The translations under genes were made by a program, and so were the position numbers. A stretch of 34,331 nt of DNA. Origin: Actinomycetota bacterium. GTDB taxonomy: Bacteria; Actinomycetota; CADDZG01; WHSQ01. The notes beneath the pieces were generated by a model that had not been told where the DNA came from, did not search any database, and saw nothing but the letters and a program-made list of their open reading frames with translations. The stretch's first letter is position 1; every line of letters begins with the position of its first letter. The DNA lies in contig WHTI01000016.1 in assembly GCA_009377815.1 (NCBI GenBank), positions 1 to 34,331 on the forward strand, written 5' to 3'. Below are positions 1 to 34,331 of the stretch, piece by piece.

Positions 1-342
1 GCGTCTGGTGGTAAGGACGATCAGGACGTCGCCATCGTGTGGCCACTTGGAACCGTGCCCTTCGCCGGTCACCCGGAAGACGTCGTCGGTGAGCTTCCTG
101 GTGAGCGAGGTGAGCGCCTTGTTGACCTTGTCGTCGTACTCGTCCGTGGCGGTCCATTCCTGATTGGCCACTGCGAGGACCGATTCGAGCGCTTTGAAGG
201 TTCCGTTGATGCCAGTGCCACGTTCTTGGATGCGAGCCGCTCGCTCCTCGAGCTCATCCTTGCCTTCGATCGCGCGCCCTACGCCCTGCTGGCTCTGATA
301 GGACTCCTTGGCCATGCCCCACAACTTCTTCATGCCTGACAT
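1..342 (-). CDS. Hypothetical protein, N-terminal part (runs off left edge)
   Basis: An open frame on the minus strand starts at an ATG at 342 and stays open for 114 codons to the window edge. A GGAGAG ribosome-binding site sits just upstream of the ATG. The protein begins MSGMKKLWGMAKESYQ and is hydrophilic and mostly helical by composition, with an EGKDELEERAARIQERG stretch that could form a short coiled coil; no signal peptide or membrane segment is visible. The plus-strand frame over the same bases has no ribosome-binding site and I treat it as a shadow. I do not recognise the family. It is divergent from the histidine kinase gene to the right. Confidence 0.6.
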   Translation of the reverse strand, partial: MSGMKKLWGMAKESYQSQQGVGRAIEGKDELEERAARIQERGTGINGTFKALESVLAVANQEWTATDEYDDKVNKALTSLTRKLTDDVFRVTGEGHGSKWPHDGDVLIVLTTRR

Positions 343-674
343 TTCTCTCCGATCATTGTGGGTGGACTAGACAAGAGGATCCGGATGAATGCGAACTTGC
401 CGTTCAGTGCAGCCTGCTACCGGGAACTGCCGCGGGTCAATAGCCTTGGGGTAAATGTCCGCATTTCTGCGGAGTAGTTCCGTCCGGCCTATAAGAACAT
501 CGATATCGACGAGAGCGGCAGGACGACAGGGCTCTATTGCGTCCGGGAGGACGAGCGGCCCCCTGAAAAGGGGCCGTATGCCTCTCTGATGAAGATGGGG
601 CGAGGGCGATTATGTCTGTGGGAGAGACGCTAAACCGGAGAGGCCACGTCACACGTGGAGGAGAGGTCCACAGC
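343..674. other. Intergenic leader between divergent genes, small hairpins
   Basis: No gene is supported here. A TATAAG at 490-495 could be a -10 box for the kinase gene, but no good -35 is seen. Two small hairpins are visible: TCCGC/GCGGA (458-462 and 469-473) and CGGCCCC/GGGGCCG (556-562 and 570-576). TCGATATCGA (500-509) is a perfect palindrome. I compared the region by eye with the c-di-GMP riboswitch consensus, because the downstream genes look c-di-GMP related, and saw no match. Confidence 0.3.
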
Positions 675-3443
675 ATGTCGACTGCTCAAGGAATTTTCCA
701 TAGGCATAAGCATGGCGGATCTATTGCGACGCACGATGCATGGTTCAGTTCGCTGGTGGCCCAATCGGCGGTCGCCGTGGCGGTCGTCGATGGTGAGGGG
801 TCCTTCATCTACGCGAGCCCGTCGGTTACCAGACTTACGGGGAGAACGCCCGAAGAGCTGCTCGGAACGTCGACGTTCGCGTTCCTGGACCCAGAACACA
901 GAGATGCGATCCGTTCCCGTTTCGTGGCAATGATCGAAGAGGGAAATGTCCAGGACAGTGCCGAGTTCCGCATCCGAACCAAGTCCGGTGAGTGGATGTG
1001 GGTGGAGGCCATCGCGACCAACTGTCTCGATGACCCTCTGGTCGAGGGCATCATCCTCAACTATCACGACATCACCGATCGCCGGGAGGCTCAGGAGCAG
1101 TTGCGCCGGAGCCAGCAACTGCTTATCGCGGCGCAAGAGGCGTCGCACATCGGCTCCTTTGAATGGGACATGAGGACCGATTCCGTGTCCTGGTCTGACG
1201 AGCACTATCGGATCCACGGGTACGTTCCGGGTTCCATCGAGGTCGACCACGACTTGTTCATCAGGGGCGTGCACCCAGAGGATAGGGATCGGGTGGATGC
1301 GAACCTCCAGAAGGCGATCATCGAGAGGGCGCCGTTCGTGGTCGAGTTCCGGATCAAGCGCGCGGACGGAACGGTTCGATGGATCCATTCGTGGGGCGAG
1401 TTCTCGTTCGAGGACGGGAGTCCCGTCCGTCTCCTCGGCAGCACCCAGGACATCACCGATCAGAGGAAGGCTCGGCTTGCGACCGCGGCTCTCTCCGACC
1501 AGCAGGAGGAGCTCGCCAACCAGTTCCGTCTGTTGCTGGACTCGACCGCAGAGGGGATCTGTGGGGTGGACGAGCATGACCGTTGCATCTTCATCAACCG
1601 CGCCGCGGCGAAGATGTTGGGGTACTCGCCCGAGGAACTGTACGGAAAGAACATGCACCTGGCCGTTCACCACACCAAGGCCGATGGATCGGAGTATCCG
1701 GAAGAGGAATGCAGGATCGTGCGGGCGTCCCGCTCGGGGGTGTCTGTGTCTGTGCATCAGGACGTGTTCTGGCGCAAGGACGGCAGCAGTTTTCCGATCG
1801 AGTTCTCATCGCACCCGTTGATGAGAGATGGCGACCCCCAGGGTGCCGTCGTTGTGATCCGGGACCTCTCCGATCGCCTGAAGATGGAGACCGAGCTCCG
1901 TGCCAGTGAGGAACTCCTCCGCGGGATCCTCGACAACTCTCCGGCCGTCATCTACGTGAAGAGCGCCGACGGCCACTACCTGATCTGTAACCAGTTCGCA
2001 TTGGAGATGTACGGACTGAGTCGGGAAGAGGTGATCGGGCACACCGACCGCGAGATCTTCCCCGCGGACGTGGCGGACGCGATCGAAGCCGCCGACGCGC
2101 TCGCGATGCTGGGAGAGACGGTCAGCCTCGAGGAGCAAGCGGAGGACATCAACGGTCAGCTCCGGACGTTCCTGTCGCTCAAGTTCCCTCTGATGTCCCC
2201 GGAGGGTCCCCCATACGCGCTGTGTGGTATCTCCACGGACATCACTGCCCGGGTCAAGCTGGGCGAGGAGCGGGCGGAGCTCGAGACGCGGCTGAAGCAG
2301 TCGCAGAGGATGGAGTCGATCGGGCAGTTGGCCGGCGGCGTGGCGCACGACTTCAACAACATCCTTGCGGTGATCCTGAACTACGCCGATTTCATCGCCG
2401 AGGATCTCGTTCCGGGAGACCCACGTCTCAGAGACGTTCAGGAGATCACCAAGGCGGGCGACAAGGCCGCCCAACTGGTCCAGCAGCTCCTCACCTTCTC
2501 TCGCAAGGAGGTGACCGAGCCGGAGATCGTCAGTCTGAACGAAGTGATCGCCGATCTGCACGAGATCCTCAGTCGCTCGATCGGCGAGGACATCGAACTG
2601 CGCTGCGAGCTCGACCCCGAACTTCCTTCCGTGAAGGTCGACCCCGGACAGCTCGAACAGGTTCTGCTCAACCTTGCCGTGAATGCGAGGGATGCGATGC
2701 CGTCCGGCGGTTCGCTGCTGATTGCCACCGGCGCCGAATCGGTCAAGGACCACCTTTTGTGGCCGGGCCTGAAGGCAGGCGAATACGTTCGGATGACGGT
2801 GACCGACAGCGGCGAGGGGATTGATCCGGAGATCGCCGATCGCATCTTCGAGCCGTTCTTCACGACCAAGGAGCGGGAAGAGGGAACCGGCCTCGGCCTG
2901 TCGACCGTCTACGGGATCGTCAAGCAAACGGGGGGCGGCGTCTACGTCGAATCTGCAGTTGGCAAGGGCACGACCTTCACCGTTTACATCCCGGTGGCTA
3001 CCGAGGTGCCGAAGGAGTCGTTTCCGAAGGAGACTGAGCCGGAAGCCATCGCTTCCTGCCATGGGGGCAACGGAACCATCCTCATGGTGGAAGACGAGGA
3101 TGGCGTCAGGAGCCTCGTCTCGAGGATCCTGTCCAAAGCAGGCTTTGATGTCGTTGCCTTCTCCGGCGGAGCCGAGGCGGTTGAGTACTGTCAAGCGAAC
3201 CTCGATGCCATCGACCTCTTGCTGACAGACGTGATCATGCCGGAGATGTCGGGAAAGGACCTGAGCGACAAATTGACGCTCATGCGCCCCGGGCTAACGA
3301 CTCTCTACATGTCGGGATACACCGACGAGATCATCGTTCAGCGGGGAGTCCTCGATCCGTCGAAGCATCTGATCCAGAAGCCGTTCAAGAGCGACGAGAT
3401 AGTCACCAGGATTCGCTCGCTCCTCGAGATGAGTCCGTCATGA
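675..3443 (+). CDS. PAS-rich hybrid sensor histidine kinase
   Basis: Predicted 922-residue sensor kinase that autophosphorylates on His and passes phosphate to an internal receiver. Several PAS/PAC repeats fill roughly the first 500 residues; typical tails such as [13 protein letters not shown] and [15 protein letters not shown] close successive units. The H-box is [11 protein letters not shown] with the His near residue 558. The ATPase domain shows the N-box [10 protein letters not shown], the G1 box DSGEGID and FEPFFTTK followed by [15 protein letters not shown]-terminal receiver has phospho-acceptor Asp near 852 ([12 protein letters not shown]) and a late KPF. No transmembrane segment is seen, so it is probably cytosolic. 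I chose the ATG at 675 because GGAGGAGAGG precedes it by 8 nt; an in-frame ATG at 612 would add 21 residues. Its stop overlaps the next start (ATGA), so the response regulator is its likely partner. The signal is unknown. Confidence 0.9.
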
Positions 3444-4570
3444 TGATGAGCCCCATCACGCCGATCCTGGTCGTCGATGACGAAGAGTCGATCCGTACGC
3501 TGCTTGGTCGGGTGCTCGGCAGGGGTGGGTACAAGAACGTGTCGATGGCGTCGTCGAGCGATGAAGCCCGCAAGCTTCTTGCGGACGACGTGTTCGAACT
3601 GATGCTGACCGACATGCGGATGCCGGGAGGCTCGGGCCTGGAGTTGCTGGAGAAGGCGCGAGAAGAGCATCCCTATCTCGCGACCCTGATGGTCACTGGC
3701 GTCGATGACGCGGAGCTCGCCGAGCAGGCACTTGGACTGGGCGCGTACGGATACCTGGTTAAGCCGTTCCGCCATAACGAAGTACTCGTTAGTGTCAGCA
3801 ATGCGCTGCGCCGTCGTCAGTTGGAGTCCGAGAGCCGGGCGCACAGTGAGGAACTCGAGGAGAAGGTTCGGGAGCGGACCTCGGACCTGTGGACGGCGCT
3901 GCAGAGGGTCGAGCAGCGCGAGCAGGACCTCAGGGTGTCTCAGGAGGACACCATCGAGCGCTTGAGTATCGCGGCTGAGTTCCGCGATGACGAGACGGCT
4001 AGTCACATCAATCGTATGAGCCACTACTGCGGATCGCTAGCGGGGTGGGTGGGTCTCGACCGGGAACGCTCCGATGTCATTCGGATGGCGAGCATCATGC
4101 ACGACGTCGGTAAGATCGGGATCCCAGACAGCATCCTGCTCAAGCCGGGCAAGCTGACGCCCGACGAGTACGCGACGATGCAGCAGCACGCCGAGTTTGG
4201 CTACCGGATCTTGTCGGGGGGGAAGTCCGAACTCCTCGACCTCGCCGCAACGATCGCCCTTACCCATCATGAGTGGTACGACGGAACGGGCTACCCTCGG
4301 GGGCTGAGGGGGGACGAGATCCCGATCGAGGGCCGGATCGCCGCCATCGCCGATGTCTTCGATGCTTTGACCTCGGACCGGGTGTACCGCAAGGCGTACG
4401 GCCTGATCGATGCGATCGCGATGATGAACGAGGGCCGCGGGACCCAGTTCGACCCCGAATTCCTGGACATCTTCATCGATCACCTCGACGAGGTCCTCGA
4501 GGTGAAGCACCACGAGGAGTCCCTCGCTTCGCCACCTTCGCACCGGCTTCTCTTCGACGCCGCGGTCTAG
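3440..4570 (+). CDS. REC-HD-GYP response regulator, probable c-di-GMP phosphodiesterase
   Basis: The 376-residue protein has a receiver domain (about 8-122; VVDDEE, phospho-acceptor D58 in MLTDMRMPGGSG, K108 in the KPF motif), a Glu/Arg-rich coiled-coil linker (about 125-170) and an HD-GYP domain (about 175-350). The HD-GYP hallmarks are intact: MHDVGKIGIPD with H221-D222, HHEWYDGTGYP with H276-H277 and GYP at 284-286, then IADVFDALTSDRVY. The family hydrolyses cyclic di-GMP, using bound metal ions. Activity is expected to be controlled by phosphorylation of D58, most simply by the kinase encoded immediately upstream, whose stop codon overlaps this start. Output (motility, biofilm or envelope) cannot be read from the window. 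Confidence 0.92.
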   Translation: MMMSPITPILVVDDEESIRTLLGRVLGRGGYKNVSMASSSDEARKLLADDVFELMLTDMRMPGGSGLELLEKAREEHPYLATLMVTGVDDAELAEQALGLGAYGYLVKPFRHNEVLVSVSNALRRRQLESESRAHSEELEEKVRERTSDLWTALQRVEQREQDLRVSQEDTIERLSIAAEFRDDETASHINRMSHYCGSLAGWVGLDRERSDVIRMASIMHDVGKIGIPDSILLKPGKLTPDEYATMQQHAEFGYRILSGGKSELLDLAATIALTHHEWYDGTGYPRGLRGDEIPIEGRIAAIADVFDALTSDRVYRKAYGLIDAIAMMNEGRGTQFDPEFLDIFIDHLDEVLEVKHHEESLASPPSHRLLFDAAV

Positions 4571-4602
4571 GAGGCAAGGACCGGGCCGGTAATCACGATT
4601 GG

Positions 4603-4629
4603 TTGTTTTTCGGCTCCTATTGGTATGGT
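4603..4629 (+). promoter_or_regulatory. Weak candidate promoter of the ABC operon
   Basis: TTGTTT (4603-4608) and TATGGT (4624-4629) are separated by 15 nt. The match is modest and the spacing short. If real, transcription would begin near 4636, which would exclude the upstream ATG at 4625 as start of the first ABC gene and favour the TTG at 4676. Confidence 0.22.
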
Positions 4630-4675
4630 CGCGACATTAGGGTGGAAAACGGGAGGGCCGGGGGGAGCCGGGCGC

Positions 4676-5461
4676 TTGCTTGCCGTCGAGAACCTGGAGG
4701 TCGTGTACGACGAAGTCGTCCTGGTCCTTCGGGGCGTAAGTCTCACCGTCCCCGAGGGCAAGATCGTCGCCTTGCTGGGCGGAAACGGAGCCGGTAAGAC
4801 GACGCTCCTGCGGGCATTGACCGGTCTGCTCGACATCCACGACGGCGATATCACCAAGGGCTCGATCAGCCTTAACGGCAAGCGCGTCGACAACCTGGAT
4901 GCGCCGAGGCTCGTACGCCAGGGGATCAGCCAGGTCCCCGAAGGAAGGCGCATCTTCGCCGAGCTCACGGTCGAGGAGAACCTCCGGGCCGGCGCTCATT
5001 CCGCACCCACCGGGATCGCCGACCGCTTCGATCGCGTGTACTCGCTCTTTCCGGTATTGGCGCAGCGGCGCAAGGGAACCGCGGGGTTCCTCTCCGGCGG
5101 CGAGCAACAGATGCTCGCCATCGGCCGGGCGCTGATGTCGGACCCGCGTTACTTGCTTCTCGATGAGCCGAGCCTGGGGCTCGCTCCGCAACTCGTCCAG
5201 CAGATCCGCGAGCTGATCGTCGAGATCAACAAGGGGGGCACCGCGGTCCTGCTCGTCGAACAGAACGCTCACATGGCACTGTCGATCTCTGAGCACGGCT
5301 ACGTGATGGAGAACGGTCGCGTGGTTATGGACAAGCCGTCGGCCGAACTGCAGCAGGACGACGACGTCAAGGAGTTCTACCTCGGACTTCACAAAGAGGG
5401 CGAGCTTCAGTCGTTCCGCCACGTCAAGCATTACCGGAGACGCAAGCGGTGGCTGTCGTGA
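4676..5461 (+). CDS. livF: Branched-chain amino acid-type ABC transporter ATPase (LivF-like)
   Basis: A 261-residue ATPase that would power uptake together with LivG, LivH and LivM. Visible motifs are Walker A GGNGAGKT, the ABC signature LSGGEQQMLAIGRAL and Walker B LLLDEPSLGLAP; the sequence around VPEGRRIFAELTVEENL is typical of LivF. The open frame reaches back to an ATG at 4625 that lacks a ribosome-binding site and would add a Gly-rich leader unusual for the family. The TTG at 4676 has GGGGGAG about 8 nt upstream and gives the expected N-terminus LLAVENLEVVY, so I prefer it. The 3' end overlaps livG by 13 nt. Confidence 0.88.
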   Translation: MLAVENLEVVYDEVVLVLRGVSLTVPEGKIVALLGGNGAGKTTLLRALTGLLDIHDGDITKGSISLNGKRVDNLDAPRLVRQGISQVPEGRRIFAELTVEENLRAGAHSAPTGIADRFDRVYSLFPVLAQRRKGTAGFLSGGEQQMLAIGRALMSDPRYLLLDEPSLGLAPQLVQQIRELIVEINKGGTAVLLVEQNAHMALSISEHGYVMENGRVVMDKPSAELQQDDDVKEFYLGLHKEGELQSFRHVKHYRRRKRWLS

Positions 5462-6315
5462 GTCCTTCGGCGACCTCCCGCCAACCGCTCACCGAGTTCC
5501 TCGGCGGCCGGACCCGCGCGGGCGATGAACGTTCGCTGCTGGAGGTCTCTGACATCGTGCTTCGCTTCGAGGGCGTCACCGCGATCGACACGGTGTCATT
5601 CGAGGTCGGTCCGTCGGAGTTGTTCGCGATCATCGGGCCGAACGGCGCCGGGAAGACCTCGATCTTCAACTGTCTCTCGGGGGTCTACCGTCCGGAGAGC
5701 GGCGCCATCACCTTCGCCGGAGAGTCGCTGATCGGCAGGCGTCCGCACGCGATCGCCAAGCTTGGGATCGCTCGAACGTTTCAGAACATCGAGTTGTTCG
5801 CCAACCTCACCGTGCTCGACAATCTGATGCTCGGTCGTCATCAACACATCGGGTATGGGCCGGCGGCTGCGATGTTCTACGCAGGCAAGGCGCGTCGTGA
5901 GGAGAGCCGGCACCGAGAGGTCGTCGAACGCATCATCGACTTCCTTGACATCGAGAACGTCCGCAAGGCACCGGTGTCGATGCTTCCGTTCGGGATCCAG
6001 AAGCGCGTGGAACTCGGCCGCGCTCTGGCGATGGCTCCGAGGCTGCTGTTGCTCGATGAGCCGGTCGCGGGCATGAATCTCGAGGAGCGGGAGGACATGG
6101 CCCGTTTCATCCTCGACATCAAGGAAGAGCTCGAGATCGCGATCGTGCTGGTGGAACACGACATGGGACTCGTCATGGACATCGCCGATCGGGTGCTGGC
6201 GATGGATTTCGGGCGGCAGATCGCGATCGGGGCGCCGGAGTCGATCCAGCAGGACCGCGAAGTCATCCGTGCCTATCTCGGTGAGCAGCACGAATCTCGA
6301 GGAGGGGAGTCGTGA
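5449..6315 (+). CDS. livG: Branched-chain amino acid-type ABC transporter ATPase (LivG-like)
   Basis: A 288-residue partner ATPase. Walker A is GPNGAGKT; the LivG-type RTFQNIELFANLTVLDN stretch follows; the signature region reads LPFGIQKRVELGRAL, a variant lacking the usual SGGQ; Walker B is LLLDEPVAGMN with the LivG-specific AGMN; the switch His lies in VEHDMGLVM. Start is GTG at 5449, with GGAGA 8 nt upstream and inside the end of livF; a second GTG at 5458 is possible. The stop overlaps the next start by 4 nt (GTGA). The first 30 residues, before the ABC fold begins at SLLEVSDIVLRFEGV, are an extra leader of no known motif. Confidence 0.9.
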   Translation: MAVVSPSATSRQPLTEFLGGRTRAGDERSLLEVSDIVLRFEGVTAIDTVSFEVGPSELFAIIGPNGAGKTSIFNCLSGVYRPESGAITFAGESLIGRRPHAIAKLGIARTFQNIELFANLTVLDNLMLGRHQHIGYGPAAAMFYAGKARREESRHREVVERIIDFLDIENVRKAPVSMLPFGIQKRVELGRALAMAPRLLLLDEPVAGMNLEEREDMARFILDIKEELEIAIVLVEHDMGLVMDIADRVLAMDFGRQIAIGAPESIQQDREVIRAYLGEQHESRGGES

Positions 6316-8168
6316 GCACGACCGCGCTGGAGGAACCCCGCGTTCGTCGGATCTCAACCATCGTCACGAGGCTCGAGCAGCACGCCTCAGAGACGCCGGA
6401 GCGCGTCGCGCTGCGGACGAAGGACCTCGGCTTGTGGCGCGAGATCACCTGGGGGGAGTACTGGGACGTCGTCCAGGCCGTAGGGCACGGGTTGCTGGCA
6501 CTGGGGGTCGAGCCGGGGGACCGGGTCGCGGTCCATTCGGAGAACCGGCCCGAGTGGGTCTATGCCGACCTCGGGACCTCGGCGATCCGGGCGACGACGA
6601 TGGGGCTCTACCCGACCAATCCCTCTGCCGAGGTTGGCTATCTGTTGTCGGACTCGGGAGCCAAGGTCCTCATCGCCGAAGACCAGGAGCAGGTCGACAA
6701 GGCCCTCGAGGTCAAGGACCAGCTCCCCGAGCTGAACAAGATCATCTACATCGAGCCGCGCGGCGTGCGCAACTACGACGATCCGCTGCTGATGTCGTGG
6801 GACGAGCTGCTCGCGCTGGGGGCCGCGCACCGTGCCGCGGAACCGGATGCGATCGACCTCTTGATGGATGCAGCTGCGCCCGAGGACATCCTGTCGCTGA
6901 TCTACACCTCGGGCACGACCGGACCGCCGAAGGGAGCGATGCTCTCGGTTCGCAACGTCGAGTTCGCGATCGAGGCGCTGGTCGAGCAGGGGGGCTTCGC
7001 GTCCCCGCCGCCGCACGCCGGCGACATGCTGCTGTCGTACCTTCCGTTGTGCCACGTCGCCGAGCGCATCTTCACGGTGTGGTTCAACCTCTCCGCCGGC
7101 ACGCAGGTCAACTTCGCCGAGTCGATCGAAACCGTGCAGAAGGATCTGCATGAGGTCCAGCCCACGATCTTCCTCGGCGTCCCGCGCATCTGGGAGAAGA
7201 TGCACGCCGGCATCCATATCCGGGCGCGCAACGCGACCTTGCTGAAGCGTCTCAACTTCCGCTTCTGGATGCGGATCGCCGACCGCATCGCCGACACGCT
7301 GGTAGCCCGGGAGGGCAACCACACGCTCGGGACCCGGATCCTCTACGGGCTTGGCTATCTGTTCCTGTTCCGCTCGCTCCAGGACCGGATCGGGCTGCGG
7401 AAGTGTCGCTTCGCAGCCTCCGGCGCGGCGCCGGTCGGGCCCGAGACGCTCAGGTTCTTCATGGGGATCGGGGTTCCTATGCACGAGGTCTACGGGATGA
7501 CCGAGAACTCGGCGGTCGCCACCGCCAACCGGCCCGGTCACGTCAAGCTCGGGACCGTCGGCGAGCCGCACCCCGGAACCGAGATGAGGATCGACGAGGC
7601 GACCGGTGAGATCCAGTCGAAGCACCCCGGGGTGTTCGAGGGCTACTGGCGGGATCCGGACAAGACCAAGGAGGCGTTCACTGAGGACGGCTGGCTGCGC
7701 ACCGGTGATGTGGGGGAGTGGGTCGACGGGACCCACATGAAGATCACCGACCGGTTGAAGGACATCGTTATCACCGCCGGGGGCAAGAACGTCGCTCCCT
7801 CGGAGATCGAGAACGCGCTCAAGAGCTCTCCCTACGTCAAGGAGGCGATCGTCGTGGGGGATCGCCGCCCGTATCTGACCGCTCTGATCGGGATCGAGCT
7901 CGAAACCGTGGGCGACTGGGCCGAGCGGAAACGGATCGCTTACACGACCTATGCGGACCTCGCCGAGAAGGAGGCGGTGATCGAGCTCATCCAGGGCGTC
8001 GTGAACGAGGTCAACGAAGGCGTCGCGCGCGTCGAGGGCATCAAGAAGTTCCGGATGCTCCGTAAGGAGCTCGATCACGAAGACGGTGAGCTCACCGCAA
8101 CGCAGAAGGTGAGACGGGCCGCGATCGCGAGCCAGTTCGGCGAGTTGGTGGAGTCGATGTACCGATGA
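6312..8168 (+). CDS. AMP-forming acyl-CoA synthetase (long-chain type) inside the ABC operon
   Basis: A 618-residue member of the adenylate-forming family that would convert a carboxylic acid, ATP and CoA to acyl-CoA, AMP and PPi. The AMP-binding P-loop reads SLIYTSGTTGPPKGAM; later motifs are YGMTENSAV, TGDVGEW and ITDRLKDIVITAGGKNVAPSEIEN, the last carrying the C-terminal hinge and placing it near long-chain FAA1-like ligases. Both ends overlap neighbours by 4 nt (GTGA with livG, ATGA with livH), so translation is coupled to the transporter. The context suggests that the imported substrate is an acid trapped by CoA activation; aromatic or fatty acids are possible, but the substrate cannot be read from sequence. 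Confidence 0.9.
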   Translation: MSTTALEEPRVRRISTIVTRLEQHASETPERVALRTKDLGLWREITWGEYWDVVQAVGHGLLALGVEPGDRVAVHSENRPEWVYADLGTSAIRATTMGLYPTNPSAEVGYLLSDSGAKVLIAEDQEQVDKALEVKDQLPELNKIIYIEPRGVRNYDDPLLMSWDELLALGAAHRAAEPDAIDLLMDAAAPEDILSLIYTSGTTGPPKGAMLSVRNVEFAIEALVEQGGFASPPPHAGDMLLSYLPLCHVAERIFTVWFNLSAGTQVNFAESIETVQKDLHEVQPTIFLGVPRIWEKMHAGIHIRARNATLLKRLNFRFWMRIADRIADTLVAREGNHTLGTRILYGLGYLFLFRSLQDRIGLRKCRFAASGAAPVGPETLRFFMGIGVPMHEVYGMTENSAVATANRPGHVKLGTVGEPHPGTEMRIDEATGEIQSKHPGVFEGYWRDPDKTKEAFTEDGWLRTGDVGEWVDGTHMKITDRLKDIVITAGGKNVAPSEIENALKSSPYVKEAIVVGDRRPYLTALIGIELETVGDWAERKRIAYTTYADLAEKEAVIELIQGVVNEVNEGVARVEGIKKFRMLRKELDHEDGELTATQKVRRAAIASQFGELVESMYR

Positions 8169-9058
8169 CCAGGCTGCTGCAGAGCCTGGCGGCCGGGGTC
8201 GGTCAGGGCTCGATCTACGCGCTGCTCGCGCTCGCCTTCGTCATCATCTACAAGTCCATGCGGGTGGTGAACTTCGCGGTCCCCGGAATGATGATCCTCG
8301 GCGCCTACATGGTCGTCTACTTCGGCAACGTCTTGGGGATCAACTTCTGGATCGCCCTGTTGCTCGCGATCCTGGTCGGAGCGGTGGTCGCGTTCTTGAT
8401 CGAGCGCCTCGCGATCCGCCCGATGATCGGCAAGCCGGTGTTCGCCATCGCGATCATCACGCTCGGCATCGACGTCCTGCTGCGCGTCGTCACCAGCGAC
8501 CTGATCGGAACGAACATCCGCAACATCCGCGACCCGTGGGGGCTCAAGACCTTCAACCTCGGGGACGTGGTGATCCAGCACCGGAGGGTCGCGATGGTCG
8601 TCGCTGCGGCACTCGTGTGCGGCCTCTTGTTCCTGTTCTTCCGGTACTCACGCATCGGCCTCGCCATGCGAGCCACCGCGTTCGACCAAGAAGCGGCGCT
8701 GACGCTCGGCATCTCGGTGGGCACCGTGTTCGCGCTGTCGTGGGTCATCGCCGGGGGCCTGTCGGCGCTGGCCGGGATGTTCGTGGCAACCGGCAGTGGG
8801 ATCGATCAGCAGTCGGCGTTCGTGGCGCTCAAGGCCCTTCCCGCGGTGATCCTGGGGGGCATCGACTCGATCCCCGGCGCGGTGGTGGGCGCGCTCACGG
8901 TCGGCATCTTCGAGGGACTGTCGAATACCTACCAGATCCAGTACCTGCCGTTCCTGGGTCAGAACTTCGCCCAGGTGGTGCCCTACGTGATCCTCTTCAT
9001 CGTTCTGCTGGTACGGCCGTACGGATTGTTCGGGACCCCGGAGATCGAGCGCGTATGA
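8165..9058 (+). CDS. livH: ABC transporter inner-membrane permease (LivH-like)
   Basis: A 297-residue, very hydrophobic protein with about eight membrane spans. It opens with the family pattern LAAGVGQGSIYALLALAFVI followed by KSMRVVNFAVPGMM. The cytosolic coupling region is seen as RATAFDQEAALTLGI, and the C-terminal half has GLSALAGMFVA and AVILGGIDSIPGAVVGAL, both characteristic of LivH. It forms the translocation pore with LivM. ATG at 8165 overlaps the ligase stop and the end overlaps livM by 4 nt (ATGA). Confidence 0.92.
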   Translation: MTRLLQSLAAGVGQGSIYALLALAFVIIYKSMRVVNFAVPGMMILGAYMVVYFGNVLGINFWIALLLAILVGAVVAFLIERLAIRPMIGKPVFAIAIITLGIDVLLRVVTSDLIGTNIRNIRDPWGLKTFNLGDVVIQHRRVAMVVAAALVCGLLFLFFRYSRIGLAMRATAFDQEAALTLGISVGTVFALSWVIAGGLSALAGMFVATGSGIDQQSAFVALKALPAVILGGIDSIPGAVVGALTVGIFEGLSNTYQIQYLPFLGQNFAQVVPYVILFIVLLVRPYGLFGTPEIERV

Positions 9059-10173
9059 GGGGCCGTCCACTTCTATACCGCTCCTACGAGCAAGATGGGG
9101 GCCTGCTCAACACCGCGGCCAAGCGGTGGTGGAGCGCAGCATTGCTGGCGGTGCTGGTGTGGGTGCCGTTCCAGGCGTCGCCCGATCTCGTGCTGCTCCT
9201 GGCAACGGCCGCGATCGCGGCGATCGGGGCCATCGGACTCAACATCGTCACCGGCTATGCGGGCCAGGTGTCGCTCGGACACGCGTTCTTCCTCGGGGTC
9301 GGGGCCTACACCGCGGCGGTGCTGAACGGAGATCCGGCGGCGCGCTCCGGGGTGGTCGGGTACGGGCTCGATATGTGGATCTGGCTCCCGGCCGCCGGCC
9401 TCGTGGCCGCCGCCGCCGGGCTGCTTGTAGCTCCGATCGCATTCCGGCTGCGGGGCCTCTACCTCGCGATCGTGACACTAGGGCTCGTGTTCATCGGCGA
9501 TCACATCTTCCGCGAGGCCGAATCGCTTACCGGCGGTGTCGGGGTTGGCCGCAAGGCCGCGGCCCCAGAGCTGTTCGGGTTCAGCTTCGCCGAGCCCGGG
9601 ACGATCCTCGGCGTTCCGCTGGCGCGCGATCAGGGCCTCTATTTCATGGGGCTGATCGCGCTGGTGATCATGGCGCTCTTCGCGCGAAATGTGGCGCGCT
9701 CGGGCGTCGGGCGTGCTTTCGCCGCGGTTCGGGACCGGGACATCGCGGCCGAGGTCATGGGGGTGTCGCTGCGCCGATACAAGATCTATGCGTTCGTGAT
9801 CTCGTCGTTCTACGCGGGCATCGCCGGCAGCCTCCTGTACACGATCAGCCGATTCCTGGAACCGGGCACCTTCGGGTTGCTACTCAGCGTGCAGTACATC
9901 GCGATGGTCCTGATCGGGGGCCCGGCGACCATCTCGGGCTCGATCATGGGCGCCGCCTTCGTCACCCTCCTCCCGCGCCTCATCGAGGAGGTGCCGAGCT
10001 TCGTTCCGATCATCTCTGGCGAGGCGGCCGGAGGGTTCCTCACCACGCAGCAACTCGAGCAGTTCCTCTACGGGCTCCTGATCGTGCTGTTCCTGATCTT
10101 CGAACCGCGCGGGATGTACGGCATCTGGGCGCGCGCCCGCAATTACTGGAAGGCATGGCCGTTCTCGTACTGA
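9055..10173 (+). CDS. livM: ABC transporter inner-membrane permease (LivM-like)
   Basis: A 372-residue permease. The same frame is open far upstream within livH, but the ATG at 9055 overlapping the livH stop gives the correct family length. After a short polar N-terminus comes a membrane core with the LivM hallmark GLNIVTGYAGQVSLGHAFF, then YLAIVTLGLVFI, the coupling-loop region SGVGRAFAAVRDRDIAAEVMGV and SLLYTISRFLEPGTFGL. The C-terminal EPRGMYGIW is the usual ending of the family. It pairs with LivH. Confidence 0.92.
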   Translation: MRGRPLLYRSYEQDGGLLNTAAKRWWSAALLAVLVWVPFQASPDLVLLLATAAIAAIGAIGLNIVTGYAGQVSLGHAFFLGVGAYTAAVLNGDPAARSGVVGYGLDMWIWLPAAGLVAAAAGLLVAPIAFRLRGLYLAIVTLGLVFIGDHIFREAESLTGGVGVGRKAAAPELFGFSFAEPGTILGVPLARDQGLYFMGLIALVIMALFARNVARSGVGRAFAAVRDRDIAAEVMGVSLRRYKIYAFVISSFYAGIAGSLLYTISRFLEPGTFGLLLSVQYIAMVLIGGPATISGSIMGAAFVTLLPRLIEEVPSFVPIISGEAAGGFLTTQQLEQFLYGLLIVLFLIFEPRGMYGIWARARNYWKAWPFSY

Positions 10174-10217
10174 GTTGGTTGGCAGGCAGGCAAGCAAGCG
10201 AGAGATAGGGGGAGAGG

Positions 10218-11549
10218 ATGAACCAACGAGATAACAGCGCCCGATGGTTGTTGGTGGCGTTGGTATGCGTGCTCGCTCTCGTCGCGGCGAGCTGCGACGG
10301 TCGCGATGACGGTGGCGACAACGGAGACGACGGGGACGGCGAGATCGCCACCGATGTCGGAGTCACCGAGGAGCCGTGTGCGGATGCGGTCAACGAGGAC
10401 AACGGCTGCATCTACCTCGGGACGTTGTCGGATCTGACGATCGGCCCGTTCGCCGCTCTGGCGGTGCCGATCACCGATGCTCAGGCTGCGTTCTGGAACA
10501 AGGTCAACGAGGAGGGTGGCATCGGCGGTGCCTACGATGTCGACGCCACGACCTTCGTTGAGGACAATGAGTACAACCCCGAGGTCCACGTGCAGAAGTA
10601 CCAGGAGATCGAGCCCGAGATCCTGGCACTGGCGCAGACGCTCGGAACCCCGCCGACGTTGGCGGCGCTCGACTTCTACATCGACGATGAGATCGTCGGT
10701 GCGCCGGCCTCGTGGTGGTCGGGGTGGGAGTTGGAGGACAACATCCTCGAGTCGGGCACCAACTACTGCCTCGAATCGATGAACGCGATCGACTACGCGA
10801 TCGGGGAGTTCGGCGTCGAGACCGTGCAGGCGGTCGGCTATCCCGGTGACTACGGTGGCGACGCGGCCGCGGGGGCCGAGATCGCCGCGGAGGTGAACGA
10901 CCTGGAGTTCCTCGGGGCGGTCGAGACCGCGCCCAACGCGGTCGCAGGGAGCCAGGAGGCGGCCATCGGCGCGGTCCTCCGGGCTGAGCCCGACCTCGTC
11001 ATCATCACGACCGGTCCCGCCGAGATGGCCGAGATCGTCGGTGGCACCGCGGCGCAAGGCTTCGAGGGACGGTACATCGGAACCTCGCCGACATGGAACA
11101 AGGGCGTCCTCGAAAGCCCGGCCGCTCCCGCGATCGAGGCGCTCTACCTCCAATCGGGTCCGTGGGCGCCGTTCGACACCGACACCCCGGGCCACGAGGC
11201 GATGCGTGCCGCGGTCGGCGACGTCGACCCGAACGACGGTTACACGTCGGGATGGGCGTGGTCGTATCCGCTCAAGGCGGTCCTCGAGGCTGCTTACGAG
11301 AACGGCGATCTCACCCGCGCCGGGGTGGTTCAGGCCGCGGGCGAACTCGAGTCGGTCGACTACGAGGGCATGCTGCCCGAGGAAGCGGGGCATTTTGCCG
11401 GAGAGCCCAACGACACCGTGTTCCGCGGAGCGGTCATCAGCCGCCCGGATGCCGCGGCGCCCTCGGGCGTGACGGTGGTCGAGGACTTCTTCACCGGCCC
11501 GACCGCGGAGGGTTACGAGTTCACCGAGCCCTGCGCGGCAGCCGGGTAA
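10218..11549 (+). CDS. Periplasmic-type substrate-binding lipoprotein (LivK-like)
   Basis: A 443-residue binding protein for the transporter encoded upstream. The N-terminus is a lipoprotein signal: charged start, hydrophobic stretch LLVALVCVLALVAAS and Cys at residue 26 as the probable lipidation site; the -3 position is Ala instead of the usual Leu. An Asp/Gly-rich linker (about 27-45) follows, then the bilobed type I periplasmic-binding fold, seen in YLGTLSDLTIGPFAALAVP and YPGDYGGDAAAGAEIAAEV. GGGGGAGAGG precedes the ATG. The 44-nt gap from livM contains only a short GGCA/AGCA-rich stretch, so it is probably part of the same operon. Ligand unknown. Confidence 0.88.
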   Translation: MNQRDNSARWLLVALVCVLALVAASCDGRDDGGDNGDDGDGEIATDVGVTEEPCADAVNEDNGCIYLGTLSDLTIGPFAALAVPITDAQAAFWNKVNEEGGIGGAYDVDATTFVEDNEYNPEVHVQKYQEIEPEILALAQTLGTPPTLAALDFYIDDEIVGAPASWWSGWELEDNILESGTNYCLESMNAIDYAIGEFGVETVQAVGYPGDYGGDAAAGAEIAAEVNDLEFLGAVETAPNAVAGSQEAAIGAVLRAEPDLVIITTGPAEMAEIVGGTAAQGFEGRYIGTSPTWNKGVLESPAAPAIEALYLQSGPWAPFDTDTPGHEAMRAAVGDVDPNDGYTSGWAWSYPLKAVLEAAYENGDLTRAGVVQAAGELESVDYEGMLPEEAGHFAGEPNDTVFRGAVISRPDAAAPSGVTVVEDFFTGPTAEGYEFTEPCAAAG

Positions 11550-11570
11550 GCGTTCGTCTCGATCGGTTCT

Positions 11571-11598
11571 GGAGCCGGCCCTTCCGGAGGCCGGCTCC
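11571..11598 (+). terminator. Strong hairpin ending the ABC operon
   Basis: A perfect 10-bp stem (11571-11580 with 11589-11598, GGAGCCGGCC on the left arm) with an 8-nt loop lies 22 nt after the binding-protein stop. There is no clear T-run after it, as often in high-GC actinobacteria. Confidence 0.6.
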
Positions 11599-11668
11599 GT
11601 GCCGCCGATGAGTTTCTCCGGATCACTCCGTCTTAGGGGTTAGTGACTACGAGACAAGGAGAACCGTG

Positions 11669-12232
11669 ATGGGACGGATAGTGGTAACGGAGTTCATCTC
11701 GCTCGACGGCGTGGTTGAGGATCCCGGAGGCAGCGAGGATTTCAAGTATGGAGGTTGGAGCTTCGCGTTCGAGCGTGGCGCCGACGGCGATCAGTTCAAA
11801 CTCGATGAGACCCGCCAGGCGGACGCGATGCTGCTCGGCCGGGTGACCTACGAAGGATTCGCGGAGGCGTGGCCGTCGCGAGAGGGCGAGTTCGCCGAAA
11901 AGTTCAACAGCATGCCGAAGTACGTCGTGTCCTCGACGCTCAAGGATCCCGAGTGGGCCAACTCGACCGTACTCGAGGGCGACGTCGTCGACGAGGTCTC
12001 GAAGCTGAAGCGTGGGTTCGACGGCGAGATCCAGGTCGCCGGCAGCGTTCAGTTGGTCCAGGCGTTGATCGAGAACGACCTGGTAGACGAGCTACACTTG
12101 ATGGTCTTTCCGGTGATCCTCGGCCGCGGGAAGCGCCTCTTCGGCGAGACGACCGACAAGAAGACCTGGCGTCTCACGAGCTCAACGGTCGTAGGTGACG
12201 GCGTCTCGATCCAGGTATTGCAGCCCGCCTGA
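11669..12232 (+). CDS. RibD C-terminal/dihydrofolate-reductase-like protein
   Basis: A 187-residue protein of the RibD_C/DHFR-like fold, related to YyaP/YwjB-type proteins rather than to true FolA. Signs are the N-terminal VVTEFISLDGVVEDPGG, LLGRVTYEGFAEAWPSR, the segment KYVVSSTLKDPEW, the nucleotide-binding IQVAGSVQLVQALIENDLVDE and the closing FPVILGRGKRLFGE. The family is predicted to bind NAD(P)H; physiological substrates are mostly unknown. AAGGAG lies 7 nt before the ATG at 11669; the adjacent GTG at 11666 is too close to it. It stands alone, after the operon hairpin. Confidence 0.85.
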   Translation: MGRIVVTEFISLDGVVEDPGGSEDFKYGGWSFAFERGADGDQFKLDETRQADAMLLGRVTYEGFAEAWPSREGEFAEKFNSMPKYVVSSTLKDPEWANSTVLEGDVVDEVSKLKRGFDGEIQVAGSVQLVQALIENDLVDELHLMVFPVILGRGKRLFGETTDKKTWRLTSSTVVGDGVSIQVLQPA

Positions 12233-12265
12233 TCCTGAAGAAGTTCAGCTCCGCATGATCGAGTT

Positions 12266-12294
12266 GTGTCACAGGGTCTCGTCATGATGGGGGC
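12266..12294 (+). repeat. Duplicated upstream block of the DUF4262 pair
   Basis: GTGTCAC at 12266-12272 lies exactly 22 nt before the ATG of the first DUF4262 gene. The same GTGTCAC at 12774-12780 lies exactly 22 nt before the ATG of the second copy, and the 22-nt spacers are similar (both have CTCG followed by CAT-AT-rich bases). The tandem duplication therefore included the upstream signal. Confidence 0.45.
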
Positions 12295-12765
12295 ATGTGC
12301 GATCTATGCGACGGAGCGAGCCTTGACGAGGCTCGGTTCAAGTTCCTGTGGATGATCGAGCGGTTCGGCTGGGCGCTCCAGTACGTGGAAGGCCCGACCT
12401 CGGTCGAGGATTCCTGGTGTTACTCGATCGGCCTGGCCGAGAAGTTCAGCCATCCCGAACTGATCGTGTCGGGGGTCGGGATGGGGGAGGCCGCGGGCGT
12501 GCTGAACGCCCTGGGAGACATGGTCCGCTGGGGCACCCGGCTCGAGGCGGGTGACGCCAAACGACTGCCGAGCGGCGAGTACGCGTACCTCAGCCCGGTT
12601 CACCCGGTCCACTTCGACCGGGGCGTGTTCGCAACCTGGGTCGATCTCTACGAGGCGATGGGTAAGGACCCCGAGCGGGCCGCACTCGAGGTCATCCTGC
12701 CGGGCCAGGATCGGCTGTTGCTCGAGCCGAACTCACCCATCGGAGAGCCACCGGTCGACCGCTGA
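12295..12765 (+). CDS. DUF4262 domain protein, intact copy
   Basis: A 156-residue protein recognised as DUF4262 from MCDLCDGASLDEARF, the Trp-rich IERFGWALQYVEG, the SWCYSIGLAEKFSHPELIVSG block, and a late VHPVHFDRGVFATW. The function of the family is not established; it is cytosolic and often found as small stand-alone genes in actinobacteria. The N-terminal Cys-x-x-Cys could bind metal, but the second Cys is absent from the adjacent paralogue. GGGGGC directly before the ATG is a poor ribosome-binding site. A damaged paralogue follows 37 nt downstream. Confidence 0.8.
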   Translation: MCDLCDGASLDEARFKFLWMIERFGWALQYVEGPTSVEDSWCYSIGLAEKFSHPELIVSGVGMGEAAGVLNALGDMVRWGTRLEAGDAKRLPSGEYAYLSPVHPVHFDRGVFATWVDLYEAMGKDPERAALEVILPGQDRLLLEPNSPIGEPPVDR

Positions 12766-12802
12766 CGATTCTCGTGTCACACGCCCTCGGCATCATCGAG
12801 GT

Positions 12803-13307
12803 ATGTGTGAGATGGGCAACGGAGCGACCCTCGATGAGCTGCGGTTCCGGCTTCACGGCACGATCGAGAGACACGGCTGGGGGCCTGCAGTACGTGGGCG
12901 ACGGCAGGGCATCGAGATCGTGGTGCTACTCGGTTGGCCTCGCCGAGCGCTTCGAGCATCCCGAGCTGGTGGTCGTGGGTCTGGAGGCCGAGGATGCCGG
13001 CGGGCTCCTCAATGCGATCGGCGATCTCGTCCGCGACGGTGAGCGCCTCCAGCCGGGCGAGTTGGTCTTCGATGACGACGGCTTCCACTTCCATCTGAGC
13101 AAGGTCCATCCCGCCCACTTCAGCCGAGGGGTCTTCGCGGTGTGGGTCGACTACTACCGAGCCCTCGGGCGGAAGCCCCTCCAGGCCCCGATCGAGGTCG
13201 TCCCCGGGGGCCGGCGCCCGAGGCTCGACCGGGCCAACTCCCCGATAGGAGCCCCGCCCGACCAGCGTCGCCGCCGCCCGAACCGCCGCCGCCCGCGTAG
13301 GCGCTGA
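12803..13307 (+). pseudogene. DUF4262 paralogue with single-base frameshift
   Basis: The ATG at 12803 opens MCEMGNGATLDELRFRLHGTIERHGWG, then homology is lost in that frame. In the frame shifted by one base it resumes immediately as LQYVGDGRASRSWCYSVGL and continues to an Arg-rich tail ending at 13307. Removing one G from the GGGGG run at 12879-12883 restores a reading frame of about 167 residues that aligns along its length with the copy at 12295-12765. It is either a true inactivating insertion or a homopolymer sequencing error. The Arg/Pro-rich last 20 residues are absent from the intact copy. The CxxC of the first copy is CEMG here. Confidence 0.8.
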
Positions 13308-13330
13308 CCGGCCCCCCTGCAGCCTCTCCC

Positions 13331-13359
13331 TTGACTGCTCGAAATGCTCATATTATTCT
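13331..13359 (+). promoter_or_regulatory. Candidate promoter of the HARE-HTH/PIN pair
   Basis: TTGACT (13331-13336) is followed after 17 nt by TATTCT (13354-13359) in an AT-rich island within GC-rich DNA. Transcription would begin near 13366, upstream of both possible starts of the next gene (ATG 13379, GTG 13394). Confidence 0.5.
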
Positions 13360-13393
13360 CTTACAAAGTACAAAGAGTATGGAAGGCGGTATC

Positions 13394-13927
13394 GTGGATC
13401 TGCGGGACGAACTCGAGGAATTGGTGAAGGGTCACTTCTCATCGGCGAACGACGCGGAGAGAGCTGCCACGGCAGCGACGGCCCTTGCTGCCTACCTGCG
13501 GGCGGACGAGATGGCGCAAACTGCTCTGAGGGCGCCCGAGGCCAACTCTCAGGCCAACGCCGGCATGTCGTTCGCGGGCCTGAGCCTTCATGTCGCGGCC
13601 GAACGCGCGCTGGAGGAAGCCGGTGTACCGCTGCACGTGAAAGAGCTAGGGAAGCGCGTGAAGGCGAGGGGGTGGAAGCACCAGCGGCCGGTCAGCCGCC
13701 CGGATCAGATCAATTACCAACTGGCCGCTCGGCTTCCACGTCACGACGACGTGTTCATCCGGGTGGCCCCCAATACCTTCGCCTTGGTTCGCTGGGGAGA
13801 GGGCCGGTCGAAAGGTGCGCTGGCCAAGCCAAGGACCGGATTGTTCCGGGGCCCCGGCGGAGCGACCGGCGCTTCGCTCGGAGAACGATCCGAGGAAGTG
13901 GCGGAGTCTGCATGGCGCTCGTCCTAG
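13394..13927 (+). CDS. HARE-HTH-type winged-helix protein, possible antitoxin
   Basis: A protein of 177 residues. The centre (about 58-135) matches the HARE-HTH winged helix: SLHVAAERALEEAGVPLHVKEL, then KRVKARGW and the C-terminal wing DDVFIRVAPNTFALVRWGEG. This domain is known from eukaryotic ASXL proteins and bacterial restriction enzymes and is thought to bind DNA. The N-terminal 50 residues are helical and Ala/Glu-rich; the C-terminal 40 are Gly/Ser-rich and probably disordered. I chose GTG 13394 because GGAAGG lies about 7 nt upstream; ATG 13379 is also possible. The last 16 nt overlap the PIN gene, so the two are translationally coupled. An antitoxin role is inferred only from this position. 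Confidence 0.7.
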   Translation: MDLRDELEELVKGHFSSANDAERAATAATALAAYLRADEMAQTALRAPEANSQANAGMSFAGLSLHVAAERALEEAGVPLHVKELGKRVKARGWKHQRPVSRPDQINYQLAARLPRHDDVFIRVAPNTFALVRWGEGRSKGALAKPRTGLFRGPGGATGASLGERSEEVAESAWRSS

Positions 13928-14325
13928 ACACGGGGGTCGTCTACGCGGCCCTCGATGAGTCCGATAGTGATCACGACCGATGCGCTGCCCTCGTCTCGGA
14001 GACGAAGGAACAGTTGGTGATCCCGCAGCCGGTGTGTGTGGAGGTTGACTACTGGATCCGAAAGAACGCAAACGTCGACGCCTGGCTCGCGTTCTGCGAA
14101 GACATCGTGGCGGGCGCCTACAGCCTGTGGAGCGTGGACGGGGACCTGTTGCTGCGCGCCGCTCAACTCCAAGTCCAGTTCGCCGATCAGCCGATCGGCT
14201 TCGTCGACGCGAGCGTGTTCGCTACGTGCGAGTCCCTCGGCGAGGACAAGGTAGCGACCCTGGACAGGCGCCACTTCGGGGTCCTGAGGACCGGTGAGGG
14301 GAAGCAGCTTCGGCTCCTCCCCTAG
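13912..14325 (+). CDS. PIN-domain ribonuclease, probable VapC-like toxin
   Basis: A 137-residue PIN-fold protein. The acidic active-site residues are all visible: D6 (LVLDTGVVYAAL), E44 (VCVEVDYW), D99 (GFVDASVFA) and D118 (VATLDRRHF). The family cleaves RNA using Mg2+, and in VapBC modules it inhibits translation until bound by an antitoxin. The start lies inside the upstream HARE-HTH gene, with GGAAGTGGCGGAG ahead of it. The usual VapB partner (AbrB, RHH or Phd type) is absent, so the HARE-HTH protein is the only candidate antitoxin. The gene ends before the palindrome that precedes the Fic gene. Confidence 0.82.
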   Translation: MALVLDTGVVYAALDESDSDHDRCAALVSETKEQLVIPQPVCVEVDYWIRKNANVDAWLAFCEDIVAGAYSLWSVDGDLLLRAAQLQVQFADQPIGFVDASVFATCESLGEDKVATLDRRHFGVLRTGEGKQLRLLP

Positions 14326-14437
14326 GGCCGGCCCTCGAAGTTGGGCCCCTGCATCATGACCATGCGAGCGAGGTGGGTTCATCCCACGAGATCGCGGAGA
14401 GCCGGAAAGGACCCCTCGCGGGCCGCTTCGCTATCTT

Positions 14438-14479
14438 CTTGCTAAGGATACTTAACAGGTCTAAAGTATCCTTAGCAAG
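14438..14479 (+). promoter_or_regulatory. Perfect 16-bp inverted repeat over the first Fic promoter
   Basis: CTTGCTAAGGATACTT (14438-14453) is repeated inverted at 14464-14479 with a 10-nt spacer. TTGCTA (14439-14444) and TAAAGT (14462-14467), 17 nt apart, form a plausible -35/-10 pair inside the repeat. A dimeric repressor bound here would block transcription. The Fic protein downstream has its own C-terminal winged helix and is the natural candidate. A terminator for the PIN gene is less likely because no T-run follows. Confidence 0.65.
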
Positions 14480-14502
14480 CAACAATGGAAGGTAGGTAGC
14501 AG

Positions 14503-15648
14503 ATGGACGCGGAGGCGTTCTCCGAGGCGCAACGAGGGTATCTCAGGAGGCATCCAGGGGGCTACCTGGCATTCGTTCCGCCCTCCCTTCCACCGGAATT
14601 GGAGTTGGCGCCTGATCTGGTGAACGCCCTATCGGAAGCCGATCGCAACCTCGGCCTGCTCGCGGGAGCGGGGGAGTGGTTGCCCAATCCACACCTCCTG
14701 ATTCGATCGTTCGTGAAGAGAGAAGCTGTCCTATCGAGCCGGATCGAAGGGACCCAGGCTTCGATTGTCGACCTGGTTCTCTTCGAGGCTTCCCCCAGAA
14801 CGTCCACCGTGTCGGATGTGCGTGAGGTTGCCAATTACGTTCGAGCGCTGGAACTCGGAGTTCATGAGGATCGGGTGTTGCCCATCAGCTTGCGACTGAT
14901 GCGCGACCTCCACCGGGAACTGATTACCGGCATCGGAGGAGCGCACCTAACACCAGGGGAGTTCCGGACCTCACAGAATTGGATCGGCCCGCCCGGCTGC
15001 ACACTGAATCAAGCCTCGTATGTGCCGCCTCCGCCGGAAGACATGCGCGACGCGCTGGACGCTTTCGAGAAGTACCTGCACGCGAAGAGCGACTTCCCTC
15101 CGCTCATTCGTCTGGCGATCGTGCACTATCAGTTCGAGGCGATCCACCCCTTCCTGGATGGCAACGGGCGGGTGGGAAGGCTCCTTGTCACCCTCCTCCT
15201 TCACGAGTGGAGGCTGCTGCCTCAACCGCTCCTGTATCTGAGCGCGTTCTTCGAGCGTCATCGAAATGATTACTACCGACTGCTCCTTGGGGTCAGCCTC
15301 GCCGGCGACTGGGAGGAGTGGATCACGTTCTTCCTTACGGGGATCGCCGAGCAATCTGCTGACGTGGTTGAACGAGCAAGGCGATTGTTAGCTCTGAGAG
15401 AGCGTTATCGATCCGAGTTGCACACAGCCAGATCTTCAGCCCTACCTCTGAAGCTTGTTGACCACTTGTTCGAGCAGCCGGCTTTGAATCTGGCGCAAGC
15501 CCGAGAACTATTGGGCGTATCTGCCCGGGCAGCCAGCATGAATGTGCAGAAGCTCGAGGAGGCTGGGATCGTCGTAGAGGTCACGAAGAGGGCCCGCAAC
15601 CGGGTCTACGTGGCGGACGAGATCCTCGATCTCATCCGAGAGCCCTAG
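14503..15648 (+). CDS. Fic family adenylyltransferase with winged-helix tail (copy 1)
   Basis: A 381-residue Fic protein, predicted to transfer AMP (or a related nucleotide moiety) from a nucleotide to a hydroxyl side chain. The Fic core is HPFLDGNGRVGR with catalytic H215, preceded by the flap region. A self-inhibitory helix of the class II pattern S-x-x-x-E-(G/N) is present as SSRIEG (S78, E82, G83), in the Fic_N domain. The C-terminal 70 residues form a winged helix (LLGVSARAASMNVQKLEEAG) that could bind the palindrome upstream. GGAAGG precedes the ATG by about 9 nt. It is convergent with the RES gene, with a single base between stops. Target protein unknown. Confidence 0.9.
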   Translation: MDAEAFSEAQRGYLRRHPGGYLAFVPPSLPPELELAPDLVNALSEADRNLGLLAGAGEWLPNPHLLIRSFVKREAVLSSRIEGTQASIVDLVLFEASPRTSTVSDVREVANYVRALELGVHEDRVLPISLRLMRDLHRELITGIGGAHLTPGEFRTSQNWIGPPGCTLNQASYVPPPPEDMRDALDAFEKYLHAKSDFPPLIRLAIVHYQFEAIHPFLDGNGRVGRLLVTLLLHEWRLLPQPLLYLSAFFERHRNDYYRLLLGVSLAGDWEEWITFFLTGIAEQSADVVERARRLLALRERYRSELHTARSSALPLKLVDHLFEQPALNLAQARELLGVSARAASMNVQKLEEAGIVVEVTKRARNRVYVADEILDLIREP

Positions 15649-15649
15649 C

Positions 15650-16210
15650 TCACTGCCCCTTCCAAGGCCGGTTCAGTGTCAGGGACGCTTCCTGAACCAA
15701 TCCCATTTCCGAGACAAGGGGACGAACTTCGCTGACCTCGACCCGATCTCGATCCCATATGCCGAAGGATCCCCATTCGGGGCAGTGATAACTCCACCAC
15801 CTGACTCCGCCCCATCTTCCATCGGAGTGAATGCTCATCGCCCAATGCTGGGTTACCGCCCGTTCTCTGGTCACGACGCGGGAGGGTCTGAGGGACCGTT
15901 CCACCAGAGAATGGGGGTCATCAAGGTCCAGTACCTCCGTCTCGCCTACTTCGTATGTGGCGAGTGCCCTTTGACTGCCAGGGAGTATCGGAGGTCCGGC
16001 CAGCAACCCAGGTGACCAGATGGCCATGTTGCCGAAGGCTTCTCCGATCGCTCCAACGGGGACATCGGAGGCATACAAGACGAGATAGTGGTCAGGATTG
16101 TCCACTCTCCCCGACCCCTGCTGTGCGTTGATGTGAAGAGGATGGCCAGGTTCATCGGCCTTGGCATTCTCTAACCACGGGAACACTCGGAACAGGCGGC
16201 GGGGCTTCAT
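15650..16210 (-). CDS. RES-domain toxin
   Basis: A 186-residue protein matching the RES family, toxins that in studied cases degrade NAD+. Family features visible are an N-terminal LFRVF, the GRVDNPDHYLVLYASDVPVGAIGEAFGN block (Arg near 35 and Glu near 57, conserved positions), a central TYEVGETEVLDLDDP, and VVTRERAVTQHWAMSIH followed by GVRWWSYHCPEWGSFGIW. The start overlaps the antitoxin stop by 4 nt on the same strand, the typical RES/Xre arrangement with antitoxin first. The protein is somewhat longer than many RES toxins. Expressed activity should be neutralised by the protein from 16207-16752. Confidence 0.85.
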   Translation of the reverse strand: MKPRRLFRVFPWLENAKADEPGHPLHINAQQGSGRVDNPDHYLVLYASDVPVGAIGEAFGNMAIWSPGLLAGPPILPGSQRALATYEVGETEVLDLDDPHSLVERSLRPSRVVTRERAVTQHWAMSIHSDGRWGGVRWWSYHCPEWGSFGIWDRDRVEVSEVRPLVSEMGLVQEASLTLNRPWKGQ

Positions 16211-16752
16211 GCAAAGGCTCCCTCGGCTTCCGCATCGATCGCCTCGATCAATGGCCCGACGCCCTTGAGATGGAGGACGTCGAGGGGGCGTCCCCCGAGG
16301 TGTGAGTTCTGGGACGTCAACCAGATCTCGGCTTGTTCTCGAGGGTAGATCTGGAGCAGCCTGCTGAGCACATAGTCGAGATCCAGTACCCGTTTTCGGC
16401 TAACCGGCCCGAGTCTCTCCTTCCCCTGACGCCAGCGCGATGGCTGCGATTGCGATACCTCTAGCAACGAGGCCACTCGATTGTTGCCAAAGCCTTCAAC
16501 CAGACGTTCCAATCGTTCCTCTTCCCCGACGACAAATAGCAGGGGCGTTTGCGTATCGTCCTTCTTTTGCGCTGCCGCTTTCATCCGGGCAGCAGGTTGC
16601 ACCCCCGCGTTCTTCCGACTGCGGGTCTTCTTTCTGCCCTGCGCCACCGTCTTCTTCTTACGGGCGACGACGTCAGACTTTGCCCTCGCCTTCTTTGCCG
16701 TGTCCTTGGATTGCTTGTTTGACTTCCCGGCACTCCTTGACCTGTTCGCCAT
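16207..16752 (-). CDS. Xre/MbcA/ParS-type antitoxin with Lys/Arg-rich N-terminal tail
   Basis: A 181-residue antitoxin for the RES toxin. The C-terminal half is standard: a helix-turn-helix (about 86-112, NNRVASLLEVSQSQPSRWRQG) and a toxin-binding domain (about 135-181, IYPREQAEIWLTSQNSHLGG then PLDVLHLKG). The first 65 residues are unusual: they hold more than 20 Lys/Arg, with KKAR, ARKKKT and RKKTRSRK clusters, are probably disordered, and recall histone H1-like tails. AGGAGG lies 5 nt before the ATG, so this long start is well supported. The tail may add non-specific DNA binding. Autoregulation at the repeat around 16780-16800 is likely. Confidence 0.85.
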   Translation of the reverse strand: MANRSRSAGKSNKQSKDTAKKARAKSDVVARKKKTVAQGRKKTRSRKNAGVQPAARMKAAAQKKDDTQTPLLFVVGEEERLERLVEGFGNNRVASLLEVSQSQPSRWRQGKERLGPVSRKRVLDLDYVLSRLLQIYPREQAEIWLTSQNSHLGGRPLDVLHLKGVGPLIEAIDAEAEGAFA

Positions 16753-16779
16753 GGGGTCCTCCTGATCGCTTCACATTGC

Positions 16780-16813
16780 ACCCAACAATACCCGTTGGGT
16801 AGATGTAGGTCCA
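16780..16813 (-). promoter_or_regulatory. Promoter and operator of the RES/Xre pair
   Basis: On the minus strand TGGACC (complement of 16808-16813) and TATTGT (complement of 16785-16790) are 17 nt apart. The inverted repeat ACCCAAC/GTTGGGT (16780-16786 and 16794-16800) covers the -10 box, as expected for antitoxin autorepression. Confidence 0.5.
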
Positions 16814-16887
16814 GACGGAGGCACCCGGACACTGGCTTCAGGGAATCGCGGATCGGAAATGGGAAGCAATTTCCCCTACTGATTCGC

Positions 16888-16966
16888 CAAGTGCAAGCTA
16901 TCCGCTAATCCGACTTGGATTTGCACTTGTAATTCTCAAGTGCTAATCTTTCCGAAATTAGCACTT
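16888..16966 (+). promoter_or_regulatory. Two nested inverted repeats upstream of the second Fic gene
   Basis: CAAGTGCAA (16888-16896) pairs with TTGCACTTG (16921-16929), and AAGTGCTAAT (16938-16947) pairs with ATTAGCACTT (16957-16966). All four arms share the half-site AAGTGC, arranged as two inverted pairs. A weak TTGCAC (16921-16926)/TAATCT (16944-16949) promoter with 17-nt spacing lies within them. The layout fits cooperative repression by a protein with a winged helix, perhaps the Fic protein itself. Confidence 0.55.
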
Positions 16967-16982
16967 AATTAGCAGGAGGGGA

Positions 16983-18329
16983 ATGAGCCCCTACATAGCG
17001 CCTCCGCCGGAAGGGTCCCCCGCACCGATCCTTGAGGGTCTGGACGAGGGCGCCTATCCAGCCTTCGTTGCTGCCATGGAAGTTACCCCCAGAGGTAAGT
17101 ACCGGCACTGGGACAATCTGCGACAGCTCAAACCGCCCAGCGGGCTTACGTCCGAGCAATGGTGGGCAGCCGTGAAGTTCGCCAGACGCTCATTGTTTCG
17201 GCAGCTCCCCCTGAAGGATGAAGGCGGTCAGAGGTTTGTGTTCACTATGCCCGATGGGGCATTGGAAGCGCTTCACTTCATCGACCAGCATGCGAGCGGG
17301 GAAATCGCCATGTCCGAGGTCGTGACGGCCGATCACGCCGCCAAGAACCGTTACTTAGTGAATTCCTTCATCGAAGAAGCAATCCGCTCCAGCCAACTAG
17401 AGGGTGCTACGACTTCCAGGGTAGTGGCCAAGGAAATGATTCGATCGGGACGACCTCCAAAGGATCGAAGTGAACAGATGATCCTGAACAACTTTCGAGC
17501 CCTCCAGTTCATGCACGAAGAGATCGGCGAGGAATTAACTCCAAGCCTCGTTTTGGAGCTGCAACGGATACTGACGGAGGAGACTCTGGATAACCCGGAT
17601 GCCGCAGGGCGGCTCCAGACTCCGGACGACGAGAGGGTTGGTGTCTTTGACGCAAGAGACGGCTCGCTCGTTCACAAGCCGCCGCCGGCCGATCAGTTAC
17701 CTGATCGACTCTCTGCCCTGTGCGCCTTTGCCAATGGCGAAGATGCTGTGGATGGGTTCCTCCACCCAGTCGTAAGAGCGATCCTTATCCACTTTTGGCT
17801 TGCCTACGATCATCCGTTCGAGGACGGAAACGGGAGGACTGCAAGAGCCCTCTTCTACTGGTCCATGAAGACTCAGGGCTATTGGCTCGCTGAATATCTG
17901 TCGATCTCGAGAATCCTGAGACAAGCTCCTTCCAAGTACAGCAACTCTTTCGTCTACACGGAGACGGATGAAAGGGACACGACGTATTTCATTCTGTATC
18001 AGCTGGATGTATTTCGCCGGGCAATCAACGAGCTACACGAGTACCTGCAGAGGAAGATCCTTGAGGTCAAGGGCTTTGAGTCGATCATCAAAGGATCCGA
18101 CAACTTCAACTACCGACAGCTTGCGCTGCTACGGAATGCAATCAGGGAACCTCACCAGCGGTACACGTTTCGATCCCACTCCTTGAGTCATAACGTCACT
18201 CGGCAAACCGCTCGAACTGATCTTCTTGCCTTGGTTAAGGCTGGGCTGCTGAGCCGCAAGAAGGTCGGGCGACAGTTTGTGTTCGAACCAACCGAGGGCC
18301 TCCCAGATCGGCTGGGAATTCTCTCTTAG
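16983..18329 (+). CDS. Fic family adenylyltransferase with winged-helix tail (copy 2)
   Basis: A 448-residue Fic protein with core motif HPFEDGNGRTAR, catalytic H277, and a class II inhibitory helix SSQLEG (S136, E140, G141). A large N-terminal region (1-100) precedes the Fic_N-like part; the C-terminal 60 residues (FRSHSLSHNVTRQTARTDLLAL) look like a winged helix. Apart from the motifs it has little similarity to the Fic protein at 14503-15648, so this is not a recent duplication. AGGAGGGG stands directly before the ATG. Promoter-proximal inverted repeats suggest autoregulation. Substrate unknown. Confidence 0.9.
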   Translation: MSPYIAPPPEGSPAPILEGLDEGAYPAFVAAMEVTPRGKYRHWDNLRQLKPPSGLTSEQWWAAVKFARRSLFRQLPLKDEGGQRFVFTMPDGALEALHFIDQHASGEIAMSEVVTADHAAKNRYLVNSFIEEAIRSSQLEGATTSRVVAKEMIRSGRPPKDRSEQMILNNFRALQFMHEEIGEELTPSLVLELQRILTEETLDNPDAAGRLQTPDDERVGVFDARDGSLVHKPPPADQLPDRLSALCAFANGEDAVDGFLHPVVRAILIHFWLAYDHPFEDGNGRTARALFYWSMKTQGYWLAEYLSISRILRQAPSKYSNSFVYTETDERDTTYFILYQLDVFRRAINELHEYLQRKILEVKGFESIIKGSDNFNYRQLALLRNAIREPHQRYTFRSHSLSHNVTRQTARTDLLALVKAGLLSRKKVGRQFVFEPTEGLPDRLGILS

Positions 18330-18336
18330 CCATGTG

Positions 18337-18352
18337 TCCGATTTGCATCGGA
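18337..18352 (+). terminator. Short hairpin after the second Fic gene
   Basis: TCCGAT (18337-18342) and ATCGGA (18347-18352) form a 6-bp stem with a 4-nt loop 8 nt past the stop. No T-run follows, so termination is weakly supported. Confidence 0.3.
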
Positions 18353-18389
18353 TTCGGAATGGGATGCTTTACCAAACCAAATCCTGGTC

Positions 18390-18409
18390 TTTACATTTTT
18401 ACCTTTACT
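18390..18409. promoter_or_regulatory. Distal TTTAC operator cluster
   Basis: Three TTTAC half-sites are spaced 8 and 6 nt apart (starting 18390, 18398 and 18404). The first 13 bases (18390-18402) are the exact reverse complement of 18605-18617, about 200 bp away next to the start of the wHTH-GHKL gene. This looks like a distal operator paired with a promoter-proximal one. Confidence 0.45.
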
Positions 18410-18519
18410 GCCCAGGAGTGGATCGGACTATTGGGGATAAGCAAGCGCTTCTGCCGCTCAAGGGGGGGCCGCTTGGCACCTTTCAGCGCCTAATACGGGG
18501 CCTTCCAGAGAGAGTTTCC

Positions 18520-18568
18520 CCACCATTGGTAGGCGCTTCCACCCGCTTCGCAAGCCTACCAATGGTGG
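18520..18568. repeat. Perfect 15-bp inverted repeat
   Basis: CCACCATTGGTAGGC (18520-18534) is repeated inverted at 18554-18568, with a 19-nt loop. Each arm contains the near-palindrome ACCATTGGT. It could be the real terminator of the Fic gene or a second operator for the gene at 18619; AT-rich DNA but no clean T-run follows. Confidence 0.5.
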
Positions 18569-18583
18569 CCAGCATTTTACCTT

Positions 18584-18618
18584 TTGACATTTAGCCGCTT
18601 AAACGTAAAAATGTAAAC
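18584..18618 (+). promoter_or_regulatory. Promoter with operator, probably giving a leaderless mRNA
   Basis: A consensus -35 TTGACA (18584-18589) is followed after 17 nt by AAAAAT (18607-18612), and the ATG lies at 18619, about where transcription should start. No ribosome-binding site is present. GTAAAAATGTAAA (18605-18617), containing two GTAAA half-sites 8 nt apart, covers the -10 box and is the inverse of 18390-18402. Confidence 0.55.
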
Positions 18619-19641
18619 ATGACAGCCGACCTCGCCAAAGGGGAGTCCATACCCTGGTTGATCCGTGAGCTCCTGGACGAGCAGGGCCGCATCTCGAGTG
18701 GAGATGTCGCGGACGCAGCAGGGGTCACGCGACAGGCGGCCCACTACCACCTTCGTCGCATGGTCGAAATGGGGGAGTTGTTGGCAGTCGGAAAAGGCCG
18801 CGCCAGCCACTACATAAGGTCTTCGGTCTGGAGTGGACAGTACGAAACTCAGGGGCTCGAAGAACACCTTGTTTGGCGGGATCTGGCGGCGGCTGTTGCC
18901 GCTGTATCTAGCCTTCGAAATGAAGCTACCGCGATTGCGAGATATTCATTCACCGAGATGCTCAACAATGCGATTGATCATTCCGAGTCCGAAAGAGTCA
19001 TCGTATCGATTGGCGAATCTGGAGACTCCTTGGTCTTCACCATTACGGACGAAGGTGTGGGTGCCTTTGAACGCGTTAGGAGAACCAAGAGATTAGAGGA
19101 TCACGTCGCGGCCATACAGGAGATTGCTAAGGGCAAACTGACAACGGACCCTTCCAAGCACAGTGGGCAAGGGATCTTCTTCACATCTAAGGCTGTCGAC
19201 GTTTTCGTTCTAGTGAGCAACGGCTGGAAGTGGGTGGTTGACAACAAAAGGGGCGACCAGTCGATTTCACGCGTGCGATCCCACGCGGGCACTCGGGTTG
19301 AATTCACGATTGACCGGATGACAGACCGCTCGCTCAAATCGGTGTTCGATGAGTACACGGACGAAGCTACCTTTGCATTCGACAAGTCTCGAACCGTCGT
19401 CCGACTGTTTGAATTCGACGTTTCCTTTGTTTCTCGATCTGAGGCCAAACGCCTGACTCGAAATCTCGAGCAATTCGTCGAGGTTCTGGTCGATTTTCAA
19501 GGAGTGGACGAGATTGGGCAGGGATTCGCTGATGAGATCTTCAGGGTCTGGCAGAGGGATCATCCCGACACACGTCTTTCGCCGGTCAACATGAATCAAT
19601 CAATTGAACTCTTAGTAGAACAAGCCCGAAAGAGTCCCTAG
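18619..19641 (+). CDS. wHTH-GHKL ATPase-STAS-like (DUF4325-type) regulator
   Basis: A 340-residue three-domain protein. Residues 8-66 form a winged helix (SSGDVADAAGVTRQAAHYHLRRM). Residues about 85-240 are a GHKL ATPase like those of histidine and anti-sigma kinases: N-box FTEMLNNAIDHS (E113, N117), G1 box DEGVGAF (D144) and G2 box HSGQGIFFTSKAVD. Residues about 255-340 resemble the STAS-like domain DUF4325 (VLVDFQGVDEIGQGFADEIF). There is no phospho-acceptor His box, so it is not a classical kinase. The fusion resembles an anti-sigma kinase and its STAS antagonist on one DNA-binding chain, giving an ATP-dependent transcriptional switch (inference). Start and control are described under the promoter. 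A strong hairpin follows the gene. Confidence 0.82.
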   Translation: MTADLAKGESIPWLIRELLDEQGRISSGDVADAAGVTRQAAHYHLRRMVEMGELLAVGKGRASHYIRSSVWSGQYETQGLEEHLVWRDLAAAVAAVSSLRNEATAIARYSFTEMLNNAIDHSESERVIVSIGESGDSLVFTITDEGVGAFERVRRTKRLEDHVAAIQEIAKGKLTTDPSKHSGQGIFFTSKAVDVFVLVSNGWKWVVDNKRGDQSISRVRSHAGTRVEFTIDRMTDRSLKSVFDEYTDEATFAFDKSRTVVRLFEFDVSFVSRSEAKRLTRNLEQFVEVLVDFQGVDEIGQGFADEIFRVWQRDHPDTRLSPVNMNQSIELLVEQARKSP

Positions 19642-19644
19642 TCG

Positions 19645-19667
19645 GCATCCCACTATGAGTGGGATGC
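19645..19667 (+). terminator. Hairpin after the wHTH-GHKL gene
   Basis: GCATCCCACT (19645-19654) and AGTGGGATGC (19658-19667) make a perfect 10-bp stem with a 3-nt loop, starting 3 nt after the stop codon. No T-run follows. Confidence 0.6.
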
Positions 19668-19916
19668 AGGTATTCGCCTGTTTCGTACGTTGGAAGAGCC
19701 TATGGCCCTACCCCGTTGCCATAGGAGTTCTGTCAACCTATTCTCGGACCATGACGGGTAGGCCGGTCTACCGAGGTTGTGCTCAGGGTTGATCTGACCA
19801 GCAAATTCGCAGCGCTAAGGTGGCTATCCGCTCGTGAACACATCCCAATATCTATATGCCGGCGGGGAGAGGCCTCTCGGGCGCGATGGACGTTCCGGTC
19901 AGAAGGAGGAGTTGAT
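19668..19916. other. Hairpin-rich leader of the small gene
   Basis: This gap holds the inverted repeat CCTATGGC/GCCATAGG (19699-19706 and 19718-19725), GGTAG/CTACC (19757-19761 and 19768-19772) and the 12-bp palindrome GAGAGGCCTCTC (19867-19878). The frame of the small gene is open back to 19779, but without a ribosome-binding site. I saw no tRNA cloverleaf. It may be a structured 5' leader or a non-coding RNA. Confidence 0.3.
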
Positions 19917-20099
19917 ATGGCTGACAAGGCACCTCGCAATGAACCCAGTGTCGAGGTAAAGGCACGCCTGATGCACGACGTCGAGGATGACGCCGTCGTG
20001 GTCTTTATCGGTGACTCGCCGATAGCGGTGCCCCAGAAGCGGATGCCGGGAACTTACGAGAAGCTGTTGAAGATGATCGAGAAGGGTCGCAACGAGTAG
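19917..20099 (+). CDS. Small 60-residue protein, function unknown
   Basis: The ATG at 19917 is preceded by AGAAGGAGGA with good spacing, the best ribosome-binding site in the right half of the window, and the gene is closed by a strong terminator. The product is short and charged: an N-terminal MADKAPRNEPSVEVKAR, a beta-like middle AVVVFIGDSPIAVPQKR, and a Lys-rich helical end YEKLLKMIEKGRNE. No Cys, signal or membrane segment is present. I do not recognise a family. The arrangement of middle strands resembles a small barrel, but that is only an impression. It lies at the left border of the restriction island and is convergent with the nuclease gene. Confidence 0.6.
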   Translation: MADKAPRNEPSVEVKARLMHDVEDDAVVVFIGDSPIAVPQKRMPGTYEKLLKMIEKGRNE

Positions 20100-20169
20100 A
20101 TCAGGCAAGTCGTGAGGCAGGGCGAACTCGAGCCCGGAACCCAAGAATCGGATGGAGCCGCGCCTCTGA

Positions 20170-20200
20170 AGCAGGATGGAAGATGCGCTTCCATCCTGCT
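20170..20200. terminator. Strong, probably bidirectional terminator
   Basis: AGCAGGATGGAAG (20170-20182) pairs with 20188-20200 in a perfect 13-bp stem with a 5-nt loop, followed by CTTT. It lies between the convergent small gene and the nuclease gene. Confidence 0.75.
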
Positions 20201-20245
20201 CTTTAAGAGCGTCAAGACTGTGGAATTCATTAGGAATCTCTGGGA

Positions 20246-21526
20246 CTAAACCAGACCTGGGTGTGACGGACCCTCAACCGGGAATTCCCGATGGAGCCAC
20301 ATGAGGACGTCTTTACGATTCCGGATTCCTTGAGCACGAAGAATGCGAACAATGTCGGCACCGCTGATGACGACAACGGGGTGCTCATCATTTCGAAGTT
20401 CTTCGTACGCCTGTCTGGACAGGAAGGCTGTTGTGACAAGGACTCCGAACTGCCGATGTCTCAACCGCGAGATCAGCCGGGACAGTTCCCTCACTCCTAC
20501 CCCGTGCTGTGGCGAGTAGCATTTTGCTTCAAGGGCGAACTCCATACTGATTGGGTCCTCGGCAGGGCCCAGCGTGTAGAAGCCCACGGCGTCACGGCCT
20601 CCGTCCACTGATCTGCGGGTCATCCTGTATTCACTAACGCGTGGGGACTGCATTCTCCATAGGTGGGCGGCGCACGACTCGAATTCGAAAGGATCGTTGA
20701 TGAAGTACTCATGAATGGACTGCAGGATCGACCAATCTGCTTTCCGGCTGGGGAGCTGCTCGAGTTTCGATCTGATCTGGATCGTCCGAGGAGCTCGAAG
20801 GGTGGCGTATCTACCTGACATCACCCACTCGATCCATGAACTAGGTGCAGAGGGATGAAGAGGGGTCGCATCGAGGAGGGCACTGAGCCACTCTCGAGGG
20901 ACGACCGGTTCGTCCAGGATCGAGAACGTGGCTCTGTAGTTCTGAAAACGCCTCCCTTGATGGGTTCGCCAGACGGCGACGAGATCGCTACTTGGTCCTA
21001 TACCTTCTCCTCCAGGAACGGCAAGGCCCCTGAATTGGACGTTCCGGCGCTCACCCGTCCTCTCGAATATGAAGAATGGCGGAACCTCGGCCCGCAATGA
21101 TGGATCCGCGTGAATCGAGTCGAAAACCTGCCTGAGGAGCTCGTTTCCCCCAAGTGACGTCTCGTGAATCGCTCTTCCCGGTTTGCGGTTGTCCCCGTAG
21201 TAGTAAAAGAGGCCTGTTTCCGGTTCCAAGATGTCGGGCCAGTCTGGGTTATCGCCCGTTGTGTACAGAACAGCGAAGGCAAAACCGTCCCTGCGAGACG
21301 TCCGCTTCTTTCTAAACCCTCCTTGGTTAGCAACACGTAGCATCTTGGTCAGTGGATCTGAAGTGATTGAGCGGTCGTGGCCCCCTTCGTACACTGCGTC
21401 AACAACCAAATCGCAGTCGTCAAGAGCGTCGAACGGGACACCAGGGCCGTGGGTGGGAGGTGCCGCAAGGGCGGACTGGGCAAGATTCGTGCGGGTTTCG
21501 TCCATCTGGTCAACGCCTCTCAACAT
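20246..21526 (-). CDS. AspBHI/Mrr-like modification-dependent restriction endonuclease
   Basis: A 426-residue nuclease. The C-terminal third has the Mrr-type PD-(D/E)XK core: VDGGRDAVGFYTLG with the Asp near 308, then FALEAKCY giving E333 and K335, followed by GVRELSRLISRLRHRQFGVLVTTAFLS. The N-terminal 200 residues resemble the AspBHI N-terminal (SRA-like) region that recognises modified cytosine: TGLFYYYGDNRKPGR and PPFFIFERTGERRNVQFRG are characteristic. Such enzymes cut DNA carrying 5mC at a set distance. Possible starts are GTG 21559, ATG 21526 and ATG 21505; AAAGGA 8 nt before 21526 decides. The gene diverges from vsr. Its relation to the nearby 5mC methyltransferase is discussed in the findings. 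Confidence 0.82.
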   Translation of the reverse strand: MLRGVDQMDETRTNLAQSALAAPPTHGPGVPFDALDDCDLVVDAVYEGGHDRSITSDPLTKMLRVANQGGFRKKRTSRRDGFAFAVLYTTGDNPDWPDILEPETGLFYYYGDNRKPGRAIHETSLGGNELLRQVFDSIHADPSLRAEVPPFFIFERTGERRNVQFRGLAVPGGEGIGPSSDLVAVWRTHQGRRFQNYRATFSILDEPVVPREWLSALLDATPLHPSAPSSWIEWVMSGRYATLRAPRTIQIRSKLEQLPSRKADWSILQSIHEYFINDPFEFESCAAHLWRMQSPRVSEYRMTRRSVDGGRDAVGFYTLGPAEDPISMEFALEAKCYSPQHGVGVRELSRLISRLRHRQFGVLVTTAFLSRQAYEELRNDEHPVVVISGADIVRILRAQGIRNRKDVLMWLHREFPVEGPSHPGLV

Positions 21527-21649
21527 CGCTCCGATCCTTTCGCAACATTGATGGCACACTATCGATGGCCCGTGGCAAAGGCCAGGGATTTCAATTCCGG
21601 AACGGAATCAGTGAGGAACATACGAAAGGAGAGTCCTTAGAATCGGCTG

Positions 21650-22075
21650 ATGATTTCCAAGAGACCGGCAGCGATGAACAGTCTCGTGTCTGCCCAAATG
21701 AGCAGGATGCCTCGGTCGGCGACGGGCCCAGAGATGGCGCTAAGAAAGGCGTTTCACAGTGCAGGTCTCAGGTTCACAGTCAACAGAAGTGACCTCCCCG
21801 GGAAGCCTGACATCGTCCTGTCTAAGGCGCGCATAGCGATCTTTGTTGATGGGTGTTTTTGGCATGGCTGTGCGGAGCACGGGACCCTTCCAAGAAACAA
21901 CCGAGAGTGGTGGGCCAAGAAGCTGGAAGGCAATCGAGAGAGGGACGAGCGCAAGGACGCCGAACTGGCGGACATCGGATGGGTCGCCCTCCATTTCTGG
22001 GAGCACGAGGACGTGTCGCAGGCGGCGCGTATAGTGCGTGGACTGTGGATGCAACGAACGGGCCGCGCCGGCTGA
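21650..22075 (+). CDS. vsr: Very short patch repair endonuclease
   Basis: A 141-residue Vsr protein, which nicks DNA 5' to the T of T:G mismatches produced by deamination of 5-methylcytosine. The family motifs are clear: SRMPRSATGPEMALRKAFHSAG, LPGKPDIVLSKARIAIFVDGCFWHGC with catalytic Asp in PDIV, the zinc-site residues around HGCAEHGTLP, and WWAKKLEGNRERDERKDAELADIGW. The usual second His of CFWHGH is Cys here. The start is uncertain: ATG 21650 has no clear ribosome-binding site, and ATGs at 21674 and 21698 are also in frame; homology begins near residue 17. It is followed after 65 nt by the MORC-like ATPase gene and serves the methyltransferase encoded downstream on the other strand. Confidence 0.92.
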   Translation: MISKRPAAMNSLVSAQMSRMPRSATGPEMALRKAFHSAGLRFTVNRSDLPGKPDIVLSKARIAIFVDGCFWHGCAEHGTLPRNNREWWAKKLEGNRERDERKDAELADIGWVALHFWEHEDVSQAARIVRGLWMQRTGRAG

Positions 22076-22140
22076 ATCCGCTAAGGGGCGGGGCTTCCGT
22101 GGCATCCTGGTGGACATTGGTGATCTAGCAGGAGGTTCTC

Positions 22141-23430
22141 GTGGCTCGACAGGGCCGGCGCACTATTGACGTAACCCCCTCAGCGAGGCGTCTCACCGAA
22201 TCTCTCAGAGACATCGGATACGACTTCGTCTCGGCGTTGGCGGACATTGTCGACAACAGCATCAGTGCTGACGCCTCGAGGGTCGACATCCTCTTGGAGT
22301 TCGATGGAGCCGATTCTCGTGTTGTCATCGCCGACGATGGAATTGGCATGAGCCGACGGGACCTAACGGAAGCGCTGCGTTTCGGGACGCGACGCGACTA
22401 CAAACCCGACGATCTAGGCCGATTTGGTTTGGGACTGAAGACGGCTTCGATTTCCCAGTGCCGACGGTTGACGGTTATGTCAAGGATGGCGCTCGTCTAC
22501 AAGAGGGTGGCCGGAAGCACCCTTGATCTTCGGATTGTTGCGGAGAGGGATAGATGGTCGCTGGTCGAGCCGGATCCGGAGCTTCGTTCACGCTCAATGG
22601 AGTGGTTGGCAGATGCCCCCGGAACTGTCGTCATTTGGGACGTCCTTGATCGGGTGCTGCCGGCCAAGAGATCCGACGGTGCTTGGGCTCGAAGGCGACT
22701 GGAACAATTGGCTGTTAGGGCTCGGGAGCACTTGGGCATGGTGTTCCACCGATACATCGAAGGCGTAAGCCTAGACGTCCCTCTGGTGATCACGATCAAC
22801 GGCGAGAAGGTCCTCCCTTGGAATCCGTTCGCTCCGGAGGAACAAGATTCTCTCATCCTGAGTGAACAGCAGTACGAGGTCAGCTCGGACGGAGTAGGTG
22901 GAGTCGTCAGAGCGAAGTCTTGCGTTCTCCCCGCTCGAGGGCAGTTTTCAAGTCACGATGAGTTTGAGAGACTGGGCGGCCCAAGAAAGTGGAATCGGCA
23001 GCAAGGCTTCTACATTTACCGAGCGGATCGCATGATTCAGAGCGGTGGATGGTCTGGAATCCGTGCTGCCGATGAACACACCAAACTTGCTCGGATCGCG
23101 TTGGACTTTGATACTGACCTTGACAGTTTGTTCAGGATCAATGTGTCCAAGATGCGAGCGTCTCTTCCGAGTGAGATTCGAAGTCTGATCGAACGTCAAG
23201 TTAATGAAGTGTGTCACGCGGCCGATCGCCGATATCGCGGCACGAATTCACTTGGACACTCTGCTGAGACTTTGGGAGCCGAACCGCGCAGTAGGACTAG
23301 TGAGCCCGGAAGGCTTGGTGCTGGCTTGATCGCGGCAGCGATGGAGGTGGGGGAGTATGAAGCCCTTGACCGAATTGGGAAAACACTCAGGAGACGTTCT
23401 CCGGAGTTGGCTGACCAGCTGGGTTGGTGA
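22141..23430 (+). CDS. MORC/MutL-like GHKL ATPase
   Basis: A 429-residue ATPase of the type found beside Dcm, Vsr and Z1 genes and related to eukaryotic MORC ATPases. Motif I is SALADIVDNSISADAS (N39; the usual catalytic Glu four residues earlier is Asp, D35), motif II IADDGIGMSRRD (65-70) and motif III DDLGRFGLGLKTASISQC (93-100). A S5-fold middle region follows (about 200-340), with LVITINGEKVLPWNPF and RKWNRQQGFYIYRADRMI. Such proteins are thought to act as ATP-driven clamps on DNA. The GTG at 22141 has AGGAGG 6 nt upstream. The last 44 nt are antisense to the end of the methyltransferase gene. Confidence 0.88.
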   Translation: MARQGRRTIDVTPSARRLTESLRDIGYDFVSALADIVDNSISADASRVDILLEFDGADSRVVIADDGIGMSRRDLTEALRFGTRRDYKPDDLGRFGLGLKTASISQCRRLTVMSRMALVYKRVAGSTLDLRIVAERDRWSLVEPDPELRSRSMEWLADAPGTVVIWDVLDRVLPAKRSDGAWARRRLEQLAVRAREHLGMVFHRYIEGVSLDVPLVITINGEKVLPWNPFAPEEQDSLILSEQQYEVSSDGVGGVVRAKSCVLPARGQFSSHDEFERLGGPRKWNRQQGFYIYRADRMIQSGGWSGIRAADEHTKLARIALDFDTDLDSLFRINVSKMRASLPSEIRSLIERQVNEVCHAADRRYRGTNSLGHSAETLGAEPRSRTSEPGRLGAGLIAAAMEVGEYEALDRIGKTLRRRSPELADQLGW

Positions 23431-25360
23431 AGGAAAGTTGCAGAGGTCCCGTCGCCGATTCTTTGCATCCGTCTCTCAATGGGCAACGGGCGCACTCGGG
23501 CGTGCCCGGACCGCAGATTCCATTGGCAAGCTCCATGAGCGCCAGATGTGCTCCGTGAGCCGAATCGCCCCCACCAATCATGCGTGCTACGGCAAGGCGA
23601 CCTTCAGACATCCTGTTCACCTTGTCGACGTTCAGTCCTTGGAAGCGTGAAGCGACTCTAAGCACCCCATACTTGGCTAGCACGACATCGTCAGGGCAAT
23701 CGAGAGAGACACGCGAGGCTAGGTCGGCAATCACTTGTGTGACATTGGGTGCTTGCAGTAACTCCGAGGCGGGTGACTCGGGCTCCAACGCGCCAGGGTG
23801 CTTTGCGAACCATTTGGCCGTCTGCAACAACAGTTTGAACCGAGCCGAACGTCCGCAGACCATTGTTAGCCGACCCAGTGCCTTGCTTGACTCAAGCGTC
23901 GCTTGCGGTGTGTCCAGGTGTTTTGTTGCGGTCCATGCTAATTGAATCAGCTCTTCACCAAGCCGGTTCCACAAGAGCTCAGACTGGATCACCAGCCACT
24001 TGGAGTTACTGGATAGCCATGGAACTCGGGTGGTTTCTCTGGCTAGGAACCAGCTCGAAAGTGCCCCAGAGACGACTTGCGTGGTCATGCTGGCCTTGTC
24101 GGCCCTGCGGAGGCTCACTAGCACAGCCTTGCCCAACACTTCTCCCAATGCTGGAGGAACCGCGTTCCCAATCTGACGGAACGCCGAGGATGGTGATCCA
24201 GCAAAACGAAACCAGTCTGGGAATGTCTGAAGGCGGGCCGCTTCTCTGACTGACAAGGTCCTGTCTTGGTGTGGGTGGATGTACCAGTAACCATCCTTGG
24301 CAATATGAGCCGTGATCGTCCGACTCAGATCGTTCTCATCAAGCCGTTTGTACTTGTCGTCAAAGATGTCGTCTCGGTATCGCTTGAGCGATGGATCGAG
24401 ATCCGAGTACCTAGTGGTGTGATCCATTTGGGCAAATGCAGCAGCGTCGTCCTCTCTAACCGGACGGGTGATGTGATCAAACACCTTGTGGACGTCTTCA
24501 GATTTGACTCCCTCACGTGCCATCTTCTGATATTCAGTGACGGGCTTGTCATACGCTGCCCAACCCTTGGCTCCTCCTTCGGGCCGCCATCCCCCTTCGA
24601 TCTCCGGAAGGTCGCCGATAGCGTTCTGGACTGTGACTCTTGACCGCGATTCCTCCGGCCAATGAAAGATCAGGCCGTCCCGCAAAGCAACCAGTATCAG
24701 TCTCTGACGGAACTGTGGGACTCCGTATCGGAAGGTATCAATGAGCCGGTATCGAACCGCGTACCCAAGCTCTTCTAAAGTCTCGGACATCGTTCTGAGG
24801 ATCAGCATCTCTTTGTCCAAGGCCATATCGGGAACGTTTTCCATTAGCACGGCCTCGGGTCGAGACAACGCAACAATGCGGATGAATGACTGCCATAAGT
24901 CCCTGCGCCCGTCGTGTTGCTCTCGTCGTCCTGTGCGGACTAGGTCCCGGATCATTGATCGTCCGGCTCTCGAAAAAGGCTGACAGGGGGGGCCGCCGGC
25001 GACCAGGCTGATTCCTGCCTTCTCGATCATGTCCGCAACCAGTTCAACATTGGCTTCTTCGGCCATATCTAGATTCATGGACAAACCTGGGGTGTGCGCG
25101 CTGTGAGTCTCGAGCGCCTCCTTGTCGTTGTCGATGCCCAAGAGGACCTCATAACCGGAGCGCTGGAGGCCTAGGCTCAATCCTCCCGCGCCGCAAAAGA
25201 GGTCTGCTGCAAACGGGCCATCGAGGCGTTTGCTCAAAGCAACCATCTCGTCAGGGGTTTGGCAAGCGTCTGGATGCGTCGGGAGCTCCACAAAAGGTCC
25301 CCTGATCTGCTTAACCGCGTAGACTTTGGAAGCTTCTCTCCCTTGTTTCCTGTTCACCAT
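23387..25360 (-). CDS. dcm: C5-cytosine DNA methyltransferase fused to a MutY/EndoIII-like FeS domain
   Basis: A 657-residue fusion. Residues about 48-420 are a C5-cytosine methyltransferase: SAM-binding DLFCGAGGLSLGL, catalytic Cys126 in GGPPCQPFSRAG, ENVPD at 174-178, YGVPQFRQRLI, and the final motif RQIGNAVPPALG. Residues about 430-640 look like a HhH-GPD glycosylase: SSWFLARETTRVPW, QSELLW, a degenerate helix-hairpin-helix LLQAPNVTQVIADLA and the [4Fe-4S] loop C616-x6-C623-x2-C626-x5-C632, the exact EndoIII/MutY spacing. At the usual catalytic Asp (DGNV) stands K563 (AKYGV). The start ATG has no clear ribosome-binding site. It is divergent from the Z1 gene, with 6 bp between starts. Target sequence unknown. 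Confidence 0.88.
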   Translation of the reverse strand: MVNRKQGREASKVYAVKQIRGPFVELPTHPDACQTPDEMVALSKRLDGPFAADLFCGAGGLSLGLQRSGYEVLLGIDNDKEALETHSAHTPGLSMNLDMAEEANVELVADMIEKAGISLVAGGPPCQPFSRAGRSMIRDLVRTGRREQHDGRRDLWQSFIRIVALSRPEAVLMENVPDMALDKEMLILRTMSETLEELGYAVRYRLIDTFRYGVPQFRQRLILVALRDGLIFHWPEESRSRVTVQNAIGDLPEIEGGWRPEGGAKGWAAYDKPVTEYQKMAREGVKSEDVHKVFDHITRPVREDDAAAFAQMDHTTRYSDLDPSLKRYRDDIFDDKYKRLDENDLSRTITAHIAKDGYWYIHPHQDRTLSVREAARLQTFPDWFRFAGSPSSAFRQIGNAVPPALGEVLGKAVLVSLRRADKASMTTQVVSGALSSWFLARETTRVPWLSSNSKWLVIQSELLWNRLGEELIQLAWTATKHLDTPQATLESSKALGRLTMVCGRSARFKLLLQTAKWFAKHPGALEPESPASELLQAPNVTQVIADLASRVSLDCPDDVVLAKYGVLRVASRFQGLNVDKVNRMSEGRLAVARMIGGGDSAHGAHLALMELANGICGPGTPECARCPLRDGCKESATGPLQLSFTNPAGQPTPENVS

Positions 25361-25366
25361 CTGCTA

Positions 25367-28057
25367 ATGATAGGAGCTTGTCGCCCGAAGGAATGGGATT
25401 CTGAGCGGACGGATGGAGAGCGGGGTGGGACTCTGAGTTTCGACGAAGAGGACGTTGCTGCTGGCTTGAACTCAGCCTACGAGTTGCTCTTGGGGGTTGT
25501 GCACAAAGGGAACCCAGCTGAGCGAGCTGCCGGAGATTTGGCCCGAGCGGGCGTAGCGAAGGCTCTCATCGACGGCGCGCTCGAGCGCTATCGGGAGCTC
25601 GCGAAGGGCGTGAAGAGTCTGCGTTACTCGGGGGGTTTGGAGAGTGGTCTAGGAGAAGCTTGGTACACGGGGCCCCGTGAGGGGGACATCAATTGGCCGT
25701 CTCTCGAGCAGACTCTGGCACAGGAAGGATTCCCAAGACCGGCCTTACAATCCCTGGACGACGTCTCTACAAGAATTGTGGGCAATCTTCCTCCCGTATG
25801 GAGAGCACAGTTCAGCGGCCGGGGACTTGTACTCGGGTATGTGCAGAGCGGGAAGACGTCCAACTACACAGCAGTCATTGCGAAAGCAGCGGATGCGGGA
25901 TACCGCTTGTTCATCGTTCTCTCGGGCATCCACAACAACCTGAGGCGACAGACTCAGGCGAGGCTGGATCGGCAGCTCGTTGTCCCTCAGAAAGGGCTCT
26001 GGATTCAGCTTACGACTGAGGAGAAAGACTTCGGCGATCCTGGAAACGCCGATGCCCTCCTGACATTGACTACTCGCAAGGTGCTCTGCGTAGTTAAGAA
26101 GAACAAGACGAGGCTGGAGAACCTGCTCCGATGGTTGGGTAGCGCCAATCCTTCAGCGATGGCTAGGTGCCCGATCCTTGTAATTGACGATGAGGCTGAT
26201 CAGGCGAGCATCAATACGGGAGACCCCGAGGATCGAACCCGAATCAACAAACTCCTTCTCCAGCTGCTAAGCCAAGAGAGAGCTGCCTATATCGGTTACA
26301 CAGCAACTCCGTATGCGAATCTCTTCATTGATCCCACCTTTGAACAGGACCTCTACCCCAAGGACTTCATAATTGATCTGCCTCACCCGGAAGGCTATTT
26401 CGGACCAGAGCGGATTTTCGGCCGGGAGAGGCTTACAGCGGACGATGAAGAGGCGGATTTCGACGGAATGGATGTCGTCCGTATCGTGAGTGAGGATGAG
26501 GCAAAATTGCTGAGACCTCCTCGCAAGAAGGAGCTTAGAAAGGTCTTTGAACCAGAGTTGACTCCTTCTCTGGCGGACGCGATTCGGTATTTCTTTTTGG
26601 CAACGGCGGCTCGACGCGCCCGTGGTCAGACCAAAGCGCATTCATCCATGCTCATCCACACGACTATGTACACAGATATTCACGAGGCCTTCCGAGACAC
26701 TGTACGCGGGGAAATCCTGAGCATCCGAAAACGCTTGGAGGCTTCCACGGAGAAGTCGCATCTCTTGAATCTGTGGACGCGGGAGATGAAGCTTGTAGCC
26801 GGCGCTACTTCAGAGAAGGCGGTCGATTTCGAGGACGTCTACAAGCTCTTACCTGATGTATTGAATGAAGCTTCTGTTGTGGTTGATAACTACCGGAGTG
26901 TGGAGAGACTGGACTTCAGTACTGGCCCGCAGACGGTCCTAGTGATAGGCGGAAACACGCTGTCGCGCGGCCTGACTTTGGAGGGCCTCATTGTTAGCTT
27001 TTTCCTTCGAACAGCCAGCGCCTACGATACGTTGCTCCAAATGGGTCGGTGGTTCGGTTACCGTGCCGGCTACGAGGATCTTCCCCGTCTGTGGATGACA
27101 TCGGAGCTGCAGAAGGACTTCATGTTCCTAAGTACGGTGGAGGAAGAGATTCGTCTGGATGTTCAGCGTTATGAGGTCGAGGATAGGACGCCTCTAGAGC
27201 TGGCGACGCGAATTAGAACGCATCCCAAGCTCGCCATCACCAGTGCCCTCAAGATGCAATCGGCGGTTCCCGCTAAGGTGAGTTATAGCGATCGCCGCCT
27301 TCAGACCATTCTTTTCCGGCATAGGGATAGCGCCTGGTTGATTCAGAATCAGGTGGCAGCGCGTGAGCTGTTGATCCAGGCTCAAGCATCCAGCGAGGTC
27401 AAGTACGTCGGCGCCTCGAAGCTTCTCATCGAGGATGTGGAAGTGGCCCCAATACTTGAGATGTTGGGCAGCTACCAGTTTCATCAAGAGAGTCGTGATC
27501 TCAACTCATCTCTGATCAGCGCGTACATTCAACGTCAGAACGAGCTCGGGGATCTGCTCACATGGAATGTCATCGTGATGAGTCGTGCGGACATGAAGCG
27601 TGGGGAAATTGACCTCGGGCTTGGTCATCCGATCGGCCTAATGAACAGGGCAAGAATGGCTAACAGTCCGAAGGACAGAGCGAACATAAAGTCGCTCATG
27701 TCCAAACCGGACCGTGTATCCGATCTCGGCATACCCGAGAGCGAAATACAGAAAATGAACGACGAGGAGCTCCAAGCGCAGCGTTCCAAGACGAAGCCTG
27801 GCGTGGGCTTGATTCTGCTCTATCCAATCGATCGGAACTCCGAACCCCTTCATGCGAGCGACGGGCGCCAGCAGCGGGAGAATCTTGAGGCTGCTGAGGA
27901 TGTAATTGGGCTGGGACTTGTCTTCCCGAAGGTTCGTCAGAAGGAGACCGAACTCGAGTACATGTCGGTTGATCTCTCCTCCTTGGCCCGAGAGGAAGAA
28001 GAGTTTGACCTTGAAGCCTCGGATAGCGAGCCGAGTCTGAATGAGGTTGAAGATTGA
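25367..28057 (+). CDS. Z1 domain superfamily II helicase-like protein
   Basis: An 896-residue protein. Helicase motifs are Walker A GYVQSGKTSNY (157-164), the DEAD-like box LVIDDEADQ (274-278), the TAT motif YIGYTATPYANLF, and, within the second lobe, GGNTLSRGLTLEG and LLQMGRWFGYRAGY (558-565), all typical of Z1. The Z1 family is known from restriction-like loci with MORC-like ATPases and PD-(D/E)XK nucleases; it probably moves along or remodels DNA. The frame is open to 25259, but that overlaps the methyltransferase gene; ATG 25367 is the first start outside it and lacks a ribosome-binding site, so a later TTG is possible. The stop overlaps the next start by 4 nt (TTGA). Confidence 0.9.
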   Translation: MIGACRPKEWDSERTDGERGGTLSFDEEDVAAGLNSAYELLLGVVHKGNPAERAAGDLARAGVAKALIDGALERYRELAKGVKSLRYSGGLESGLGEAWYTGPREGDINWPSLEQTLAQEGFPRPALQSLDDVSTRIVGNLPPVWRAQFSGRGLVLGYVQSGKTSNYTAVIAKAADAGYRLFIVLSGIHNNLRRQTQARLDRQLVVPQKGLWIQLTTEEKDFGDPGNADALLTLTTRKVLCVVKKNKTRLENLLRWLGSANPSAMARCPILVIDDEADQASINTGDPEDRTRINKLLLQLLSQERAAYIGYTATPYANLFIDPTFEQDLYPKDFIIDLPHPEGYFGPERIFGRERLTADDEEADFDGMDVVRIVSEDEAKLLRPPRKKELRKVFEPELTPSLADAIRYFFLATAARRARGQTKAHSSMLIHTTMYTDIHEAFRDTVRGEILSIRKRLEASTEKSHLLNLWTREMKLVAGATSEKAVDFEDVYKLLPDVLNEASVVVDNYRSVERLDFSTGPQTVLVIGGNTLSRGLTLEGLIVSFFLRTASAYDTLLQMGRWFGYRAGYEDLPRLWMTSELQKDFMFLSTVEEEIRLDVQRYEVEDRTPLELATRIRTHPKLAITSALKMQSAVPAKVSYSDRRLQTILFRHRDSAWLIQNQVAARELLIQAQASSEVKYVGASKLLIEDVEVAPILEMLGSYQFHQESRDLNSSLISAYIQRQNELGDLLTWNVIVMSRADMKRGEIDLGLGHPIGLMNRARMANSPKDRANIKSLMSKPDRVSDLGIPESEIQKMNDEELQAQRSKTKPGVGLILLYPIDRNSEPLHASDGRQQRENLEAAEDVIGLGLVFPKVRQKETELEYMSVDLSSLAREEEEFDLEASDSEPSLNEVED

Positions 28058-29064
28058 AGTTGACAAGAAGCGAGCTGGCTGATGTCTGGTCAGTGCTTGA
28101 AGGTCTGGCAACCGATCCTGCAGAGATCAAGGTCAAAGGCGTTGGACTCGGGACCGCTCAAGGTGAGGTTCGATTGGGGAGGGACGGCTCCGGTCGCCTT
28201 CATCTGCTGGTCCCGATCGGACTCGAAGAACCTCTCAACGAGGACAAGCGATCCTCAGGCGTCCACATCTTGAAGGTCGTTCTTCTGGAAGAAGGCAATG
28301 AGGTTGCATTTGGAGATGTGGTTTGTCTACTGCCGCATCTGGCGGACATCTTTCATCGTCTGGCGGCTGAAATGGTTGAGGCAATCGACGACAATCCCGA
28401 GTCACCACTACCGGCCTGTCGCGCCGTCCTTGATCAATGGCGGGAGCTCCTTGACCGTGCCGGATCCAAGTTCAGCAGGAACGCGCTTGCGGGACTCTAC
28501 GGCGAGCTATGGCATCTCCGGCTCCTCCTGGAGGAAGACCCGGCCAGAAGACTCGATGTTTGGCGAGGGTGTCGCGGAGAGATCATCGATTTTCGGAGAG
28601 GATCCTCGTTCCTTGAGGTCAAGGTGTCTTTCCGGAGAGAGGGCCGGGTGATCGAGATCCATGGTTTGCGGCAGCTCGAGCGGCCCGAAGGGACGGACTT
28701 GTTTCTTTCGTATCTGGGCGTAGAGGAATCGCCGCGGGGAGAGTCAGTTCCGGATCTCATTGAGGCAATCAAGGGCCTCGGTGCCTCTTCAGGAGAGTTC
28801 ACTGAGTTGCTGCAAGCGGTCGGGTATGAGGAGAGCGATGCTGATCAATTCGAGGCCGTTCGGTTTTCCGTCTTGGAACACCGGTTGTACGAAGTTGATG
28901 ACGACTTTCCAAGAATTACACCGGAGCTCTTCTTCGGCGGCGAGCAACCAGCTGGAATTGTCGATGTCAACTACTGGATAGATTTGACCAACGAACCCCC
29001 TATCCCCTTGGCGGCTTCGGCCGCGTTGGAGCTGTTCAAACGAATGGCGGGTGAAGGCGCCTGA
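28054..29064 (+). CDS. PD-(D/E)XK motif protein (DUF4420-type), putative nuclease
   Basis: A 336-residue protein of the family that accompanies Z1 helicases. A conserved helix GLYGELWHLRLLLEE carries E151, then W170, and the core EIIDFRRGSSFLEVKVSF supplies D179, E188 and K190, matching a PD-(D/E)XK active site. The C-terminal third is acidic, with LEHRLYEVDDDFPRIT and VDVNYWIDLTN. It is expected to cut DNA as the nuclease of the system. The start is TTG at 28054 within the Z1 stop; another TTG at 28060 is possible. Its stop overlaps the putative CTG start of the next gene. Confidence 0.82.
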   Translation: MKLTRSELADVWSVLEGLATDPAEIKVKGVGLGTAQGEVRLGRDGSGRLHLLVPIGLEEPLNEDKRSSGVHILKVVLLEEGNEVAFGDVVCLLPHLADIFHRLAAEMVEAIDDNPESPLPACRAVLDQWRELLDRAGSKFSRNALAGLYGELWHLRLLLEEDPARRLDVWRGCRGEIIDFRRGSSFLEVKVSFRREGRVIEIHGLRQLERPEGTDLFLSYLGVEESPRGESVPDLIEAIKGLGASSGEFTELLQAVGYEESDADQFEAVRFSVLEHRLYEVDDDFPRITPELFFGGEQPAGIVDVNYWIDLTNEPPIPLAASAALELFKRMAGEGA

Positions 29065-31016
29065 GGAAACTCGATTGGTTCGCTGAGCCCTTCCCGCCCC
29101 ATGGAGCACTTGCGGCCGAGGGATTCAAGAATGTACTTGGCCGCCCTCGGATTGACCCCCTTATCGTCTTTGTGCGGGAGTTAGTGCAAAACAGTTGGGA
29201 TGCGCGCTCTGGCCATCGGCAGGTTGTCTTCTCCCTCGACCTTGTGTCTCTAGGGGAGCGCCGGAGGGCCATTCTCGACAAGACCGTCTTTGCTGAAAGG
29301 CCAAGGTCAGGATTGCCAATTTCCGAAGCTCTGAGCCGTGAGGATCTCCAACTCTTGATCGCGACTGACTCTGGAACCATGGGGTTGGGGGGGCCGGTTC
29401 GTGCGGACCGGTCGCCTGCCCTGGGTTCGACAACAGATTTCGTTGACCTCGTTTTCAAGGTCGGTCAGCCACCCGAAAAAGAGCTCGGAGGTGGCACCTA
29501 TGGTTTCGGGAAGACGATCAGTTATCTCATGAGTGAGGCCAGTGCGATTCTCGTCTATACACGCGCTGCTCTGGATGAAGGCTATGAGAGTCGACTGATC
29601 GGGGTCGGTCTCGGAGACCAGTATTCAGAACGGGGTCGGACCTTTACCGGGCGGCATTGGTGGGGACGGCGCAGGGGCGAAGCAATCGAACCTGTCATCA
29701 ACAGGGGAGCTGATCAGCTTGCCGTTGCTCTTGGATTCCAAGAGTTTCCCGAGGATGAAACTGGCACCGCGATCGGGGTGATAGGTCCTCGATTCGGCGA
29801 CGCCGCCCCAGAGGAGGCCATGAGTTTCATGGCCGAGGCGGTCATGTGGAACTTCTGGCCCAAGTTGGTTCCAGACCATCGAGGGCGGCGAGCGATGCGG
29901 TTCAACTTCTCTATAGATGGCCAGAAGGTCGACGTCCCACCTCTAGCCGAGCACCGGGGCCTCGAGACTTTCGCCGATGCCGTTCGCACCATTAGAGAAC
30001 TGGAGAGCGGCCAACGGGGCAAGAGCACCGTTGAAGACATTCCACTGTCGAAGTCAATCGAGATCCGATCCAAGAGACCCGACACTCATTTGGGATGGTT
30101 GGTACTGAATAGATCCTTCGTGCCCTTGGACGGCATCACAGAGGAGGAGGAGGAGGATTCGTCGATCGACGAGGATGAGGCTGATTCCGCTTCGTTTCAG
30201 GATTCGCGACCCATTGGCCCTCGCACCCATCACGTTGCACTCATGCGACAAGCGGAACTCGTTGTTGAGTACATGGAAGGACCAACCCTGCCTTCAAGCA
30301 ACATCCAGTGGGCCGGCGTGTTTAAGGCATCATCCGAAGTCGATAAAGCTTTCGCAGCCTCGGAACCACCAACACACGATGCTTGGTCCCCTGATTTGGT
30401 TGCTGACAAGAGACTCAAGCGTCTGGTGAATGTCGCATTAAGGAGAATCAGGCAGGCAATCAGAGTGGAGTTCTCAGGCGGGGCCTTTGCTGCGCCTCAG
30501 AAAGACCGACGTCCAGCGGTGGTTATCGCTGACGCACTTTCTGGACTCATCTCTCCGGCTCGCGGCTCGGGTTCGCGATCATCGGGGGGAGGGGTTGGAC
30601 TCGGCCCAGCAGGTGATGGCATCGGCGAAGCTGCTCGGGGCAGGCGCTCTAGTTCCATGGGACCCAAGCCTCAGATCGTGCAGAGGTCCGTTGAATTCGA
30701 GCATGTTGACAGCGAATCGCGTCTGACCCTCATTGAGTTTGTTGTTCAGGGTGTAAGGGACGAAGGAATCCGCGTCAATGTGAGTGCAGGAGTGGCCACG
30801 CACGACTCCGGAACGGTTGAGAAGGAGCCACCCGCCGGGGAGCAATCAACCCAGATCGTGGGCTTCCGAGACGTGTCCGGAGGTCAAGATCGACTTGGCG
30901 AGAGTCTGGATCTCGACGCAGATGACGCAAAGAGACCGTGGATTGTGATGATCAGATCGCCAAGGGAAGTTGCGATCTCGGCTGACATCAGGCTCTCTCC
31001 GTTGGTAGTCGAATGA
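29061..31016 (+). CDS. Second GHKL ATPase, apparent CTG start
   Basis: A predicted 651-residue ATPase. From the first conventional start (GTG 29172) the protein would begin inside motif I. The frame is open back to 29055 and encodes RKLDWFAEPFPPHGALAA before IDPLIVFVRELVQNSWDA, so the ATP-binding fold needs an earlier start. CTG 29061, overlapping the previous stop as CTGA, is the only near-standard codon. Motifs: E40 and N44 (RELVQNSWDA), D103 (ATDSGTMGLGGP) and 145-151 (GGGTYGFGKTISYL). An acidic EEEEEDSSIDEDEAD stretch lies near residue 355, and Gly/Ser-rich linkers near 500-530 separate a C-terminal beta-rich part. It is unlike the MORC-like protein at 22141 outside the motifs. Confidence 0.72.
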   Translation: MRKLDWFAEPFPPHGALAAEGFKNVLGRPRIDPLIVFVRELVQNSWDARSGHRQVVFSLDLVSLGERRRAILDKTVFAERPRSGLPISEALSREDLQLLIATDSGTMGLGGPVRADRSPALGSTTDFVDLVFKVGQPPEKELGGGTYGFGKTISYLMSEASAILVYTRAALDEGYESRLIGVGLGDQYSERGRTFTGRHWWGRRRGEAIEPVINRGADQLAVALGFQEFPEDETGTAIGVIGPRFGDAAPEEAMSFMAEAVMWNFWPKLVPDHRGRRAMRFNFSIDGQKVDVPPLAEHRGLETFADAVRTIRELESGQRGKSTVEDIPLSKSIEIRSKRPDTHLGWLVLNRSFVPLDGITEEEEEDSSIDEDEADSASFQDSRPIGPRTHHVALMRQAELVVEYMEGPTLPSSNIQWAGVFKASSEVDKAFAASEPPTHDAWSPDLVADKRLKRLVNVALRRIRQAIRVEFSGGAFAAPQKDRRPAVVIADALSGLISPARGSGSRSSGGGVGLGPAGDGIGEAARGRRSSSMGPKPQIVQRSVEFEHVDSESRLTLIEFVVQGVRDEGIRVNVSAGVATHDSGTVEKEPPAGEQSTQIVGFRDVSGGQDRLGESLDLDADDAKRPWIVMIRSPREVAISADIRLSPLVVE

Positions 31017-31912
31017 GCCGGTTGACTATTCTTCCCCATCTTCAGACTCAAGCTGTCCGTCCCGGGCCTTGGACGATCAGCATCAATGAGCAGCTCGTCA
31101 TTGATGAAGTGGCGAAGAGTTGGGACTATGAAACGCCGATCAGAGTTGCATGCTCGGTTGACATTCCTTCGGATGAGATCCGAGCGGATTGCGCTCTGGC
31201 CCCGAGCGACCAATTTGGACTGGTCGTCAGCTGGCGCTCATCATCGACCGGTCTTAAGCAGCGCGCTGACGTAATTGATGTCAGTGGGGGAGGGTCGCCT
31301 GTTGTTTCCATTGACCTTGACCCGGCGCGTGTGGGGGGCATCCTCACGCTTTCGAGAAGGCTGGTGCTCTTAGGCGAAGGTAGAGGGAGCAATCCCGATT
31401 CGCCCACCAGGCCCGGAAGCATCCTCTGGCAGGAGGCTCCCCATGACAGCAGGAAACTTGTTCTGGAAGGTGACGCCTCACGATTTCCCACCGAGGTTGT
31501 GGATTTTTCTGGGGGTTACGTCGGTGAACCTGAGGCCGTCTGGGCTCTGTACTTGGATACCGAGGACCTCGAGGCGTCCGCGATGAAGGCTATTCGCCTC
31601 TACGTGAATGCTGGGCATCCGGCTGTCAGAACACTGATGGACGTCGGTGAGGAGCCAATCTCAGCGGCCATTCGGTCAACCCTGATCTGGGATGTTGCTA
31701 GGCAAATGGTCCTGGCCGCGGTGGGGAACGATGAGTTCGTTGAAAACCATGGGCGCTTCTCGGGTGGGTCAATAGGAGAGGTTCTTGAAGCTGTGATCGA
31801 GCAGTTCTGGCCGGATCGGGACATTCTCTCTTTGCGGGCACTATGCGAGCAGGATTCGGCTCGGTTTGAGTACGAACTCCAGGCAAGAATGCGCCTCTTG
31901 GAGGGCCTCTGA
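31013..31912 (+). CDS. Uncharacterised protein of the Z1 operon (299 residues)
   Basis: The ATG overlaps the upstream stop by 4 nt (ATGA), so it is coupled to the GHKL gene. Residues 1-130 are strand-rich (VACSVDIPSDEI, QFGLVVSWRSSSTG, SPVVSIDL) and look like one or two beta sandwiches. The C-terminal half is helical with AIRLYVNAGHPAVRTLMD and SLRALCEQDSARFEYELQARMR. No catalytic motif, Cys pair, membrane segment or signal peptide is seen. I do not recognise the family. The unbroken coupling suggests a structural partner of the ATPase. Confidence 0.7.
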   Translation: MSRLTILPHLQTQAVRPGPWTISINEQLVIDEVAKSWDYETPIRVACSVDIPSDEIRADCALAPSDQFGLVVSWRSSSTGLKQRADVIDVSGGGSPVVSIDLDPARVGGILTLSRRLVLLGEGRGSNPDSPTRPGSILWQEAPHDSRKLVLEGDASRFPTEVVDFSGGYVGEPEAVWALYLDTEDLEASAMKAIRLYVNAGHPAVRTLMDVGEEPISAAIRSTLIWDVARQMVLAAVGNDEFVENHGRFSGGSIGEVLEAVIEQFWPDRDILSLRALCEQDSARFEYELQARMRLLEGL

Positions 31913-32667
31913 TGGCACATGTCTGGCCGAGACTGCCCCACGGAATGGCGATGGAGCTGCTCTCGGAAGTCACCGCAAGCCACCTTGGAGCCCTGCTTGA
32001 GGGATCAGGTTTGGACCACCAGCTCGCGGCCCCCGTGGCGACTGGGGGAACTCCTGTGCCTTCGGACCACATTGAGAAGGTCCAAGAGTCGGTCAGAGGT
32101 TTGGCTGAGCAACATGGATGGCCCGAATCCTTGTCCCGTACCTCAGTTAGCGGGTTCGACCAACCGTGCTCGGTGCTCCTTCACGATCTCATGGACATCG
32201 TCCCCGCTGATGCTGCTCATGAAGGAGTCTGGTCCTTTCTCTCTCTTGTCGTGCTGCCAGATGTATCCAAATGGAGATTTCCGGATGCTGCGAGAGACAG
32301 GATGATCGGTGCGCCGCGCAATGTCTTCCGGCGGCTCTGGTGGAGAGCGGAGGTCTTGGGGAGGGATGCCCTGACAGGTGAGCATGCGTTGGGCGAGGAC
32401 GAACTAGTTCAGATCATGGAAAGACCCTCGTTGAGCGCCGACTACCGAGTGGCTAGAGAGATCGCAAACGTCGTCATGTCGAGAGCGCCCCAAGCCGGAT
32501 TGGCGCGATCGGAGTTGATGCGTGACTTGGCAAAGCGTGTTCTCCGACTGATGCCAGTGATCTCGCTCGATGCCTTGGAGGATCACGAGCTCGCGTATGA
32601 GATTGAGACATGTTGTGCACTCTCGGCCGAGCAGCTGATCTCGGTGGAAAGCAATATGGGCACGTGA
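31912..32667 (+). CDS. Uncharacterised protein, possibly DUF6339-like (251 residues)
   Basis: This last gene of the rightward operon starts at the ATG that shares its A with the previous stop. It is mostly helical. The block VWSFLSLVVLPDVSKWRFPD followed by RNVFRRLWWRAEVLG reminds me of proteins annotated DUF6339 that occur near Z1/DUF4420 genes; this is from memory and uncertain. No known catalytic residues are visible. The C-terminal LRLMPVISLDALEDHELAYEI is also helical. A short hairpin and the convergent HEPN-like gene follow. Confidence 0.68.
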   Translation: MAHVWPRLPHGMAMELLSEVTASHLGALLEGSGLDHQLAAPVATGGTPVPSDHIEKVQESVRGLAEQHGWPESLSRTSVSGFDQPCSVLLHDLMDIVPADAAHEGVWSFLSLVVLPDVSKWRFPDAARDRMIGAPRNVFRRLWWRAEVLGRDALTGEHALGEDELVQIMERPSLSADYRVAREIANVVMSRAPQAGLARSELMRDLAKRVLRLMPVISLDALEDHELAYEIETCCALSAEQLISVESNMGT

Positions 32668-32691
32668 TCTTGTCTGTCGAAGGCCGTCTGA

Positions 32692-32712
32692 GGTTTCTCT
32701 ACCGGAGAAATC
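32692..32712. terminator. Short hairpin between convergent genes
   Basis: GGTTTCTC (32692-32699) pairs with GAGAAATC (32705-32712) with one G-T wobble and a 5-nt loop. It fills the 43-nt gap and overlaps the stop codon of the minus-strand gene. Confidence 0.4.
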
Positions 32713-34069
32713 AGCTCGGCGGACCGTCGGTCCCTCCCCGGATTGCCTTCAACACCTCCCTGAGGAGCAGATCAAGCTCCGCCAAGTACTCGAACTCCAT
32801 ATCGGTGATGGGTTGATGCTGCAGTCGGATGGGGTGTGCCTCTCGATTCCTTAAGTCCAACAGGCGTGAGAAAGAGAGGCGTCTCATGGCGGCGTCCTTG
32901 CCCATGTTGGCGAGGCCAGGGAAGTATCCCCTAAACCAGCTCCAATGAGACTGGATGATTCGGATCAAGTGGGAAAGGTCGAAGTAGAACTCGGGGGGGC
33001 CGTCAAAGCGCGATCTCTGAGCCCTTGTTGCGACCTCGACGCGAACGGGCTCCGGCACGCCTTTCCACCACCAGTCCCTGTCATTCTCGCTGAATTCCTT
33101 CTTCAGCAGTTCCGTGGTGCAATCGAAGAGACTGAGCTCTATCCCTTTCAAGGTGCGATGGAGCGATTCGGTGCTCCAAGAAAGCTGGTGGTGGGACGAC
33201 GCCTCTGATCGAGATTCGTTTCTCTGAGCCGTCGGTGAGGACTTTCTTTGCAGAGAGTGTGGAGACCAGTCGACCACGTCTTCAAGCTCAACTCGGGTGC
33301 CCCAGTCCTCGTTCAAATGTCCCGTCCCCACAGTGTCAGCGAGGTCATCAAAGAAATCGTCGAAGTCTTCGGGTCCCTCGCCGTCGAAATGGAAGTATCT
33401 TGTCGATTCAGGATCAGGCATGTCCAGCTTCTGTAGATGAATAAGCGCGGCAGAATCTAGGCGTCCCTCAGGCCAGTCATGTGGCCAGGCGGTCACGAGC
33501 GGATACACCACAACCTCCGAAAGCCACCCTTGGCGCTTGGCGAACTCCGACATCCGCGTCCTTAGGGGGGACATCTCCTGCGATGTCAGCAAGTGCATAG
33601 GCGAGATTACGAACAGATCGGCGTGAGGCCTCAGACTGTTCATTGAGGACTCCATGAGGAGCGGAATCGAACTGTAACTTGGGGGACCAATAGCACTCCT
33701 AGAGTCACTCAAGCCAGCGACGCAAAGGACAGTGCCGAAGGCGTGCGACTGGATCTCTTCAGCTATTGCTTCTATTGGTCCATCATTTGCCAAGAGCAGC
33801 ACGGGATCCGTGGATGATATGCCTTCACCGACCTGCTCTCCGAGAAAGATTGGGCCGACGTCTTCATCATTGATCATTTCGCCGTCGTATCGTTTGGCGG
33901 CGGCATCGATCCGAAGAAGGCACTGTGGAGAAGCGACAACTAGCAATCCTTCATTCATGTCAGGATTCCAGATAGCTCGCAGGATCTCTGCTGTCGTTCC
34001 ATAGTGCCACCGAAGAGCATCTTCGACGTTGGTGGGAAATTCCTCAGGATGCAGACGGCTTGGCGACAC
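32711..34069 (-). CDS. Swt1/HEPN-like protein
   Basis: A 452-residue protein. The C-terminal region (about 310-450) resembles Swt1-type HEPN domains: helix IELSLFDCTTELLKKEF, then PEFYFDLSHLIRIIQSHWSWF and the R-x4-H motif LRNREAH (R407, H412). HEPN domains with this motif are usually metal-independent RNases in toxin or defence systems. The N-terminal 250 residues are alternating strands and helices (GLLVVASP, PVLLLANDGPIEAI, FGTVLCVAGLSD) without a Walker motif, and an acidic DFDDFFDDLAD segment follows. The start is GTG 34069 with TGGAG 7 nt upstream. Convergent with the Z1 operon; it might be an RNA-cutting effector of the island, but no direct link is shown. Confidence 0.7.
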   Translation of the reverse strand: MSPSRLHPEEFPTNVEDALRWHYGTTAEILRAIWNPDMNEGLLVVASPQCLLRIDAAAKRYDGEMINDEDVGPIFLGEQVGEGISSTDPVLLLANDGPIEAIAEEIQSHAFGTVLCVAGLSDSRSAIGPPSYSSIPLLMESSMNSLRPHADLFVISPMHLLTSQEMSPLRTRMSEFAKRQGWLSEVVVYPLVTAWPHDWPEGRLDSAALIHLQKLDMPDPESTRYFHFDGEGPEDFDDFFDDLADTVGTGHLNEDWGTRVELEDVVDWSPHSLQRKSSPTAQRNESRSEASSHHQLSWSTESLHRTLKGIELSLFDCTTELLKKEFSENDRDWWWKGVPEPVRVEVATRAQRSRFDGPPEFYFDLSHLIRIIQSHWSWFRGYFPGLANMGKDAAMRRLSFSRLLDLRNREAHPIRLQHQPITDMEFEYLAELDLLLREVLKAIRGGTDGPPS

Positions 34070-34162
34070 GGTCTGGCTCCAGTCATTGGTGCTGTTTGAC
34101 GGTCAAGTATCGTCTGCTGTCGTCGATTGGCTTCAGGATCCACGGCCGAGCAATCTTCAACT

Positions 34163-34186
34163 GACCCCAAGGCTAACCTTGGGGTC
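34163..34186. terminator. Hairpin between two leftward genes
   Basis: GACCCCAAGG (34163-34172) and CCTTGGGGTC (34177-34186) form a perfect 10-bp stem with a 4-nt CTAA loop. It lies downstream of the partial gene at the right edge and upstream of the HEPN-like gene. Confidence 0.6.
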
Positions 34187-34253
34187 CACTTCCCATTACA
34201 AGTCAGCGACCAGCGGTAGACCAGTCTGTGTCCTGGCTCCCCTGTGATCAGGT

Positions 34254-34331
34254 CTAGCTTCGATCCTCGAGTACCAGGTCCGAGAGCACCTTGGTGGCCT
34301 CGGCCTGGTGGCAGGCGATCGAGTTCGAGTA
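34254..34331 (-). CDS. C-terminal end of a gene running in from the right edge
   Basis: On the minus strand a frame is open from the window edge to a TAG at 34254-34256 and encodes about 25 residues ending KVLSDLVLEDRS. It is followed by a good terminator. This is too short to name; a longer flank would be needed. Confidence 0.3.
   Translation of the reverse strand, partial: YSNSIACHQAEATKVLSDLVLEDRS

What the first reader, a model, noticed from the sequence alone, without database searches (positions are those of the whole stretch)
23387..25360. 5mC methyltransferase fused to an iron-sulphur glycosylase-like domain that lacks the catalytic Asp
Seen directly: a complete C5-methyltransferase (Cys126, ENV, final RQIGNAVPP) continues in the same frame into about 220 residues ending in C-x6-C-x2-C-x5-C, the [4Fe-4S] loop spacing of EndoIII/MutY. 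The residues preceding it follow the HhH-GPD layout, but K563 stands where the catalytic Asp is expected and the helix-hairpin-helix Gly residues are replaced. Known: Mig-type T:G glycosylases accompany some methyltransferases, and Vsr does the same job; here Vsr is also present. Inference: the fused domain may be a mismatch or damage reader, or a redox/DNA-binding module, rather than a glycosylase.
Basis: partly seen in the sequence, partly recalled or inferred. Interest (0 to 1): 0.85.

Follow-up and report, generated by a model that had tools for sequence, protein, structure and literature searches.

The report
DNA methyltransferase carrying dead repair-enzyme domain
A bacterial enzyme that marks DNA with methyl groups carries, fused to its end, a DNA-repair enzyme domain that keeps its predicted iron-sulphur site but has lost its cutting machinery; relatives with the machinery intact exist, and the dead domain has nonetheless been conserved, usually near a second repair enzyme (Vsr) that could do the same job.

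Summary
Window 23387-25360(-) encodes a complete C5-cytosine methyltransferase fused in frame to a [4Fe-4S] HhH-GPD domain of the MutY/Mig type. The predicted fold of the tail (pLDDT 91) best matches thymine-DNA glycosylase 1kea (Mig). K563 sits at the catalytic Asp; the HhH glycines and the catalytic Tyr/Lys position are also changed. It is not unique: about 50 homologous MTases carry the tail, mostly in Actinomycetota. All lack the Asp except a Chloroflexota clade (L073, L079, L148), whose fused domain has intact Asp, Tyr, GVG hairpin and FeS ligands; a close relative (L082) has the intact glycosylase as a separate neighbouring gene. So the tail most likely descends from an active T:G glycosylase. 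The dead tail is not junk: dN/dS is mostly 0.05-0.28, FeS cysteines are kept in nearly all, and the two dead clades share a new motif (N-R-x3-G-R-x7-G). Vsr lies in 34 of 49 dead-tail loci but 0 of 4 intact ones. The locus is a Z1/DUF4420/MORC restriction-like system related to Mza. Best reading: Vsr replaced the glycosylase, and the domain survives as a non-catalytic module of the MTase. Its exact role is inferred, not shown.

The parts
23387..25360 (-). 657-aa fusion gene: C5-MTase plus degenerate FeS HhH-GPD tail
24125..25213 (-). C5-methyltransferase domain, about residues 50-412, all catalytic motifs present
   Evidence: PF00145 E=5.9e-59; motif positions
23441..24082 (-). HhH-GPD/[4Fe-4S] tail domain, about residues 427-640
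   Evidence: AlphaFold model pLDDT 90.7, top fold match 1kea; TIGR01084
23978..23980 (-). E461, equivalent of the MutY catalytic Glu; kept in 16 of 20 window-type tails, mostly Ala in the other dead clade
23708..23752 (-). former helix-hairpin-helix, residues 537-551 (APNVTQV...); GVG and Tyr/Lys lost
23672..23674 (-). K563 at the catalytic Asp position
23573..23617 (-). conserved N582-R583-x3-G587-R588-x7-G596 motif shared by the dead clades and not a feature of the active ones
23465..23515 (-). four FeS-ligand cysteines 616, 623, 626, 632
21650..22075 (+). Vsr T:G mismatch endonuclease
   Evidence: PF03852 E=1e-21; PADLOC Vsr
22141..23430 (+). MORC-type GHKL ATPase (MzaB-like); its 3' end overlaps the MTase 3' end by 44 bp
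   Evidence: PADLOC MzaB E=9e-64
25259..28057 (+). Z1-domain helicase-like protein (MzaC-like); the listed start overlaps the MTase start and the true start may lie further downstream
   Evidence: PF10593 E=1e-65; MzaC
28054..29064 (+). DUF4420 PD-(D/E)XK nuclease-like protein (MzaD-like)
   Evidence: PF14390 E=3e-49; MzaD
29172..31016 (+). 614-aa protein conserved in one form of the system (N-terminus resembles a GHKL ATPase by eye only)
   Evidence: conserved synteny; no Pfam or NCBIfam hit
31013..31912 (+). 299-aa conserved system protein, function unknown
31912..32667 (+). 251-aa conserved system protein, weak DUF6339 similarity

Best explanation
The tail is a pseudo-glycosylase. An active Mig/MutY-type thymine-DNA glycosylase, of the kind that repairs T:G mismatches left when 5-methylcytosine deaminates, was joined to the MTase of a Z1/DUF4420/MORC restriction-like system. 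In the lineage leading to the window the system came to carry Vsr, which acts on the same lesion, and the fused domain lost its catalytic Asp, Tyr and DNA-gripping hairpin. The domain was kept, probably with its FeS cluster, because it had become part of the MTase: a folded C-terminal subunit that stabilises or positions the enzyme or docks partner proteins. Shown by computation: homology and fold, loss of catalytic residues, intact relatives, purifying selection, Vsr association. Inferred: activity of the intact relatives, the order of Vsr gain and Asp loss, and the structural or docking role.
For: Fold of the tail: pLDDT 90.7; 49 PDB matches at E<=0.001, the first 1kea (Mig), then MutY and EndoIII. 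Asp absent from all 48 dead fused tails aligned (window included), with K, R, T, S, G, N or V in its place, but present with Tyr, GVG, Glu and FeS ligands in L073, L079 and L148; L079's domain hits 1kea at E=5e-29. L082: a Z1/DUF4420/MzaE system with a separate intact glycosylase beside a tail-less MTase. MTase tree: Chloroflexota clade (100/100) sister to 46 dead-tail MTases, whose grouping has 95/95 support. Purifying selection: tail dN/dS 0.05-0.28 in 11 pairs, equal to the MTase part in several. The two dead clades share N582, G587, R588 and G596 at 90-100%, unlike active forms. Vsr in 34 of 49 dead-tail loci versus 0 of 4 intact; in 42 of 44 dead-tail genomes versus 1 of 4 intact (Fisher p=0.002); background 45 of 199 in the phylum and 24 of 148 in Dehalococcoidia. 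Full-length model pTM 0.88, consistent with firm packing of the two parts.
Against: The intact cases form one clade, so the Vsr correlation is phylogenetically a single contrast, and absence of Vsr in Dehalococcoidia is common anyway (24 of 148 have it). Fifteen dead-tail loci have no Vsr in the fetched flanks (some contigs are short), and two such genomes (L066, L067) have none at all. E461 persists in 16 of 20 window-type tails, which a purely structural domain would not obviously need. Domain packing rests on pTM only; no PAE or coordinates were available. Cluster occupancy is untested.
Confidence: 0.62

Rival explanations
1. Mismatch or methylation reader: the dead domain still binds T:G or 5mC sites without cutting and hands them to Vsr and the MORC (MutL-like) ATPase, coupling methylation, repair and defence.
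For: Vsr and MORC are encoded near the MTase in most loci; E461 and R568/R572 are retained in the window clade; MutL influences Vsr in known short-patch repair (background knowledge; abstract of PMC6116569).
Against: Hairpin glycines, wedge position and Tyr/Lys position are lost as well as the Asp; the tail is roughly neutral, and acidic in some members (L042: 29 K+R versus 38 D+E).
Confidence: 0.2
2. The domain is still a glycosylase using other residues, as in the crenarchaeal HhH-GPD protein with Ser at the Asp position.
For: Sis-HhH-GPD is active with Ser152 at this position through E134 (PMC11754123); E461 is kept in the window clade.
Against: The hairpin, Tyr/Lys position and Asp have all changed, the replacement varies widely (K, R, T, S, G, N, V), and the other dead clade lacks even the Glu.
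Confidence: 0.07
3. Redox or iron sensor: the FeS cluster reports oxidative state or DNA integrity and tunes methylation or system activity.
For: The four cysteines are invariant in nearly all tails although the active site is gone.
Against: Cysteines are lost in L064, L066, L067, L080 and L081 while the MTase survives; the cluster is structural in most HhH-GPD enzymes (background knowledge).
Confidence: 0.08
4. Decaying remnant with no function.
For: Tails evolve faster than the MTase in several pairs; some have lost the cluster or are truncated (L040, L060, L064/66/67).
Against: dN/dS well below 1, four invariant cysteines and a new motif shared across phyla.
Confidence: 0.05

Closest known systems
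Mig.MthI thymine-DNA glycosylase (PDB 1kea)
   Same: Best fold match of the tail; best sequence match of the intact Chloroflexota version; a G-T mismatch repair enzyme, known to accompany an MTase (background knowledge).
   Different: Stand-alone and with intact catalytic residues; here fused to the MTase and without Asp, Tyr and HhH glycines.
MutY / endonuclease III (HhH-GPD with [4Fe-4S])
   Same: Fold and FeS loop.
   Different: No catalytic Asp, no Lys/Tyr, no GVG; no C-terminal NUDIX-like domain as in MutY.
Putative Z1/DUF4420/C5-MTase defence system type I (PMC9523054)
   Same: Z1 protein, PD-(D/E)XK protein, cytosine MTase, three further genes and an associated repair endonuclease; the window matches this description.
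   Different: The section read does not mention the glycosylase-like tail or its loss of catalysis.
MORC/paraMORC restriction systems of Iyer et al. 2008 (PMC2292703)
   Same: MORC with cytosine MTase, Vsr and helicase/nuclease genes.
   Different: A term search of the paper found no HhH, EndoIII or glycosylase.
MzaABCDE
   Same: MzaB-, MzaC- and MzaD-like neighbours.
   Different: No MzaE hit among the window genes tested; mzaA is a sigma factor (PMC9523054), not a fused MTase.
Sis-HhH-GPD (PMC11754123)
   Same: HhH-GPD protein without the usual Asp.
   Different: Demonstrated glycosylase using E134; not fused to an MTase.

Membership tests
C5-cytosine DNA methyltransferase (PF00145) | Whole-domain match with PPCQ, ENV and GNAVPP motifs | tested here: met
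HhH-GPD/MutY-EndoIII-Mig fold | Two-lobed helical fold of this superfamily | tested here: met
HhH-GPD/MutY-EndoIII-Mig fold | C-x6-C-x2-C-x5-C ligands | tested here: met
HhH-GPD/MutY-EndoIII-Mig fold | Bound [4Fe-4S] cluster | not testable with these tools
   needs spectroscopy of purified protein
Active HhH-GPD DNA glycosylase | Catalytic Asp | tested here: not met
   K563; absent in all dead-clade tails
Active HhH-GPD DNA glycosylase | HhH hairpin G-h-G and Lys/Tyr | tested here: not met
   NVTQV 539-543
Active HhH-GPD DNA glycosylase | Base excision activity | not testable with these tools
   needs an assay
Pfam HhH-GPD (PF00730) | Score above the gathering cut-off | tested here: not met
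   no hit for the window tail; only the FeS motif at E=0.036, below its cut-off
Z1/DUF4420/C5-MTase type I system (PMC9523054) | Z1, DUF4420 and C5-MTase core plus three further genes | tested here: met
   identity of the three further genes with those of the paper was not checked
MzaABCDE | AIPR protein MzaE | tested here: not met
   no MzaE hit in the window proteins scanned
MzaABCDE | MzaB, MzaC and MzaD homologues | tested here: met

The most novel reading that the evidence does not exclude
A methyltransferase-tethered, non-cutting mismatch sensor: the pseudo-glycosylase recognises deaminated (T:G) or methylated target sites and recruits Vsr and the MORC ATPase, so that repair and antiviral discrimination run through one complex.
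Probability: 0.18. Interest if true: 0.85.

Novelty: new variant of a known kind. Interest (0 to 1): 0.62.

Why it matters
Cells with 5-methylcytosine must repair its deamination product. Here the two known bacterial answers, a Mig-type glycosylase and Vsr, meet in one family of loci: glycosylase as a separate gene, glycosylase fused and intact, and glycosylase fused but dead, mostly with Vsr alongside. That makes swapping of repair strategies directly testable, gives a conserved pseudo-glycosylase to study, and suggests an unrecognised subunit in a widespread uncharacterised defence-like system.

Tried and rejected
Viral contigs: no relative of the tail (fold search in viral proteins gave only weak glycosylase matches). 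tblastn of the tail against plasmids and phages found mainly ordinary MutY and unannotated MutY-like frames; L003 is an ordinary MutY. Literature searches for an MTase-glycosylase fusion found none, but only open-licence papers are held. Rejected: assembly artefact (about 50 homologues), a conserved Asp elsewhere in the alignment (none found), a fold unrelated to HhH-GPD. A tail tree agrees with intact fused forms lying between stand-alone enzymes and dead tails, but its branches are long.

Full report
What is there. The ORF at 25360-23387 (-) encodes 657 residues in one frame. Residues 52-412 are a C5-cytosine methyltransferase (PF00145 E=5.9e-59; TIGR00675) with PPCQ (Cys126), ENV and RQIGNAVPP in place. 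The remaining ~250 residues hold C616-x6-C623-x2-C626-x5-C632. Pfam does not recognise HhH-GPD there, but NCBIfam mutY matches 434-637 at E=1.9e-5, phmmer finds MutY and Mig structures at E=0.001-0.006, and a family profile that includes active relatives finds them at 1e-36 to 1e-35.

Fold. AlphaFold on the tail with 43 family rows gave mean pLDDT 90.7 and pTM 0.82. Foldseek ranks the thymine-DNA glycosylase 1kea first (E=2e-6, TM 0.63/0.72), followed by MutY and EndoIII.

Family. A scan of about 85,000 species genomes, plus phylum and class searches, yielded the 53 loci analysed here, 52 of them with an MTase carrying a tail. They lie mostly in Actinomycetota, with members in Chloroflexota, Acidobacteriota, Cyanobacteria and one contig labelled Rhodobacteraceae. 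The remaining fetched loci are plain MTases without a tail.

Active site. Aligned with a MutY, the catalytic Asp is K in the window and R, T, S, G, N or V in the other dead tails (48 in all). The exceptions are L073, L079 and L148 (Chloroflexota), which have Asp, Tyr, GVG, Glu and the FeS cysteines; L079's domain matches Mig best (E=5e-29). L082, in the same clade by MTase, has a tail-less MTase with a separate intact glycosylase upstream, plus Z1, DUF4420 and MzaE genes. Other MTases in Chloroflexota, Thermus and Halomicrobium also sit beside stand-alone intact glycosylases. That the intact forms are active is inferred from residues, not assayed.

History. In the MTase tree the Chloroflexota clade (100/100) is sister to 46 dead-tail MTases, which group together with 95/95 support; three cyanobacterial MTases, also with dead tails, fall outside with weaker support. 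Because a full set of active-site residues is unlikely to be regained, an active ancestor is the simplest reading, with inactivation at least twice if the cyanobacterial placement holds. Whether fusion preceded the L082 arrangement is open. The tail tree is compatible, with long branches.

Still selected. Nei-Gojobori dN/dS of the dead tails is 0.05-0.28 in eleven pairs (not all independent), from below the MTase value to about 2.7 times it, and 0.36 in a pair that has also lost the cysteines. Across the two large dead clades (20 and 21 tails) all four cysteines and R568 are invariant, and N582, G587, R588 and G596 are 90-100% conserved; the N...G-R...G pattern is not a feature of the active enzymes. 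Cysteines are lost in L064, L066, L067 and in the Prochlorococcus tails L080 and L081; L040 and L060 are truncated.

Vsr. Vsr lies in the fetched locus of 32 of 44 dead tails with cysteines, 2 of 5 without, and 0 of 4 intact cases. Genome-wide it is in 42 of 44 dead-tail genomes and 1 of 4 intact ones, there on another contig. Background is 45 of 199 in the phylum and 24 of 148 in Dehalococcoidia. Fisher p=0.002 treats genomes as independent, which they are not: the intact genomes form one clade, so this is one evolutionary contrast. The window's genome has one other place resembling the domain (C286, E=3e-6), a separate 323-codon frame not examined.

Setting. Around the gene lie Vsr, a MORC-type ATPase, Z1, DUF4420 and three conserved genes. 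PADLOC names MzaB-, C- and D-like proteins; no MzaE was found. The set fits type I of the putative defence system of PMC9523054 and the MORC systems of PMC2292703; neither mentions this domain in the passages searched.

Mechanism. I commit to a former T:G glycosylase whose repair role passed to Vsr and which remains as a non-catalytic, probably FeS-bearing part of the MTase. The homology, loss of residues, intact relatives and selection are computed results. The takeover by Vsr and the structural or docking role are inference. The strongest rival is a non-cutting mismatch sensor; residual catalysis (compare Sis-HhH-GPD, PMC11754123) is possible but unlikely.

Noticed in passing
window 20246-21559 (-): An AspBHI-type modification-dependent restriction enzyme (PF18062 + Mrr_cat; PADLOC mREase_II E=2e-158) sits beside the 5mC methyltransferase system; it was not found in the other family loci. 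Whether it could cut the host's own methylation is unclear.
   Followed up: partly
window 14503-15648 and 16983-18329 (+): Two Fic-domain proteins close together upstream of the system.
   Followed up: no
window 18619-19641 (+): Protein combining HTH, HATPase and DUF4325 (STAS-like) regions.
   Followed up: no
L064, L066, L067: MTases in Propionibacteriaceae/Microbacterium whose tails have lost all FeS cysteines and sit with a large GHKL protein but no Z1 or DUF4420 gene in the fetched flanks; tail evolution is faster (dN/dS 0.36).
   Followed up: partly
L060:9932-11870: Acidimicrobiaceae homologue whose tail appears split by a frame change into two ORFs.
   Followed up: no
L125:5035-5712, L126:3998-4750, L128:4121-4828, L149-L152: Intact Mig-like glycosylase genes adjacent to C5-MTases on Thermus and haloarchaeal plasmids and in Chloroflexota; the plasmid copies are annotated hypothetical or not listed.
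   Followed up: partly
alignment A4, window residues 295-360: The region between the MTase core motifs (likely target recognition) is strongly conserved across phyla, suggesting one shared recognition site.
   Followed up: no
L124:3895-5820: Synechococcus elongatus plasmid pIITB6_1 carries a fused member (WP_338438709.1) with FeS cysteines but no Asp, near a homologue of the window's 614-aa protein.
   Followed up: partly
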